The notes beneath the pieces were generated by a model. It worked only from the letters and a program-made list of their open reading frames with translations. It did not search any database and was not told the DNA's origin. A DNA stretch of 64,000 bases from Halomonas sp. 54_146 (GTDB lineage Bacteria > Pseudomonadota > Gammaproteobacteria > Pseudomonadales > Halomonadaceae). The stretch is from positions 62,001-126,000 of the forward strand of contig NZ_LGEN01000002.1 of NCBI RefSeq assembly GCF_001507855.1. The letters run 5' to 3'. The translations under genes and the position numbers were made by a program. Below, one piece after another: positions 1 to 64,000 of this stretch (positions are counted from its first letter, which is position 1; every line of letters starts with the position of its first letter).

Positions 1-1
1 G

Positions 2-961
2 GCGTTGGAAAGCCAGGCGCCTGCGTTTGCGGTCGCCTGTATTGAAGAGGCCCTTGCGCTGCGCCAAGGCGGCATTACTCAACCTATCGTTCTGCTTGAG
101 GGCATCTTCAGCGCAGAGGAGTTGACGCTGGTAGATGCCCACGGTTTCTGGATCGCGGTACACAGCCAGTGGCAAGTCGATGCCCTGTTAGCTGCCACGC
201 TTCAGGCGTCTATTCCCGTTTGGTTAAAAGTTGACTCTGGCATGCACCGCTTGGGTTTTGCCATCGACGAGGCGGCGGCTATCTGGCATCAGCTGAGTGC
301 CGCGCCGAGCGTGGCCTCGCTGCACCTGATGAGCCACTTTGCCAATGCGGATTCCCGCGACAGTCGCTACTTCAATCATCAAATGACGCAGCTACAGGCA
401 TTGGCCAGTGAGCTAAAAGCCCCGCTGTGTTTAGCCAACTCACCGGCCACGTTGGCGTGGCCGGTTGCCCACGGTGACTGGAACCGGCCCGGTGTGATGC
501 TCTACGGCAGCGACCCCTTGGAAGAGGCCAATGAAGTCACCCAGCAGCTGCAGCCGGTGATGACCCTGCGCTCGGAAATCATTGCTCTACGTGAATTGGA
601 TGAAGGCGAACCCGTGGGCTATAGCGGGCGCTGGCGTGCGCCGCGGCGTTCACGCATTGCCGTGGTTGCCTGCGGCTACGGCGATGGCTACGACCGCCAT
701 GCCCGCGATGGCACGCCGGTGCTGGTGAATGGCCAGCGGTGTGGCCTTGCCGGCAAAGTCTCTATGGATATGTTGACCGTGGATGTAACAGACGTTCCCA
801 ATGCCGATATTGGCAGCGAAGTCGTGCTGTGGGGTAAAGCCAGCAGCGGCGAAGTGCTGTCGGTGGATGAAGTAGCCCGCTACTGCGATACCATCAGCTA
901 TACGCTGCTAACGGGGGTACTGCCTCGGGCACCGCGGCGTTATCATGGGCGTCCTGCTTAA
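2..961 (+). CDS. alr: Alanine racemase, 5' end missing at window edge
   Basis: Interconverts L- and D-alanine with PLP, supplying D-alanine for peptidoglycan. The reading frame is open to the first base, so the gene begins upstream. About 40 N-terminal residues, including the PLP-lysine region, are outside the window. Visible family marks are the barrel segment LKVDSGMHRLG near residue 80, the catalytic-tyrosine motif CGYGDGY near residue 225, GKVSMDM, and the terminal SYTLLTGVLPRAPR typical of the family. The 320 codons present plus the missing part fit the usual ~360 aa. An LPS acyltransferase gene follows 12 bases later on the same strand. Identity is clear; whether it is Alr or the catabolic paralog DadX cannot be told from this fragment. 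Confidence 0.93.
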   Translation, partial: ALESQAPAFAVACIEEALALRQGGITQPIVLLEGIFSAEELTLVDAHGFWIAVHSQWQVDALLAATLQASIPVWLKVDSGMHRLGFAIDEAAAIWHQLSAAPSVASLHLMSHFANADSRDSRYFNHQMTQLQALASELKAPLCLANSPATLAWPVAHGDWNRPGVMLYGSDPLEEANEVTQQLQPVMTLRSEIIALRELDEGEPVGYSGRWRAPRRSRIAVVACGYGDGYDRHARDGTPVLVNGQRCGLAGKVSMDMLTVDVTDVPNADIGSEVVLWGKASSGEVLSVDEVARYCDTISYTLLTGVLPRAPRRYHGRPA

Positions 962-973
962 ACGGTTGTTGGT

Positions 974-1888
974 ATGTCGACATCATCTTACCCGCGTTCT
1001 TTTGCGCATCCGCGTTATTGGCCCACATGGCTGGCTATTGGTGGCATGTATATAGCGGCGTGGCTGCCTTGGCGATTAAAAATGGCCATTGGCAAAGGGC
1101 TTGGGCTGCTCGCGTGGCGCTTTGCCAAGCGGCGGCGGCACATTACCGAAACCAACATAGCGCTGTGCTTCCCTGAAAAGAGCCCCGAACAACAGCGCCA
1201 GCTGGTCAAAGATACCTTTATTGCCAATGGCATTGGGCTCATTGAAACCGCAACCGGCTGGTGTCGCAACGGCGAAAGCCTGCGCCACCGCGTGGCTTAT
1301 ATTGGCGAAGAGCACATGGCCCGCGCCCAGGCGCAGGGCAAAGGGGTGCTTGTGGTGGGTATCCATTTTTCTACACTGGATTTAGGTGGGGCACTACACG
1401 CGCTGTTTTTCTCTGCTGATGCGGTCTATCGCCCGCATAATAATCCGCTGTTTGAGCGCTTTATGACCCGTGCCCGCTCGCGCATTTTTGGCCAGGCGAT
1501 TGATCGTCATGACCTTCGCGGTGCGGTGCGACAGCTCAAGGCTGGCCATATAGTGTGGTACTCACCGGATCAGGATTTTGGCCGCCGTGCCAGCGTGTTT
1601 GCGCCGCTGTTTGGCCAGCAGGCAGCGACCATCCGCTTAACGGCCAAGCTTGCGCGCATGACCGGTGCGCCGGTGGTGCCGATGATGTTTCACCGCAACC
1701 CGGATAACACCACGTATACGATTGAAAGCCTGCCTGCCCTGGAAGGGTTTCCCAGCGATGATGAAGTCGCCGATGCGACCCGGATCAACCAGTTTATTGA
1801 ACAGGCGATTCGCAAGCACCCAGAGCAGTACCTGTGGCTGCACCGGCGTTTTAAGACCCGCCCGGAAGGCGAGCCAGGCGTTTATTAA
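974..1888 (+). CDS. Lipid A biosynthesis acyltransferase (LpxL/HtrB family)
   Basis: Inner-membrane acyltransferase that adds a secondary acyl chain to the Kdo-lipid A precursor from acyl-ACP. The 304 aa length matches the LpxL/LpxM/LpxP family. One hydrophobic N-terminal segment (about residues 15-40) would anchor it. The HX4D catalytic motif is seen as HFSTLD near residue 131, followed by the family blocks VYRPHNNPLFE and SPDQDFG. The ATG lies 12 bases after the alr stop, so co-transcription is likely, and a strong hairpin terminator follows. Which acyl position it serves (LpxL versus LpxM) cannot be decided from sequence alone, so no symbol is given. Confidence 0.93.
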   Translation: MSTSSYPRSFAHPRYWPTWLAIGGMYIAAWLPWRLKMAIGKGLGLLAWRFAKRRRHITETNIALCFPEKSPEQQRQLVKDTFIANGIGLIETATGWCRNGESLRHRVAYIGEEHMARAQAQGKGVLVVGIHFSTLDLGGALHALFFSADAVYRPHNNPLFERFMTRARSRIFGQAIDRHDLRGAVRQLKAGHIVWYSPDQDFGRRASVFAPLFGQQAATIRLTAKLARMTGAPVVPMMFHRNPDNTTYTIESLPALEGFPSDDEVADATRINQFIEQAIRKHPEQYLWLHRRFKTRPEGEPGVY

Positions 1889-1924
1889 CGAACTAAGCAT
1901 TGATTAGTCAGGCGTAGCAGCCAT

Positions 1925-1955
1925 AAAAAAAGCCAGCATTAACGCTGGCTTTTTG
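1925..1955. terminator. Bidirectional rho-independent terminator
   Basis: Perfect 7-bp stem AGCCAGC/GCTGGCT (1931-1937 with 1944-1950), loop ATTAAC, flanked by an A-run on the left and a T-run on the right. It can end both the acyltransferase gene (plus) and speD (minus), which converge here. Confidence 0.9.
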
Positions 1956-1972
1956 GTGTTTCGGTGCTGTGT

Positions 1973-2767
1973 TCAATCCAAGTTGCGGGAGTAGAAAATT
2001 TCCAGCATCTCTTTGCGCAGGCGGCTCTCGATATCCCGCGCTTCTTCAAAGGTGATGTCGCGGCGCGACTTGCCAAACAGGTAGTTATCCAACTCGAAAT
2101 CTTTGAGCAGCATCTTGGTGTGGAACATGTTTTCCTGATACACGTTGACGTCGATCATTTGATAAGCCTGCTTGGTATCTTCTGCCAAGTAGTCCTGAAT
2201 CGAGGTGATATCGTGATCGATGAACAGTTTTTTGCCGTCCACATCGCGGGTAAAGCCGCGCACTCGGTAGTCCATGGTGACGATGTCCGAGTCAAAGCTG
2301 TGAATCAGGTAATTCAGTGCTTTTAACGGGCTGATATGGCCGCAGGTGGATACATCAATATCCAGGCGAAAGGTGCTGATGCCGTTGTCCGGGTGCGACT
2401 CTGGGTAGCTGTGAACGGTGACATGGCTTTTATCCAAATGCCCTACCACGGTTTCCGGCAGCGGGCCAGGGCCTGGCTCAGTGTCCTCAAGGCTTGGTTC
2501 ATCCAGCTCGTGTTCAGCGATCAGGATGGTAACGCTAGCCCCGTGGGGCTCGTAGTCTTGACGCGAAATATTGAGCACGTGGGCACCAATAATATTGGTG
2601 ACGTCTTTGAGAATCTGCGTCAAACGTTCGGCGTTGTAGAGCTCATCAATATAATCAATATAAGACGCCCGCTGCTCTTCGGTTTTGGCGTAACAAATGT
2701 CGTAAATATTGAAGCTCAGTGAGCTGGTCAGGTTGTTAAAGCCGTGGAGTCGGAGATTGTCTGTCAC
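1973..2767 (-). CDS. speD: S-adenosylmethionine decarboxylase proenzyme
   Basis: Makes decarboxylated SAM, the aminopropyl donor for spermidine. The 264 aa protein matches the E. coli-type (class 1A) SpeD. The self-processing site is visible as [16 protein letters not shown], with cleavage expected between Lys113 and Ser114 so that Ser114 becomes the pyruvoyl group. The start is GTG at 2765-2767, overlapping the TGA of the upstream OsmC-like gene (GTGA), so the two are translationally coupled. The same speD/OsmC pairing is known from pseudomonads. No speE is in the window. Confidence 0.96.
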
Positions 2768-3192
2768 GCCCGAGCCTCCTCAATGATCTCAAATGAATGG
2801 GTGATCTCAACGCCGCCATTAACCAGCATGATGGATGCACTGCAATACTTTTCAGCGGAAAGTTCGACGGCGCGGGCAACCTGCTTTTCTTTCAGTGCGC
2901 GTCCGGTCACCACGAAGTGAACGTGGATCTTGGTAAAGACCGCAGGCACTTCATCGGCGCGTTCGGCGTCTAACTCAGCGACGCAGTCGGTCACATCGGC
3001 GCGCGCTTTATCGAGAATATTCAAGATATCAAACGCGGTGCAGCCGCCCATGCCCATCAGCAGCATTTCCATGGGGCGGGGCCCCGTGTTGCGGCCGCCG
3101 TGGTCGGGCGGGCCGTCGAGAACTACACTGTGCCCACTACCGGATTCCGCCACGAACTGGCGGCCCTCTGTCCATTTTACCCGTGCTTTCAC
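2764..3192 (-). CDS. OsmC/YhfA family thiol-dependent protein
   Basis: A 142 aa OsmC-family protein of the YhfA type. The family includes peroxiredoxin-like enzymes that reduce organic hydroperoxides through two cysteines; here they are in [12 protein letters not shown] (about residue 52) and EKYCSAS (about residue 118). It ends overlapping the speD start by 4 bases. The role of the YhfA subgroup is not firmly established, so peroxidase activity is an inference from the paired cysteines. The ATG follows a GGAGAGCAGCGTG-type Shine-Dalgarno region. Confidence 0.88.
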
Positions 3193-3311
3193 GCTGCTCT
3201 CCTCATCTTGGCGACGAAAGGTAAGGCGCGCAGCATAACATTTCTTGGCCTGCGCGCTCTCTTCACTTTTTCACTTAAATGATGACTGTATTAGGCTTGG
3301 TTGATCAGGCA

Positions 3312-5011
<1,700 letters not shown>

Positions 5012-5046
5012 GCAAGCTCCTTGCTGGTCGGGCATCATGCGGGCTG

Positions 5047-5052
5047 TATAAT
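5047..5052 (+). promoter_or_regulatory. Consensus -10 box for lptD
   Basis: A perfect TATAAT lies 30 bases before the lptD ATG, in the short amgK/lptD divergent spacer. A TTGCTG at 5021-5026 is a possible -35 but at a 20-base spacing, so only the -10 is convincing. Confidence 0.5.
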
Positions 5053-5081
5053 ACTGATTCTGGATGCCAAGGATAACGAAC

Positions 5082-7532
5082 ATGGGCAAGCGATTTTCGC
5101 GCACGTTACCGGTTGCGCATACGCTGATGGGCAGTTTGCTCGCTGGCGCTTCGTTTACGTCGGTGGCTCAGGGTCAAACCATGCCCGCCGAAGCGTTGGA
5201 CTGGCAACCCTGGGGAAAAGAAGAAGCGGCGGGTCAACTATGCCGCGGGCGCTACGTGATGCCCGGCTACCGCTTGCCAGCGGAAGATAACCCAGAAGTG
5301 CTCTCTCTTGAAGCCAGCGATGTCGATTACTCGGCCGATGGTGAAGCGCTTTTGCGTGGCGATGTCGTCTTGCGTCGCGGCAACGAAGAGCTGGAAGCCG
5401 AGCGGGTTTTTTTACCCGCCGACCGTCAGCAGGTCGATGCCGAGGGCAATATCGCCATACGCGACGGGCAAGCCCTGGTGCGCGGCGAACAGGCCATGCT
5501 CAGGCTTAACGAAAATAGAGCCACGCTGGGCAACAGCCACTATGTGCTTTACGAACAGCACCTGCGTGGCCAGGCAAGCCAATTAGAGCAGACGGGCGAA
5601 GGCGAGTACCGCCTGCGCGATGCCAGCTTCACCACCTGCGACCCCGGCGCTAATAGCTGGGAGTTGGTTAGCAGCGATATTCGCTTGAATCAGGCGGAAG
5701 GGTTTGGGACGGCGCGTCATGCCCGGCTGAATGTGAAAGATATCCCGGTGTTTTACTGGCCCTGGCTGCGCTTTCCCATCGATGACCGCCGCCACACCGG
5801 GCTGCTGTCGCCCTCTATTGGTTTCTCAACCGATGGTTTTGATTACGCCCAGCCGTTTTATTGGAACATTGCCCCTAACCAGGACGCGACCATCACGCCG
5901 CGCTGGATGAGCGACCACGGGCTGCTGATGAACGGCGAGTACCGCTACCTGTTTGAAGAGAGCGCGGGCATCGTTGAAGGCGGCTATTTAAACAGCGATG
6001 ACGGTGGTTCTGGCGGTGGTGAAAACCGCTTTGAGGGCGATGACCGCTGGTATATAGACGCCCGCCACGCCGGGCGGGTCAACGAGCGCAGTAACTATCG
6101 GCTGCGCTACGGCGCGGCCAGCGATGGGCGCTATTTTGATGATTTCGGCGGCGAGTTTGGCAACAACGACCGCGCCAGCATGGAGCGCTTGGCGCAGGTC
6201 GATTACCGCGGCCAGCGCTGGCAGTTAGATGCCCGCGCTCAGGGCTTCCAGCGCTTGGAAGACCCGCTCAGCGACAGCGATAAACCGTTTTATCAACTGC
6301 CAAGTTTAAGCGCCAACGCCAATTGGCAGTTCGATAATGGCCTGTATACCCAGTGGCGTTCCAACGCGACCTACTTTTGGCGCGATGTAGATGAGCGCCG
6401 CGTGCCAGAGCGTGAAGCCGCCACCGGTAGCCGATTGCACCTCACGCCCGCCGTTGGGTGGCGCTTTGAGCGGCCTTGGGGCTATGTGGAGCCACGTACT
6501 GAACTTTGGAACACCGCGTATGAGCTGGATTACGGTGAGCGCGATACACAGCGTAGCGATTCACCCAGCCGCAGCATTGCGCTTTCCTCCATCGACAGCG
6601 GGCTGGTCTTTGAGCGCGAACTCGCCCTTGGCGGGCGTGAATACCGCCAAACCCTAGAACCGCGGTTGAACTATGCCTACGTACCGCGCACCGATCAGAC
6701 CGAACTACCTGATTTTGACAGCCGCGAGCGAGCGTTTTCCTGGGACCAGCTGTGGTCAGCCCAACGCTTTTCCGGTGCCGACCGCGTGGGCGATCTCAAT
6801 CGGCTGTCTTACGGCGTGCAATCGCGCCTGCTTGAAGATGCTTCAGGGCGTGACCGGCTCTCGTTCGGGGTAGGCCAGAGCGTCTACTTTGATGATCGTC
6901 GCATTGATAGCGAAGGCGATGCGGATACGCTGCCCGACCGGCCTGAAGATAACCCGAACATTAATCCCGAAAGCCGCTACCAGGCCACTCGCGACCGTTC
7001 GCCGCTGGTTTCCCGCCTTGATTGGCAGATCAATGACCGCTGGAGCACGGGCTACGAATGGCTCTACGATGATCACCGCGATCGCACCGAGCGCTCAAGT
7101 GTCGATGTGCGTTATCGCCATCCTGAGGGGCATGTAGTGAACCTTGGCTACCGTTGGGAGATCGAAGGCTTCGACCCCAGCGTATTGCCGGGCGATGATG
7201 GCTTTCGCGACTACAGCCGCGAAGAATGGGATTTATCGTTTGCCTGGAAAGCCAGCCCACGCATTGATTTGATTGGCCGCTACCTGCACGATCAAACCAA
7301 TGATCGCTCGCTTGAGCAACTGGCCGGCGTGCAGTGGAACAATTGTTGCTACGGCTTGCAGTTAGTTTGGCGTGAATGGATAGATGACGATGACACGGCC
7401 CGTGTCGATGATGACTTTAACGATCGTGGGTTATTTTTACGCTTCGTATTCCGTGGCTTAGGCGGTGTTGGCCAGGAAGCGGACAGCTATTTTGAACAGA
7501 CCATTCCTGGCTATCGCCCGACTACGTTGTAA
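5082..7532 (+). CDS. lptD: LPS-assembly outer-membrane protein LptD
   Basis: Outer-membrane beta-barrel that, with LptE, inserts lipopolysaccharide into the outer leaflet. It has a signal peptide (cleaved near SVAQGQ), an N-terminal OstA/LptA-like jellyroll (about residues 75-200), then a long barrel of alternating strands to the end (816 aa). All four cysteines of the essential disulfide network are recognisable: Cys54 (QLCRG), Cys186 (TTCDPG) and the pair Cys755-Cys756 (NNCCYG). I choose the ATG at 5082, preceded by AAGGA at proper spacing, over an ATG at 5064. It heads an lptD-surA-pdxA-rsmA-apaG-apaH series. Confidence 0.97.
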   Translation: MGKRFSRTLPVAHTLMGSLLAGASFTSVAQGQTMPAEALDWQPWGKEEAAGQLCRGRYVMPGYRLPAEDNPEVLSLEASDVDYSADGEALLRGDVVLRRGNEELEAERVFLPADRQQVDAEGNIAIRDGQALVRGEQAMLRLNENRATLGNSHYVLYEQHLRGQASQLEQTGEGEYRLRDASFTTCDPGANSWELVSSDIRLNQAEGFGTARHARLNVKDIPVFYWPWLRFPIDDRRHTGLLSPSIGFSTDGFDYAQPFYWNIAPNQDATITPRWMSDHGLLMNGEYRYLFEESAGIVEGGYLNSDDGGSGGGENRFEGDDRWYIDARHAGRVNERSNYRLRYGAASDGRYFDDFGGEFGNNDRASMERLAQVDYRGQRWQLDARAQGFQRLEDPLSDSDKPFYQLPSLSANANWQFDNGLYTQWRSNATYFWRDVDERRVPEREAATGSRLHLTPAVGWRFERPWGYVEPRTELWNTAYELDYGERDTQRSDSPSRSIALSSIDSGLVFERELALGGREYRQTLEPRLNYAYVPRTDQTELPDFDSRERAFSWDQLWSAQRFSGADRVGDLNRLSYGVQSRLLEDASGRDRLSFGVGQSVYFDDRRIDSEGDADTLPDRPEDNPNINPESRYQATRDRSPLVSRLDWQINDRWSTGYEWLYDDHRDRTERSSVDVRYRHPEGHVVNLGYRWEIEGFDPSVLPGDDGFRDYSREEWDLSFAWKASPRIDLIGRYLHDQTNDRSLEQLAGVQWNNCCYGLQLVWREWIDDDDTARVDDDFNDRGLFLRFVFRGLGGVGQEADSYFEQTIPGYRPTTL

Positions 7533-7586
7533 ACGAGCTACTTATAAACGACTTCCACCGAATGGCTACTGAAAGAGACGTTTGTT

Positions 7587-8612
7587 ATGAAAATGAGAAA
7601 GCCCCTGCAAGGCCGTATGAAACAGCTTTCTGCTGGTAGCCTGCTGGCCCTGTGCGTTGGCGCAGGCCTCGCGCTGGCGCCGCTTACCCTGCAGGCGCAA
7701 AACTTCCAGTCCACCCAGCGTCAGGTATTGGACAGCGTTGTGGCCGTGGTTAACAACGATGTCATTATGCGCAGCGAATTAGACAACCGCGTGGTGCAAA
7801 TTGAGCAACAGGCACAAGCACAGGGCGGCAATCTTCCGCCGCGTAGCCAGCTAGAACGGCAGGTGCTTGAGCGCATGGTGATGGAGGAGATTCAGCTGCA
7901 GATGGCCAACAATGCCAGTTTGAGCATTGATGACACCGAGCTAAATGCCCAGGTGCGCGCTATTGCGGAATCCAACGGCATGACGCTGGACGAGTTTGCG
8001 GACGCCGTTGAAGCGGATGGCATGACGCTGGCTAGCGTGCGAGAAGAATTGCGCCGTGAAATGCTGATGCGTCAGGTGCAGCAGCGCCAAATCAGCAGCC
8101 GTGTCACGGTCAGCGACCGCGACGTTGAGCGCTTTTTAACCCAGCAGCCAGGGCAATCCGGCGACCAGCGTTTTATTGAAGAAATCCGCGCCCGCCATGT
8201 GTTGATTGAGCTAACCCCCAACCGCGATGACAATCAGGCCCGCGTGCGAGCCGAAGAAGTACGCCAGCGCCTCGCACAAGGTGAAGATTTTGCCTTGGTA
8301 GCCCGTGAGGTGAGCGACGACAGCGGCACTGCGCTTAACGGTGGTGAGCTTGGCTGGGTGCGCCCAGGGCAAACCGTTCCTGCTTTTGAGGAAGCGATGC
8401 GTAGCCTGGGTGAAAACCAGCTATCTCAACCGGTTCGCTCCCAGTTCGGCTACCACATTATTGAAGTGCAGGAACGTCGCCGCCAGAACGTGACGCAAGA
8501 GAGCCAGCGTGAGCAGGTGCGCCAAGCGATCTTCCAGCGTCGCGCCAACGAAGAGCTGAGAAACTGGCAGCAAGAGATTCGTTCACAAGCCTTTGTTGAT
8601 ATTCGTCTCTAA
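7587..8612 (+). CDS. surA: Periplasmic chaperone SurA, single-parvulin form
   Basis: Periplasmic chaperone/prolyl isomerase that escorts outer-membrane proteins, including LptD encoded just upstream, to the BAM machine. Signal peptide about residues 1-37; SurA N-terminal chaperone domain about 45-180; one parvulin PPIase domain about 200-298 (ARHVLIEL ... GGELGW ... FGYHIIEV); a short C-terminal helix. At 341 aa it is about 90 residues shorter than the ~430 aa, two-parvulin SurA of E. coli and Pseudomonas. One PPIase domain is missing, and the remaining one resembles the catalytically active second domain (from memory, not aligned). The stop overlaps the pdxA start by one base. Confidence 0.93.
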   Translation: MKMRKPLQGRMKQLSAGSLLALCVGAGLALAPLTLQAQNFQSTQRQVLDSVVAVVNNDVIMRSELDNRVVQIEQQAQAQGGNLPPRSQLERQVLERMVMEEIQLQMANNASLSIDDTELNAQVRAIAESNGMTLDEFADAVEADGMTLASVREELRREMLMRQVQQRQISSRVTVSDRDVERFLTQQPGQSGDQRFIEEIRARHVLIELTPNRDDNQARVRAEEVRQRLAQGEDFALVAREVSDDSGTALNGGELGWVRPGQTVPAFEEAMRSLGENQLSQPVRSQFGYHIIEVQERRRQNVTQESQREQVRQAIFQRRANEELRNWQQEIRSQAFVDIRL

Positions 8613-9682
8613 TGGCGGCCGGCACTCTATCGCCCGATAGCGCGCTGCCGGTGGTAGTGACCACCGGTGAACCGGCGGGCATTGGCCCAGAGCTAACGCT
8701 CATGCTGGCGGCTCAAGGCGCGTTGCCTGCCAAGACGGTCGCCATTGGCGACCCGAAAATGCTGCGCCAGCGGGCAGCGGCACTGACGTTAAACGTCACG
8801 CTGGTGACGTGTGCGCCGGGTGACGTGGTGCCGAGTGGTTCAGGCGTACTGCCCGTGTGGCCGGTCGCACTGCGCGAGCCCGCAACGCCAGGGCATTTAA
8901 ACCCCCGCAATGCCGATTATGTGCTGGCGACATTGGCACTCGCTGTGCAGGCTTGCCAAGCAGGCCACGCCGCCGCCATGGTCACAGCGCCGCTGCATAA
9001 AGGTGTCATCATTGAAGGGGGTCACCCAGGCTTTACCGGCCACACCGAGTGGCTTCGTGATGCCTGCGGCGTCGATGAAGTGGTGATGATGCTGGCCACC
9101 GATGCAGCACTGCACGCCAGCGCCCCAAGCTGGCAGGGCAGTGGCGATTTACGCGTGGCGCTGGTAACCACCCACTTGCCGCTGCGCCATGTTGCCGACG
9201 CCATCACCTTTGATCGGGTAACCCGCATCAGCCGCTTGCTGGCGGCCGATTTACAGCGGCAGTTTGGCATTGCCAAGCCGTGCATTGCGGTGTGTGGTTT
9301 AAACCCCCACGCCGGTGAGGATGGCCACTTGGGGCGCGAAGAGCTGGATATTATTATTCCCGCGCTTGACGCCCTGCGCGCCGAAGGAATAGATATCCAC
9401 GGCCCGTTTCCCGCTGATACGCTGTTTACCCCCCGGCACCTGGCGGGGGTTGATGCGGTGCTGGCGATGTACCACGACCAAGGCTTAGCGGTGCTCAAGT
9501 ACGCAGGCTTTGGCCAGGCCGCTAACATTACCCTGGGCTTGCCATTGGTGCGTACTTCCGTCGACCATGGCACCGCGCTGGGTCTGGCGGGCAAAGGCGT
9601 GGCAGACCCCGGTAGCTTAAAAGTCGCTATCGCCCTTGCGCGCCGTCTAGCCGCCCAGCGGCTGTCTGCTGCTGAAATTTGA
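8612..9682 (+). CDS. pdxA: 4-hydroxythreonine-4-phosphate dehydrogenase
   Basis: NAD-dependent enzyme of the DXP-dependent pyridoxal-phosphate pathway, oxidising 4-phosphohydroxy-L-threonine. Marks: TTGEPAGIGPEL at the N terminus, TAPLHKGVI, GFTGHTEWL with a metal-binding histidine, and the C-terminal MYHDQGLAVLKY and GTALGLAGKGVADPGS blocks. Length is 356 aa against ~330 usual, with the excess at the N terminus. The ATG overlaps the surA stop (TAATG), indicating coupling. The surA-pdxA-rsmA order is standard in Gammaproteobacteria. Confidence 0.96.
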   Translation: MAAGTLSPDSALPVVVTTGEPAGIGPELTLMLAAQGALPAKTVAIGDPKMLRQRAAALTLNVTLVTCAPGDVVPSGSGVLPVWPVALREPATPGHLNPRNADYVLATLALAVQACQAGHAAAMVTAPLHKGVIIEGGHPGFTGHTEWLRDACGVDEVVMMLATDAALHASAPSWQGSGDLRVALVTTHLPLRHVADAITFDRVTRISRLLAADLQRQFGIAKPCIAVCGLNPHAGEDGHLGREELDIIIPALDALRAEGIDIHGPFPADTLFTPRHLAGVDAVLAMYHDQGLAVLKYAGFGQAANITLGLPLVRTSVDHGTALGLAGKGVADPGSLKVAIALARRLAAQRLSAAEI

Positions 9683-9685
9683 TCC

Positions 9686-9786
9686 GGTGCCAGGGTAGGT
9701 TGCAGCGAGGGTCTTTTTCCAGGGATGGAAAAAGTAGCGCCCAAGGACGGGTTCACAGCGCCCTCGCGGAAACCTACTCTGGTACT
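9686..9786. repeat. Highly structured intergenic palindromic element between pdxA and rsmA
   Basis: A ~101-base nested palindrome. Outer arms 9686-9701 and 9771-9786 pair over 16 bases with only three differences, all G-U compatible in RNA. Inside, GCGAGGG (9705-9711) pairs with CCCTCGC (9761-9767). A central 9-bp hairpin CTTTTTCCA/TGGAAAAAG (9713-9721 with 9726-9734) is closed by a GGGA tetraloop of the GNRA class. A GCCC/GGGT mini-stem sits in the remaining part. Only one copy is in this window, so calling it a dispersed repeat (REP/MITE-like) is an inference from its form. It could also be an RNA processing site or an sRNA within the operon transcript. Confidence 0.6.
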
Positions 9787-9867
9787 GATTCATGCAGACA
9801 ACCAGTTGCGACAGTGCTGGCTACTACATACTCCCGATTGAATCCGCATTCCAAGGAACACCGTTTG

Positions 9868-10689
9868 ATGTCTACTGTGCCCCAACACCGCGCCCGTAAA
9901 CGCTTTGGTCAAAACTTTTTACGGGATCTCGGCATTATTTCGCGGATCATTCGCGCCGTTGGCCCGCGTTCGACGGACCGCCTTGTCGAAATCGGCCCTG
10001 GCCAAGGGGCGCTGACCGAACCGTTGCTGGAAGCCGCCGGGCACTTAGAGGTAATCGAGCTAGACCGCGACCTGATTCCAGGCCTGCGCGTGCAGTTTTT
10101 CAACTACCCCGACTTTGTGATTCACGAAGGCGACGCGCTAAAGTTTGATTTTGCCGCGCTAAAAGGCGATGGGCCGGCGCTGCGGGTGGTGGGCAACCTG
10201 CCTTATAACATCTCCACGCCGCTGATCGTCCACCTGCTAGCGGCAGGAAGTGCCATAGAAGATATGCACTTTATGCTGCAAAAAGAGGTGGTTGAACGCT
10301 TGGCTGCGGAGCCAGGCGGCACCGACTGGGGGCGTCTATCGGTCATGGCGCAATACTATTGCCAGGTTGAACAACTGTTTATTGTGCCGCCGGAAGCCTT
10401 TGTGCCGCGCCCCAAGGTTGACTCGGCCATCGTGCGCTTAACCCCGCATGAGACGCTGCCCCATACGGCGGATGACCCAGCGCTGCTGTTTGAGCTGGTC
10501 AAGCTCGCCTTTGGCCAGCGGCGCAAAACGCTGCGCAATAACTTCAAAGGGCGAGTGAGTGCCGAGACCTTGGAAGATTTAGGTATCGATCCCGTTCGTC
10601 GCCCACAAACCTTAACAGTGGCGGAATACGTGGCGATTGCTAACCGCGTGGCGGCCGATGAGCAAGCGAGCGGGGGTGGTGAAGGGTGA
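9868..10689 (+). CDS. rsmA: 16S rRNA dimethyladenosine transferase
   Basis: KsgA/RsmA dimethylates two adjacent adenosines in the 3' hairpin of 16S rRNA, a late small-subunit assembly checkpoint. Marks: RKRFGQNFL at the N terminus, the SAM motif VEIGPGQGALTE, the VVGNLPYNIS catalytic motif (NLPY), and the VPPEAFVPRPKVDSA block. The real start is ATG 9868, preceded by AAGGAA; the frame is open further upstream but through the palindromic element. Length is 273 aa, typical. The last codons overlap the GTG of apaG. Confidence 0.97.
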   Translation: MSTVPQHRARKRFGQNFLRDLGIISRIIRAVGPRSTDRLVEIGPGQGALTEPLLEAAGHLEVIELDRDLIPGLRVQFFNYPDFVIHEGDALKFDFAALKGDGPALRVVGNLPYNISTPLIVHLLAAGSAIEDMHFMLQKEVVERLAAEPGGTDWGRLSVMAQYYCQVEQLFIVPPEAFVPRPKVDSAIVRLTPHETLPHTADDPALLFELVKLAFGQRRKTLRNNFKGRVSAETLEDLGIDPVRRPQTLTVAEYVAIANRVAADEQASGGGEG

Positions 10690-11063
10690 GTGATTTAGCG
10701 ATCGACGTGAACGTTGCGCCTAGCTACCGTGCCGACGAGTCGGATGATCGTGAGTCGCGCTACGTGTTTAGCTACACCGTTACCGTTCACAATAAAAGCC
10801 CGCACAGCGTTCAGCTAATGGCGCGCTACTGGAAAATTACCCAGGGCAGCGGCGATTGCCAAGAAGTGCGCGGTAAAGGCGTAGTGGGCCAGCAACCGCT
10901 GATTGGCCCCGGCCAGCGTTTTCGCTACACCAGCCGCGCTATTTTGCAAACCCCAGTAGGCGTTATGGAAGGTGCCTATACGCTATTAGACACCTCCACT
11001 CAGCGCGCTTTTGAAGTGGCGATTACGCCTTTTCGGTTAGCGGTGCCGATGCAGCTGCACTAA
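10686..11063 (+). CDS. apaG: ApaG domain protein (Co2+/Mg2+ efflux associated)
   Basis: A 125 aa single-domain ApaG protein with an FN3/immunoglobulin-like fold. The biochemical role is not settled; mutants in enterobacteria affect cobalt resistance and magnesium efflux. Typical strands are seen in YVFSYTVTVHNKS and the signature WKITQGSGDCQEVRGKGVVG. The GTG start overlaps the rsmA stop (GTGA) and is preceded by GGTGAAGG, so it is coupled to rsmA. apaH follows after an unusual repeat-filled spacer. Confidence 0.95.
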   Translation: MSDLAIDVNVAPSYRADESDDRESRYVFSYTVTVHNKSPHSVQLMARYWKITQGSGDCQEVRGKGVVGQQPLIGPGQRFRYTSRAILQTPVGVMEGAYTLLDTSTQRAFEVAITPFRLAVPMQLH

Positions 11064-11065
11064 AG

Positions 11066-11116
11066 ATGAGCGTCTAGTGATATGAGCATCTAGTGATATG
11101 AGTATTGAGTGATATG
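11066..11116 (+). repeat. Three 16-base repeats, each ending in an ATG, before apaH
   Basis: Units 11069-11084, 11085-11100 and 11101-11116 follow the pattern AGNRTYTAGTGATATG, with the third unit reading AGTATTGAGTGATATG. Together with an ATG at 11066 there are four ATG-AG(C/T) starts spaced 16 bases apart, hence in rotating frames. The first three open only 3-4 codon frames (M-S-V, M-S-I, M-S-I-E) before a stop; the fourth is the apaH start. No good Shine-Dalgarno is seen, so re-initiation or coupling with apaG is possible. Confidence 0.85.
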
Positions 11117-11926
11117 AGCACCTATGCGATTGGCGATCTACACGGCTGCCACGCCGAATTGGTAGCGCTGCTTGAAAAGCTTAGCTTCAACCCCGCGCGG
11201 GATACGCTTTGGCTGGTGGGTGATTTGATTAATCGTGGCCCAGGGTCTTTAGAGTGCCTGCGCGAAGTGCGCGCGCTGGGCAGTGCCGCACGCAGCGTAT
11301 TGGGCAATCACGATTTTCATTTGCTGGTCGTGGCGCGCGGTGGCGGCAAGCTGAAAAAAAACGACACTTTAAGCGATATTCTTAGCGCCCCTGACCGCGA
11401 AACGCTGCTGGATTGGCTACAGAGCCAACCGCTTAGCGTGTTTGAACGCAATACGCTAATGACCCACGCCGGGCTGCTTCCCCAATGGAGCGTGCCCCAG
11501 GCCGAAGCATTAGGGCGGGAAGTGCAGGCGGCGCTTGCCAGTGAAACATCCGGTGAGTTTCTAACCCAGCTGTTTGGCAACCAGCCGGATACCTGGCGCG
11601 ACGAGCTAGACGGCATGGATCGGCTGCGCCTGATTGTCAACGTGCTTACCCGGATGCGCTTTATTGATGCCCAGGGGCGTTTGGACTTTGCCGCCAAAGA
11701 GGGGCTGGATAGCGCCCCAGAAGGGTTTCTTCCTTGGTTTCAATATCCGCGTAACGATGACACCCGGCTGCTCTTCGGCCACTGGGCGGCGCTGGAAGGG
11801 AACACCCCGCAGGCGCGGGTAACCGTTGAAGCGCTGGATACCGGCTGCGTTTGGGGCGGGCGGCTAACGGCGCTTAATCTGGGCAGCGGCGAGCGAACCA
11901 GCGTGCCCAGTCAGCAGGGAAGATAA
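11114..11926 (+). CDS. apaH: Symmetrical bis(5'-nucleosyl)-tetraphosphatase
   Basis: Hydrolyses Ap4A to two ADP, and removes Np4 caps from RNA 5' ends in E. coli. It is a metallophosphatase with the motifs AIGDLHGCHAEL (D-x-H), GDLINRGP and GNHDFHL; a conserved MTHAGLLP follows. About 270 aa, as expected. I choose ATG 11114, which gives MSTYAIGDLHG, over an in-frame TTG nine bases upstream. The start region is the last unit of a 16-base tandem array. Part of the rsmA-apaG-apaH group. Confidence 0.95.
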   Translation: MSTYAIGDLHGCHAELVALLEKLSFNPARDTLWLVGDLINRGPGSLECLREVRALGSAARSVLGNHDFHLLVVARGGGKLKKNDTLSDILSAPDRETLLDWLQSQPLSVFERNTLMTHAGLLPQWSVPQAEALGREVQAALASETSGEFLTQLFGNQPDTWRDELDGMDRLRLIVNVLTRMRFIDAQGRLDFAAKEGLDSAPEGFLPWFQYPRNDDTRLLFGHWAALEGNTPQARVTVEALDTGCVWGGRLTALNLGSGERTSVPSQQGR

Positions 11927-11950
11927 CACCGCGATGGCGATAGCAAAGCG

Positions 11951-13117
11951 ATGGAAAAAAGTATGAGTGAACAACGCGCTGATCCGCGCTTAGCAGGTTT
12001 AAACGTGTACCGGGTGGGCGGTGCCGTGCGCGATGAGCTATTGGGCTGGCCGGTTTATGACAATGACTGGGTCGTGGTGGGCGCTACGCCGCACGCCATG
12101 CGCAAGCGCGGCTTTAAGCCCGTAGGGCGCGATTTTCCGGTGTTTCTGCATCCAGAAACCGCCGAGGAATACGCCCTAGCCCGCACTGAACGAAAATCTG
12201 GCCACGGCTATGCCGGGTTTGACGTGCACGCCAGCCCCGATGTGACGTTAGAAGAAGACCTGCTGCGTCGCGATCTAACCATTAATGCCATTGCTCAGAG
12301 TGCTGGCGGCGAGCTGACCGACCCTTTTAACGGGCAAGCTGATATTAAACAGCGTGTGCTGCGGCATATCTCCTCAGCGTTTAGCGAAGACCCGCTGCGG
12401 GTGCTGCGCACGGCGCGCTTTCTCGCCCGCTATGCCTCGTTGGGTTTCACCATTGCGCCTGAAACCCTGGCGCTGATGCGCCAGGTAAGCCACAGCGGCG
12501 AATTAGAGCACCTGGCCGCCGAGCGGGTGTGGGTCGAAACGGAAAAGGCGTTAGGTGAGCCAAGCCCGGCGGTGTACTTCACTACGCTTGAGCGCTGCGA
12601 CGCCCTCAAAGTGTGGTGGCCAGAACTGGCAGGGGAGGCGCTAGCAAAAGGCTTAGCCGCGCTGGCTAAGGTGCCCACCCATTCGGCGCTGGCGGTGGCT
12701 CATTGGCGCTACGCTCAATTGGTATCGCCGCTGAGTGATGAACAGCGCGATGTTTTGGCGGCGCGTCTAAAACTGCCCAACGCCGTGGCGCAGCTTGCCC
12801 GCCATACGGCGCTCACTCATTCGCTAATCAGCCATTTGCTAACAAATCCTGCGCCGCTTGGCACCGCAGTTGATGGCTCAAACGTGCTGCACTGGCTGGA
12901 ACGGTTGGATGGCTGGCGCAAGCCCGAACAGGTTGACGAGCAGCTGGCGTTAGTTAAGGTGCTGGCACCTGAGCTGGTTGAGCGGCTTGAAAACGCCTGG
13001 CAAGCGGCTTGTCAGGTTAACCCGCAGGTGCTAATCGCCGAAGGGTACCAAGGGGCGGCGTTGGGAAAAGCGCTGCGTGAGCGGCGCGGGCAGGCCGTGG
13101 CGGCTGCGCTAAGCTAG
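11951..13117 (+). CDS. cca: CCA-adding tRNA nucleotidyltransferase, HD motif absent
   Basis: Adds or repairs the 3' CCA of tRNAs. The N-terminal class II nucleotidyltransferase domain is clear: [13 protein letters not shown], metal-binding D-N-D in [19 protein letters not shown], the DPFNGQADI motif, and [13 protein letters not shown]. The C-terminal half differs from the ~410 aa multifunctional enzymes. Where a HDxGK-type HD motif is expected (after AHWRYAQLV), the sequence jumps to [12 protein letters not shown] and no H-D pair is visible. The associated 2',3'-cyclic phosphodiesterase/phosphatase activities are therefore probably lost, while CCA addition should remain. An ATG at 11963 preceded by GGAAAA is an alternative start. 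Confidence 0.93.
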
Positions 13118-13177
13118 CTGTTTAGTCAGTTGTTTAGGCGCTTTAGCGGTATTAGCGGTATTAGCTTGTATAGAGAA

Positions 13178-13726
13178 TTATCGGCGTGCCGTGGCAAGGC
13201 GGGGCTGTTCGTTCGCTTGGGAGACCCAGCGGCCACGCCAGCTAAAATCCACCGCCCAAAGGCGCTGGCTGCCTAGCTCGAAGGCATCCCATAACGCTGC
13301 ATAAGGCGTGCCGCAAAGGGGGTGGCGCTCGCCGGGCAGTAGCTCGGCAAGCGGCTGCAGTACAAACGCGTTATGGGTGATTTCACTGCGCGGTAGCGTG
13401 ATATTGTCAATTACCCCGCAGGCGCTGCCCACGGTAAGTAGGTCAATATCCAGTGCGCGGGGGCTAAATTTGGCCAGATTAGGCAGGCGGCCATGGGCTA
13501 TTTCTAGCTGTTTACTCCACGCCTGTAATTGCCCGGGCGTCCAGTCGCTGTGAAATGCCACCACTAGGTTATAGAAATTGCGGCTATCAATAAAACCGAC
13601 CGGCTCGCTTTCAAACACGCGGGAAATCTGCAGGGGGCCGAAGGTATCAGCAAGCGCATCCAGGCAGCAGCGAATATGTCGGGTAGGGTGAATATTGCTG
13701 CCTAAGCTGACCGTCACCAGGTTCAT
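13178..13726 (-). CDS. folK: 2-amino-4-hydroxy-6-hydroxymethyldihydropteridine pyrophosphokinase (HPPK)
   Basis: Transfers pyrophosphate from ATP to 6-hydroxymethyl-7,8-dihydropterin in folate synthesis. Marks: VSLGSNI at the start, SRVFESEPVGF, FYNLVVAF, and SPRALDIDLL with the two metal-binding aspartates, then HNAFVLQPLAELLP. Length is 182 aa. The start overlaps the folB stop by four bases (ATGA), so folB-folK is a coupled pair. About 25 residues at the C terminus (after LWAVDF) extend past the usual end and look non-conserved. The gene converges with cca across a 60-base spacer holding short TTAGCGGTA repeats and no clear terminator. Confidence 0.93.
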   Translation of the reverse strand: MNLVTVSLGSNIHPTRHIRCCLDALADTFGPLQISRVFESEPVGFIDSRNFYNLVVAFHSDWTPGQLQAWSKQLEIAHGRLPNLAKFSPRALDIDLLTVGSACGVIDNITLPRSEITHNAFVLQPLAELLPGERHPLCGTPYAALWDAFELGSQRLWAVDFSWRGRWVSQANEQPRLATARR

Positions 13727-14103
13727 GCATCAGGCTCCTGGGTTGCTTTGGGCAGCGTGCCGCGGGTAATTTCCAGGCCGACGCTGGCAGCGTTAGGCAC
13801 CGCGCCCGGTTTGCGCACCGTTAGCCGTAGCCAAGTGATCGGAAATTCGCTGCGCAGGCATTCAGCGAGGCGTTCAGCAAAGGTTTCCACCAGGGCAAAC
13901 TGGTGCGCGTCGGCAAACTGCTGAATGCGCTGACAAATAGCCGCATAATCGAGCGTCAGGCGTAAGTCGTCGGTGGCTGCTGCCGAGCGAATATCGGTTG
14001 CTAGCGCCAAATCTAGGCTCAGCGACTGTTGAATCGAACGCTCCCAATCGTAGACCCCTATGACCGTGTCGACGGCGAGCGCTTCAATTAAAATGCGGTC
14101 CAT
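13723..14103 (-). CDS. folB: Dihydroneopterin aldolase
   Basis: Converts 7,8-dihydroneopterin to 6-hydroxymethyl-7,8-dihydropterin and glycolaldehyde, the step before FolK. The family opening MDRILIEAL and VDTVIGVYDWER is at the chosen start, ATG 14101-14103; a longer reading from 14127 adds eight non-conserved residues. Further marks are TLDYAAICQRI, the FALVETFAERLAE helix containing the conserved glutamate, and VRKPGAV. Length is 126 aa. It diverges from plsY by about 100 bases. Confidence 0.95.
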   Translation of the reverse strand: MDRILIEALAVDTVIGVYDWERSIQQSLSLDLALATDIRSAAATDDLRLTLDYAAICQRIQQFADAHQFALVETFAERLAECLRSEFPITWLRLTVRKPGAVPNAASVGLEITRGTLPKATQEPDA

Positions 14104-14206
14104 CTCCCTTACCCCCTGCTGCAACAAGCGGGCGATTGTACGTTAGGATGAGACTAAACGACAGCAAGGCGGGTCTCAAAGCGAGCCATAAAGCGAGCAC
14201 AGCGCC

Positions 14207-14770
14207 ATGGTGTGGATAGTGGTGGGTTATTTAAGCGGCAGTTGGCTGGCAGCGCTGAGCGTTTGCCGCTTGGCTGGCGTGGGCGACCCCCGCCAACATG
14301 GCTCGTTTAATCCTGGCTTTTCCAACGTGCTGCGCCTGTATGGCCCGCGCTTAGCCTCAGCCACCCTGTTATTAGATGCTTTAAAAGGGATGCCTGCTGT
14401 TTTGGGTGCCAAAATGGTGGGCTGCCCCGTATGGCTTCAGGGGCTGGTGGGCTTGGCGGTATTGCTAGGTCACAGCTTTCCCTTATGGCACGGCTTTCGC
14501 GGCGGGAAGGCGGTTGCCAGTGCGTTTGGCGTGCTGTTGATATTGGTGCCCAGCGTGGCGCTGTTAACTGCAGCGCTATGGGCGCTGCTGGCGTGGCGGT
14601 TAAGAACGGCGGCGCTGGCCTCGCTAGTCAGTGCTGCAGCAGCGCCGCTGCTGTGTGCGTGGCTAACGCCTGCGTATGTCATGGTGGTGGCGGGCTTCAG
14701 CCTGCTGGTGCTGGCCCGCCACGGGCTTAATATTCGCCGGCTCAGGCGCGGTGAAGAGCCGCCGTTTTGA
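14207..14770 (+). CDS. plsY: Glycerol-3-phosphate acyltransferase PlsY
   Basis: Multi-pass inner-membrane enzyme that acylates glycerol-3-phosphate from acyl-phosphate, the first step of phospholipid synthesis. Five or so hydrophobic segments span 187 aa. Motif 2 (GHSFPLWHGFRGGKAVAS) and motif 3 (RHGLNIRRLRRGEE) are typical. Motif 1 reads GSFNPGFSNVLR where most members have GSGNPGATNVLR; the asparagines are kept, but the second glycine and the A-T pair are replaced. A location next to folB and tsaD is usual for plsY. Expected to be active; the motif 1 change is noted as odd. Confidence 0.92.
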   Translation: MVWIVVGYLSGSWLAALSVCRLAGVGDPRQHGSFNPGFSNVLRLYGPRLASATLLLDALKGMPAVLGAKMVGCPVWLQGLVGLAVLLGHSFPLWHGFRGGKAVASAFGVLLILVPSVALLTAALWALLAWRLRTAALASLVSAAAAPLLCAWLTPAYVMVVAGFSLLVLARHGLNIRRLRRGEEPPF

Positions 14771-14790
14771 GGTGCCCAGTATTCAGGTGC

Positions 14791-15840
14791 TTAGCGTAAG
14801 GCTGGCGGTGTCAGTTGATCGAGTGGCCAGCGGGGCGTCGCCTGCATCATGCCTGGGGTGTCGCACTCGCCTGCGGCCAGGCGCTGGGCACCTACGTAGG
14901 CAATCATGGCACCGTTGTCGGTGCAGAAGCGCCCGCGCGGGTAGTAGGCACGGGCCTGACGTTTTTCACACTCCACTTGAAGCCGTTCGCGCAGGCGTAA
15001 ATTGGCACTAACGCCACCTGCTACCACTAAGCGCTTCAAGCCGGTTTGGTCCAGCGCTCGGCGGCACTTAATCACCAGCGTATCGACAACGGCTTCTTCA
15101 AAGGCGCGGGCAACATCAGCGCGAGCTTGGGCGTCGAGCTCACCCGCTGTTTCCAGCTGGCGAATGGCCGTCATGGTGTGGGTTTTTAAGCCTGAAAAGC
15201 TGAAATCCAGCCCTGGCCGGTCGGTCATGGGGCGGGGAAAACGAAAGCGTTTAGGGTCGCCCTGTTCTGCTAGCTTGGCGACTTGCGGGCCGCCAGGGTA
15301 GGCCAGGCCAAGCATTTTGGCGGCTTTATCAAACGCTTCGCCTGCGGCGTCATCCACCGATTCACCGAGCAGCTGATAGCGCCCCAGCCCCTGAACTTCG
15401 ACCAGCTGGGTATGGCCACCGGAGACCAGCAGCGCCACGAAGGGGAACGCGGGTGGCTCATCTTCTAACATCGGTGCCAGCAAATGGCCTTCCATATGAT
15501 GCACGCCAAGCACCGGGATATTTAGCGCCCGTGCCATGCCGTGGGCGGTGCTGGCACCTACCATTAGCGCGCCAACCAGGCCTGGGCCGGCAGTATAAGT
15601 GATGCCGTCTAGGTCGTGGCGAGTCAGTTTGGCATCGCTGAGCACCTGCTCAATCAGCGGCAATAGTTTACGGGTGTGATCCCGAGAAGCGAGTTCAGGC
15701 ACCACACCGCCAAATTCTGCGTGCATGGCGATTTGGCTATACAGTGCGTCGGCAAGCAGCCCCTTACCGCCGGTTAGCGAGGTGTCGTAAAGCGCGACAC
15801 CCGTTTCGTCGCAGGATGTTTCAATGCCCAGAACTCGCAT
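14791..15840 (-). CDS. tsaD: tRNA N6-adenosine threonylcarbamoyltransferase
   Basis: Transfers the threonylcarbamoyl group to A37 of ANN-decoding tRNAs, with TsaB and TsaE. N terminus [16 protein letters not shown] is the family signature; the metal-binding HMEGHLLAP histidines, [27 protein letters not shown] and [10 protein letters not shown] follow. The start is ATG 15838-15840, which begins exactly at the signature; the frame's upstream 41 codons are not conserved and cover a 24-base tandem repeat. Length is 349 aa. It diverges from rpsU, a widely conserved arrangement, and ends 20 bases from the convergent plsY with no terminator in between. Confidence 0.97.
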
Positions 15841-15855
15841 AAAAAAGGGACTCTC

Positions 15856-15901
15856 AAAGATATTCAAAGGATGTGAACAAAAGATATTCAAAGGATGTGA
15901 A
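15856..15901. repeat. Two 22-base direct repeats at the tsaD start
   Basis: The 22-mer AAAGATATTCAAAGGATGTGAA occurs at 15856-15877 and again at 15880-15901, identical, with a 24-base period. It sits 16-61 bases upstream of the tsaD ATG on the minus strand, in the likely 5' leader. Confidence 0.9.
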
Positions 15902-15957
15902 AGTGAAAACCACAGGCGCGCTAGTTTAGCATTGTCGCCGCCGGTCAGCGTAAGCAT

Positions 15958-15986
15958 TTGCAAAGATGGCCAGCGGCGACTAAACT
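15958..15986 (+). promoter_or_regulatory. Sigma-70 type promoter of rpsU-dnaG-rpoD
   Basis: TTGCAA (15958-15963), 17-base spacer, TAAACT (15981-15986). Start of transcription would be near 15993, leaving a ~95-base leader before rpsU. Good match in the right place; not tested. Confidence 0.6.
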
Positions 15987-16088
15987 ACTGTGCGCTGTAA
16001 AACTGGGTCGTACACCGTGTTCTAAAATGTAATACCGCAGTGTACGTACTATCCGAACTCAAGACTCCTTAAGGTAGGTGAGTGCTTA

Positions 16089-16304
16089 ATGCCTTCTGTA
16101 AAAGTACGTGATAACGAGCCGTTTGACGTCGCCCTGCGTCGCTTCAAGCGTTCTTGCGAAAAAGCCGGTGTTCTTTCTGAAGTACGCCGCCGCGAGCACT
16201 ATGAGAAGCCGACTGCTGAGCGTAAACGCAAAGCGGCCGCTGCCGTAAAACGCCACGCCAAGAAAGTTCAGCGTGAGCAAAAGCGTTTCGAACGGCTCTA
16301 TTGA
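16089..16304 (+). CDS. rpsU: 30S ribosomal protein S21
   Basis: Small basic ribosomal protein that sits near the anti-Shine-Dalgarno end of 16S rRNA and aids initiation. The 71 aa sequence is almost invariant in Gammaproteobacteria: [20 protein letters not shown] at the start and KRFERLY at the end. It leads the macromolecular synthesis operon rpsU-dnaG-rpoD, with AAGGTAGGTGAG upstream as ribosome-binding region. A strong hairpin follows before dnaG, as in E. coli, where partial termination sets different levels of S21 and primase. Confidence 0.98.
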
Positions 16305-16356
16305 TCCGTACCTGGGGATAGCCAGCGTTATTAGCGGGTTATCTCAAGAGGGATGC

Positions 16357-16389
16357 CAAACGGCCGCCACTAGGTGGCCGTTTGTTTTT
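16357..16389 (+). terminator. Terminator/attenuator between rpsU and dnaG
   Basis: Stem CAAACGGCC-GC-CAC with GTGGCCGTTTG (two-base bulge), loop TAG, followed by GTTTTTG. This position matches the partial terminator known in the enterobacterial rpsU-dnaG-rpoD operon; read-through to dnaG is inferred. Confidence 0.85.
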
Positions 16390-16481
16390 GCTTGATCCAT
16401 CGCTGTTTAGGGTGATTTGGCACGACGCCTGATGACCCTAAACAGGCGTATTTGCGCTTTGCGCGAGGATGCCCGTAGTTC

Positions 16482-18311
16482 ATGGCAGGCCAAATTCCAC
16501 AGCGTTTCATTGATGACCTGTTAGGCCGCGTTGACGTGGTCGAGGTGGTTGGTGAGCGTGTGCAGCTTAAAAAAGCCGGCCGTAACTATTCGGGGCTTTG
16601 CCCTTTCCATCAAGAGAAAACTCCATCGTTCACCGTCAGTGCGGACAAGCAGTTTTATCACTGCTTTGGCTGCGGGGCGAATGGTAATGCACTACGCTTC
16701 TTGATGGAGTACGACAAACTACCGTTTCCTGAAGCGGTAGAGCAGCTAGCCGGACGCTTGGGGATTGACGTGCCGCGCGAAGGCGCTGATGACCCGCGTG
16801 CCCAACAGCGTGAAAAGAAGCGCAAAGAGGGCGTTAACCTGCTGGAGCTCGCCGCCAGTTTTTATCGCGAGCGGTTGAAAATGCAGGAAGGCCAGCCTGC
16901 CCAGCGTTATTTATCGGCTCGTGGGCTCTCTGATGAGGTGATCAAAACCTATGGCATTGGCTATGCTCCAGCGGGCTGGGAAGCGCTAAAACAGCATCTT
17001 GGCGCGCGCGGTATTGGTGAACCGGTGCAGGTGGAGTACGGCCTGCTGATTCACCGTGAAGATACCGGGCGTACCTATGACCGTTTTCGCGATCGGGTAA
17101 TGTTCCCCATCCGCGATTTGCGCGGGCGCACGATTGCTTTCGGCGGCCGGGTAATGGGTGATGATCAGCCCAAATACCTCAACTCGCCGGAAACGCCGGT
17201 GTTTCATAAAGGGCGTGAACTTTACGGCCTGTATGAGGCTCGCCAAGCATCCAGCAAGCTTGAGCAGCTGGTGATCGTAGAAGGGTATATGGATGTCGTG
17301 GCGCTGGCTCAATACGGCATTCATAACGCCGTGGCTACGCTGGGAACCGCCACCACGGAAGACCATTTGACGCGGCTGTTTCGGTTGGTTAGCCGTGTGG
17401 TGTTCTGTTTTGACGGTGACCGAGCGGGCAGGCAAGCGGCGAGTCGGGCGTTGGAAACCGCACTGCCGCAAATGATTGATGGCCGTGAAGCGCGCTTTCT
17501 GTTTTTGCCTGAAGGTGATGATCCTGATTCGCTCGTGCGCCGAGAAGGCACTCAGGCATTTCAGGATCGTGTGACCTGCGCCATGCCGCTGTCGGAGTTT
17601 TTGTTCGAGCAAGCGGCTCAAGGGCGCGACTTAAATACCGTGGAAGGCCGCGAGCGGTTCGCCAGCCAGGTGCTTGAGGCATTGAACAAAGTGCCTGATG
17701 GCATGCTCAAATCGCTATTGTTGGAATCATTGGCGCAGCGCAGTGGGTTAGCGCAGCAGCAGCTAAAAGTGCTGCTCGAAAAGCGCGCCCAGGCAGCGCA
17801 GCGTCAGGTTGAGCCGTTTGAAAGCGAATCGCCGTCGCCGGTTGCCGTGCAAACGGCGTCTTACCCGTCGTCACGCACTCGCTCTCAGGCGCTTTCCCCC
17901 GTTGGGCGTATTGTGCAGCTGTTACTACATGAGCCTGGCTTGGTAGCCGCGCTGCCTGATCATTTGGAATGGTTGCCGGAAGATGACGATGCGCCGCTAT
18001 GCCGAGAGCTGATCGCACTGCTCAAGGCGGGGCGCTACCGCAGCCCGCAAGTGTTGCTGGCGCATTTTCAAGGCAGCCAGCAGGGGCAGGCGTTGGCGGT
18101 TTTCGCCAAGCGCGAACTGTTGATTCCAAAGGCAGATCGGGAAGCGGAGCTGAACGGCTTGGTGGAACATTTGCAGTACGTTCAGCGTCAGCGTTCTCCC
18201 CAAGAGGAGTACGCGGCGTTGCTGGCGCAGGAGCGCGCCGGGCAGAAGTTAGACAAGGAGCAGCGCCAGCGCCTGGCAAGCCTAGTAATGAAGCTTGCAC
18301 AGCGCCAATAA
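16482..18311 (+). CDS. dnaG: DNA primase
   Basis: Synthesises RNA primers at the replication fork. Domains in order: CHC2-type zinc-binding domain (CPFHQEKTPSF ... HCFGCGANGN, about residues 40-68), primase catalytic core with TOPRIM motifs (VEGYMDVVAL near 265, FDGDRAGRQAA near 310, PEGDDPDSL near 345), and a C-terminal DnaB-interaction domain (about 470-609). Length 609 aa is slightly longer than E. coli (581). The zinc ligands and acidic metal ligands are all visible. No canonical promoter is evident immediately upstream, so transcription from rpsU is likely. Confidence 0.98.
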   Translation: MAGQIPQRFIDDLLGRVDVVEVVGERVQLKKAGRNYSGLCPFHQEKTPSFTVSADKQFYHCFGCGANGNALRFLMEYDKLPFPEAVEQLAGRLGIDVPREGADDPRAQQREKKRKEGVNLLELAASFYRERLKMQEGQPAQRYLSARGLSDEVIKTYGIGYAPAGWEALKQHLGARGIGEPVQVEYGLLIHREDTGRTYDRFRDRVMFPIRDLRGRTIAFGGRVMGDDQPKYLNSPETPVFHKGRELYGLYEARQASSKLEQLVIVEGYMDVVALAQYGIHNAVATLGTATTEDHLTRLFRLVSRVVFCFDGDRAGRQAASRALETALPQMIDGREARFLFLPEGDDPDSLVRREGTQAFQDRVTCAMPLSEFLFEQAAQGRDLNTVEGRERFASQVLEALNKVPDGMLKSLLLESLAQRSGLAQQQLKVLLEKRAQAAQRQVEPFESESPSPVAVQTASYPSSRTRSQALSPVGRIVQLLLHEPGLVAALPDHLEWLPEDDDAPLCRELIALLKAGRYRSPQVLLAHFQGSQQGQALAVFAKRELLIPKADREAELNGLVEHLQYVQRQRSPQEEYAALLAQERAGQKLDKEQRQRLASLVMKLAQRQ

Positions 18312-18465
18312 GGCGGTGTTTTGGACGATGGGGTTGAATTCCTGCCGTTTTAGCACCAAATAAGTCGTCCAGGTCAGCCACCTAGCGCTGGCCTAACCGG
18401 ACAACCTAACACACCTGAATGACCGCGCAAATACGTCATGCTGGAAAAATTCCGGCAAATTACGC

Positions 18466-18471
18466 TATACT
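18466..18471 (+). promoter_or_regulatory. Possible -10 box for rpoD
   Basis: TATACT in the 231-base dnaG-rpoD spacer, 72 bases before the rpoD ATG. TGGAAA at 18442-18447 gives a weak -35 at 18-base spacing. Nothing else in the spacer is recognisable; no heat-shock type -35/-10 pair was found. Confidence 0.4.
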
Positions 18472-18542
18472 GTTCGGCTTGTTGAGTTTAATCGATTCAG
18501 CGCACCAGGTGTTTCATTCTTCTTCGTCGAGATAGGGTTTCT

Positions 18543-20393
<1,851 letters not shown>

Positions 20394-20404
20394 ATGCCGT
20401 AAGC

Positions 20405-20475
20405 AGTGAGTGGTAGTAAGTAGTAAGTAGTAAGTAGTAATTAGTAAGTGATAGTAAATAGTGAGTGATAGATAG
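20405..20475. repeat. GTAGTAA-type short tandem repeats after rpoD
   Basis: The 3' leader of rpoD carries a run of AGTAAGT/GTAGTAA heptamers (clearest at 20413-20441), degenerating rightwards into GTGATAGTAAATAGTGAGTGATAG. It lies between the stop codon and the terminator hairpin. Confidence 0.8.
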
Positions 20476-20480
20476 AAAGT

Positions 20481-20516
20481 AAAAAGCCCGCCGTTCTCTG
20501 AACGGCGGGCTTTTTT
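20481..20516. terminator. Rho-independent terminator after rpoD
   Basis: Long stem AAAAGCCCGCCGTT/AACGGCGGGCTTTT with a five-base loop CTCTG, then a T-run. It can also serve the convergent membrane-protein gene on the minus strand. Confidence 0.95.
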
Positions 20517-20594
20517 ATGATCGGTATGTTTTTTTATGACCGTATGTTTTTGATGATAAACGTGTGTCTTATGACCGAATATTTGCCCCAAGTG

Positions 20595-21233
20595 CTACTG
20601 TCTGGCCAAGTAGACCCGTCTTGCTAGCAGCAGGAGTTCAAGGGTGGCGATCAAAATTAAGCTGTAACCAAGTAGCTCAACCACTTCTTCAGCGACGTTT
20701 TTAAAGTCCCGCGTATAGCTTTCTTGAAGCACCGCGCGCCAAAAATCCTGCCGCCCATATAAGCGCGAAAAAATATAAGTGGTTAGCACGCCAGCCGTAA
20801 ATAAACCAAAGGCAAAGGTATTGCTATAGTGGGTGAACTCTTCCAGAAAGCGCCGTCGATAAATGATTACCCACGTAATCGATGGGATAACAATGAGTGC
20901 AACCAGTACTTTCCAGGTGTGTCTGGCGACATAGTTGTCGAGAAAATAGTCTTGTTCACGCACTAAAGAGGCAGCCACAAAGGCCAATAAAAGTAGCGTG
21001 ACGGTTGGCCAGACCTTAAGTACTTGGCGAATATAAATCAGCATGGCGCAGCAAGTGGCCAGCACTAGCGTTTGGGTGAGTTCGGTAAAGCCTAGCTCTG
21101 AAAACCGCACCGTGGGAAGGTATAGCGCTTCTAAATAGGCCCCTTGAGCTATCGCGCCAATAAACAGTACGTAAAGGACGGCACGTACTAACATGGTTTG
21201 AAATCCGATGGGCCAGGCAGGGGGAGGAGACAT
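20595..21233 (-). CDS. Multi-pass membrane protein of unknown function
   Basis: I do not recognise this family. The 212 aa protein has about six hydrophobic segments (roughly residues 14-34, 45-65, 75-92, 105-125, 145-165 and 185-205), with charged loops such as YRRRFLEEF and SRLYGRQDFW between the last ones. I choose the ATG at 21231-21233, which has AAAGGA seven to eight bases upstream; the frame is open for 18 more codons. It stands alone, convergent with rpoD and divergent from sdaA, and has a perfect palindrome 37 bases upstream that may be an operator. Confidence 0.7.
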   Translation of the reverse strand: MSPPPAWPIGFQTMLVRAVLYVLFIGAIAQGAYLEALYLPTVRFSELGFTELTQTLVLATCCAMLIYIRQVLKVWPTVTLLLLAFVAASLVREQDYFLDNYVARHTWKVLVALIVIPSITWVIIYRRRFLEEFTHYSNTFAFGLFTAGVLTTYIFSRLYGRQDFWRAVLQESYTRDFKNVAEEVVELLGYSLILIATLELLLLARRVYLARQ

Positions 21234-21269
21234 ACCAACATCCTTTGAGGGTAAGCAGCGTTGCTGTTT

Positions 21270-21285
21270 GCATGTTAAAACATGC
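21270..21285. promoter_or_regulatory. Perfect palindrome, possible operator
   Basis: GCATGTT-AA-AACATGC is a 7-2-7 perfect inverted repeat in the spacer between the membrane-protein gene (minus) and sdaA (plus). Size and symmetry suit a dimeric HTH repressor; no candidate regulator is adjacent. Confidence 0.45.
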
Positions 21286-21421
21286 ATGGGTGAATGTTCA
21301 TTATATAGTCACACTTATGTGTTGGCACGTCGGTTTTGCGGTTAATCACTCGACGTTTGGTCGTCGGCGCTGCAAAGTGTCTAATAGGCAGGTAATAACA
21401 GCGTTGTGAGGCGTGATAGGC

Positions 21422-22804
21422 ATGGCTATTAGTGTGTTTGATCTTTTCCGAATTGGCATTGGCCCCTCAAGCTCCCATACGGTGGGCCCGATGCGCGCAG
21501 CCCGCGATTTTGCCCTGGCGCTTGGTGACGCCAGCGTTACTCGCTTGGTGATAAGGCTGCATGGGTCACTAGCTGCCACCGGGGTGGGGCACGGTACCGA
21601 CCAGGCAGTCATTATGGGGCTAATGGGCGAAGCGCCTGAAAGCATTGATCCAGACACGATTGCATCGCGGCTAGAAAAACTGGAAGAGGGTGAGCCGCTG
21701 CTGCTCGCCAATGGCCAGCCGATCAGTTTTTCACGGCATCACGATGTGCAGTGGGATGATACCTGCCTGCCGTTTCACCCTAACGCCATGGTGCTAAGCG
21801 CCTATTGCGATGACGCGCTGGTGGCGACCAATACGTTTTACTCTCTTGGCGGCGGTTTTTATGTCGACCAATCTAAAGCAGACCAAGCCAAGGCAGACCA
21901 AGGCGAGGTTGGCGACGACGCCACTGAGCTGCCTTACCCCTTCGAGACAGCCGCCGAGCTGCTCGCCCTGTGCCAGCAGCATCAGCTGCGTATTAGCCAA
22001 TTGATGCTTGAAAACGAAAAAGCCTGGCGCAGCGAAGCGGCTATTCGTGAAGCGCTGCTGACTATTTGGCACGCCATGAGCGACAGCATTGAGAATGGCC
22101 TACGCGCGACGGGGCATTTGCCCGGCGGGCTCAACGTGCGCCGTCGTGCGCAGCTGCTTCATCAACAGTTGCTTCATCCGCCGGAAAATCAGCGCTTAAT
22201 TGTGTCGAGTTTTACCGTGATGGATTGGGTTAACGTGTTTGCGCTGGCGGTGAATGAAGAGAACGCTGCCGGGCGGCGTATGGTCACCGCACCCACCAAC
22301 GGCGCGGCGGGCATTGTGCCTGCGGTATTGGCGTACTACTTGAAGTTTGAACCCGACGCCAGCGAGGCAGATGTGGTGGACTTTCTGCTGACCGCCGGGG
22401 CGGTGGGCATTTTGTGCAAAAAGAATGCTTCAATTTCCGGCGCGGAAGTGGGTTGCCAGGGCGAAGTGGGCTCTGCTTGCGCGATGGCGGCCGCTGGGCT
22501 TGCCGAAGTGCTGGGCGGCTCGCCGGGTCAGGTAGAAAACGCCGCTGAGATTGGCCTGGAGCACAACCTTGGTTTGACCTGCGACCCGGTGGGTGGGCTT
22601 GTTCAAGTACCCTGCATTGAGCGCAACGCGATTGCCTCCGTCAAAGCCATTAATGCGGCGCGTATGGCCATGCATGGTGACGGCGAGCACTTTATATCGC
22701 TGGATAAAGTGATCCGTACCATGCGCGATACCGGCCGCGATATGCAGGATAAATACAAAGAGACTTCCAAGGGCGGGCTAGCCGTTAATGCTATTGAGTG
22801 CTAG
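21422..22804 (+). CDS. sdaA: L-serine ammonia-lyase (L-serine dehydratase), iron-sulfur type
   Basis: Deaminates L-serine to pyruvate using a [4Fe-4S] cluster. One chain carries both domains: beta domain opening [22 protein letters not shown], and alpha domain with [17 protein letters not shown]. The cluster cysteines lie in [26 protein letters not shown] context and in GLTCDPVGG, with VPCIERNA after. The ATG at 21422 fits the family start; a GTG nine bases earlier is possible. About 460 aa, as usual. A small in-frame 15-base repeat (three copies of a V/A-D-Q-x-x unit, 21863-21907) sits in the loop between beta-domain strands. The stop codon begins a tandem array. Confidence 0.95.
21863..21907 (+). 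repeat. Three in-frame 15-base repeats inside sdaA
   Basis: Codons encode [15 protein letters not shown]; units 2 and 3 share GCAGACCAAG. A length-tolerant linker in the beta domain is the likely site. Confidence 0.75.
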
Positions 22805-22901
22805 TTCATCAAAGCTAGTTCATCAAAGCTAATTCATCAAAGCTAATTCACCAAAGCTAGGTCAGCAAGTGCTAGGTCAGCAAGTGCTAGGTCAGCGGGT
22901 T
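22801..22901. repeat. Stop-codon-anchored tandem repeats filling the sdaA/LysR convergent spacer
   Basis: Four 14-base units CTA(G/A)TTCA(T/C)CAAAG run from 22801 to 22856; the first contains the sdaA TAG stop. They are followed by CTAGGTCAGCAAGTG twice (22857-22871, 22872-22886) and a third copy, CTAGGTCAGCGGGTT, from 22887 that contains the LysR gene's TAG stop on the minus strand and its last codons. The whole spacer is therefore repeat units derived from the two gene ends. Confidence 0.95.
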
Positions 22902-23783
22902 ATTGGGTAACACGCTGGCAATATTGGCGACGAGATAATCGACTAGCTGGCGGATTTTGGGCGACAGGTGGCGGTGGCGGGGGTAAACCGCCCACACGGC
23001 GGTATCGTGGTGCTGAAAAGGCTCCAGCACGGCTACCAGCTCACCGCTGGCCAAGTAAGGGGCTACGTAGTAATCCGGCAGTTGCGCAAGGCCCAGCCCC
23101 TTGCGGGCCGCATCCAGTAACGCTGGGCCGGAATTGCCGCTCCAACAACCTTCTACGCGCACTTCGCGGCGTTGGCCGTTCACTTCAAACAGCCAGCTGG
23201 GTCGCGAGCCAATCAGGCAGCGGTGTTGACTAAGCTCTGCCAAGGTGTGCGGGCGCGGCGCTTGGCGAAAGTAACCTTGTGAGCCGACGATATATTCGCG
23301 GCGCTCGCACAGGCGTCTGGCGATTAAGCTTGAATCCTTCAGCACGCCCATACGAATGGCAATATCGTAGCCTTCTTCAATCAGCTCAACAGGGCGATTG
23401 GTAAAGTGCATGTGCACGTCCAGCTGCGGATGCAAACACTGAAAGTCATTCACCAGCGGAGCGATAAAGCGCTCGCCAAAGGTGGTCGCCGAGGTGAGCT
23501 TCAGCAGCCCGTGAGGTTTGGCCTGTAGCGCGCTAATCGCCTGCTCGGCATCGCGCAGTCCGTCAAACAGATGCCGGCAGTGTTCTACGTAAATAGTGCC
23601 CGCATCGGTTAAGCGGATCTGGCGGGTGGTGCGATACAGCAACTGCACGCCCAACTGGTTTTCGAGCTGGCTGACCAAGCGGCTAATATGTGAGGTCGAC
23701 ACCTTCAGGTGGCGAGCAGCGGCGGAGAAGGTGCCTAAACGCACCACCTCAACAAACGCTTCAATACGGCTCCAGTGCTGCAT
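22887..23783 (-). CDS. LysR-family transcriptional regulator (putative regulator of frmA-fghA)
   Basis: A 298 aa LysR regulator: N-terminal winged HTH (FVEVVRLGTFSAAARHLKVSTSHISRLVSQLE, about residues 8-45) and a substrate-binding domain from about 90 (LKLTSATTFGERF ... PLVNDF). Start at ATG 23781-23783, preceded by AGGAG. It diverges from the glutathione-dependent formaldehyde genes frmA-fghA with a 170-base spacer containing an ATTG-N11-CAAT box, so it probably controls them and itself. In Pseudomonas/Halomonas-type genomes a LysR next to adhC is common; the inducer is not known from this sequence. Confidence 0.88.
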   Translation of the reverse strand: MQHWSRIEAFVEVVRLGTFSAAARHLKVSTSHISRLVSQLENQLGVQLLYRTTRQIRLTDAGTIYVEHCRHLFDGLRDAEQAISALQAKPHGLLKLTSATTFGERFIAPLVNDFQCLHPQLDVHMHFTNRPVELIEEGYDIAIRMGVLKDSSLIARRLCERREYIVGSQGYFRQAPRPHTLAELSQHRCLIGSRPSWLFEVNGQRREVRVEGCWSGNSGPALLDAARKGLGLAQLPDYYVAPYLASGELVAVLEPFQHHDTAVWAVYPRHRHLSPKIRQLVDYLVANIASVLPNNPLT

Positions 23784-23804
23784 GGTGGCTCCTGGCGTTA
23801 GCAG

Positions 23805-23823
23805 ATTGTTGCTCAGTGGCAAT
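23805..23823. promoter_or_regulatory. LysR-type operator box (T-N11-A)
   Basis: ATTGTTGCTCAGTGGCAAT: inverted ATTG...CAAT with further symmetry (ATTGNNNCT on each arm), 22 bases before the LysR start and upstream of the frmA promoter. Fits the classic autoregulatory site of LysR regulators. Confidence 0.5.
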
Positions 23824-23845
23824 AATCTTATGAGTGTATCCCGCT

Positions 23846-23874
23846 TTATCAACAGTGCCCAGCTGGCCTACACT
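23846..23874 (+). promoter_or_regulatory. Candidate frmA promoter
   Basis: TTATCA (23846-23851), 17-base spacer, TACACT (23869-23874). It lies between the LysR-type box and frmA. Moderate match; the leader after it has two ACTAGCTCGT repeats (near 23889 and 23906). Confidence 0.4.
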
Positions 23875-23941
23875 GCACTCAACGCAACTAGCTCGTTCAA
23901 GAAACTAGCTCGTCCATGCAATCAATTCGTTTACGCAATAA

Positions 23942-25063
<1,122 letters not shown>

Positions 25064-25098
25064 GTATCATCATTGTTGAGATGATATAGCGCGTTTAA

Positions 25099-25124
25099 AA
25101 CGCGGTGGGGTGACCTGCCGCGTT
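25099..25124 (+). other. Hairpin between frmA and fghA
   Basis: Stem AACGCGG/CCGCGTT around a 12-base loop, followed by only a short T-run. Possibly a transcript-stabilising or weak attenuating hairpin; too weak to call a terminator. Confidence 0.4.
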
Positions 25125-25148
25125 TGCTGCATTTAAAGGAACCTGCCC

Positions 25149-26003
25149 ATGAGCATGAGTGAAACGTTAGAACTGGTGTCTGCTAACCGTAGTTTCGGTG
25201 GCTGGCATAAACGCTACCGCCACTACTCCCGTGCGCTGGACTGCGACATGATCTTCGCCGTTTACCTGCCACCCCAGGCAGAAAACGAGCGCGTACCGCT
25301 GCTTTGGTGGCTTTCTGGGCTGACCTGTAATGACGAAAACTTCATGCAGAAAGCAGGTGCTCACCGCTTGGCAGCTGAGCTTGGCATCGCGATTGTTTGC
25401 CCGGACACCAGCCCACGGGGCACGGATTTACCCGGCGAACACGAACGCTTTGATTTAGGCTCTGGGGCTGGGTTTTACGTCAACGCCACCGAATCGCCGT
25501 GGAAGCCTCATTACCGCATGTACGACTATGTGATCGAGGAACTGCCTTCTGTGGTTCGCCAGCACTTTCCGGTCAACGGGCGCGAATCCATTAGCGGCCA
25601 CTCAATGGGCGGGCACGGCGCGCTGATTATGGCGCTGCGTCATCCGGGGCGTTTCCGCTCGGTGTCAGCCTTTGCGCCGGTGGTGAACCCGATGAATTGC
25701 CCGTGGGGCCAGCAAGCCTTTACGGCTTATCTCGGTGACGATCAGTCGCGCTGGCGTCAGTATGATGCCTGCGAATTGGTGGCCAACGGCGCTTCCCGCC
25801 AGCGCCTGTTTATTGACCAGGGCGAAGCGGATCAATTCCTGGAAGAGCAGCTCACGCCAGAGCGTTTAGAAGCCGTTTGTGAACAGCACGACCATCCTTT
25901 AACGCTGCGCCGCCAGCCGGGTTACGACCACAGCTACTTCTTTATTGCCTCGTTCATTGAGGACCATCTGCGCTATCATGCAGACCATCTCATGAAGCGT
26001 TAA
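25149..26003 (+). CDS. fghA: S-formylglutathione hydrolase
   Basis: Serine esterase that hydrolyses S-formylglutathione to formate and glutathione, the step after FrmA. An alpha/beta-hydrolase of the esterase D family, 284 aa. Visible are the LLWWLSGLTCNDENFMQKAGAHRLAAE-type opening, SPRG, the nucleophile elbow GHSMGGHGAL (serine near residue 153), the acid in DQGEADQFL, and the histidine in YDHSYFFI. AAAGGA precedes the ATG at good spacing; a second ATG six bases downstream is possible. mtgA follows within 11 bases. Confidence 0.96.
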   Translation: MSMSETLELVSANRSFGGWHKRYRHYSRALDCDMIFAVYLPPQAENERVPLLWWLSGLTCNDENFMQKAGAHRLAAELGIAIVCPDTSPRGTDLPGEHERFDLGSGAGFYVNATESPWKPHYRMYDYVIEELPSVVRQHFPVNGRESISGHSMGGHGALIMALRHPGRFRSVSAFAPVVNPMNCPWGQQAFTAYLGDDQSRWRQYDACELVANGASRQRLFIDQGEADQFLEEQLTPERLEAVCEQHDHPLTLRRQPGYDHSYFFIASFIEDHLRYHADHLMKR

Positions 26004-26013
26004 GGATAACTGG

Positions 26014-26730
26014 ATGCTCAATCGCTCGCTGCGCCGTTTCATACGTCTACTATGGCGTTTTATATGGCGTGGCGTGTTTGCGTTTGTACTCCTTTCGGTG
26101 GCGCTGGTCGTGCTGTTTCGTTTTGTTCCACCGCCCGGTTCCATGGTGATGGTCGAACGCAAAATACAGAGTTGGGTTCACAGTGAGCCGATTGATATTC
26201 AGCGCCAGTGGCGCAGCTGGGATTCGCTTTCTGACAACGCCAAGCTGGCAGTGATTGCGGCAGAGGATCAGCGCTTTCCCCACCACCGGGGGTTTGATTT
26301 TGTCGAATTGCGGCGCGCGTGGCAGGCCAGCCGAGACGGCGGGCAGCTGCGCGGTGCCAGCACGCTAAGCCAGCAAACGGCGAAGAACGTTTTTCTATGG
26401 ACAGGCCGCAGCTGGACCCGAAAAGGCTTAGAGGTGTGGTTTACGCTGCTGATTGAAACGTTATGGAATAAGCAGCGTATTCTTGAGGTTTACTTGAACG
26501 TAGCCGAATGGGATAGCGGCGTGTTTGGCTTGGAAGCGGCTTCCCAGCATTACTTTGGGGTTTCCTCGAATGCCCTTACCGAACGGCAGGCAAGCCTGCT
26601 GGCGGCCATTTTACCCAGCCCGCGAACGCGCAGCGCTGCCCGCCCTGACGCTCAAGTGGAGCGGCGTAGCCAGTGGATACGCCAGCAAATGCGCAACTTA
26701 GGCGGCGCTGGTTATTTAGAGCAGCTGTAG
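26014..26730 (+). CDS. mtgA: Monofunctional peptidoglycan glycosyltransferase
   Basis: Polymerises lipid II glycan strands in the inner membrane, family GT51, without a transpeptidase domain. One N-terminal membrane segment (about residues 17-37), then the GT51 motifs: AAEDQRFPHHRGFD with the catalytic glutamate, GASTLSQQTAKNVFLW, KGLEVWFTLLIE, KQRILEVYLNVAEWDSGVFG, and QASLLAAILPSP. Length 238 aa is typical of MtgA. It lies only 10 bases after fghA, so may share its transcript, although no functional link is known. Confidence 0.96.
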   Translation: MLNRSLRRFIRLLWRFIWRGVFAFVLLSVALVVLFRFVPPPGSMVMVERKIQSWVHSEPIDIQRQWRSWDSLSDNAKLAVIAAEDQRFPHHRGFDFVELRRAWQASRDGGQLRGASTLSQQTAKNVFLWTGRSWTRKGLEVWFTLLIETLWNKQRILEVYLNVAEWDSGVFGLEAASQHYFGVSSNALTERQASLLAAILPSPRTRSAARPDAQVERRSQWIRQQMRNLGGAGYLEQL

Positions 26731-26767
26731 TTTGTAATAGCCCTAGCCGCCAGCTTTACTCCATTGG

Positions 26768-27535
26768 CTAATCGTATTTAGCGTCGTCAATCACGGCCAG
26801 TGCTTCTAAATTCGGGTAAGAGAAGTAGTAGCCCTGTTGAGCAGGAATGCCTAGCGCCAGCAGGCAGCGTGACTCCTCCCGGGTTTCAACGCCTTCGGCG
26901 ATTAACTGCGTGCCTAGGGTGTTTGCGAGTGCCACTAAGCTGCGCAAGATAGCCTGGCGGCGTTCGTCGCTATCGCACTGCATCACCAGCTCGCGATCAA
27001 TCTTAAGTGTGTCGGGCCGTAGGTCGGTCAATAGATCAAGGTTGGCATAGCCATTACCAAAGTCATCCAGCGAGGTGGTAAAACCCATTTCGCGGTAGCT
27101 CTCAATAATAGTGCGCATATGCGCGCGGTCCTTGACCCGCTCGGTTTCAGTAATTTCAAAATTTAACCGGTCGGTCGGAAAGCCCACTCGGTGTGCCGTC
27201 TCAAGCGTGGCTTGAATGCAGGCTTTAGGCTCGTAGACCGCGTTGGGTAAAAAGTTGATAGAGAGCCGTTCCTGCATCCCCAGTTCACTTGCAAGCTCAA
27301 TCGCCCTAATGCGGCACGCCTGGTCAAACTGGTAGAGCAAATCATCAGTCACCTGTTCCAGTATTGAAAAAGCCGATTCCCCACCAGGGCCGCGTACCAA
27401 CGCCTCGTAATAGATAATTCGTCGCTGGCTAACATTGACGATCGGTTGAAATGCTATGGTAAACGCAAAAGGCACCGGGGAATCGCAGCGATTACAGCGT
27501 CCGTTTACCCTGGCACAGTGGTGTTGTGCAGACAT
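26768..27535 (-). CDS. EAL-domain c-di-GMP phosphodiesterase with N-terminal Cys motif
   Basis: A 255 aa stand-alone EAL protein. All catalytic positions are visible: YEALVRG (the EAL motif), NFLPN, FEITETE, DDFGNGYANLDL, LKIDREL, AEGVET and QQGYYF, so hydrolysis of c-di-GMP is likely. The N terminus before the barrel carries CARVNGRCNRC, a compact three-cysteine motif that could bind metal or sense redox. A close paralog with the same motif is encoded at 56875-57684. It lies 66 bases downstream of the EamA gene on the same strand and converges with mtgA. No membrane segment, so cytosolic. Confidence 0.9.
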   Translation of the reverse strand: MSAQHHCARVNGRCNRCDSPVPFAFTIAFQPIVNVSQRRIIYYEALVRGPGGESAFSILEQVTDDLLYQFDQACRIRAIELASELGMQERLSINFLPNAVYEPKACIQATLETAHRVGFPTDRLNFEITETERVKDRAHMRTIIESYREMGFTTSLDDFGNGYANLDLLTDLRPDTLKIDRELVMQCDSDERRQAILRSLVALANTLGTQLIAEGVETREESRCLLALGIPAQQGYYFSYPNLEALAVIDDAKYD

Positions 27536-27601
27536 AGTTATCCAAGCCCTGGTATAAAATTTTGATTAGCTATAACTCTTTGGTTAACGACATGTTTATC
27601 G

Positions 27602-28516
27602 TTACCGTTTGATCGCCATCACCACGCCGATGATGGTGACTAACATTCCTGCAAGCCCTAGTAGGGGAAGGCGTTCATCAAACAGCCACCACGCTTGCAG
27701 CGCAGTAACCGGTGGCACAAGATAAAAAAGACTCGCAACACGCGAGGCCTCCCCCTTTTTAATCAAGGCCATGAGTAACAGGATGGCAGCAATTGAGAGA
27801 ATCAACACCAGCCAGCCAAGTGTGAGTATAAACGTACTGCTCCATTCCACCTGGCGGGTTTCAAACAGCAACGCCCCGCTGCCCAGTAGCGCACCCGCCG
27901 CCAAATACTGAATAACCGCCCCGGAAAGCAGCGGCATACTCGTACAATACCGCTTCTGATACAGCGTGCCCAATGAGATGCCTATCAAAGCGGCGGTGAC
28001 GCTGAGCAGCGCACTGATCCCAAAGCCATCAAAAAGCGATTCGCCAATCTCTAGTTTGCTGCCGAGCACCAGGCTAATCCCGATAAGCCCCAAGCCTAGC
28101 CCCACCCATTGGCGCCAGGAAAGCTGCTCACCTAATAAGGGCCCGGCAAAAGCCGCCGTGAGTAACGGCTGAAGGCCAACCAGCAGTGCTGCAAGCCCGG
28201 CGGGCATGCCTAGGTAAATGCCATAAAAGACACCACCCAAGTAGGCACCGTGAACTAAAAAACCCGATATGGCGATGTGTGTCCATAACGTTGGCGAGGT
28301 AGGCCAAGGAATACGCATCACTAACACTAACGGAATTAGCAGCAATAGCGTGGATACAAAACGAATAAACAAAAACGTGAAAGGCTCAGCGAAAGGCAAG
28401 CCGAATTTGGCACCTATAAAGCCTGTACTCCACAGTAGAACAAAAAGTACGGGCATAATGGCCAGCCCGACAGACGATAGATCATCAGAACGTAACTTGT
28501 TGAATAAACTTGGCAT
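27602..28516 (-). CDS. EamA/DMT-superfamily permease
   Basis: Drug/metabolite-type exporter of 304 aa with two EamA repeats, about ten transmembrane helices in all (PVLFVLLWSTGFIGAKFGLPFAEP opens repeat 1). Each repeat carries the family pattern such as LVGLQPLLTAAFAGPLLGEQLSWRQW and LVPPVTALQAWWLFDERLP. The ATG at 28514-28516 has GGGA upstream and starts the conserved part; the open frame extends 40 codons further without conservation. The substrate cannot be predicted; amino acids or nucleotide-related metabolites are common for the family. It diverges from the DUF4168 protein gene. Confidence 0.87.
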   Translation of the reverse strand: MPSLFNKLRSDDLSSVGLAIMPVLFVLLWSTGFIGAKFGLPFAEPFTFLFIRFVSTLLLLIPLVLVMRIPWPTSPTLWTHIAISGFLVHGAYLGGVFYGIYLGMPAGLAALLVGLQPLLTAAFAGPLLGEQLSWRQWVGLGLGLIGISLVLGSKLEIGESLFDGFGISALLSVTAALIGISLGTLYQKRYCTSMPLLSGAVIQYLAAGALLGSGALLFETRQVEWSSTFILTLGWLVLILSIAAILLLMALIKKGEASRVASLFYLVPPVTALQAWWLFDERLPLLGLAGMLVTIIGVVMAIKR

Positions 28517-28660
28517 GTCATTCCCGTGGTTGAGTGTTTTATTTATTTTCTTATACATAACGTTCTTTTTGTTACTGTTCGTTACATATTTAATTGAACC
28601 TGCTTGAAACCAGCACGTCACAGTGGGCACATTCACAATGCATCACCGAGGTTTCTTACT

Positions 28661-29050
28661 ATGCAACGATTAACTGCCCTGTTCTCTGCTGCGCTACTTG
28701 CTACTGGTCTGATGACGGCGACTGCCCACGCTCAGCAAACACAAGAACCCGCACAAGATCCAATGGCTACCCAGCAAGCCCCTGCCCAGGATTTTTCTGA
28801 CGAACAACTCCAGCAGTTTGCCGATGCTTCTCAAGAAATCGCTGTTATTTCTCAAGAATACACTCAGCGTCTGCAGGAAGCGGAAGATGAATCAGCGCAG
28901 CAGGAAGTGCGCACCGAAGCTAACGACCGCATGATTGAAGTGGTCGAAGACAGCGGCCTAGATGTTGATACCTTCAACGCTATTGGTCAATCTATTCAGC
29001 AAGACCCAGAGATGATGCAGCGTGTGCAGGAAATGGCTAACCCGTCATAA
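28661..29050 (+). CDS. Secreted DUF4168-domain protein
   Basis: A 129 aa exported protein: signal peptide MQRLTALFSA... cleaved after TAHA (about residue 23), a Q/P-rich linker, then an acidic helical domain (FSDEQLQQFADASQEI ... YTQRLQEAED ... FNAIGQSIQQDPEMMQRVQ) of the DUF4168 type. The family is common in cyanobacteria and marine/halophilic proteobacteria; its function is unknown. Start chosen at ATG 28661 so that the signal peptide begins the protein; in-frame codons upstream are not signal-like. A strong terminator follows, so it is monocistronic. Confidence 0.85.
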   Translation: MQRLTALFSAALLATGLMTATAHAQQTQEPAQDPMATQQAPAQDFSDEQLQQFADASQEIAVISQEYTQRLQEAEDESAQQEVRTEANDRMIEVVEDSGLDVDTFNAIGQSIQQDPEMMQRVQEMANPS

Positions 29051-29080
29051 GCCTATCGTTGTAGATTAGTTGTGACCACT

Positions 29081-29114
29081 AAAAGCCCGGTGCAGTAAGC
29101 GCCGGGCTTTTTTT
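29081..29114 (+). terminator. Rho-independent terminator
   Basis: Stem AAAAGCCCGG/CCGGGCTTTT around TGCAGTAAGCG with a following T-run; ends the DUF4168 gene. Confidence 0.92.
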
Positions 29115-29241
29115 ATGGTTTTTTATGGGCTTTATGTTAAGCGCCGTTTTTATTATGCCGCTGGGGTTTACGTCGCATAGCCGCCCCTACACAATTCACT
29201 GTGTATATCACCGCGCATGATCGTAACGCCTAGGAGGCCCC

Positions 29242-31152
29242 GTGGACGTTGAGCTATTAGAAATACGCCAGCATATGGGGCGCTTTCCCCCTTTTGATGG
29301 CCTCTCAGATGATCTTCTGGACGCTATTGCCGAGCAGGTAGAAGTCAGCTACTTCAAAACGGGCAGCAGTATTTTAGAGCTCAACGAAACCCTGAACGAT
29401 CTTTGCTATATACGCAGCGGTGCCGTGGAGGTTTATCGCAGCCAGGGGGAATTATATAACCGCTTGGGGGAGGGCGATATTTTTGGCCATTTCAGCCTGT
29501 TGCGTAACCATAAAGTGCGTTTTCCCGCCCAGGCGATAGAAGATACCTTAATCTATTTTATCCCTAATGCGGTGTTCCAACGGCTGTGTGAAGAAGACGA
29601 TCATTTTGCCGATTTTGTAGAGCTTGAACGGCCACGGCTAGAAACAGTTGCCGAGCAGCAAAAAAAATCCAACGACATGATGGTCACCCGCATACGCAAG
29701 CTGCTTACCCGTTACCCGGTAATGGTTGAAGCCACGACCAGTGTGCAGCTGGCCGCGCAGCAAATGAGTGACGCCCAAGCCTCGGCGCTGCTGGTCATCA
29801 AAGAGGGCAGCGATAATCCGCGCTTCAGCTTTAAAGACAGTGAAGGCCAAACCTGGCAGATGTGCGGGATTTTAACCGACAGTGATTTTCGTACCCGAAT
29901 AGTGGCAGAAGGGCTTTCGCCACAAACACCGGTAGGCGAGGTTACCTCTTCACGGCTAATTACGGTTCAATCAGATGCCTCTGTCTACGAAGCCATGCTG
30001 ACGATGCTACGCAGTAACGTGCACCATTTGCCCGTGCTGTACCGGCAACGCCCGGTTGGCGTGGTGCATCTGTCTGACATTATCCGCTACGAAACCCACA
30101 GCGGCCTTTATCTGGTCAGTAATATCTTTAACCAATCCAGCGCCCAAGGGCTTGCCCGTTTAGCGCCGGATGTGCGGGCGGCGTTTGTGCGTATGGTGCA
30201 AGAAGGCGCTAACTCACAGATGGTGGGCAGCGCGCTTTCCACCATCGGGCGCAGCTTTACCCGCCGGCTGTTGGAAATAGCCGAAGCGGAGCTTGGCCCG
30301 CCGCCAGTGCCTTACTGTTTTATGGTCAACGGCTCCATGGCGCGCAATGAGCAGAGCATTGTCACCGACCAGGATAATGCGCTAATCCTTTCCGATGATT
30401 TTGTTCCCGAGCAGCACGATGATTACTTTTACGCGCTGGCGAAAATAGTCAGCGATGGCCTAGACGCCTGTGGGTATACCTACTGCAAAGGCGATGTAAT
30501 GGCCACTAACACTCAATGGCGCCAGCCGCTGCGGGTGTGGAAGCGCTATTTTCAGGATTGGATGGCCAACCCCACGCCGGAAAGGCTGCTGCACAGCTCG
30601 ATCTTCTTTGACCTGGATAGCTGCTATGGCGAAGACCTTTATGTAGAAACGCTGCAAGATTTGATTGCCGACACCGCGCCAAAATCACCGCTGTTTTTAG
30701 CCGCCATGGCGCGTAATGCCTTAAACCGCACGCCACCGCTGGGGTTTTTTCGCACCTTTGTGATGGAGCAAGATGGCAAGCACAACAACTCCATCAACTT
30801 AAAACGCCGTGGCACAGCGCCAATGGTGGATTTGGTGCGTATTCATGCCTTGGCCTGCGGCTCCAAAGCGCAGAACTCCTTTCAGCGCTTAAATGACATC
30901 AGCAAGACACAGCTATTGGCGACGGGCATGAGCGACAAACTGAGCTATGCGTTTGAATTTTTATGCATGTCGCGGATACGCCACCAAGTGTTTGACCTAC
31001 AGGAAGATCGCCCGCCGGATAATAATATCGAGCCTGAAAACGTCGCTGATAGCGAGCGCCATACCCTCAAAGATGCCTTCCAGGTGCTGAGCAACGCACA
31101 GAAGTTTTTGAAATTCCGCTACCCAATGCCTGCTCAGCGGCAGGGTCGCTAA
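29242..31152 (+). CDS. cNMP-binding/CBS/DUF294 nucleotidyltransferase-like signalling protein
   Basis: A 636 aa multidomain protein: cyclic-nucleotide-binding domain (about 15-130, IRSGAVEVYRSQGELYNRLGEGDIFG region), a CBS pair (about 165-290), a DUF294 nucleotidyltransferase-like domain (about 330-460; NGSMARNEQSIVTDQDNAL carries the G-S and D-x-D pattern seen in GlnD-type transferases), and DUF294_C (about 490-630). The start is GTG 29242 with a perfect AGGAGG five to six bases upstream. An exonuclease gene follows after a single base, so the two are coupled. The family is often linked with acetate metabolism or nucleotide signalling, but its substrate is not established. Confidence 0.9.
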   Translation: MDVELLEIRQHMGRFPPFDGLSDDLLDAIAEQVEVSYFKTGSSILELNETLNDLCYIRSGAVEVYRSQGELYNRLGEGDIFGHFSLLRNHKVRFPAQAIEDTLIYFIPNAVFQRLCEEDDHFADFVELERPRLETVAEQQKKSNDMMVTRIRKLLTRYPVMVEATTSVQLAAQQMSDAQASALLVIKEGSDNPRFSFKDSEGQTWQMCGILTDSDFRTRIVAEGLSPQTPVGEVTSSRLITVQSDASVYEAMLTMLRSNVHHLPVLYRQRPVGVVHLSDIIRYETHSGLYLVSNIFNQSSAQGLARLAPDVRAAFVRMVQEGANSQMVGSALSTIGRSFTRRLLEIAEAELGPPPVPYCFMVNGSMARNEQSIVTDQDNALILSDDFVPEQHDDYFYALAKIVSDGLDACGYTYCKGDVMATNTQWRQPLRVWKRYFQDWMANPTPERLLHSSIFFDLDSCYGEDLYVETLQDLIADTAPKSPLFLAAMARNALNRTPPLGFFRTFVMEQDGKHNNSINLKRRGTAPMVDLVRIHALACGSKAQNSFQRLNDISKTQLLATGMSDKLSYAFEFLCMSRIRHQVFDLQEDRPPDNNIEPENVADSERHTLKDAFQVLSNAQKFLKFRYPMPAQRQGR

Positions 31153-31153
31153 T

Positions 31154-31879
31154 ATGTACGGTATACGTCCACGCCAAAAAATAATCCAAGCCGATTGGCA
31201 GGGCTACATGGCCCAGCGCGCGCAGCAGGCGGTTAATCCTGCCATCCAGCAATTTTTTAGTACGCCACTGCCCGACCCTGAAACCCCCATTGCCGAGGTG
31301 CCCATGGTGGCGCTGGATATGGAAACCACCGGGCTGGATGAGCGGCGCCATGCGGTGGTCAGCATTGGCGTGGTGCCGTTCACATTAAAGCGTATCAAGC
31401 TTGCCGAACGGCGTTATTGGGTAGTGAACCCATCTCGACCACTGGCGGAAGCGTCGATTGCTTATCACCACATTACCCACTCGGAAATCGCCCAAGCGCC
31501 AGATTTAGACGAGATCCTGGACGAGCTGTTAATGCAGTTAGCGGGACGTTTAGTGGTGGTGCATTTTCGTAATATTGAGCGACCCTTTTTAGATGCGGCC
31601 GTTAAAGCGCGCCGCGGGGAAGGGGTGCTGTTTCCGATGATTGATACCATGTCGTTGGAAGCGCGGCTGCACCGCCAATCGCTATGGGCGCGGTTTCGGC
31701 GTTGGCTTGGCCGTCCACCGGTTTCCATACGTTTACACGCCAGCCGCGAGCGTTATCGCTTACCCGCCTATCAAGGCCACCATGCGCTGGTGGATGCACT
31801 GGCAACTGCCGAGTTGCTACAGGCGCAAATTGCGACCCACTACCGGCCGGACACGCCATTGAAAGATATCTGGTGCTAA
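31154..31879 (+). CDS. DnaQ-like 3'-5' exonuclease (DEDDh family)
   Basis: A 241 aa exonuclease of the DnaQ superfamily. Exo I is VALDMETTGLD (D-x-E), Exo III is HHALVDALATAELL (H-x4-D). In the middle motif the usual aspartate position reads glutamate (VVHFRNIERPFLD), as I recall for the subgroup paired with DUF294 proteins. It begins one base after the upstream gene's stop, so both are made together. A family role in maturing or degrading a nucleic acid or nucleotide signal with its partner is an inference. A bidirectional terminator follows. Confidence 0.88.
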   Translation: MYGIRPRQKIIQADWQGYMAQRAQQAVNPAIQQFFSTPLPDPETPIAEVPMVALDMETTGLDERRHAVVSIGVVPFTLKRIKLAERRYWVVNPSRPLAEASIAYHHITHSEIAQAPDLDEILDELLMQLAGRLVVVHFRNIERPFLDAAVKARRGEGVLFPMIDTMSLEARLHRQSLWARFRRWLGRPPVSIRLHASRERYRLPAYQGHHALVDALATAELLQAQIATHYRPDTPLKDIWC

Positions 31880-31904
31880 AAACGGTTCACAAAAAACTAG
31901 CCAC

Positions 31905-31940
31905 AAAAAACGGGCAACCCATGGGGTTGCCCGTTTTGCT
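31905..31940. terminator. Bidirectional terminator between exonuclease and BCCT genes
   Basis: Eleven-bp stem ACGGGCAACCC/GGGTTGCCCGT (31910-31920 with 31924-31934), three-base loop, A-run before and T-run after. Confidence 0.92.
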
Positions 31941-31981
31941 TGCTGTTGCCCGTTTGCTTACTAGCGAAGCTTAACGAAGCC

Positions 31982-33622
31982 TTAGGCCACTTTTGGTTCG
32001 CTCATCAACCCTTTAATAATGGCATAGCAAGCCACTAGCAAGATGATCGTGAACGGGAAGCCCGTAGAAACGGCCATGGTTTGCAGCGCCGTCAGGCCAC
32101 CGCCCAGCAAGAGTGCAATCGCAATAGCGCCTTCAATAATCGCCCAGAACACGCGCTGTGGCTTGGGTGCATCTACTTTACCGCCCGCGGTAATCGAATC
32201 GATCACCAGCGAGCCTGAGTCAGAAGACGTAACAAAGAAGATGATGACCAGCAAGATAGCGATGAACGAGGTGATTTGTGACAGCGGCAGCTGTTCCAGC
32301 ATGATGAAGAGCTGCAGGTCAACGCCGGCTTCACGCACGGCCTCAATACCTTGGCTCACATACTGATCAATTGCCGTGCCGCCAAAAGTGGTCATCCACA
32401 GAACCGATACAACCGACGGCACCAGCAGCACTGATACCAGGAACTCGCGCACGGTGCGGCCACGGGATACCCGGGCGATAAACATACCGACATACGGAGA
32501 CCAGGAAATCCACCACGCCCAGTAGAAGGCTGTCCAGCCTTGGCTGAAGTTAGCATCTTCACGGCCAAATGGGTTCGCTAACGCAGGCAGGTGAACCACA
32601 TAGCTCAGCAGGTTTTCAAAGAAGCCCGTGACAATAAGCAGCGTTGGGCCCACCGCGATCACAAAGAACAGCAGCAGCGCCGCCATGGCGATGTTGATCT
32701 TGGAAAGCAGCTGCACGCCTTTATCGACACCGGCTAAAATTGAGCCAATGGCGATGATGGTGATACCGATGATCAATAAGATCATGGTGACATCACTCTC
32801 TGGTGCGCCGAACAGGTAGCTTAAACCTGCGGAGGCCTGTGTTGCCCCTAGCCCCAGTGAGGTGGCCAAACCAAACAGCGTGGCAAAGACCGCGAGAATA
32901 TCAATTAGGTGCCCCGGCCAGCCCCATACGCGCTCACCCAAAATGGGGTAGAAAACCGAACGCATGGAGAGCGGTAAGCCCTTATTAAACGAAAACAGCG
33001 CTAACGAAAGCGCAACGACCGCGTAAATCGCCCAAGGGTGTAAGCCCCAATGGAAAATAGTCGCCGCCATGCCTAGCGCCGCTGCACCGGCGGCGTCGCC
33101 TTCCGCGCCGGCCAGCGGTGCCCAGCTGCCGCCGTCAAAGGAGGTGCCAAAGTGGGTAAGCGGCTCGTTGACGCCGAAGAACATCAGGCCAATGCCCATG
33201 CCCGCGGCAAACAGCATTGAAAACCACCCTACATAGGTAAAATCAGGCTTGGCATCAGCGCCACCAATGCGGATTTTACCTAAAGGGGAGAAAATCAGGC
33301 CGATGCATAAGATAACGAATATATTGGCCGCTAAAATAAAGAACCACGCCAAATTGCCGGTCAAAAAGCTGAAAATAGCGTCATAAATAGGCGCGATCGT
33401 ATCTTGCAACGCCAGCGTTAGGATGACGAACAGCAACACCACGATAGCCGAAATGGTAAATACCTTGCCGTGTAGATCAAGGTTAACGCCCATCGTGTTG
33501 GTGGTGATGTTGTCTTGGCCGATAACGTAATCGGTGTCAATCAGATTGGCCGCACCCTCTGGGGCGGGTATCCCCTCAGAGGCTGGCTCTTTAGGGGGAT
33601 GATTAGCGTCGTGGTTAGCCAC
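31982..33622 (-). CDS. BCCT-family betaine/choline/carnitine transporter
   Basis: Secondary, sodium- or proton-coupled carrier of compatible solutes such as glycine betaine. Twelve transmembrane segments over 546 aa. The family signature AFYWAWWISWSPYVGMFIARVSRGRT, with its tryptophan-rich betaine box, is near residue 355, and GIGLMFFGVNEPL is in TM3. Start chosen at GTG 33620-33622, with GAGAGG seven bases upstream; the frame's TTG 12 codons earlier is less likely. Downstream of, and in the same orientation as, a ProU-type betaine ABC system; a hairpin lies between, so it may be transcribed separately. Confidence 0.93.
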   Translation of the reverse strand: MANHDANHPPKEPASEGIPAPEGAANLIDTDYVIGQDNITTNTMGVNLDLHGKVFTISAIVVLLFVILTLALQDTIAPIYDAIFSFLTGNLAWFFILAANIFVILCIGLIFSPLGKIRIGGADAKPDFTYVGWFSMLFAAGMGIGLMFFGVNEPLTHFGTSFDGGSWAPLAGAEGDAAGAAALGMAATIFHWGLHPWAIYAVVALSLALFSFNKGLPLSMRSVFYPILGERVWGWPGHLIDILAVFATLFGLATSLGLGATQASAGLSYLFGAPESDVTMILLIIGITIIAIGSILAGVDKGVQLLSKINIAMAALLLFFVIAVGPTLLIVTGFFENLLSYVVHLPALANPFGREDANFSQGWTAFYWAWWISWSPYVGMFIARVSRGRTVREFLVSVLLVPSVVSVLWMTTFGGTAIDQYVSQGIEAVREAGVDLQLFIMLEQLPLSQITSFIAILLVIIFFVTSSDSGSLVIDSITAGGKVDAPKPQRVFWAIIEGAIAIALLLGGGLTALQTMAVSTGFPFTIILLVACYAIIKGLMSEPKVA

Positions 33623-33826
33623 AGGAGCCTCTCTTTTTCGATCACAAGTGTCGATCAAAAATGTTGAACAGAAACCAGAATGTGGTGATCAACCAGCATT
33701 ACCTGGCACGCATTAAGGCGCTCACAATAACAAACTTATTGAGACAGCATTCAACGTAATGTGAATGATTTTTTGCGTTTTCAAAACGGTGCTTAAAGCA
33801 GTCTTTAAAAACAGCACTTGAAACGA

Positions 33827-33852
33827 TAACAGAGGGCCGAAGCCCCCTGTTA
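33827..33852 (-). terminator. Hairpin after proX
   Basis: TAACAGAGGG/CCCCCTGTTA stem with a six-base CCGAAG loop, 25 bases beyond the proX stop on the minus strand; its T-run (ATCGTTT) is weak. Probably terminates the ABC operon. The rest of the 33623-33876 spacer holds nothing recognisable. Confidence 0.65.
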
Positions 33853-33876
33853 CCGTTACTGCGCAGGGCGTTTGTT

Positions 33877-34752
33877 TTAGCTACCGAGCCACTGTTCAAC
33901 GGTGTCCTGGTTATCTTCAACCCACTGCTTGGCGTTCTCGTAGGGGTCGCTGCCATCTTCCTGGTTCATGAGCATGACCTCACCCATTTGCTCTGGCGTC
34001 CATTCGAAAGCATCCAGAATCGCATAGGCTTCCGGCATGTCATCTTTCAGGCCTTGGCGAACGACGGTATGGATTTGCTCCGCGCCACCATAGACGTTTT
34101 CAGGGTCATCTAGGTATTTAAGGTCAAAGCGGGCAAACATCCAGTGGGGGGTCCAGGCGGTAACCACAATATCTTCTTCATTGTTGATCGCGCTGGAAAG
34201 CGCCGCTGTCATGGTGGCACCGCTACCGCTACGCAGGTTCAGCTCAAGGTCATAGGTATCCACAACCTCTTCGGAGAGCGCCATCAGGCCTGCACCGGGG
34301 TCAATACCGATGATCTCGCCATTAAAGCTGTCGGCGTTATCGTTAAGGTCAGCAATCGAGTCAACGTCGGTGTAGGCAGGAACAACGAGGCCCAGTTTGG
34401 TGCCGTCCAGGTTGACGCCGAGGTCTTCAGTGTTACCGCCCACGCGCTCCATGTAATCGGCGTGGGTAGTTGGCAGCCAGGCCGCAACGATGGCGTCTGC
34501 ATCGCCAGTGGAAAGCGCTTGGAACATGGCGGCTGCAGAAAGTGAAGTCAGGTCAACCTCATAGCCTGCTTGCTCTAGTGCCGCGGCAATCACGTTGGTA
34601 GAGGCAACTTCTGAAGACCATTCCACATAGGCCAAGTTAATGGTGCCTTTGTCTTCTTCGGCCAGCGCTGCGCTGCTGATGGCAACGCCAGCGCCCGTTA
34701 ACAGTGCCAGTGAGGCAAGGCGGATACGGAGGTTCATGGTGCGATGTTTCAT
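33877..34752 (-). CDS. proX: Glycine betaine ABC transporter substrate-binding protein
   Basis: Periplasmic binding protein of the OpuAC/ProX type, 291 aa. The signal peptide ends near SSAALA-EED. The mature part has YVEWSSEVASTNVIAAALEQAGYEV, the DADAIVAAWLPTTHADY segment with conserved ligand-box aromatic residues, and VTAWTPHWMFARFDLKYLDDP, which supplies tryptophans for the quaternary-amine cage. ATG 34752 follows GGGAG at eight bases. It is separated from proW by 178 bases containing three 21-base repeats, larger than the proV-proW junction, so it may be made at a different level. Confidence 0.93.
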   Translation of the reverse strand: MKHRTMNLRIRLASLALLTGAGVAISSAALAEEDKGTINLAYVEWSSEVASTNVIAAALEQAGYEVDLTSLSAAAMFQALSTGDADAIVAAWLPTTHADYMERVGGNTEDLGVNLDGTKLGLVVPAYTDVDSIADLNDNADSFNGEIIGIDPGAGLMALSEEVVDTYDLELNLRSGSGATMTAALSSAINNEEDIVVTAWTPHWMFARFDLKYLDDPENVYGGAEQIHTVVRQGLKDDMPEAYAILDAFEWTPEQMGEVMLMNQEDGSDPYENAKQWVEDNQDTVEQWLGS

Positions 34753-34781
34753 TCACTTTCTCCCTTGGTACAAAATGTTAA

Positions 34782-34844
34782 TGCTTGGGTGTAGCTCTTT
34801 ACTGCTTGGGTATAGACATTTACTGCTTGGAGATAGACATCTAG
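34782..34844. repeat. Three 21-base tandem repeats between proW and proX
   Basis: Units 34782-34802, 34803-34823 and 34824-34844 share TGCTTGG..TAG...T.TA.; they lie in the 5' leader of proX on the minus strand. Copies differ at a few positions, so the array is not recent. Confidence 0.85.
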
Positions 34845-34930
34845 TGCATCGTCTATCAGCTGCCTAATACAGCATGATGAGCAACAAGCGACATAGCAAG
34901 CGCATGGCTCAACGCAGCCCGCGTTTTGTC

Positions 34931-35761
34931 TTACTGACGCGTTCTTCTGATCGACTGCGTTAGGCGGTCAAGCAGCATCGCCAGGATGACCACCGCAATA
35001 CCGGCTTCAAAACCGTCGCCGGGGCGCAGGCGTTGAATAGCGCGCCATACTTCGCTGCCCAAACCATCAGCACCAATCATGGCGGCGATCACCACCATGG
35101 AGAGGGCAAGCATGATGGTCTGGTTAATGCCAGCCATTACCGTGGGTAGTGAGAGCGGTAGCTGCACTTTAAAGAGCTTTTGAGAACGGGTAGCGCCGTA
35201 GGCATCGGCGGCCTCGATGAGCTCCACCGGTACTTGGCGAATGCCCAGCGTGGTAAAGCGAATGGCCGGCGGCATCGAGAAGATAACGGTCGCAAAAATC
35301 GCCGAGACCGAGCCAATGCCGAAAAATGGAATAGCGGGAATCAAATAAACGAACGCCGGCATGGTCTGCATAAAGTCCAGAATCGGCATAATGACCCGGT
35401 AAAGCCGATTGGATAACGCCGCGGCAATGCCCACGGGTAGCGCGATGACCACGGCCACTAGGGTAGCGAAGACCACCAGCGTCAGTGTCTCAATCATCGG
35501 GTCCCAAAGGCCCAGGTTCCAAATCAACGCCAAACCGGCCACGGCGCCAATCGCTAAGCGCACGCCTGCCAATTTCCAGCAAAGCAGGGCGATCAACCCC
35601 AGCAGCGCCCAGGTGGGCAGCCACATTAAGCTGTCGTTTAGCACTTCAATGCCGGTTTGAGTGAAGCGCGAAATGGCGCGGGTAACGCCTGAGTATTCGC
35701 TGGTCAACCAAGTCAGGCCGCTTTCAATCCAATTGCCTAGCGGGATGCGTGGGATTTCCAT
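34931..35761 (-). CDS. proW: Glycine betaine ABC transporter permease
   Basis: Inner-membrane permease, 276 aa, with about six or seven transmembrane helices and the ABC coupling motif EAADAYGATRSQKLFKVQLPLSLPTVMAG (EAA loop) near residue 200. The N-terminal amphipathic segment (IPLGNWIESGLTWLT) is typical of ProW/OpuAB. The ATG overlaps the proV stop by one base (TAATG). Works with ProV and ProX in osmotically induced betaine uptake. Confidence 0.94.
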   Translation of the reverse strand: MEIPRIPLGNWIESGLTWLTSEYSGVTRAISRFTQTGIEVLNDSLMWLPTWALLGLIALLCWKLAGVRLAIGAVAGLALIWNLGLWDPMIETLTLVVFATLVAVVIALPVGIAAALSNRLYRVIMPILDFMQTMPAFVYLIPAIPFFGIGSVSAIFATVIFSMPPAIRFTTLGIRQVPVELIEAADAYGATRSQKLFKVQLPLSLPTVMAGINQTIMLALSMVVIAAMIGADGLGSEVWRAIQRLRPGDGFEAGIAVVILAMLLDRLTQSIRRTRQ

Positions 35762-36963
35762 TATTGTTCTCCTGCTCTTGCCAGTTCATCGAGTACGGCA
35801 CCTTTCACCACAACGCCAAGCAGCTGCTCTTGCTGATCAGTAACGGCAATCGGGAAGCTTTTTTCACTAAACATGGCGAACAGGTTATGCAGCGGCTCGT
35901 CCAGCGCGACTTTGTGGAAGTCTTGGGTTAAATAGCCCGTAATTGAGCTGGCACCGTCTTCAATGGCGCGGCTGGCAGCGTCAGCTTCAAGCAAACCAAG
36001 CAAGCGACGGTCGCGGTCGACCACATAAATAGAATCGATACTGTGGTCGCGCATGCGGTGCAGGGCGGTGCGTGGGCCATCGCTGTCTCGGGCGGTGGTG
36101 CGCAGCGGGCGCATGGCGCTCTCGGCGGTCAAAATGCGCGCCCGGTCGACCCCTTCTATAAAGCGCCGCACGTAGTCATCGGCTGGTTTCGTAAGAATTT
36201 CTTCCGGCGTACCGATCTGCACCACTTCACCATCTTTAAGCAGTACGATGCGGTCGCCAATATTGAGCGCCTCATCCAAATCATGGGTGATAAATACGGT
36301 GGTTTTTTTCATTTTAGACTGCAGCTGCAAAAGCTCCTGCTGCATGTCTTTGCGAATTAATGGATCAAGCGCCGAGAAGGCTTCATCCATTAACAGCACG
36401 GTGGCGTCGTTGGCCAGTGCGCGGGCTAAGCCAACGCGCTGCTGCATACCGCCGGAAAGCTGGTTGGGGTAGGCGTCTTCCCAGCCCTCCAGGCCTACCT
36501 GCTTCAGCGCATCATGAGCAATTTTGTGTCGCTCAGTTTTCTCTACGCCACGAATCTCCAAGCCAAACTCGGCGTTTTGCTGGACAGTACGGTGCGGAAA
36601 TAGCGCAAAGTTCTGAAACACCATGGAGAAATGGCGGCGGCGACACTCCAGCAACGCTTTTTCGTTAAGCGTCGGAATGTTTTCACCGTCGATGATGATT
36701 TCACCTTCGGTGGTGTCAATCAGACGGTTAAGGCAGCGAATCAAGGTCGATTTGCCCGACCCCGATAGCCCCATAATGACCAGCAGTTCGCCTTCATAAA
36801 CATCAAACGAAATATTCGAGAGTCCCAGCGTCTGGCCCGTTTTTTCCAGAATTTCAGGGCGCTTCATGCCCTGGTTGCGAAGCTCAATGGCTTTTTTGGG
36901 GTGCTTGCCAAAGACTTTGCTTAAGCCGCGCACCTTGATTTTGACGGGTCGTGTTTCATCCAT
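35761..36963 (-). CDS. proV: Glycine betaine ABC transporter ATP-binding protein
   Basis: ATPase of the ProU-type system, 400 aa. Walker A is GLSGSGKST, signature LSGGMQQRVGLARAL, Walker B VLLMDEAFSALDP, H-loop FITHD. Residues about 280-400 hold two CBS motifs, which in OpuA sense ionic strength or c-di-AMP. A HPKKAIEL...GQTLGL insertion before Walker A is characteristic of ProV. The ATG is at 36961-36963; 30 further in-frame codons upstream are not conserved. Transcription probably starts at a strong promoter ~130 bases upstream in an AT-rich region. Confidence 0.95.
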   Translation of the reverse strand: MDETRPVKIKVRGLSKVFGKHPKKAIELRNQGMKRPEILEKTGQTLGLSNISFDVYEGELLVIMGLSGSGKSTLIRCLNRLIDTTEGEIIIDGENIPTLNEKALLECRRRHFSMVFQNFALFPHRTVQQNAEFGLEIRGVEKTERHKIAHDALKQVGLEGWEDAYPNQLSGGMQQRVGLARALANDATVLLMDEAFSALDPLIRKDMQQELLQLQSKMKKTTVFITHDLDEALNIGDRIVLLKDGEVVQIGTPEEILTKPADDYVRRFIEGVDRARILTAESAMRPLRTTARDSDGPRTALHRMRDHSIDSIYVVDRDRRLLGLLEADAASRAIEDGASSITGYLTQDFHKVALDEPLHNLFAMFSEKSFPIAVTDQQEQLLGVVVKGAVLDELARAGEQ

Positions 36964-37097
36964 CGGCGATGCCTTTTTGTTAAACAGCGTAGCCGTGTGC
37001 CGTGACTGACGGTAAGGACAGCGGCACAGCGCTAGCCATAAAGAATTAGCCATCCATAAATAATGAACAACTTGAAGGGGGTAATTGATTATAAATT

Positions 37098-37126
37098 ATT
37101 ATACATAAGTAGGGTCTATGTGTCAC
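37098..37126 (-). promoter_or_regulatory. Promoter of proVWX
   Basis: On the minus strand GTGACA (37126-37121), 17-base spacer, perfect TATAAT (37103-37098). Start near 37091 gives a ~128-base leader before proV. Matches the sigma-70 consensus at 11 of 12 positions. Confidence 0.65.
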
Positions 37127-37326
37127 AACGAGCCCGCGGCAGCAGGGGCGGTTAACGCTACATGTGCCATTTTTCACCCACCTGCGGCGGGTGTTGTAGC
37201 TAATCTCAAATAAATGCAAATAGTTAAGATATTGATTTATATTAATTATTTTTACTATTTAAGGATATTGGCGCAATATTTGTATTATTTTTCGGATGCA
37301 TTAGTTCACAAATATATTGGTTTGCA

Positions 37327-37410
37327 GATATGGATGTAGATATGGATGTAGATATGGATGTAGATATGGATGTAGATATGGATGTAGATAGGGATGTAGA
37401 TAGGGATGTA
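37327..37410. repeat. 12-base minisatellite, seven copies
   Basis: GATATGGATGTA is repeated head to tail: five exact copies (37327-37386), then two with one T-to-G change (37387-37410), then a decayed eighth. There are no spacers, so it is not a CRISPR. It sits ~200 bases upstream of the proV promoter and ~140 bases before the lipoprotein gene. Confidence 0.98.
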
Positions 37411-37545
37411 GATATAGATAACGAATTTCCCTTTTTATCTAGCCCTTTTATCTAGCCCTTTTGTAATAGCGGGTTTTTATTTAAATAGTCGATGTTTAAG
37501 CTTTTGCTAAATAGCTAATACATGGTGTCAGCATTGGAGATGAAT

Positions 37546-37959
37546 ATGATGGATAAGCAATCTGATCACGTTGAGAGCAAGGAAAATAGCAAGCGCCCCC
37601 AGTGGTTAACCCTGTGCATGATGGCGACGGCCGCCAGTGTGATTGTGTTAGCCGGTTGCGGTGATACCGATGACGACGCTGCTCTACCGCCTGCTGAAGA
37701 GCCCGCACCGCTGGAACAAGATGCGACGGCTCAGCCAGAACCGAGTATGAATATGAATGAAGAGCCTGCGATGGATCAGGACCCTGGGCTAAACGAAAAC
37801 CCTGCATCCGAAGGCACGATGTCTGAAGGTACGATGCCTGAAAACACCATGGACGAGCCTGCAGAAGGCACGATGAACTCAGAAGACGACGCTGAGTTCG
37901 GTGAAGGTATGGAACCAATGCCCGGCGTGGAAGACGAAGAGAATTCGACTAGCCAGTAG
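37546..37959 (+). CDS. Small acidic lipoprotein, unknown function
   Basis: A 137 aa predicted lipoprotein. After a polar N-region, a hydrophobic stretch ends in the lipobox VLAGC (cysteine near residue 38), so the mature protein should be lipidated. The rest is low-complexity, rich in E, D, P, M and N, with (S/P)EGTM-type five-residue repeats (codons at 37807-37851 and again near 37861). It looks disordered and strongly acidic, in keeping with a halophile's exported proteins. I choose ATG 37546, six bases after GGAG; ATGs at 37540 and 37549 are alternatives. No homolog is recognised. Confidence 0.72.
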   Translation: MMDKQSDHVESKENSKRPQWLTLCMMATAASVIVLAGCGDTDDDAALPPAEEPAPLEQDATAQPEPSMNMNEEPAMDQDPGLNENPASEGTMSEGTMPENTMDEPAEGTMNSEDDAEFGEGMEPMPGVEDEENSTSQ

Positions 37960-37991
37960 TGATTCAGCAGTGATGATGTACCGCTCCCTAC

Positions 37992-38048
37992 GATAGTAAA
38001 TCACCTCAGCTGTTTGTTCCCTGCAGCTGCTCCACACGATTTACTATC
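37992..38048. other. Two-tier inverted repeat downstream of the lipoprotein gene
   Basis: Perfect 11-bp arms GATAGTAAATC (37992-38002) and GATTTACTATC (38038-38048) enclose two CAGCTG palindromes (38007-38012, 38024-38029) that can pair with each other. No T-run follows directly (a GGGGGTTTTTTT lies 15 bases on), so this is not a plain terminator. It may be a structured 3' end, an sRNA or an operator. Confidence 0.6.
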
Positions 38049-38142
38049 CTTTCGCGCCTGCGGGGGTTTTTTTGCCTGTTTGATAGGCGATTCACCTGCT
38101 TGGTAGGTTGCCGTTTCGCGATTTAGCAGCGTCGCATTGGCT

Positions 38143-38177
38143 ATTCTTCGTTATCTTCTAATCTTCATTATCTTCTA
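38143..38177. repeat. 17-base duplication at the stop codon of the NtrC-type gene
   Basis: On the minus strand TAGAAGATAAYGAAGAW occurs twice in tandem; the gene's TAG stop is the first codon of the second copy, and a further TAG follows it. The first copy encodes the last residues (EDNED). Confidence 0.88.
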
Positions 38178-39573
38178 AGCGGCGGTAGAGCGTCCTGCGG
38201 GCAATCCCCAATAGCTCTGCCGTGCGTCGCTTGTTGCCACCGGTTGCCTCTAACACCTTATTAATATAGCGCCTTTCGACTTCTTCCAAGCTGGGCCAGC
38301 GGACAGGAGCCGGTGCTGGCATTTGAGTGCCTGGGAGCACGTCGCCGCTTAGCGTCGGTGCCAGTGTGGTTCCGGCTGCCAAAATAGGCTGTTCACGCAG
38401 CCGTTCGGGTAAGTCTTTATGGCTGAGCAAGCCATCCTCGCTCAACGTCACCGCGCGCATAATGGCGTTTTCTAGCTCGCGAACGTTACCGGGGTAGGCG
38501 TAGTTCAACAGGCTATTAAATGCTTCTGGCTCAATTTGCTCGATTTGCTTGCCCTGAGCTTCGGCGTGTTTGTCGATAAGCGCAAAAACCAAGTGCTCAA
38601 TATCGGTGCCGCGTTCGCGTAATGGCGGTATACGTAGCGAGAACGTTTCCAAGCGGTAGAAAAGGTCGCTGCGAAAATTGGCTTGCTCTATTTCTTTTTC
38701 AAGGTTGCGATGGGTCGCGGCAATGATGCGCACATCCACCGGTTCTTCGCGCTCGCCGCCCACCGGGCGAACGGTTTTTTCCTGCAGCGCTCGCAGCAGC
38801 TTAGCCTGAAGATTAACCGGCATCTCACCAATTTCATCTAGAAACAGGCTGCCGCCCTGGGCGCTATGAAATAGCCCTTTGCGGGCTTCACTAGCGCCGG
38901 TAAACGCGCCTTTTACATGGCCAAAGAATTCACTTTCCATCAGGTCGGCGGGAATGCTCGCGCAGTTCACCGCGACAAAAGGCTGGTCGTGACGAAGGCT
39001 TTCCTGATGAATAGCGCGGGCCAGCAGCTCTTTGCCCGTTCCGCTTTCGCCTAGGATCAAAATCGGGGCGTCGCTTTTGGCCAGCCGAGAGGCATCATGA
39101 AACAGCGCCTGCATCACCGGGCTTTTACCCACGATGCCGTGGAAATGATTGATATCCGTGTCGTGGAAAACCGCCAAACGCTGGCGCTCAAGCACCCGAA
39201 ACACGGCCTCGCGAATGGCATCAAGGTCGAGTGGCTTGGTTAAGAAGTCATCGGCACCTCGTTTTAACGCCTCAACGGCCTGGTCAATAGTGCCAAACGC
39301 GGTGATCACAATAATGCCCACGTCACTGCCTGATTGGCGTAGCTGTTGCAGCAGCTGTATGCCTGTCATGCCCGGTAAGCGCACGTCGGTGATAATCAGT
39401 GAAACGGTGGTATGGCTCAGTAAGGCAATCGCCTCTTCCGCACTGGGTACGCCAAGTGTTGAATAGCCGGCATCCTGCAGCTCTTCTTCTAACAACTCGC
39501 GTATAGCGGCGTCATCTTCCACCACCAATAAAGGTAAAAGGTGTTCCTGATGGGTCACAAAGGTTGTCCTCAC
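38158..39573 (-). CDS. NtrC-family sigma-54-dependent response regulator
   Basis: A 471 aa enhancer-binding protein. Receiver domain about 14-130 with phosphoacceptor Asp63 in IITDVRLPG; AAA+ sigma-54 activation domain about 155-385 with Walker A GESGTGKE and the sigma-54 contact loop GAFTGA; C-terminal Fis-type helix-turn-helix (GNKRRTAELLGIARRTLYRRL). GTG start at 39571-39573 overlaps the histidine kinase stop (GTGA). The pair activates sigma-54 promoters in response to an unknown signal; I found no convincing -24/-12 site in the window to name a target. Confidence 0.94.
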   Translation of the reverse strand: MRTTFVTHQEHLLPLLVVEDDAAIRELLEEELQDAGYSTLGVPSAEEAIALLSHTTVSLIITDVRLPGMTGIQLLQQLRQSGSDVGIIVITAFGTIDQAVEALKRGADDFLTKPLDLDAIREAVFRVLERQRLAVFHDTDINHFHGIVGKSPVMQALFHDASRLAKSDAPILILGESGTGKELLARAIHQESLRHDQPFVAVNCASIPADLMESEFFGHVKGAFTGASEARKGLFHSAQGGSLFLDEIGEMPVNLQAKLLRALQEKTVRPVGGEREEPVDVRIIAATHRNLEKEIEQANFRSDLFYRLETFSLRIPPLRERGTDIEHLVFALIDKHAEAQGKQIEQIEPEAFNSLLNYAYPGNVRELENAIMRAVTLSEDGLLSHKDLPERLREQPILAAGTTLAPTLSGDVLPGTQMPAPAPVRWPSLEEVERRYINKVLEATGGNKRRTAELLGIARRTLYRRLEDNED

Positions 39574-41015
39574 GCGGGTGCGGTTTCACAAAGGGGGAGT
39601 GTAATTTCAAAGCCTGCGCCGCCAAGAGCGCTGTCAAACACGCCGATCGTACCGCCGTGGTCGTTAATAATGCGATGCACCATGGAAAGCCCCAGCCCGC
39701 TGCCTTGGCCGACAGGTTTGGTGGTGAAAAAGGGGTCAAACACGTGATGGTGGTGAGCGCTTGGGATTCCCGTGCCGTTATCTTCTACCCAAAGTAGTAG
39801 TTCATGTTCATGCCGTTGGGCGCGCACGCGGATGCGGCTGACGCTTGGGGCTTGTGCGGCATTTCTCAGCAAATTGGTGAGCACCTGAACCAGCTGTTGG
39901 CCGTTGGCCAGTAAATGGGGTGTTGGCGTCGGCAGCTCAATCGCTAAGCGGATATTGCGCGGCTCTAGCTCTTCTTCGACCAGCTCGCTGGCGCTGTTAA
40001 TCAGTTGATCAAGGGCCAGTTCGTCTTTCTCTACGTTATGTTGGCGGCCTAATTCCATCAGCTGGCGCACAATGTCAACGATACGTTCGACTTCGCCGCG
40101 AATCCGCCCTAATCGTGCGCGTTCGTCATCGCCAATTACATCGCGCCGGGCAAGGCGCTGGGCTTGGCCATTAATCACCGTAAGCGGTGCGCCGATTTCA
40201 TGGGCAACCCCTGCCGCTAGCACACCCAGTTCGGCCAATTTCTTGGATTTACGCAGGCGCTTTTCAAGCTCAATTTCGCGCCGCTGGCGATCTTCGATCT
40301 CGCTATCTTTTTCTGCCATCGCATCCAGCATGCCATTTAAACCTGAGGCAAGCAGGCGGTATTCGGTGGGGCCATCTTCAGCGGCGCGCTGGCTGCGATC
40401 GCCATCTTCTACTAGCAGCATAACCTGCAGTAAGCGTTCAAGCGGGCGTTCAATATAGCGGCGAAACCCCCACCAAATGCTAAACACAATGCCGGCCGCG
40501 CCGACTACAAACACCAAGACGGCCACAATGCTGATAAAGCCTGTGTAGTTCTCAATGCCGGTATTGAGCCGATTAACCTGCAGGACGCCATACACCGTGC
40601 CATCTTGTGAACGCAAAGGCGCTAACGCTGAGTAATAATTCCAACCTTCATGCTGACGGTAATTGCTGTATAAGTTGTCGCGTTCAATGACCTGCTGGAT
40701 CTCTTCACGGCTGAAAATGGCTTTACCAAGGCCCAGCCCGTAAATCTCGCGCCCCTCGGTATCAAACACATACGCCCCGTAAATACGGTGAAAAGAGAAT
40801 GCTGACTGCAAGGCTTCTTCCAGCGGTGTATCGCTGTCTGGCGTTACCGCGTAGCTCAGCGAGGAGCTTAGCGCTCGGGTAATAATGTCGACTTCCGTTT
40901 GTAGTTTGGAGCGCACGTTGTCTTCAAGGGATTTAATCGCGACGAGACTGAACACCACCAGGCTGACAAACAGCGGCACGATTACCGTTAGAATAATTAA
41001 ATTGCGTAATCGCAC
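39570..41015 (-). CDS. Membrane sensor histidine kinase, partner of the NtrC-type regulator
   Basis: A 481 aa kinase. TM1 about residues 7-28, a ~130-residue periplasmic sensor domain (containing VFDTEGREIYGLGLGKAIFSREE), TM2 about 158-182, HAMP linker, HisKA with the phosphorylated histidine in VAHEIGAPLTVI (about 272), and HATPase_c with N box LTNLLRNAAQAP, G1 VEDNGTGIP and G2 GSGLGLS. The gene precedes and overlaps the response regulator. The periplasmic PAS/dCache-like sensor gives no clear ligand. A 9-base repeat array lies in its 5' leader. Confidence 0.93.
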   Translation of the reverse strand: MRLRNLIILTVIVPLFVSLVVFSLVAIKSLEDNVRSKLQTEVDIITRALSSSLSYAVTPDSDTPLEEALQSAFSFHRIYGAYVFDTEGREIYGLGLGKAIFSREEIQQVIERDNLYSNYRQHEGWNYYSALAPLRSQDGTVYGVLQVNRLNTGIENYTGFISIVAVLVFVVGAAGIVFSIWWGFRRYIERPLERLLQVMLLVEDGDRSQRAAEDGPTEYRLLASGLNGMLDAMAEKDSEIEDRQRREIELEKRLRKSKKLAELGVLAAGVAHEIGAPLTVINGQAQRLARRDVIGDDERARLGRIRGEVERIVDIVRQLMELGRQHNVEKDELALDQLINSASELVEEELEPRNIRLAIELPTPTPHLLANGQQLVQVLTNLLRNAAQAPSVSRIRVRAQRHEHELLLWVEDNGTGIPSAHHHHVFDPFFTTKPVGQGSGLGLSMVHRIINDHGGTIGVFDSALGGAGFEITLPLCETAPA

Positions 41016-41071
41016 GGGGCATCCATTGTGGTGTTAGTCCGTTGAGTTTAGAAAAAAACGCTTATAAAAAA

Positions 41072-41107
41072 TTAAGAGATTTAAGAGATTTAAGAAATTT
41101 AAGAGCT
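41072..41107. repeat. 9-base tandem repeats upstream of the histidine kinase
   Basis: TTAAGAGAT, TTAAGAGAT, TTAAGAAAT, TTAAGAGCT in tandem, then a decayed copy and a small AGCTT/AAGCT hairpin next to the end of the upstream dehydrogenase gene. Confidence 0.9.
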
Positions 41108-41122
41108 TAAAAAGCTTAAGCG

Positions 41123-42313
41123 CTATGGGTGGCCGGCAGGGCGCAAGCGATAGAGGCCGCCTTGTGGCGCATCCGTCAGCAAGTAAACAGCACCGTCAGG
41201 GCCTTGGCGAACATCTCTAATACGGCCTACTTCTCCCTTTAAGATCAGCTCTTCTTCCACAATATCGCCATCTTCTATACGCAGGCGGAGGAGTTTCTCG
41301 CTGGCTAGCCCGCCGGCCAATAAGCTGCCATCCCAAGCGCTAAAGGCGCTACTGGTAACTTCAGCAAGCCCGGAAGGCGCAAACCGGCCTTCAAAGACAT
41401 ACACCGGGTCAACCATGCCGGGCAGCGATTTTTCCCCAATGGGTTGGTTGGTCGCGTAATCATTGCCTTGGCTAACATCGGGCCAGCCATAATTATTGCC
41501 GGCCTGGATATGGTTCAATTCATCGCCAGTGCGCGGGCCGTGTTCCGTTGCCCAGGCTTGGCCGTTGCGCAACACCGTCATGCCTTGAATGTTGCGGTTA
41601 CCCATGGAGTAGATTTCATCCAAGGTGGCGTCATCATCTACAAAAGGGTTGTCGTCTGGCACGCCGCCGGTGTCGGTAAGGCGCAGCGTAGAACCCGCAT
41701 GGTCGTCGCTTGCTTGGGCACGCGGTGGCTCGCGGCCACGGTCGCCGATGCTCATTAGCAGTGTGCCATCGGGTAGCCATGCCAGCCGCGAACCATAATG
41801 GCGCCCAGGCGCTGAGGCGCGATCTTGCTCGAATAGGTGTTCTACGTCACCCAACTGGTTGCCCTGCCATTTTACCCGCGATAGCGCTGAGCGGCTGTTA
41901 TTGCCATCAGGCTTGCTCCAGGTGAAATAGATCCAGGCGTTTTCACCATCGTCGCCTTGAAAATCAGGGTGTAGTACCACGTCTAATAAACCGCCCTGGC
42001 CCCGCGTGCTTACTTCTGGCATGCCTTCCAGCGTGCTGGTTTCACCGCTTTCAGGGTCGATGAGCTTTAACTGCCCGCTGCGTTCGCTTACCAGGTAGCG
42101 GCCATCGGGTAAAAACGCCACTGCCCAGGGGTGTTGCAAACCATCGGCCACACGCTCAATGGAAAGCGGTAAATGGTCGGTTTCAAGCGATGCCTGAACG
42201 ATGTCCGCGTTGGCGGTATTCATAGCGCCGGCCAGCACTAGCCCGCTAATTCCCGCCCACACTCCAGCGGTCAGTCGGCGGGAGGTGTGATTGCTGTTAT
42301 TGATACATTGCAT
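41123..42313 (-). CDS. PQQ-dependent aldose sugar dehydrogenase family protein
   Basis: A 396 aa exported six-bladed propeller of the soluble aldose sugar dehydrogenase (YliI/Asd) family. The signal peptide ends near TANA-DIV. Typical motifs: LQHPWAVAFLPDGRYLVSER, GQGGLLDVVLHPDF, ENAWIYFTWSKP, HYGSRLAWLPDGTLLMSIGDRG, NRNIQGM, WATEHGPRTGDELNHI and NYGWPDVS. Catalytic His in blade 2 and PQQ-contacting Arg/Lys are expected within these. It would oxidise aldoses in the periplasm if PQQ is available; no pqq genes are in the window. Confidence 0.92.
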   Translation of the reverse strand: MQCINNSNHTSRRLTAGVWAGISGLVLAGAMNTANADIVQASLETDHLPLSIERVADGLQHPWAVAFLPDGRYLVSERSGQLKLIDPESGETSTLEGMPEVSTRGQGGLLDVVLHPDFQGDDGENAWIYFTWSKPDGNNSRSALSRVKWQGNQLGDVEHLFEQDRASAPGRHYGSRLAWLPDGTLLMSIGDRGREPPRAQASDDHAGSTLRLTDTGGVPDDNPFVDDDATLDEIYSMGNRNIQGMTVLRNGQAWATEHGPRTGDELNHIQAGNNYGWPDVSQGNDYATNQPIGEKSLPGMVDPVYVFEGRFAPSGLAEVTSSAFSAWDGSLLAGGLASEKLLRLRIEDGDIVEEELILKGEVGRIRDVRQGPDGAVYLLTDAPQGGLYRLRPAGHP

Positions 42314-42413
42314 AGCGTGCTCTCTGGTAATTTTAATGCCTCAATAGTCTAGCAGTGACCCTTTACTCACGTTGGGGTTCCGCTGCTGGCTCTTACATTG
42401 CCAGCAGAGCCAG

Positions 42414-43289
42414 TTACATCAGCAGCGCCAGCAGCACGGGCAGATAAAATAGCGCAAGCAACGTGGAACAGAAGACCAGGCTGGCGACATAAGCAGGTTC
42501 GCGCTGTGCGCGCTGAGCAAACAAATAGTTGAAGACGGCCACCGGCATGCACATTTGCAGGACTAAGATACTTTGTGCCAAGGGGGGCAGCCCCACCCAG
42601 CCAGCAATCAACCAAGCCGTTACGGCGGCAAGCGGCACGCGCACCAGGCTAAACCCTAGCCCAGAACGCAGGTTCTTCACTTGGATACTGGCCAGCGACA
42701 CACCCAGCGTAATCAGCATCAGCGGCACCGTGAACCCCGACATTAAATCAACCGTGTTGGCCAGCCAGGGCGGTAGCGCGGTACCCGTCAGCAGCAGCGC
42801 CATAGCAATCAGAATAGCGTATACCGTTGGTGTCTTTACTAAGGTTTTAAGTGGATTGCCTTGGCTATGAAGCACCGCGCCTAAGGTGAACTGGAAGAGT
42901 GAAACAGTCACCATGACCGTAATACCGTAGGCAAACCCCGCACTGCCAAAGGCGTAAAGCACCACCGGTAATCCCATATTACCGGTGTTGGGATACATCA
43001 TGGGGGCAAGCAACACTCGCCACTGGCGGCGAAGCAGTTTAGCCACCAGAAAGGTTGCCGCGCCCATCGTTACAATCACCAGTGCGGCGGCCAGCATGGT
43101 TTGGCCGAAGGTGGTGGCGTCGATGTCGGCACCCGCAAGCGAAGCAAGCACCAAGCAGGGCGTGCCGATGTTAAACACTAGCCGCGTTACGAAATCGACC
43201 GGGTAGGGGTGGCCTAAGCGTACCCATAGGTAGCCTAGCCCAGCACCGGCAAGCACGGGTGCCATAACGGCAAAAAGTTCGGCAAGCAT
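42414..43289 (-). CDS. AEC (auxin efflux carrier) family transporter
   Basis: A 291 aa membrane protein with about ten transmembrane helices and the AEC family features, including the broken helix region PMMYPNTGNMGLPVVLYAFG and the C-terminal VLQMCMPVAVFNYLFAQ. Bacterial members move dicarboxylates such as malonate or malate, or act as efflux carriers; the substrate here is unknown. A LysR regulator gene lies 78 bases upstream on the same strand and may control it. Confidence 0.9.
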   Translation of the reverse strand: MLAELFAVMAPVLAGAGLGYLWVRLGHPYPVDFVTRLVFNIGTPCLVLASLAGADIDATTFGQTMLAAALVIVTMGAATFLVAKLLRRQWRVLLAPMMYPNTGNMGLPVVLYAFGSAGFAYGITVMVTVSLFQFTLGAVLHSQGNPLKTLVKTPTVYAILIAMALLLTGTALPPWLANTVDLMSGFTVPLMLITLGVSLASIQVKNLRSGLGFSLVRVPLAAVTAWLIAGWVGLPPLAQSILVLQMCMPVAVFNYLFAQRAQREPAYVASLVFCSTLLALFYLPVLLALLM

Positions 43290-43367
43290 TGACGGTCCTT
43301 GGCAGTGGTTAGCCGCCTATTGTCGTTAATGGGCCGGCTAGCTGGCAAGGCAAACACGCCAGTGGCA

Positions 43368-44282
43368 CTAAATAGCGGCGGTAGTGAATTGCCATTGAGC
43401 GGGCACTTGGCTGCGTAGAAATGCCAGCAGCGCGTGAGTGCGGCGGGTTTGAACGCCATAAGCGTAAAGCAGCGTAATAGGCAGCGGCACTGGCTCCCAA
43501 CCGGGAAGGCAGTGAACCAATTCACCAGGCTGATGCTGTTCACGCTTTGCGGTTAACCAATGCGGCAGCAGGCCTACCCCTTGGCTGCGCGCGATAGCAT
43601 CCATCTGCAGAGTGGTAAGGTCAGCGCGCAGCCGCGAACGCGGCGGGTTGAAAATGTACTCGCCGTGTTCAGGGTGAGAAAGCAGTAGCCCGCCTGAGGC
43701 CAACCCGAGTAGGTCAACCCAGGCGTGCTGGTGAAGCTCATCAGGGTGGTGGGGCGTCCCCTTGGCCGCTAAATAGCAGGGGCTTGCGTATAGCCCTTGG
43801 CTTAAGTGCCCCAACTGTTCCTGATTAAGCCCGCATTCATACGTTGGCCCTAACCACACATGCACGCTATTGCTATGCAGTTGAGTGGGCGGCGTCTCGT
43901 GGGTATGCAGGGTTAGCTCCACCTTAGGGTGCTGGTTTAAAAACGTGTCTAGCGTGCTTGCGAGCCAGCTGCGTGCCAACGCGCCGTGCACCTCAAGCGT
44001 CACATCGCCGCTGATCTCCTCGCGCAGTTCCGAAAGCGCTTCCTGGCTATGGGCTGCCATTGCCAAAAGCTCAGTGCAGTAAGTATGAAACAGCAGCCCA
44101 GCTTCGGTCGGGATAAGGCGGTTCGCTTGGCGCCGCAAAAGTGGCTGATTAAGCCGGGCTTCAAGCTGGCTAATGCGACGACTTAACGTTGATTTGGCTA
44201 CTCTGAGTTTTTGCGCGCTGCGTGTCAGGCTGCCTGTCGCCATCACATCGGCAAACGCAGAGAGTTCGTCAAAGTCATACAT
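43368..44282 (-). CDS. LysR-family transcriptional regulator
   Basis: A 304 aa LysR regulator: HTH at about residues 3-62 (FADVMATGSLTRSAQKLRVAKSTLSRRISQLEARL), then an effector domain (VTLEVHGALARSWL ... LDTFLNQHPKVELTLHTHE). I take ATG 44280-44282 (MYDFDELSAF); ATGs five and fifteen codons earlier are also possible. It lies between the TonB receptor and the AEC carrier genes, all on the minus strand. Its leader has an AT-rich GAAAATAATTAGCATTTGT (44342-44360) that weakly resembles a Fur site. Confidence 0.9.
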   Translation of the reverse strand: MYDFDELSAFADVMATGSLTRSAQKLRVAKSTLSRRISQLEARLNQPLLRRQANRLIPTEAGLLFHTYCTELLAMAAHSQEALSELREEISGDVTLEVHGALARSWLASTLDTFLNQHPKVELTLHTHETPPTQLHSNSVHVWLGPTYECGLNQEQLGHLSQGLYASPCYLAAKGTPHHPDELHQHAWVDLLGLASGGLLLSHPEHGEYIFNPPRSRLRADLTTLQMDAIARSQGVGLLPHWLTAKREQHQPGELVHCLPGWEPVPLPITLLYAYGVQTRRTHALLAFLRSQVPAQWQFTTAAI

Positions 44283-44395
44283 CGTCGTCAGGCCCATAGG
44301 GCAAAAGGTGAAAGATGAGTATGCCATCTTTTAGCACGAATGAAAATAATTAGCATTTGTATTACTAAATGCGGAACGCATCTTCCTCACTTTTA

Positions 44396-46504
44396 TTAGA
44401 ACTCGTAGCGCGCTGAGAGCCAGAGACGGCGACCTTCCTCGCTATTGGTGTAGACGTTGCCAAAGCTGGTGCCATCGCCATAGGCGCGGTAGTCGACAAA
44501 ATCTTTATCGAACAGGTTATAAATTGTTGCGCTTACGTTAAAGCGGTCCGTTACGGCGTAGTTACCGCCCAGGTGGAACAGCGAATAGGCTTTAAAGTCA
44601 CCTAGATCATCAAACGAGGGCGCTCCACGCACCGCTTCGCGATTACGATAGCGCTCGCTGCGGTACTCGGCAGACAGCCAGGTATCCAGCTTTGCCGTTG
44701 TTTGCCAGCGCAGCGTCGCGTTAAATGCATGTTCGGGGGTATCGGTGAGCGGGTCGCCTTTGTTTTCGCCGCTTCGCTGTTCAGAATCGGTGTAAGTGTA
44801 GTTGGCATTGATGCGCCAATCGGGGGTGAACTGATAGCCGGTAGATAGCTCAACGCCCTGGGTAATGGCTTCATCGATATTGACATCTTGGCCATACAGG
44901 CCGTTAGGGATCAGCGGGTCGTTTTCGATCAAAATATCGTTGCCGCTGGCAATCTTGTCGTCAAACTGGTTGTAGAACAGCGTCGCGCTGGCGGTGAAAC
45001 CCTGCTGACTATCGTAGTGCGCGCCGATTTCACTGCTGGTGCTGGTTTCCGGTTCAAGGTCTGGGTTGCCAATGGTAAGCGTGGTGCCTTGCCCGGTAAC
45101 GCCATTGATACCGTCATGCAGCGCATTAAGCGTAGGGGTCTTGTAGCCACGGCTAACACCGCCTTTTAAGGTCCACTCAGGCGTGGTGTTCCAAACTAAA
45201 TAACCGCGCGGGCTGAACTGGCTGCCAAAGGCGTCGTGGTGGTCATAACGGCCGCCAAGGGTAAGGGCTAAATCGTCTTGTAAAAGCCACTCGTCTTCAG
45301 CAAACAGCGACCACGTGGTTTGCTCAAAGGCGTCCCCGGCCAGGCCGTCGTCAAGTTCAGCATCCCACCACTGCATCCCTAGCGTGGTTATATGGTCGCC
45401 CAGCGGCATGATGAATTTGCTATCGAGCACCGTGTTCGTGGTGTCGAGCTTGCGAGAGTCGCCGCCCACAATGCCAGGGAAACCTTCATAAGCTTCACCC
45501 ACCGAACCTGGAATAGTGCGCCCTTTGGTTTCGGTGCTATTGCGCATCAGGCTAGATTCCAAGGTGCCTGCTGCAAACCGCCCGGTATGACCAATCGCAA
45601 TCTGCTCGCGCTCAAAGCGAAGTTCGTCAGCGTAGCCGAAAGCCTGATTAGAGGTATCTAACGTGCCCAGCTGGGCATCGTCGTTGTTATAGCGCTGCCT
45701 GCTTACTTCGCCATCAATCCAGAGATCGTTAGCAGTGTTAGGTGTCCAGGTCAGCTTGCCGCCTAGGTTGTAAATATCACCTTCTACTGGGCTGGGGCCA
45801 CGCTGGCTGACCTCAATGGGGTCGCCATTTTGGTCGCTGTAAACAAGCTCGGAGGCGTCGCGCTCATAGAAACGCCCGCGCAGCTGAGCGCCTAGCGTAT
45901 CGTCAATGAGAGGGCCGCTGGTGTAGAGGTTGATCTCGCGACGATCGCCAAAATCACGATCTTCGTTAAAGGTATTTTCGACCCCGATAGAGCCCGCCCA
46001 CTCACGCCCCACGCGGCGGGTAATGATGTTAATCACCCCGCCCATAGCATCAGAGCCGTAAAGGGTCGACATCGGCCCGCGGATAACTTCAATGCGCTCG
46101 ATGCTTGAAACGGGCGGAAAGAAGCTGGTTGAGGTTTCGCCAAAGCCATTGGGTGTCACGCTGCCCGCTGCGTTTTGTCGGCGACCATCAATTAGAATCA
46201 GCGTGTAGCCGCTGGGCATACCGCGAATGCTGATATTACTGCCGCCGGTTTTTCCCACTTGGCCGCCTACGTCGACACCTTCAACGTCGCGCAGCGCATC
46301 GGCAAGGCTAGTGACGCGGGTGCGTTCAAGCTCTTCGCGGGAAATCACCGAAATGCTGGCAGGGGCATCTACCATGGCCTGCTCAAAGCCGCTGGCAGAT
46401 ACAACGATATTATCCAGCTGAGTGGTGGCTTGAGCATGGGCGGTTGAGGAAAAAGCGGCAAGCGCGATAGCGCTGGTTAATGTGCAGCGAGTAAGGTGTG
46501 GCAT
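44396..46504 (-). CDS. TonB-dependent outer-membrane receptor (siderophore receptor type)
   Basis: A 702 aa ligand-gated outer-membrane channel of the FepA/CirA-like group. The signal peptide ends at AHAQA; a TonB box-like LDNIVVSA follows. The plug domain (about 40-155) has ISREELERTRVTSLADALRDVEGV and RIEVIRGPMSTLYGSDAMGGVINI; the barrel ends in RLWLSARYEF with the terminal phenylalanine expected for BAM recognition. A good Fur box lies in its promoter region, so it is probably iron-repressed and takes up a ferric siderophore (catecholate type is likely from the FepA resemblance; not certain). No siderophore genes adjoin it. Confidence 0.93.
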   Translation of the reverse strand: MPHLTRCTLTSAIALAAFSSTAHAQATTQLDNIVVSASGFEQAMVDAPASISVISREELERTRVTSLADALRDVEGVDVGGQVGKTGGSNISIRGMPSGYTLILIDGRRQNAAGSVTPNGFGETSTSFFPPVSSIERIEVIRGPMSTLYGSDAMGGVINIITRRVGREWAGSIGVENTFNEDRDFGDRREINLYTSGPLIDDTLGAQLRGRFYERDASELVYSDQNGDPIEVSQRGPSPVEGDIYNLGGKLTWTPNTANDLWIDGEVSRQRYNNDDAQLGTLDTSNQAFGYADELRFEREQIAIGHTGRFAAGTLESSLMRNSTETKGRTIPGSVGEAYEGFPGIVGGDSRKLDTTNTVLDSKFIMPLGDHITTLGMQWWDAELDDGLAGDAFEQTTWSLFAEDEWLLQDDLALTLGGRYDHHDAFGSQFSPRGYLVWNTTPEWTLKGGVSRGYKTPTLNALHDGINGVTGQGTTLTIGNPDLEPETSTSSEIGAHYDSQQGFTASATLFYNQFDDKIASGNDILIENDPLIPNGLYGQDVNIDEAITQGVELSTGYQFTPDWRINANYTYTDSEQRSGENKGDPLTDTPEHAFNATLRWQTTAKLDTWLSAEYRSERYRNREAVRGAPSFDDLGDFKAYSLFHLGGNYAVTDRFNVSATIYNLFDKDFVDYRAYGDGTSFGNVYTNSEEGRRLWLSARYEF

Positions 46505-46532
46505 GATGAACCCCTGATAATAGGATTTGTTT

Positions 46533-46551
46533 GCTAATGGTATTTATTATC
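46533..46551 (-). promoter_or_regulatory. Fur box upstream of the TonB receptor
   Basis: GCTAATGGTATTTATTATC matches the 19-base Fur consensus GATAATGATAATCATTATC at 15 positions, 29 bases before the receptor start. It is in an AT-rich stretch that otherwise resembles a promoter. Confidence 0.7.
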
Positions 46552-46684
46552 AAATAGGGTTCGGATTCTAATAAGAAAAGTTCCTATTTGCGACGCAAAA
46601 TAATCGAACAATGCGTTGCGCACATTGGAACGGGCAGGACAGTTTGGAGCGGGTAAAGCCGTTAATGCTAGCCGCTGCTATTCC

Positions 46685-47260
46685 CTAGCGGTTAACTAAC
46701 AGCGCATTTAGGGTGACGGGCACATGCTCGTCAATCTCTTGGTAACCCAGCAGTGAGAGCACGGTTCGCACCGTGCTGTTGGCCATCAGCGCTCGGCCAT
46801 CCATCGCCATGGGTTCGGCGTGGGTCACGCGCACTTCGTTTAACCCTTCACGGGTGAAGCGCAGCGGCACCGCCTCTTCCTGGTTAATCAGGTCGGTTTG
46901 CACGCGGAAGGTAAGGGTTTCCACCATGGATTCGCCAATATCCAAACTATCCAGCCGCTCTGGCGGCATTTGCGCGACCAGCGTGACAAGAGTGGTATTG
47001 GCCAACAAGCCCACCCAGGGTGGCAGTTCGCCAAAGCGCTCAAGCACATCGGTTTGGCTGAGCTTCAAAGGCAGGCGCAGGGTGCCATCGGCGGAAATAT
47101 CGCCCTGTAAATCACGCACTTGGTGGTGATGGGTTTGCGGCGCTTCGCCGTTTAACTGGGTGATCGATGCCTGCACCTGGGACTGAGCCGGGTCAAGCTG
47201 CCAATCAGCGTGTACGGGCAGCGCCAACAATAAAGGGAATAGAGCCATCAAAGCTTTCAA
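46685..47260 (-). CDS. YceI-like periplasmic protein
   Basis: Exported protein of about 190 aa with a signal peptide (KALMALFPLLLALPVHA) and a mature part starting DWQLDPAQSQVQASITQLNG, the opening of YceI-fold lipocalin-like proteins, which bind isoprenoid-type lipids. The rest is more divergent than typical YceI members, so function is open. I choose TTG 47260, seven bases after GGAG, since it begins the signal peptide; an ATG at 47279-47281 gives seven more residues but has a poorer ribosome-binding site. It stands alone upstream of the TonB receptor. Confidence 0.72.
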   Translation of the reverse strand: MKALMALFPLLLALPVHADWQLDPAQSQVQASITQLNGEAPQTHHHQVRDLQGDISADGTLRLPLKLSQTDVLERFGELPPWVGLLANTTLVTLVAQMPPERLDSLDIGESMVETLTFRVQTDLINQEEAVPLRFTREGLNEVRVTHAEPMAMDGRALMANSTVRTVLSLLGYQEIDEHVPVTLNALLVNR

Positions 47261-47398
47261 AGCGATTCTCCATAGAAGCATTCACCACCAGACCCCAGCG
47301 CCGGTAATTAGTGCCGAAAAAATGCCGACTTCGCCGTAAGATAGCGCACCAAGGGGTAGCCTCGCCCCCCCACATTCGCTATTATATGCACGCTTCTC

Positions 47399-47475
<77 letters not shown>

Positions 47476-47695
47476 TTTCAAAATGCTTTACCTCACATAG
47501 GGAATTATACATCCCTGCTCTTAGGCTACCGCCGCTTCTTATTGCCCTCTCTTTTGTTTGCTTCTTTTTCCTTCCACGCTGTTTTACCCCGATATTTGAA
47601 TCAGTTTTTAAACAAACGCTTGCAACCAACGCTTAAACCATTGGGTGGCGAGCTGGGCGGCTTTTTCAGGGTACCCTTCTTCATAAACATTACCC

Positions 47696-48868
47696 CTAAA
47701 AAATGTTAAACGGATTTAGCCCATTAGCTTGCTGCATCATCATGCGCTTGGCGAAAGGCACCCGCTCGGCAAGGTGAAGGCTGAGATCACCCAGCTGGCG
47801 TAGCGGCTTTGCGCCGGTGAACAAGTGGTGGAAGCTGTCGGTGGCGGCGATCATCGCTTGGTTGGCGAGGCGGCGTTGGCATTCGAAGCGGTGCAGGCTG
47901 ATATGGTCGCCGGGGTCGCGGCCTTTGATGATCAACTCTGCCAGGGTATCGGCATCGTGCAGGCCAATGTTCAGCCCTTGCCCCGCAAGCGGGTGCACCA
48001 CGTGGGCGGCGTCGCCAATCAGCGCCAGGCGTTTGCCGATATAGCGCTTGGCGTGCTGGCGCTTAATCGGGAAGCTGGCCCGCGCCACAATACGGGTGAG
48101 CTTGCCCAGGCGTTTGGGGAAGGTGGTTTCAATGGCGCGTTGAAGCGCGTCGTTAGAGAGCTGTTCGCGGGCTTTGGTGGCTTCGTCGCTGTCGTACCAC
48201 ACTAGCGAGGCGCGCTGGCCTGGCAATGGCAGCATGGCAATCGGGCCGGTGGGGGTGAAGCACTGCCAACTGATATCCTGTTGGGGCAGCTCGGTTTCCA
48301 CATTAATAATCATCGCCCGCTGGTGGTAGTCGTAGCTGGTTATATCAATGCCTGCCAGCTCCCGAAGGGTGGAACTCGCGCCATCCGCGCCAACAATTAA
48401 ACGGGCGCTCAAGGTTTTGCCGTTATCTAGCTCCAGCATGCGGGCGGTGCTGGCCGCCATGGTGCTTAGCGGCGCGCACTCGGTGTAGCAGGTCACGCTG
48501 GGCAGTGCTTCCAACCGCTGCCACAACGCATATTGCAGGGTGCGGTTTTCGATAAAGATGCCGAAATCGTCCATGCCACTGTCTTGGGCAGAAAACAGCG
48601 AATGGCCGGAGCCATCCTGGTTGGCCACATCAATATGGCGAAACGGGCAGCAGCGCTCTTTTGGCAGCACGGTGCCGCTGGCTTTCACAAACGCCAGCGA
48701 ACGGGCGTTGAGCGATGAAATACGCAGGTCGTAATCACCGCTGGGGGGCGTGGGGGCGTTGCCGCGCTCAACAAGGCCTACCGACATACCCGCATGGCCA
48801 AGCCTCGCCGCCAGGGCCGCGCCTACCATGCCGCCGCCAACAATAATAATTTCGTGATCCCACTGCAT
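47696..48868 (-). CDS. UbiH/UbiF/VisC/Coq6-family FAD-dependent hydroxylase
   Basis: A 390 aa flavin monooxygenase of ubiquinone biosynthesis. FAD Rossmann motif IIIVGGGMVGAALAARLGHAG at the N terminus, the middle GADGASSTLRELAGI, and the C-terminal ALIGDAAHVVHPLAGQGLNIGLHDADTL typical for this hydroxylase group. Members hydroxylate C1, C5 or C6 of the benzoquinone ring; which one cannot be decided here. It is a single gene on the minus strand. The 220-base gap between it and the tRNA holds nothing recognisable. Confidence 0.9.
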   Translation of the reverse strand: MQWDHEIIIVGGGMVGAALAARLGHAGMSVGLVERGNAPTPPSGDYDLRISSLNARSLAFVKASGTVLPKERCCPFRHIDVANQDGSGHSLFSAQDSGMDDFGIFIENRTLQYALWQRLEALPSVTCYTECAPLSTMAASTARMLELDNGKTLSARLIVGADGASSTLRELAGIDITSYDYHQRAMIINVETELPQQDISWQCFTPTGPIAMLPLPGQRASLVWYDSDEATKAREQLSNDALQRAIETTFPKRLGKLTRIVARASFPIKRQHAKRYIGKRLALIGDAAHVVHPLAGQGLNIGLHDADTLAELIIKGRDPGDHISLHRFECQRRLANQAMIAATDSFHHLFTGAKPLRQLGDLSLHLAERVPFAKRMMMQQANGLNPFNIF

Positions 48869-48964
48869 GAGAGGCTCCTTAATCCGCTATCGAGGGCACA
48901 TTGCATGTGCTTATATTGTCATACAGTATCGTTGACTTGTCGCAGTATTGCCTAGGGTGATCCA

Positions 48965-49822
48965 TTGACGCAGGCCGTGGAAATGACAAATAGCATCGTG
49001 ACAGCTGGAGAAGAGCTGGCAGCGTTTATTAAGCGCCACCCCAAGCTATGGGTGATTACGGGGGCGGGGGTAAGCACCGACAGCGGTATTCCTGATTACC
49101 GGGATGCCGATGGCCAGTGGAAGCGCCCACCGCCGGTGCAGCATGGGGATTTTATGGCATCAACCGCCGTGCGCCAGCGGTATTGGGCGCGAGCGCTTAT
49201 CGGTTTCAGTGCCCTGCGCGAAGCCCAAACCAGCGGTGCGCACCGTGCGTTGGCGGCGCTTGAGTCACAGGGCTATATCCAGCAGTTGGTGACGCAAAAC
49301 GTTGACCGCTTGCATCAGCGGGCGGGTTCAAAAAAGGTGATCGACCTGCACGGCCGTGCGGATATGGTGAAGTGCATGGTGTGTGATTACCAAATGATGC
49401 GCCACGCCATGCACAGCGAAATGGCCAGCATGAACCCCGCATTTGCCGCGCTAGAGGCTCGCCACGCGCCAGACGGCGATGCGGATTTAGAAACCGATTT
49501 CTCCATGTTTAAAGTGCTGGACTGCCCCCGCTGCCGCGGCATTTTAAAGCCGGATGTGGTGTTTTACGGCGATGTTGTGCCCAGCCAGCGGCGGCTAGCG
49601 GCGCAGGCGGGCTTGGCCAAGGCGGATGCGTTGCTGGCGGTGGGCACGTCATTGATGGTGTTTTCCGGCTACCGCTTCTGCCGTGCCGCTCATGACCGAG
49701 GTATGCCGCTGGCATCGCTGTCACTGGGCGTCACCCGCGCTGATGCACTGCTCAGCCACCAATGGCGCGTGCCGTTAACACCGGTGCTTGAACAGGCCGT
49801 TCGCTGCTTGCAGAGCCGTTAG
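48965..49822 (+). CDS. SIR2-family NAD-dependent protein deacylase
   Basis: A sirtuin of about 285 aa. NAD-binding motifs ITGAGVSTDSGIPDYRD and TQNVDRLH, catalytic histidine in DLHGRAD, zinc cysteines CMVC and CPRC, GILKPDVVFYGDVV, and the final GTSLMVFSGYRF. It removes acetyl or longer acyl groups from lysines. Closest in feel to the bacterial CobB-like/class II group, which may prefer other acyl groups; not resolved. The start is uncertain: TTG 48965 has AGGGTGA upstream; ATG 48983 is the alternative. Confidence 0.92.
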   Translation: MTQAVEMTNSIVTAGEELAAFIKRHPKLWVITGAGVSTDSGIPDYRDADGQWKRPPPVQHGDFMASTAVRQRYWARALIGFSALREAQTSGAHRALAALESQGYIQQLVTQNVDRLHQRAGSKKVIDLHGRADMVKCMVCDYQMMRHAMHSEMASMNPAFAALEARHAPDGDADLETDFSMFKVLDCPRCRGILKPDVVFYGDVVPSQRRLAAQAGLAKADALLAVGTSLMVFSGYRFCRAAHDRGMPLASLSLGVTRADALLSHQWRVPLTPVLEQAVRCLQSR

Positions 49823-49884
49823 CGTGCATTTGGCAACATCGCCTCGGCGTTTAGTTGAGTAAAATGCTAGGGTATTAGTCGGCT

Positions 49885-49924
49885 ATTGCCACTAGATAAT
49901 CATTGCTACTAGATAGTCATTGCC
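49885..49924. repeat. 17-base tandem repeats upstream of selO
   Basis: ATTGCCACTAGATAATC (49885-49901), ATTGCTACTAGATAGTC (49902-49918), then a partial ATTGCC, ending 20 bases before the selO GTG. Confidence 0.92.
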
Positions 49925-49943
49925 ATTAACAGCGGAGCCAACC

Positions 49944-51422
49944 GTGCTGCAATTTGAACATCGCTACGCCACGTTACCCGAACCCCTCTGGGTCGAAAGC
50001 CAGGCGACGCCTGTGGTGAACCCAGAGCTGATAGCCTTTAATGCCCCGCTTGCTTATGAGCTAGGCGCTAAAGAGATACCCGACGCAGCAACGCTTGCCC
50101 AGTGGTTTAGTGGCAATCAGCCTATGCCGGGAGCCAAACCGGGGGCGTTAGGTTACGCAGGCCACCAGTTCGGCAATTTTGTGCCGCAGCTGGGCGATGG
50201 CCGCGCGCTGCTGCTGGGTGAAGTGGTTGACCATAGCGGTATGCGCCGCGACGTGCAGTTAAAAGGTAGCGGACGCACGCCGTTTTCCCGCGGCGGCGAT
50301 GGCCGTTCGCCGCTAGGGCCGGTGCTGCGGGAATATCTGGTGAGCGAGTTTATGGCCGCCATGGGCATTCCCACCACCCGCGCTCTGGCCGCCGTCGCCA
50401 CGGGCGAACGGGTGGTGCGCCAACTGCCTGAACCTGGCGCGGTATTTACCCGCGTGGCCAGCAGTCATATTCGCGTCGGCACGTTCCAATTCGCCGCTGT
50501 ACGCCGGGATGAAGCCGCGTTGAAAGCCCTTGCGGACCATGTGATTGCCCGCCACTACCCGGAAGCCGCCAACGGCGAAGACCCTTATCTCGCGCTGCTG
50601 AATGCCGTGGTTGCCCGCCAAGCCGTGCTTATTGCGCGCTGGATGAGCGTGGGCTTTATCCACGGCGTGATGAATACCGACAACTGCAGCATTGCGGGGG
50701 AAACCATCGATTACGGCCCCTGCGCGTTTATGGAACAGTTTGACCCGCAGAAGGTGTTTAGCTCTATCGATCAAGGCAGCCGCTATGCGTTTGCCAACCA
50801 GCCAGCGATTGCTCAATGGAACCTGGCGCGCTTTGCCGAAACGCTGCTGCCGCTGATGCGTGAAGAGGGTGATGCTGTCGTGGAGCAAGCCACCGCGGCT
50901 ATTCGTCATTTCGATACCCTATTGAGCACCGAGCAGCGCCGCTTACATGCGGATAAGCTCGGCCTTGCGCCAGAAAGCGAGCAGGCAGTGCCGCTAATGG
51001 AAGGCCTGGAGAGCCAGATGCATCAAGGGCGAATGGACATGACTGCCACCTTTGATGCGCTCACTCATTATGCCGCCTCGCTAAGCGATGAACAGCCAAG
51101 CGATGAGCACCGTAACGCGCTGCTGGCGCTAACGACTCAACCCAATGAGCTAACCGCGTGGCTAGATTCTTGGCAGGCCGTGCAGGTCGCCAGTCAAAAT
51201 AGCCAGCGTTTTGCCGCTATGCGAAACGCCAACCCGGTGATTATTCCCCGCAACCACCGGGTGCAGGAAGTCATTGATGCCGCTTACGACGGCGACTTTG
51301 CGCCTTTTCACGCTCTGTTAGCGGTCGTTACCCAACCGTTTGATGAATCCGAAGACGCGCGCCGTTTAGCGGCACCTGCCACAGATAGCGAACAGGTGCT
51401 GAGAACGTTCTGCGGCACATAA
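49944..51422 (+). CDS. selO: Protein adenylyltransferase SelO (YdiU)
   Basis: Pseudokinase-fold enzyme that transfers AMP from ATP to protein hydroxyls and protects against oxidative stress in E. coli. 492 aa. Visible are PGALGYAGHQFGNFVPQLGDGRA, the nucleotide-binding QLKGSGRTPFSRGGDGRSPLGP, the catalytic-loop HGVMNTDNCSI and the metal-binding DYGPCAFMEQFD. I choose GTG 49944, seven bases after GGAG; the frame opens eight codons earlier with a TTG lying in the repeat array. dinB follows after a LexA box. Confidence 0.94.
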   Translation: MLQFEHRYATLPEPLWVESQATPVVNPELIAFNAPLAYELGAKEIPDAATLAQWFSGNQPMPGAKPGALGYAGHQFGNFVPQLGDGRALLLGEVVDHSGMRRDVQLKGSGRTPFSRGGDGRSPLGPVLREYLVSEFMAAMGIPTTRALAAVATGERVVRQLPEPGAVFTRVASSHIRVGTFQFAAVRRDEAALKALADHVIARHYPEAANGEDPYLALLNAVVARQAVLIARWMSVGFIHGVMNTDNCSIAGETIDYGPCAFMEQFDPQKVFSSIDQGSRYAFANQPAIAQWNLARFAETLLPLMREEGDAVVEQATAAIRHFDTLLSTEQRRLHADKLGLAPESEQAVPLMEGLESQMHQGRMDMTATFDALTHYAASLSDEQPSDEHRNALLALTTQPNELTAWLDSWQAVQVASQNSQRFAAMRNANPVIIPRNHRVQEVIDAAYDGDFAPFHALLAVVTQPFDESEDARRLAAPATDSEQVLRTFCGT

Positions 51423-51435
51423 CGCCTATGCTAGA

Positions 51436-51451
51436 CTGTGGTTTTTTACAG
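51436..51451 (+). promoter_or_regulatory. LexA (SOS) box of dinB
   Basis: CTGT-GGTTTTTT-ACAG is a perfect CTGT-N8-ACAG LexA palindrome, 13 bases after the selO stop and 15 before the dinB start. It follows a TATGCT -10-like hexamer (51428-51433), so repressor binding would block the start of transcription. Confidence 0.88.
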
Positions 51452-51466
51452 GTAGAAGGGTAGCCA

Positions 51467-52513
51467 GTGCGCAAAATTATTCACTGCGACTGTGACTGCT
51501 TTTATGCAGCGGTGGAAATGCGTGATAACCCCGCGCTGCGGGATATCCCAATTGCCATTGGCGGTAGCGTCGAGCAGCGCGGGGTGGTCGCCACCTGTAA
51601 CTATCCGGCCCGCGAGTTTGGCATTCACTCGGCCATGCCCATGGCGCAAGCACTCAAACGCTGCCCGCATTTGACCGTTATCCGTGGTGATATGGCCAAA
51701 TACAAAGTGGTCGCCCGGCAGGTGTTTGCGATTTACCGCGAGGTCACCGAGTTGATCGAGCCGCTCTCGCTGGATGAAGCCTTTTTGGATGTTTCAAACG
51801 TCACGCTGCATCACGGTAGCGCCACGCTAATGGCTGAAGCGATCCGCGAACGGGTGAGCCGTGAAGTCGGTATCACCGTTTCAGCGGGGGTGGCGCCGAA
51901 TAAGTTTCTAGCCAAAATCGCCAGCGACTGGAATAAGCCCGATGGCCTATGTGTGATCACGCCTGATAAGGTCGACAGCTTCGTGCAGCAGCTGCCGGTA
52001 AAGAAAATCCATGGTGTTGGCCCGCGCACGGCTGAGAAGTTAGCGGGGCTAGATATTCACACCTGCGCCGATTTACGTAGCCGATCGCTCACAGAGCTAG
52101 TTGAGCACTTTGGCCGTTTTGGCAAGCGGCTGCATGAGCTAAGCTGGGGGCGAGATGAGCGCCCGGTAAAAACCCACCGGGAGCGTAAATCGGTCAGCAC
52201 CGAGCAAACCTATGCCCAGGATTTACCCACCCTGGACGCCTGCCGCCGGGAGCTACCGGCGCTGATTGACGATTTAGAGCACCGCTACGCACGGCTTGAT
52301 CCGCCACTGGCGGTGCGCGGGCTAATCGTCAAAGTGAAGTTTAACGATTTTACCCAAACCACCGTCGAACACGCCGACCCAGCGCCGAATCTTGAACAGT
52401 TTGAAACGCTGCTTAACGTGGGTTGGTCTAGAGGCCAGCGCCCCGTGCGCCTGCTTGGCGTAGGCTATCGGCTGGCGGAAAACAGCCAAGCGCATCAGCT
52501 GTCGCTGTTTTAA
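51467..52513 (+). CDS. dinB: DNA polymerase IV
   Basis: Y-family translesion polymerase, 348 aa. Palm motifs IHCDCDCFYAAVEM (metal aspartate) and SLDEAFLDV (the DE pair), finger segment CNYPAREFGI, thumb HhH IHGVGPRTAEKLAGL, little-finger domain from about 240, and a C-terminal HQLSLF that is a beta-clamp-binding peptide (QLSLF). GTG start preceded by AGAAGGG. Directly preceded by a LexA box, so SOS-induced. Confidence 0.97.
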   Translation: MRKIIHCDCDCFYAAVEMRDNPALRDIPIAIGGSVEQRGVVATCNYPAREFGIHSAMPMAQALKRCPHLTVIRGDMAKYKVVARQVFAIYREVTELIEPLSLDEAFLDVSNVTLHHGSATLMAEAIRERVSREVGITVSAGVAPNKFLAKIASDWNKPDGLCVITPDKVDSFVQQLPVKKIHGVGPRTAEKLAGLDIHTCADLRSRSLTELVEHFGRFGKRLHELSWGRDERPVKTHRERKSVSTEQTYAQDLPTLDACRRELPALIDDLEHRYARLDPPLAVRGLIVKVKFNDFTQTTVEHADPAPNLEQFETLLNVGWSRGQRPVRLLGVGYRLAENSQAHQLSLF

Positions 52514-52626
52514 TAATTCACTGATCCATTGGTCGTACTAAAAGCCTTTGCTGGTGCTATGTCCGAACGTATGATTTTCTATGGGTTGATGCAGCAGTTC
52601 TTTCTCACCAATAAGGAGTCCATGCC

Positions 52627-52854
52627 ATGACCATCGATGAACTGATTCCTTCTATCGTTCCGCTCTCTCATGGAGAAAAAATCCGTTTGTTACAAGTGGT
52701 TCTGCAACAGCTTGCACAAGAAGAGTCTGCATCCGCGGTACCCACTATTCCAGCTAACGATGACTTTGAACCGCAACGGTTTTTTGGAGCGGCGCACCAG
52801 TCGCGACAAGAAGTGGATAGTTACTTGGCTTCGTTACGTGACGGTTGGAACTAA
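52627..52854 (+). CDS. Putative antitoxin of a VapC-type toxin-antitoxin pair
   Basis: A 75 aa protein encoded one base-overlap ahead of a PIN-domain toxin gene. The first 33 residues (MTIDELIPSIVPLSHGEKIR...) look like a short helical dimerisation/DNA-binding module but not a classical AbrB, Phd or RHH; the last part (FFGAAHQSRQEVDSYLASLRDGWN) resembles the toxin-wrapping tail of antitoxins, ending in a tryptophan. AAGGAG lies seven to eight bases before the ATG. Antitoxin identity rests mainly on position and the stop-start overlap. Confidence 0.75.
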   Translation: MTIDELIPSIVPLSHGEKIRLLQVVLQQLAQEESASAVPTIPANDDFEPQRFFGAAHQSRQEVDSYLASLRDGWN

Positions 52855-53234
52855 TGCGCTATTTGTTTGATACCAATATCATCATTTATTACTTCAACGG
52901 GCTGACGGCCGATGAAATGCTCCACCAAATGCTGGCTGAAAGTTTCAATATATCAGTTATTACTAAAATCGAATTTTTGGGATGGAGTGAGTTTGCCAGC
53001 AACCCCACGCTTCAAAATCAGGCCAGAGCTTTTATTGGTCATGCCCGCGCGCTCGATCTTTCCGAAGCTGTTGTGGAGCAAACTATTCGACTGCGGCAGC
53101 AATTCAAAACCAAAACCCCTGATGCCATTATCGCAGCGACCGCGCTGGTTAACGACTTGACTGTAGTGACGAATAACACCAATGATTTCGATCGCTTAGG
53201 TCTCGAAACGTTGAACGTTAATATGAAGCCTTAA
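52854..53234 (+). CDS. VapC-like PIN-domain ribonuclease toxin
   Basis: A 126 aa PIN-domain protein. The acidic metal-binding residues are in YLFDTNIIIY (D), TKIEFLGW (E), TPDAIIAATA (D) and TNNTNDFDRL (D), the standard VapC set. The ATG at 52854 overlaps the antitoxin stop by one base (TAATG). VapC toxins cleave tRNA or rRNA when freed from the antitoxin; the target here is unknown. The module sits between dinB and a hydrolase gene with no mobile-element marks around it. Confidence 0.9.
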   Translation: MRYLFDTNIIIYYFNGLTADEMLHQMLAESFNISVITKIEFLGWSEFASNPTLQNQARAFIGHARALDLSEAVVEQTIRLRQQFKTKTPDAIIAATALVNDLTVVTNNTNDFDRLGLETLNVNMKP

Positions 53235-53406
53235 TCCAGAATCAAAGAACAGCTTCGGTTCGCTTTAATTATCCATTTTAGTAGTGTCACTCTATAGCCG
53301 CATTGACGCTCATTCAGTAGCGCGTTAAAACAATCGTATGATAGATGGTTTGATCAATGCCCATCTGACTGATACCCATTTAGCTACTTTATCTAACGAG
53401 CCCGCC

Positions 53407-54213
53407 ATGTCTGCTAATGCCGCTTCACGACCCCGTTTAGTGTTTGCCCACGCCAATGGTTTTCCAGGCTTAAGCTACCGTAGCTTGCTGGACCCGCTGG
53501 CAGAGATGTTTGATCTGCACCCTTTGGATCGTTTGGGGCATCACCCTGATTACCCCGTTAATCACAACTGGGGCAATTTAGTAGACGAGCTGCTGAGTTA
53601 CTTGCCTGAGAGCGATACGCCGCTATTGGGCGTTGGGCATTCGCTGGGCGGCACGCTGATGGCCATGGCGGCAGACAAACAGCCAGAGCGCTTTTGCGGT
53701 GTCATTATGCTTGACCCGCCGCTGATGCTAGGGCCGGATGCCTGGGCGATGAAAGCAGCCAAACGGTTTGGGTTTATGGATCGCATTACGCCGGCAGGCA
53801 AAACCAAAGGACGGCGCAGCGTATGGCCTAGCCGTGAGGCCATGGCGACCTCACTGCGCCGCCGTGGACTATTTCGTCGCTTTACCCCCGAGGCACTAAA
53901 CGACTACATTGAAGCAGGTACTCGCCTGCTGGACGACGGCAGCGCTGAGCTAACCTTTGACCCACGAATCGAGCTGGAAATTTTCCGCCACTTACCGGAT
54001 CACCTATCCAACCTGCCGCAGCGTGTAGGTGTTCCCATTCAACTGGTGGCGGGGCAGCAGTCGCACTTGATGACGCCTTCTCGGCTCAAGCGCATTGCCC
54101 GTCGCGGGTTGCCGGTGAGTATGGTGCCTGGCACGCACATGTTTCCGATGGAGCACCCGGACGAGACGCGCACGGCGATTTTGGCCGCGTGGCAGCAGTT
54201 TCAAACAGCGTAG
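53407..54213 (+). CDS. Alpha/beta hydrolase
   Basis: A 268 aa alpha/beta hydrolase. Opening PRLVFAHANGFPGLSYRSLLDPLAEMF (oxyanion region HANGFP), nucleophile elbow GVGHSLGGTLM, late acidic residue near VAGQQSHLM, and catalytic histidine in PGTHMFPMEHPDET. The substrate is unknown; related proteins are annotated as esterases or acyl hydrolases. I choose ATG 53407; an ATG at 53338 gives 23 extra, poorly conserved residues and has no ribosome-binding site. Confidence 0.85.
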   Translation: MSANAASRPRLVFAHANGFPGLSYRSLLDPLAEMFDLHPLDRLGHHPDYPVNHNWGNLVDELLSYLPESDTPLLGVGHSLGGTLMAMAADKQPERFCGVIMLDPPLMLGPDAWAMKAAKRFGFMDRITPAGKTKGRRSVWPSREAMATSLRRRGLFRRFTPEALNDYIEAGTRLLDDGSAELTFDPRIELEIFRHLPDHLSNLPQRVGVPIQLVAGQQSHLMTPSRLKRIARRGLPVSMVPGTHMFPMEHPDETRTAILAAWQQFQTA

Positions 54214-54256
54214 ACCGTGACCAACATCCTTTGGAAAATAGAGAGAGGGAGGCGAT

Positions 54257-54505
54257 ATGTATCTTTCCGTACAGCTAAGCTACTACCCGCTGGCAGATGA
54301 TTATAAGCCGGTAGTTAAAGACGTGGTAAAACGTTTGGAAGCCACAGGGTTAGAGGTTCACCCGAATCGCATGAGTACCCAGGTATTTGGTGAATTCGAT
54401 GCAGTGATGGCAGCACTTAGCGATGTGATGAAGTGGTCGTTTGAGACGCACGGTAAAGCCGTCTTTACCGCTAATTTCTTGGAGGGCGATCGACGGCCCC
54501 GTTAA
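54257..54505 (+). CDS. YkoF/MTH1187-like thiamine-pyrimidine-binding protein
   Basis: An 82 aa protein resembling the YkoF-family ferredoxin-like domain (MYLSVQLSYYPLADDYKPVVKDVVKRLEATGLEV opening; GEFDAVMAALSDVMKWSFE later). In B. subtilis YkoF binds hydroxymethylpyrimidine/thiamine; single-domain versions are mostly uncharacterised. AGGGAGG lies five bases before the ATG. A strong bidirectional terminator follows. Confidence 0.75.
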   Translation: MYLSVQLSYYPLADDYKPVVKDVVKRLEATGLEVHPNRMSTQVFGEFDAVMAALSDVMKWSFETHGKAVFTANFLEGDRRPR

Positions 54506-54508
54506 TCG

Positions 54509-54536
54509 AAAACGCCGCCCAATAGGGCGGCGTTTT
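54509..54536. terminator. Bidirectional rho-independent terminator
   Basis: Twelve-bp stem AAAACGCCGCCC/GGGCGGCGTTTT, loop AATA, T-run on both strands. Separates the YkoF-like gene from convergent gabT. Confidence 0.95.
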
Positions 54537-54552
54537 TTGGCGTGCTGTGCGC

Positions 54553-55830
54553 TTAGATCAGCGATTCAAGGCAGGATTCAATAATATCCAGGCCTTCGTT
54601 TAGCACGTCGTCTTCGATAGTGACCGGCATCAAGAAGCGGATGGTGTTGCCGTACATACCGCAAGAGAGCAGGATCAAACCTTCTTCGCGGGCTTTCTTG
54701 CAAAGCGCTGCCGCCAGTTCAGCGTTAGGCGTGCGGTCGGTTTTATTTGAGACCAGCTCAAACGCGGCCATGGCACCCATGTTGCGCACGTTGTCGACGC
54801 ACTCGAACTTGCTCTGCCACTCGCCAAAACGCGCCGCTAGTTTTGTGCCCAGCGCTTGGCTTTTCTCCAGAATGTTCTCTTCTTCGAACACTTCCATCAC
54901 TGCCAGCGCCGCGGCACAGGCAGTGGGGCTGCCGGTATAGGTGCCGCCCAAGGAATTAGGGCCAGAGGCGTCCATGACCTTGTCAGTACCTACAATGGCG
55001 GAGATCGGCATGCCATCGGCCATACTTTTGGCCATGGTCATAATGTCCGGCTCAACGCCGCTGTGCTCAATGGCAAACATCTTGCCCGTGCGGCCAAAGC
55101 CTGACTGCACTTCGTCGACGATCATCAACATGCCGTGCTCATCGCAGATTTCGCGCACTTTGGTCAGGAAGCTTTTCGAGGCTGGGTAGAAGCCGCCTTC
55201 GCCGAGTACCGGCTCCAGCACGATCGCTGCGGTGTCTTTGGGGTTGGCATCGGTTTTTAGCGCCATTTTCAAGCCACGAATGGCTTCGTCTTCGCTCACG
55301 CCGTGATACGGCACCGGGTAGGGCGCACGAAAGACGGTGCCGGGCATCGGGCCGAAGTCGCTCTGGTAAGGCGCTACCTTGCCGTTCATGGCCATGGTGT
55401 AGAAAGTGCGGCCGTGGTAGCCGCCGTCAAAACAGATCACGTTGGAACGACCGGTGGCCGCGCGAGCGATTTTAACCGCGTTTTCCAGCGCTTCGGCACC
55501 TGAGTTGGCCAGCATCACCTTGGCATGGCCACGCACTGGAACGATGTGGCTGAGTTTTTCAGCAACTTTTACGTAGCCTTCGTAAGGCATGACCGTTTGG
55601 CAGGTGTGCATCAGTTTGTCGAGCTGGGCTTTTACTGCGGCGACGACTTTGGGGTGGCGGTGACCCACGTTCAAGACGCCAATGCCGCCTGCGAAGTCGA
55701 TATAGCGGTTGCCGTCGGCATCCCAGATTTCAGCATTTTCAGCACGGTCGGCAAATGCCGTTGCCGGGCTAGCAGCGCCAGCCGCGACGTATTTATGTTT
55801 TAGCTCGTTCAGTTCGGCATTGCTGCTCAT
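54553..55830 (-). CDS. gabT: 4-aminobutyrate/5-aminovalerate aminotransferase
   Basis: Class III PLP aminotransferase, 425 aa. It moves the amino group of GABA (or 5-aminovalerate) to 2-oxoglutarate. Marks: WDADGNRYIDFAGGIGVLNVGH, ANSGAEALENAVKIARAATGR, ICFDGGYHGRT, VDEVQSGFGRTGKMFA, PLP-lysine in MAKSMADGMP and GGTYTGSPTACAAALAV. The usual partner gabD is not next to it. Because glutarate-pathway genes lie 2-8 kb further on the same strand, a role as 5-aminovalerate transaminase (DavT) in lysine breakdown is possible; sequence alone cannot separate the two. Confidence 0.92.
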   Translation of the reverse strand: MSSNAELNELKHKYVAAGAASPATAFADRAENAEIWDADGNRYIDFAGGIGVLNVGHRHPKVVAAVKAQLDKLMHTCQTVMPYEGYVKVAEKLSHIVPVRGHAKVMLANSGAEALENAVKIARAATGRSNVICFDGGYHGRTFYTMAMNGKVAPYQSDFGPMPGTVFRAPYPVPYHGVSEDEAIRGLKMALKTDANPKDTAAIVLEPVLGEGGFYPASKSFLTKVREICDEHGMLMIVDEVQSGFGRTGKMFAIEHSGVEPDIMTMAKSMADGMPISAIVGTDKVMDASGPNSLGGTYTGSPTACAAALAVMEVFEEENILEKSQALGTKLAARFGEWQSKFECVDNVRNMGAMAAFELVSNKTDRTPNAELAAALCKKAREEGLILLSCGMYGNTIRFLMPVTIEDDVLNEGLDIIESCLESLI

Positions 55831-55867
55831 AGCGTAATTCCTATTAATGAAGGATGAACTTTCAGCT

Positions 55868-55945
55868 TGGTGCTTTATAGAATGGTGCCTAATAGCACGG
55901 TGCTTAATAAATGGTAGTACTTAATAAAGATAGTGCTTAATAGCG
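55868..55945. repeat. Degenerate 15-17-base repeats between the GGDEF gene and gabT
   Basis: On the minus strand TATTAAGCAC-like units recur five times (TATTAAGCAC, TATTAAGTAC, TATTAAGCAC, TATTAGGCAC, TATAAAGCAC) at 15-17-base spacing, starting 5 bases after the GGDEF gene's stop and running towards gabT. Confidence 0.8.
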
Positions 55946-55949
55946 TTAC

Positions 55950-56888
55950 TCACATGGATGGCGATGCAATGACCACGCGATTACGCCCTTCCTGTTTAGC
56001 TTGATACATGGCTTTATCGGCACGATCAAGTAGCCGAGTGTCGGAGCCTTCAACGTAGCTTGTGATTCCTGATGAGAGCGTAACCGTTAATTGATGCTCG
56101 GTAATGACGGCGTTGGCAACTGCTTCGCGAGCACGCTCCATACCCAAATAGGCTTCTTCGGCGTTTACTCCCGGCATAATGATCATAAACTCTTCACCGC
56201 CCAGGCGAATGTGCAGATCGGTACCGCGCAGCGCTTTGCTCACTAAGGTAGTGATTTCTTGAAGTACGACGTCACCTGCGGCATGGCCATAGGTATCGTT
56301 AACCGCTTTGAAGTTATCCAGGTCATACATGGCGATGCTGAAGGGGGTGCCATAGCGCTCATAGCGCTGGATTTCCTCACCCATGCGCTGCAACCCGGCA
56401 CGACGGTTAAGTAGCTCGGTTAACTCATCGTGATGGGCAATATGATCCAGGCGTTCGTTGGCCTGCTTAAGCCGCTCTTCTAACTGTTTGCGCTGGGTGA
56501 TATCGATGATAAAGGTGACTTTACGCGGCTTGCCATCTTCACCCTCAATGCGGGCGGCTTCGGCAATAATGGTGCGGGTTTCGCCATTATGAGTGACGAC
56601 ATCCCACTCTTGGCGCAGCTCCTGGCTTTCGTTGCCTTGCATGAAGTCGTCGTGTAGGGCAGACAAAACGGCTCGGCTATCTTCCGGCACAACCAGGGTA
56701 AAGTGCTTGTCTAAAAGGTCCTCTTCCCGGTAGCCATAAAACTCACAGTAAGCTGGGTTGGCCATTTCAAAGCGGCCTTCAGGCGTGGTAATGCAAATAC
56801 CAATAGGAGCCGCTTTAATCACGTTTTCGGTATTGCGTTTTGAACGGTTAAATAACAGGTAGACCTGATCAGGGCTAATTTCTTTCAT
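55950..56888 (-). CDS. PAS-GGDEF diguanylate cyclase
   Basis: A 312 aa cytosolic diguanylate cyclase. PAS domain about 20-140 (IKAAPIGICITTPEGRFEMANPAYCEFYGYREEDLL with a PAC tail), then GGDEF about 155-308: YDLDNFKAVNDTYGHAAGD, RLGGEEF active site, and an RGTD inhibitory (I) site five residues ahead of GGEEF, so product inhibition is expected. Its first 14 bases overlap the end of the upstream EAL gene. It therefore makes c-di-GMP from the same message that encodes a phosphodiesterase. Confidence 0.94.
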   Translation of the reverse strand: MKEISPDQVYLLFNRSKRNTENVIKAAPIGICITTPEGRFEMANPAYCEFYGYREEDLLDKHFTLVVPEDSRAVLSALHDDFMQGNESQELRQEWDVVTHNGETRTIIAEAARIEGEDGKPRKVTFIIDITQRKQLEERLKQANERLDHIAHHDELTELLNRRAGLQRMGEEIQRYERYGTPFSIAMYDLDNFKAVNDTYGHAAGDVVLQEITTLVSKALRGTDLHIRLGGEEFMIIMPGVNAEEAYLGMERAREAVANAVITEHQLTVTLSSGITSYVEGSDTRLLDRADKAMYQAKQEGRNRVVIASPSM

Positions 56889-57684
56889 TCACCGCTCCTG
56901 GGTCACTCTCTACTTCACTTTTTAAGGCGGCTAGTAGAGCCGTGATGTTGTCGCCGAGAGAGTTGACTGCCGGTTTGGCAAAGTAAAAGCCTTGCTGGCG
57001 AAAGATGCCAGCACGAGCCAGCCATAAGGCTTCGGCGCGGGTTTCTACCCCTTCTGCGATCAGCGTAGTGTCCAGCTCTTTGGCCAGTAAAATAATGGCA
57101 TTGAGCAGTGCTTGACGCCGCGGGTCTTGATCGCAGTTCATGACCAGCTCACGGTCGATTTTCAGCTTGTCGGGGGTGAGGTCGGTGAGAAGATCCAGGT
57201 TGGCATAGCCGTTGCCAAAATCGTCTAGTGCGGTTTTAAACCCCATGGAACGATACGCATCGGTGATATTGCGTAGATGTTGGCGGTCACGCACTTTCTC
57301 GGTTTCGGTGATTTCAAAAATAAGCCGGTTGGTTGGCCAGCCAACGCGCTTGGAAACTTCTAACGTTGCCTGAATGCACGCTGCTGGCTCATAAACGGCG
57401 TTGGGCAGGAAGTTGATCGAAAGGTCGGTTTGCATGTTCAGCGCGCTGGCCATCTCTATTGCTTTAACCCGGCAGGCCTGGTCAAAGCGGTAAAGCAGCT
57501 CGTCGGTGACTTGTGAGATAACGCTCCAGGCTGACTCCCCGTTCAAGCCGCGCACTAGCGCTTCATAGGTGACCACTTTCGCCAGTGAGATATCCACAAT
57601 GGGTTGAAAGGCCATCGTGAACTCAAAGGGCAGCTCGCCTTCGCAGCGCTTACATGTTCCGTTGACCCGCGCGCAGTTAGCCAT
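56875..57684 (-). CDS. EAL-domain c-di-GMP phosphodiesterase with N-terminal Cys motif
   Basis: A 269 aa EAL protein, close paralog of the one at 26768-27535. The catalytic set is complete (YEALVRG, NFLPN, FEITETE, DDFGNGYANLDL, LKIDREL, AEGVET, QQGFYF). The N terminus has CARVNGTCKRC, the same three-cysteine motif. Its final 14 bases contain the start of the PAS-GGDEF gene in another frame, so the pair is translationally coupled. No transmembrane segment. Confidence 0.92.
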   Translation of the reverse strand: MANCARVNGTCKRCEGELPFEFTMAFQPIVDISLAKVVTYEALVRGLNGESAWSVISQVTDELLYRFDQACRVKAIEMASALNMQTDLSINFLPNAVYEPAACIQATLEVSKRVGWPTNRLIFEITETEKVRDRQHLRNITDAYRSMGFKTALDDFGNGYANLDLLTDLTPDKLKIDRELVMNCDQDPRRQALLNAIILLAKELDTTLIAEGVETRAEALWLARAGIFRQQGFYFAKPAVNSLGDNITALLAALKSEVESDPGAVNERN

Positions 57685-58002
57685 AATGTCTCCTGTTAAA
57701 TGACGCTTGTTAATCTAGGGGTGCAGGCACTTGCTACTGGCACTGGTCGATTAGCGTGAAGGTGAATGGGTAATTAATACTAAAAAGTGGTTAACACTAG
57801 CTGATATTTACTACTGACAGTCTAGTCGTTTGTGTGTTTTTTGTATAGGTGTTGTATAGATTTAGAATGGGCTGTTATAGCGCCCAAAAAAAAGCGCCTA
57901 AAGAGGCGCTTATAAAAAGAGTGTGCTTATAAAAAAGCGGAATGAGTGACGGCGTGGGCTATCGCGTGGGTGGAAGAAAGCTCGCTGTTGGCGCGCGGCT
58001 TC
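57685..58002. other. 318-base spacer upstream of the EAL-GGDEF operon
   Basis: Holds the leader/promoter region of the EAL gene (AT-rich 57760-57880, no convincing -35/-10 pair seen) and the terminator of the CoA-transferase gene at its right part. No gene is supported. Confidence 0.6.
57885..57912 (-). terminator. Rho-independent terminator after the CoA-transferase gene
   Basis: Stem AAGCGCCT/AGGCGCTT (57892-57899 with 57904-57911), four-base loop, and on the minus strand a run of eight T. Ends the gcdH-CoA transferase unit. Confidence 0.92.
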
Positions 58003-59232
58003 TTAAATAACCCCCGCCGCCCGCAGCGCTTGGCGCTGTTCGGTGGTAATGCCGATCTCTTCCAAAACGCGTTCTGTATGCTCGCCTAACGAGGGGGGGG
58101 CAGTGTCAGCGCTCATTTGCTGGCCGTTAAAGCGAATCGGGTTCGCAACCAAGTCTACGTGGCCCGCTTGGCTGTGCGGCAGGGTCTGCTTAAGCCCGCG
58201 GGCTTTAACGTGAGGGTCATCGAATACGCGATCCAGCGTGTTAATCGGCCCGCAGGGCACGCCCACCGCTTCAAAGGCGGGAAGCCAATCATCAGTGCCA
58301 CGCTGTACGAGGGCTGCTTCCAACGTCGGCACCAGTAGCGCGCGGTTATTGACTCGGGCACCATTCGTCGCAAAGCGTGAATCTTCCGCCAATTCAGGCA
58401 ATGCAAGCACTGCGCAAAACCGCTTGAACTGTTCGTCGTTACCCACGGCCACAATCATATGGCCATCCGCCGTGGCAAACGCTTGGTAAGGCACAATGTT
58501 GGGGTGTGCGTTACCCAGCCGCTGGGGCACATTGCCCGAGGTAAGGTAGTTGAGTGCCTGATTGGCGAGCACGCCCACCTGTACATCCATCAGCGCCATA
58601 TCAATATGGCAGCCCTCACCGCTATCACGGCGCTGGTAAAGGGCGGCGAGCACTGCGTTGGCGGCGTATAACCCGGTGAAAATATCGGTAAACGCCACGC
58701 CGCTTTTCACTGGCCCGCCTCCTGGTTCACCATCGGGCTTGCCGGTGATACTCATAATTCCGCCCATGGCTTGGATCATAAAGTCGTAACCGGCGCGGTG
58801 AGCGTAGGGGCTTTCCTGGCCAAAACCGGTAATCGAGCAGTAAATCAGCTTAGGGTTGAGCGCTTTTAAGCTGGCGTAATCCAGGCCGTAGCGTTTTAAG
58901 CCGCCGACCTTAAAGTTTTCCAGCAGCACATCCGATTGAGCGACTAACTGCTTAATCACCGCTTGGCCTTCGGGCTTGGCCATATCAACAGTCACCGAAC
59001 GCTTACCTCGGTTAGCGCACAGGTAATACGCTGATTCTTCGGTGCCTGAAAGCCAAGGAGGCCCCCAGTGGCGAGTGTCATCGCCGCTGCCGGGGCGCTC
59101 TACCTTAATCACATCCGCCCCCATATCCGCAAGCATTTGCCCGCACCACGGCCCGGCCAGTACGCGGGAAATGTCGAGTACTTTAATGCCGGCCAGCGGT
59201 TTGGTTGGCTCACTCATAAGGGGCTTGCTCAT
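58003..59232 (-). CDS. CaiB/BaiF family CoA-transferase, probably succinyl-CoA:glutarate CoA-transferase
   Basis: Class III CoA-transferase, 409 aa. Opening GIKVLDISRVLAGPWCGQMLADMGADVIKVE, ENFKVGGLKRYGLDY, and the catalytic aspartate in VAFTDIFTGLYAANAVLAALY. It is 68 bases downstream of gcdH on the same strand, the arrangement known for the gcdH-gcdG pair in pseudomonads, where the transferase activates glutarate to glutaryl-CoA for GcdH. The specific substrate is inferred from that neighbour. ATG 59232 follows AAGGAAG; an ATG 15 bases later is possible. Confidence 0.88.
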   Translation of the reverse strand: MSKPLMSEPTKPLAGIKVLDISRVLAGPWCGQMLADMGADVIKVERPGSGDDTRHWGPPWLSGTEESAYYLCANRGKRSVTVDMAKPEGQAVIKQLVAQSDVLLENFKVGGLKRYGLDYASLKALNPKLIYCSITGFGQESPYAHRAGYDFMIQAMGGIMSITGKPDGEPGGGPVKSGVAFTDIFTGLYAANAVLAALYQRRDSGEGCHIDMALMDVQVGVLANQALNYLTSGNVPQRLGNAHPNIVPYQAFATADGHMIVAVGNDEQFKRFCAVLALPELAEDSRFATNGARVNNRALLVPTLEAALVQRGTDDWLPAFEAVGVPCGPINTLDRVFDDPHVKARGLKQTLPHSQAGHVDLVANPIRFNGQQMSADTAPPSLGEHTERVLEEIGITTEQRQALRAAGVI

Positions 59233-59300
59233 AAAGGCATCTTCCTTGGCTGATGGTGGTTAAGGGTCGCTGATCAGCGTTCTATAAAAATCAGTGCTTT

Positions 59301-60479
59301 TTAAAAGAACGACTGAATGCCGGTTTGTGCGCGGCCAAGAATCAGCGCGTGCACATCGTGGGTGCCTTCGTAGGTATTCACCGACTCCAGGTTGACCATA
59401 TGACGAATCACGCCGTACTCGTCGGAAACACCGTTGCCGCCGTGCATGTCGCGGGCTACACGGGCGATATCCAGCGCTTTGCCGCAGTTGTTGCGTTTGA
59501 TCAGCGAGATCATTTCCGGTGCCCAGTTGCCGCTATCCATCAAACGGCCTACCTGTAGCGCTGCCTGCAAGCCCAGGGTGATCTCGGTTTGCATATCGGC
59601 GAGTTTTTTCTGAATCAGCTGGTTGGCAGCCAGCGGGCGGCCAAACTGCTTGCGATCCAAGGTGTATTGGCGGGCTGCGTGCCAGCAGAATTCAGCGGTG
59701 CCCAACACTCCCCAAGCGATGCCGTAGCGCGCTTTGTTCAAACAGCCAAACGGGCCTTTCAGGCCGCTGACGTTAGGCAGCAGGTTCTCTTCGGGAACAA
59801 AAGCGTTGTCCAGCACGATCTCACCGGTAATTGAGGCGCGCAGCGAGACTTTGCCTTCGATTTTTGGCGTAGTGAAACCTTCGGTGCCGCGCTCAACAAT
59901 AAAGCCTTTGATTTGGTTATCGTGGGCAGCGGATTTCGCCCAGACCACCGCGATATCGGCAATCGGGCTGTTGGTGATCCACATTTTGGCACCGGTTAGG
60001 CGGTAGCCGCCGTCGACTTTTTCTGCACGGGTAATCATGCCGCCTGGGTCAGAGCCGTGGTCTGGTTCGGTTAAGCCAAAGCAGCCAACCATTTCACCGC
60101 TGGCAAGCTTGGGCAGGTATTTGTGCTTCTGCTCTTCAGAGCCGTAGGTCTCGATGGGGTACATGACCAGCGAGGACTGCACGCTCATGGCGGAACGGTA
60201 GCCAGAATCAACGCGCTCTACTTCACGGGCAATCAAACCGTAAGCCACGTGGTTAACGCCTGCGCCGCCGTACTCAGGGGAAACCGTGGCACCGAGCAGG
60301 CCAAGCTCACCCATTTCACTCATGATTTCGCGGTCGAAACGCTCTTCACGGAAAGCGGTGAGTACACGCGGCTGCAGGTTTTCCTGGCAGTAATCGTAGG
60401 CCGCATCACGAATCTGGCGCTCTTCATCGGTGAGCTGTTGTTCCAGAAGTAGCGCGTCGTCCCAGTTAAAGTGTGTCAT
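59301..60479 (-). CDS. gcdH: Glutaryl-CoA dehydrogenase
   Basis: FAD acyl-CoA dehydrogenase that oxidatively decarboxylates glutaryl-CoA to crotonyl-CoA, 392 aa. Family-specific blocks: [35 protein letters not shown], the [19 protein letters not shown] segment, [17 protein letters not shown], and [20 protein letters not shown] with the catalytic glutamate. The start is ATG 60477-60479 with GAGGA upstream; a further 25 in-frame codons are non-conserved. Part of lysine/tryptophan/glutarate catabolism with the CoA-transferase downstream and a CsiR-like regulator upstream. Confidence 0.96.
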
Positions 60480-60563
60480 GGCGTGTGGTCCTCGATGTGT
60501 TTGGTCGTCGTTATGGATGCTGTTGTGACTCAGTGCACTGCTGCTTTCCGTCAATGTATCGCC

Positions 60564-60594
60564 GTTTTTTTAAAATATCTACATTTTTTTAAAA
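60564..60594. promoter_or_regulatory. Doubled T7A4 tract in the gcdH promoter region
   Basis: TTTTTTTAAAA occurs twice about 20 bases apart (two helical turns), 85-115 bases upstream of gcdH and just after the csiR-like gene. Possible operator pair or AT-rich promoter; not matched to a known consensus. Confidence 0.35.
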
Positions 60595-60616
60595 CGCAGA
60601 ATTTAGCTTGTCGCGC

Positions 60617-61306
60617 TCATTCAATACCGCGTGCTTCAAGCACGCGGGTAATAATCGGCACTGGGGTCATCAAGTGGTCGCGCATTAGCGTGTCGGCTTC
60701 AGCGGTATCGCGAGCCAAAATGACATCTACCAGGGCGGCGTGCTCCTGGCGCTTAAGCTCCAACGCCTGGGGCGACATCACGGTTTCCTGCAGCCACAGG
60801 TGGCGATAGCGCTCTACTTGGTCGAACAGGGTGTTGCGCATTTGCAGCAGGTGGGGGGAGTTGCAGCCACTGGCGATGGCCGTGTGAAACGCTTTATGAC
60901 GTTGATCCCAAACATCGAGCAGATCATCAGGGGTATTGATATCGGTGACTTTGGCCAGCCGGTGGGCGGTGGCCAGCACGGTGGCTTCCCAATCGTCATC
61001 GCCACGTTCTATCGCCAAGCGCAGAATCAGCCCTTCCAGCTGGGCGCGGGCATCGTAAATGTCGTTGAGTTCGGCCAGCGACATCGGTGCCACGCGGTAG
61101 CCGCGCTGGCTAATAGCCACCACCAGGCGGTCGGCCACTAGCTGCGAGAGTGCTTCCCGCAGTGGCCCGGTGCTGGCACCGTAGTACTCTTTCAGGTGGC
61201 TCATTAACAGTTTTTGTTCAGGCGCATAGCGGCCACGGATAATGTCATGCTTAAGTTGACGGTAGGCGCTGATGGCGAGATTTTGGCGCGGCGCGTTGGG
61301 CTCCAT
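60617..61306 (-). CDS. csiR: GntR-family regulator, CsiR-like
   Basis: A 229 aa FadR/VanR-subfamily GntR repressor: winged HTH (AYRQLKHDIIRGRYAPEQKLLMSHLKEYYGASTGPLREALSQL, about 13-65) and an all-helical FCD effector domain with metal/ligand histidines (RHKAFHTAI, EHAALV, LMRDHL). The DNA-binding segment, the DVWDQRHKAFHTAIASGC block and the LMRDHLMTPVPII ending closely resemble E. coli CsiR (from memory), the glutarate-sensing repressor of csiD-lhgO-gabT. It diverges from lhgO here and reads towards gcdH, consistent with glutarate-responsive control of both. Confidence 0.82.
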   Translation of the reverse strand: MEPNAPRQNLAISAYRQLKHDIIRGRYAPEQKLLMSHLKEYYGASTGPLREALSQLVADRLVVAISQRGYRVAPMSLAELNDIYDARAQLEGLILRLAIERGDDDWEATVLATAHRLAKVTDINTPDDLLDVWDQRHKAFHTAIASGCNSPHLLQMRNTLFDQVERYRHLWLQETVMSPQALELKRQEHAALVDVILARDTAEADTLMRDHLMTPVPIITRVLEARGIE

Positions 61307-61418
61307 ATGAATTCCTTAAACGAATATAGGGTTAGACCAATATAGGGGCGTGGCGATCAGCGTGAAGTAACGGCTATTCTCAATAAATATTAACAATTTG
61401 GCATAGGGTAAGACATTT

Positions 61419-62615
61419 ATGTGGGATTTCATCATTATCGGCGGCGGTATTTTGGGGATGTCGACGGCGATGCAGCTGCAGCAAGCCTATCCCGACAAGC
61501 GCCTGCTGGTGATCGAGAAAGAGAGCGGGCCTGCCAAACACCAAACCGGCCATAATAGCGGTGTCATTCATGCTGGGGTTTATTACACGCCGGGCAGTTT
61601 AAAAGCCAAGTTCTGCCTTGAGGGCAATCGCGCCACCCGGGAGTTTTGCGATCAGCATAACGTTAACTATGACATCTGCGGCAAACTGCTGGTGGCGACC
61701 AACCCATTGGAAAAGCAGCGCATGGAAGCCCTTTGGCAGCGCACCGAGGCCAATGGGCTAGAACGCCAATGGCTGGAAGCGGGTGAGCTGCGCGAGCGTG
61801 AACCTAATATCACCGGGGTGGCGGGCATCTTTGTGCCTTCTAGCGGGATCGTTAATTACGCCGAGGTGACTCATGCCATGGCCGCAGAATTTATGCGTTT
61901 AGGCGGAGAGATTCGCTATAACGCCGAGCTCACGGCGCTTGAAGAGCGTGCCGACGAGGTGGTGGCGACAACCACCGCAGATACCTTCACCAGCCGCTAT
62001 TTGGTTTCTTGCTCAGGACTGATGGCGGATCGCGTGATTGGTATGCTGGGCAAAGACCCAGGCTTTACGATCTGTCCGTTTCGTGGCGAGTACTACCTGC
62101 TTCCCGAGCGGCATAATCACATTGTGAATCATCTGATTTATCCGATTCCCGACCCCGCCATGCCATTTTTGGGCGTTCATCTAACCCGCATGATTGATGG
62201 CACGGTGACCGTGGGGCCTAACGCCGTACTTGCCCTGAAGCGCGAAGGCTATCGTAAGCAGGATTTATCGCTGCGTGATATGGGCCAGATGTTTACCCAC
62301 CCCGGTATTTTAAAAGTGCTGGGCAAACACTTAAAACCGGGGCTGGTGGAAATGAAAAACTCGTTTTACAAGCGCGGTTATTTGGCGCTTGTGCAGAAGT
62401 ATTGCCCCAGTATCACGGCAGAGGATTTAACCCCTTACCCGGCAGGGGTGCGCGCCCAGGCGGTTTCCAAAGACGGCAAGCTGGTGGACGATTTCCTGTT
62501 TGTGAATACCCGCCGCACCGTTAACGTGGGCAACGCGCCTTCGCCTGCGGCGACCTCGGCACTGCCCATTGGCGCTTACATAGTGGAACAAGTGAAAGCA
62601 CAGCTGTGCCGATAA
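61419..62615 (+). CDS. lhgO: L-2-hydroxyglutarate oxidase/dehydrogenase
   Basis: FAD enzyme that oxidises L-2-hydroxyglutarate to 2-oxoglutarate, passing electrons to the quinone pool, 398 aa. FAD motif DFIIIGGGILGMSTAMQLQQ, QTGHNSGVIHAGVYYTPGSLKAKFC (the LhgO signature), SGIVNYAEVTHAM, PFRGEYYLLP and a terminal NAPSPAATSALPIGAYI. It diverges from the CsiR-like regulator. The usual upstream partner, the glutarate hydroxylase csiD, is not in the window. AGGGTAAG precedes the ATG. Confidence 0.96.
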   Translation: MWDFIIIGGGILGMSTAMQLQQAYPDKRLLVIEKESGPAKHQTGHNSGVIHAGVYYTPGSLKAKFCLEGNRATREFCDQHNVNYDICGKLLVATNPLEKQRMEALWQRTEANGLERQWLEAGELREREPNITGVAGIFVPSSGIVNYAEVTHAMAAEFMRLGGEIRYNAELTALEERADEVVATTTADTFTSRYLVSCSGLMADRVIGMLGKDPGFTICPFRGEYYLLPERHNHIVNHLIYPIPDPAMPFLGVHLTRMIDGTVTVGPNAVLALKREGYRKQDLSLRDMGQMFTHPGILKVLGKHLKPGLVEMKNSFYKRGYLALVQKYCPSITAEDLTPYPAGVRAQAVSKDGKLVDDFLFVNTRRTVNVGNAPSPAATSALPIGAYIVEQVKAQLCR

Positions 62616-62667
62616 ATGCGCGAATAGCATCCAACGCACAAGCCGTGCTAACTTCTCATCCACCGCT

Positions 62668-62722
62668 TCTGGTTAGCTTTTTCTGATTAGCTTTTCCGGG
62701 TTAGCTTTTCTGTTTATCTTTT
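62668..62722. repeat. 14-base tandem repeats after lhgO
   Basis: TCTGGTTAGCTTTT, TCTGATTAGCTTTT, CCGGGTTAGCTTTT and a decayed CTGTTTATCTTTT in tandem, 53 bases past the lhgO stop. T-rich, but no hairpin, so not a terminator. Confidence 0.9.
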
Positions 62723-62816
62723 GTGATAAGCAGGCAGACAGGCAGAAGCGGGGGCTTCAACACCTCCTTTATCGTCAACCATACCAATAAGTCCAAATAG
62801 GACGGAGGAAATGCTC

Positions 62817-63788
62817 ATGCGAATTCTACGCTCTTTACCCTGCGCAGTAGCGGCGGCATCTATGCTCGCGGTCGCGCTTCCAGCAAGCGCCCAACAACTC
62901 TCTATCGCCACCGGCGGCACGGGCGGCGTGTACTATCCCATCGGTGGTGGTTTTGCCGAGATGATCAATAACCATATCGAAGGCGCGCAGGCAACGGCTG
63001 AAGTCACCGGTGCCTCGGTTGAAAATATGGGCTTGATCATGCGCGGTGACGCGGATCTTGCCCTGGCCTTGGCCGATACGGTCTATCAAGCGTATACCGG
63101 CACGGGTGATTTTGAAGACCGGCAGATTGAAAACACCCGCGCGCTGGCCTCGGTTTACCCCAACGCCGTGCAGCTGGTAACGCTTGCTGAATCGGATATC
63201 GAATCAATCGCTGACCTAGTCGGTAAGCGGGTTTCCGTTGGCGCACCGGGGAGCGGCACCGAGTTGAACGCCCGCGCGCTGCTGGAAGCTAATGGCGTCA
63301 GCTATGACGACTTCACTCCCCAGCGCTTTAACTTCAACGAAACGGCCGATGCGATTCGCGACGGCGATATCGACGCCGGTTTTTGGAGCGTAGGGCCGCC
63401 GACCAGCTCTATTCTCAACCTTGCCGCAACGCGTGATATCCGCCTGATTGGCCTTTCTGATGAAGAAATCGCCAATGCTCAGGAGGCAGAAGCAGTATTT
63501 GCGCCGTATGAGCTTGCCGCAGGTATGTATGACGGCATGGACGAAGCCGTTCAGACCATCGGTATTCCCAACGTTCTCGTGGTTAACGCGGATATGGACG
63601 ACGAGCTGGCTTACCAGTTGACCCAGCTGCTGTTTGAAAACACCGACGAGCTGATTGCCGTTCACCCAGCCGCTAACGACACCACCATTAAGTTCACCAT
63701 GGACTCTACCCCAGTGCCGCTACACCCCGGTGCGCTGCGCTATTTTGAAGAAGTCGGTGCTGACATTCCCGATCGTCTGCGTCCTTAA
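62817..63788 (+). CDS. TAXI-family TRAP transporter solute-binding protein
   Basis: Periplasmic receptor of a TAXI-type tripartite transporter, 323 aa. The signal peptide ends at PASA-QQL; the mature start LSIATGGTGGVYYPIGGGFAEMIN is the family signature, followed by VTGASVENMGLIMRGDADLALALADTVYQAY and KRVSVGAPGSGTELNARALLEA. Start at ATG 62817, eight bases after GGAGG; the ATG at 62811 would be too close to it. TAXI receptors often bind dicarboxylates or glutamate; with lhgO upstream a C5-dicarboxylate is possible but unproven. Confidence 0.93.
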   Translation: MRILRSLPCAVAAASMLAVALPASAQQLSIATGGTGGVYYPIGGGFAEMINNHIEGAQATAEVTGASVENMGLIMRGDADLALALADTVYQAYTGTGDFEDRQIENTRALASVYPNAVQLVTLAESDIESIADLVGKRVSVGAPGSGTELNARALLEANGVSYDDFTPQRFNFNETADAIRDGDIDAGFWSVGPPTSSILNLAATRDIRLIGLSDEEIANAQEAEAVFAPYELAAGMYDGMDEAVQTIGIPNVLVVNADMDDELAYQLTQLLFENTDELIAVHPAANDTTIKFTMDSTPVPLHPGALRYFEEVGADIPDRLRP

Positions 63789-63846
63789 TCGTTCAGTGAC
63801 ACGGTCATAAAAAGACTGTCATAAGAACCGCCATAAGGAAATTGCC

Positions 63847-64000
63847 ATGCAGTGGCAGCAACGACTGGTGGCGCTACTGATTGCATGTTATCCGCTCGCC
63901 GAAGTGGGGGCTTCCCCCGCTTCGGCGTCGGCGTTTATGCGCTTAGCCGTGGTGACCGAGCAAGGCAGCATCCTGGTAGATGAAGCCGTAGCGGCTGACG
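63847..64000 (+). CDS. DUF1850-like protein, 3' end cut by window
   Basis: The frame is open from ATG 63847 (AAGGAA seven bases upstream) to the window end, 51 codons. It has a hydrophobic N terminus (RLVALLIACYPLAEVGA), then LAVVTEQGSILVDEAVAAD, which resembles the opening strands of DUF1850 proteins usually encoded between the TAXI receptor and the fused TRAP permease. The call rests on position plus this short stretch. Confidence 0.6.
   Translation, partial: MQWQQRLVALLIACYPLAEVGASPASASAFMRLAVVTEQGSILVDEAVAAD

What the first reader, a model, noticed from the sequence alone, without database searches (positions are those of the whole stretch)
9686..9786. Nested ~101-base palindromic element inside the pdxA-rsmA junction
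Seen: outer 16-base arms that pair completely if G-U is allowed, an inner 7-bp stem, and a 9-bp hairpin with a GNRA-class GGGA loop. All three arm differences keep pairing in RNA, which suggests selection on the RNA fold rather than on DNA symmetry. It lies inside an operon whose other junctions overlap by 1-4 bases (surA-pdxA, rsmA-apaG), so it is a real interruption. Inference: a dispersed REP/ERIC-like element of halomonads, an mRNA processing/stabilising site, or an embedded small RNA.
Basis: partly seen in the sequence, partly recalled or inferred. Interest (0 to 1): 0.72.

Follow-up and report, generated by a model that had tools for sequence, protein, structure and literature searches.

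The report
Dispersed hairpin element with CsrA-like loops
The 101-base palindrome is one copy of a small repeated element found in about a fifth of the gammaproteobacterial genomes sampled, and its transcript would form two hairpins whose loops match the binding site of CsrA, a global RNA-binding regulator, although binding has not been tested.

Summary
The palindrome is real: a three-way junction (9685-9787), one of 16 copies in its genome. At the pdxA-rsmA junction 3 of 30 same-genus genomes have a full copy and one a remnant, so the insertion is lineage-limited. A covariance model finds the family in 56 of 274 Gammaproteobacteria genomes (own included), one with at least 150 copies.

Stems vary but stay paired. 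Both hairpin loops keep CANGGANG, the published CsrA/RsmA motif, 22-25 nt apart. Best reading: a REP/ERIC-like repeat whose transcript offers one CsrA dimer two sites. Binding, transcription here and the copying machinery are inferred.

Against it: outside Halomonas copies are not sense-oriented (31 sense, 43 antisense); csrA was not found in 4 of 56 carriers, one 98% complete; the nearest Rfam family, Ysr224, matches the opposite strand, below its cut-off; 47 of 114 Halomonas-type copies have lost the first loop motif to an insert; two-sided stem changes might partly come from DNA-level arm correction.

The parts
9685..9701 (+). left strand of outer stem P1a (CGGTGCCAGGGTAGGTT)
   Evidence: fold; all 9 modelled P1a pairs show two-sided changes in A2
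9705..9712 (+). left strand of inner stem P1b (GCGAGGGT)
   Evidence: fold; family variants such as GCGGGGG/CCCCCGC and GAGAGGG/CCCTCTC
9713..9734 (+). hairpin P2, stem 9713-9721/9726-9734
   Evidence: fold; 5 of 8 modelled pairs with two-sided changes in A2
9720..9727 (+). CAGGGATG: C-G-closed hexaloop AGGGAU, matches the published CsrA/RsmA motif CANGGANG
   Evidence: motif from PMC6849547 and PMC7652899 (passages)
9735..9738 (+). linker between P2 and P3 (TAGC); GTAGC in nearly all rows of A2, mostly only AGC kept in distant copies
9739..9752 (+). hairpin P3, stem 9739-9742/9749-9752
   Evidence: fold; UAC/GUA and other paired variants in distant copies
9742..9749 (+). CAAGGACG: C-G-closed hexaloop AAGGAC, second CsrA-type motif, starting 22 nt after the first
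9753..9759 (+). conserved linker (TCACAGC, part of GGTTCACAGCGCC)
   Evidence: near-invariant in A2
9760..9767 (+). right strand of inner stem P1b (GCCCTCGC)
   Evidence: fold
9771..9787 (+). right strand of outer stem P1a (AACCTACTCTGGTACTG)
   Evidence: fold
8612..9682 (+). pdxA; its TGA (9680-9682) ends 2 bases before the element
Evidence: ORF; homologous junctions.
9868..10689 (+). rsmA/ksgA (the listed TTG start at 9679 would read through the element; the ATG at 9868 aligns with relatives)

Best explanation
It is one copy of a dispersed chromosomal palindromic element family of Gammaproteobacteria. SHOWN by sequence: a long outer stem whose letters differ between loci while staying paired, topped by a conserved apex of two short hairpins, each with a C-G-closed ANGGAN hexaloop, starting 22-25 nt apart. 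INFERRED: when an element is transcribed in this orientation (here inside the pdxA-rsmA mRNA), the outer stem holds the apex in place and one CsrA/RsmA dimer clamps both loops. The copy would act as a local CsrA-binding site and, over many copies, as a distributed CsrA decoy. How copies spread is unknown: I found no element-linked transposase, and copies are almost absent from the phage, plasmid and viral collections searched.
For: Family: 16 true copies in the own genome; 31 of 58 genomes hit by BLAST, own included, all in the same genus; 56 of 274 class genomes, own included, with R2. Structure: 21 of 31 pairs with two-sided changes in A2, covariation 0.348 against 0.138 shuffled and at most 0.101 slid; in A6 28 of 31, 0.740 against 0.172 shuffled and at most 0.143 slid (A6 was fitted to the structure, and 4 of its 31 pairs fail in most rows). 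Loops: among 114 distinct copies found by a pattern that does not contain the loops, 109 have CANGGANG in P3; of the 59 with an ordinary P2, 56 have CANGGANG and 3 CAGGACG. Of 159 distinct distant copies 119 have exactly two motifs, at spacing 23 (104), 24 (10) or 25 (5); 37 have one, 2 three, 1 none (found with models that contain the loops). Published CsrA/RsmE sites are hairpins with ANGGAN hexaloops, N variable; one dimer bridges sites 10-63 nt apart (PMC7652899, passages); a 5-nt loop is tolerated by RsmN (PMC3791407, passages). The own genome has a complete csrA reading frame. In the outer stem of 74 Halomonas-type copies G-U mismatches exceed A-C ones, 46 to 17, as expected for RNA of this strand. 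In their tandem spacers 27 copies are sense, 12 antisense (p 0.024).
Against: Outside Halomonas orientation is not sense: 31 sense, 43 antisense (p 0.20), and antisense to the nearer gene in 22 of 32 convergent spacers; the two together, 41 against 65, lean antisense (p 0.025). csrA was not found in 4 of the 56 carriers (drafts 75, 88, 67 and 98% complete), nor at relaxed threshold in the three of them re-searched, yet the loops shown for these three (G065, G126, G252) are mostly intact. csrA is only slightly commoner among carriers: 52/56 against 183/218, p 0.13. Rfam Ysr224, the nearest RNA family, reported as transcribed in Yersinia, matches the opposite strand. 47 of 114 copies carry an insert that breaks the P2 motif, so a two-site clamp is not kept in them. 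G-U excess is absent in the part of distant stems outside the model (20 against 24). Two-sided changes with few intermediates could be made by DNA arm correction. No binding or expression data for Halomonas were seen.
Confidence: 0.5

Rival explanations
1. A purely DNA-level selfish repeat (REP/MITE-like). The hairpin is recognised as DNA by a transposase or by replication/repair proteins; the loops are conserved as a protein-DNA recognition site and RNA is irrelevant.
For: Orientation to genes is not sense outside Halomonas; presence, absence and a remnant at pdxA-rsmA; arms change on both sides at once; intergenic, mostly just after stop codons, some as inverted pairs.
Against: Y1/RAYT-type transposase (PF01797) does not track copies: none found in G003, G008, G019, G013 and G014, where BLAST finds 19, 18, 10, 8 and 5 copies; the own genome has only two weak matches, one at a contig end. 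Only ordinary genes, judged by eye, between four sets of neighbouring copies. The GTAG foot is mostly not kept outside Halomonas. No significant replication-strand bias (35:24 in three Halomonas, p 0.19; 29:44 in G305, p 0.10). Both loops match CsrA sites.
Confidence: 0.27
2. A Ysr224-type small RNA read from the opposite strand; CANGGANG on this strand is only the complement of its loops.
For: RF02770 matches the opposite strand of six distant copies with 47, 38, 31, 22.5, 21.6 and 18.6 bits and of the window copy with 13.7 bits, E 1.8; Ysr224 has multiple transcribed copies in Y. ruckeri (PMC12112432, passage).
Against: All these scores are below the gathering score of 70. G-U over A-C excess favours this strand (46:17; P1a of A2 24:6).
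Confidence: 0.1
3. An ERIC-like mRNA processing or stabilising hairpin between pdxA and rsmA, acting through RNases, without CsrA.
For: Sits between co-directional genes in the sense direction; ERIC in Yersinia is reported to destabilise upstream transcripts (PMC2229807, passage).
Against: Does not explain near-invariant ANGGAN hexaloops with free N positions.
Confidence: 0.1
4. Chance palindrome or intrinsic terminator.
For: None beyond the hairpin itself.
Against: z -6.88, 16 genomic copies, no T-run after the stem.
Confidence: 0.01

Closest known systems
Ysr224 (Rfam RF02770), Yersinia sRNA
   Same: The reverse complement of its consensus, as printed, shows the same apex: two hairpins with CAGGGATG and CATGGATG loops, GAGCCTAC and TTTACGGCG. 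Several transcribed copies in Y. ruckeri (PMC12112432, passage); in a table of the 20 most prevalent sRNAs in bacteria (PMC9029176, passages and section 2.2).
   Different: Rfam models the opposite strand; the window copy and the 18 loci scanned at relaxed thresholds stay below its cut-off of 70 bits. A CsrA reading of the other strand was not in the passages I read.
TwoAYGGAY (RF01731) and reverse-complement Bacillaceae-1 (RF01690)
   Same: Two hairpins matching the CsrA-binding motif; [quoted passage not shown] both predicted to bind CsrA (PMC4333381, passages). TwoAYGGAY listed for human gut, gamma-Proteobacteria and Clostridiales (PMC2864571, table passage).
   Different: Neither was among the matches at E up to 10 for window 9600-9900 or six loci. 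Those passages do not describe a many-copy dispersed repeat.
CsrB/CsrC and RsmX/Y/Z sponge RNAs
   Same: CsrA captured by GGA hairpins.
   Different: Those are dedicated sRNA genes (recalled); here two sites on an intergenic repeat without an identified promoter.
ERIC / REP-BIME / Correia repeats
   Same: Small non-coding palindromes dispersed in intergenic, often transcribed DNA (PMC2229807, passages; REP partly recalled).
   Different: Here the arms vary and the apex is conserved; no TA termini, target duplication or RAYT link was found.

Membership tests
Ysr224 RF02770 | cmscan score at or above gathering (70 bits) | tested here: not met
   best 47.0 bits (L322); window copy 13.7 bits, E 1.8
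Ysr224 RF02770 | same apex sequence and hairpins on the modelled strand | tested here: inconclusive
   similar apex, but on the opposite strand
TwoAYGGAY RF01731 | covariance model match | tested here: not met
   absent from matches at E up to 10 for window 9600-9900 and six loci
TwoAYGGAY RF01731 | two hairpins with AYGGAY loops | tested here: inconclusive
   two ANGGAN loops, but the first N is often G
CsrA/RsmA binding site | ANGGAN hexaloop closed by C-G, N variable | tested here: met
   definition from PMC7652899, PMC6849547 (passages)
CsrA/RsmA binding site | two sites 10-63 nt apart on one RNA | tested here: met
   22 nt start to start in the window, 23-25 in 119 of 159 distinct distant copies; not met in the 47 of 114 long forms
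CsrA/RsmA binding site | physical binding by CsrA | not testable with these tools
   needs EMSA or CLIP
REP/RAYT elements | GTAG at the foot of the hairpin (recalled) | tested here: not met
   present in the Halomonas copies, mostly replaced elsewhere (CGAGC, GGAGC, CAAGC)
REP/RAYT elements | cognate Y1/RAYT transposase in the genome | tested here: not met
   several many-copy genomes without a PF01797 match at E 0.001
ERIC | conserved 127-bp sequence with TA termini and target duplication | tested here: not met
   arms differ between loci and lack TA termini; no duplication recognised by eye at pdxA-rsmA

The most novel reading that the evidence does not exclude
A mobile or formerly mobile repeat has seeded ready-made two-site CsrA clamps through a fifth of gammaproteobacterial genomes, in one case at least 150 times, so that the cell's CsrA pool is titrated by a dispersed sponge and new genes can enter the CsrA regulon by insertion; part of the 'Ysr224 sRNA' annotations would be the other strand of this element.
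Probability: 0.35. Interest if true: 0.85.

Novelty: new variant of a known kind. Interest (0 to 1): 0.62.

Why it matters
If CsrA binds, a widespread repeat becomes a source of regulatory sites and a distributed buffer of a global regulator. It would also suggest a candidate missing CsrA partner for Halomonas: a review table lists the sRNA partner of H. anticariensis as unknown (PMC7366521, passage). If CsrA does not bind, a family with identical conserved hexaloops and freely varying matched arms still asks for a recogniser and for a mechanism that keeps the arms matched.

Tried and rejected
GNRA loop as the conserved feature: rejected. Rfam: no family at gathering score for the element in the window (only a tRNA elsewhere) or for 19 distant loci; at relaxed thresholds microRNA families also matched some long hairpins (MIR1858, mir-2331, mir-266, mir-5592), taken as chance. 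RAYT/IS200 link: no tracking with copy number. Autonomous element between neighbouring copies: only genes that look ordinary by eye. Lagging-strand bias: not significant; ori and ter read by eye from 20 sampled GC-skew stretches per genome, tallies made by hand from the binned counts, copies used 73 of at least 150 in G305, 25 of 34 in G017, 21 of 23 in G005, 13 of 14 in G033 (listings and, for a few, 8). Phage or plasmid carriage: 1 viral contig for the gamma apex pattern, 0 for the Halomonas pattern, 0 phage records, one plasmid-collection record (a 1.83-Mb Halomonas sp. PA16-9 sequence); 0 E. coli records with one distant copy as query. Literature: six core 16-mers gave no paper; the listings on repeats with CsrA showed none on this subject (listings only); only openly licensed papers are held. 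The search with NF003712 was meant to find dnaA but I recalled the accession wrongly; it was the last genome search.

Rows dropped: of 61 non-redundant copies three long forms were left out of A1 and ten more truncated long forms out of A2, leaving 48. Contexts used 74 of 152 Halomonas and 142 of 162 distant copies after removing those with similar or too short flanks. Gene calls are a simple codon model of mine; at the window it put the rsmA start at the TTG, so this copy counted as overlapping a gene. Arm statistics used 71 of 88 copies. A5 and R2 contain one antisense artefact row (L150, minus strand). Distant copies were found with models that contain the loops, so their loop counts are biased upward; one search is free of that bias. 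Counts are capped at 14 per genome. Junctions were read for the 30 best of 37 same-genus genomes, own included. In A6 four modelled pairs are unpaired in most rows.

Full report
What was checked. The sequence at 9680-9790 folds at -61.3 kcal/mol, better than all 200 shuffles. The structure is a three-way junction: outer stem P1a 9685-9701/9771-9787, inner stem P1b 9705-9712/9760-9767, hairpin P2 9713-9734 and hairpin P3 9739-9752. It is the only such repeat and the only family match in the window.

It is a dispersed family. BLAST finds 17 matches in the own genome; covariance model R1 finds 16 true copies plus one match at E 0.1 on the other strand of one of them. At the pdxA-rsmA junction 30 of 37 same-genus genomes were read, own included: full copies in the own genome, G017 and G028, a right-arm remnant in G008, no model match in the other 26 (G031 has a short spacer of unclear origin). 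So this copy is a lineage-limited insertion that has decayed in at least one relative. In G017 and G028 it carries an insert of 50-51 nt in the P2 loop.

It is not confined to halomonads. R1 finds matches in 27 of 274 Gammaproteobacteria genomes, own included; R2, built from 91 rows, in 56 of 274, 50 of 222 genera. G305, two contigs, has at least 150 copies, all that were scored. Distant copies have arms averaging 33 aligned nt, about 91% complementary, in some copies perfect over 31-38 nt, and in G295 the arms of different copies differ widely in sequence.

What is conserved. In A2, 21 of 31 pairs change on both sides; in A6, 28 of 31 (an alignment fitted to the structure). The loops do the opposite: in A2 P2 and P3 both read C-A-N-G-G-A-N-G, with N variable. 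In 114 distinct copies fetched without using the loops, P3 has this motif in 109; 56 of 59 ordinary P2 hairpins have it, the other three keeping GGA in a 5-nt loop; 47 are long forms without it and 8 more have other altered P2 forms. The motif, the hexaloop and a distance within 10-63 nt are those published for CsrA/RsmA and RsmE (PMC6849547, PMC7652899, PMC3791407; passages read). The own genome has a complete csrA reading frame.

Tests that could have gone against CsrA, and did in part. Halomonas-type copies lie mostly just after stop codons: 27 tandem sense, 12 tandem antisense, 17 convergent, 3 divergent, 12 overlapping, 3 at edges, of 74. In distant genomes the 3' placement holds for tandem spacers (median 35 nt to the stop, 107.5 to the next start) but orientation does not: 31 sense, 43 antisense, 32 convergent (22 of them antisense to the nearer gene), 11 divergent, 12 overlapping, 13 at edges, of 142. 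csrA is found in 52 of 56 carriers and 183 of 218 others (p 0.13); in genomes at least 90% complete and at most 5% contaminated 44 of 45 against 168 of 191 (p 0.055). The four carriers without csrA are drafts of 67 to 98% completeness; three were searched again at E up to 10 with no csrA over the cut-off, and their loops are mostly intact. G-U exceeds A-C in Halomonas-type arms (46:17) and in distant arms (77:46), but not in the part of distant arms outside the model (20:24). A strand bias of mutation could add to this excess.

A caution on covariation. In P1b and P2 of A2, 61 cells changed on both sides and 5 on one side only. Such an excess could come from strong selection, or from arm-templated correction during replication, which keeps palindromes matched without selection (recalled mechanism). 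It does not explain the loops.

Known relatives. No Rfam family reaches its cut-off for the element. At relaxed thresholds Ysr224 (RF02770) matches the opposite strand of six of 18 loci, best 47 bits against a cut-off of 70 (the second of these listed only E up to 0.01). A 2022 review has Ysr224 in its table of the 20 most prevalent sRNAs in bacteria, and a 2025 paper reports several transcribed copies in Yersinia ruckeri. TwoAYGGAY and reverse-complement Bacillaceae-1 are earlier two-hairpin RNAs predicted to bind CsrA; neither matched here.

Verdict. That this is a copy of a dispersed, structure-conserved element is close to certain. That its apex is built to bind a CsrA dimer is the best reading of the loops, at about even odds given the orientation data, the long forms and the carriers without csrA. 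What copies it, and whether it acts as decoy, local regulator or passenger, is open.

Noticed in passing
L198, L200 (pdxA-rsmA junction of G017 and G028): The same copy as in the window carries a 50-51 nt insert inside the P2 loop; the insert breaks CANGGANG on this strand, and in most long forms it carries a CCGCCATGGATGGCGG hairpin on the other. Such long forms are 47 of 114 copies.
   Followed up: partly
L097, L044, L023, L059, L123: A second kind of enlarged P2 has an unrelated insert; where enough of it was printed it holds a TGGCCATGGATGGCCA-type hairpin on the sense strand.
   Followed up: no
L297, L294, L291, L299, L247, L260, L276, L284: Copies occur in close clusters: same-strand copies about 227 nt apart in G305 (L297), or inverted pairs in other genomes.
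   Followed up: no
G140 loci (L185, L265-L270, L285, L336-L341): In this genome 11 of 13 tandem-spacer copies are antisense to the flanking genes, a lineage-specific orientation bias without explanation.
   Followed up: no
L142:1914-2024: A Halomonas-type copy that appears, by eye from its flanks, to lie within a coding region.
   Followed up: no
window 9679-10689: The open frame of rsmA extends upstream through the whole element to a TTG overlapping the pdxA stop; an automatic annotation could mis-start rsmA there (my own gene caller did).
   Followed up: partly
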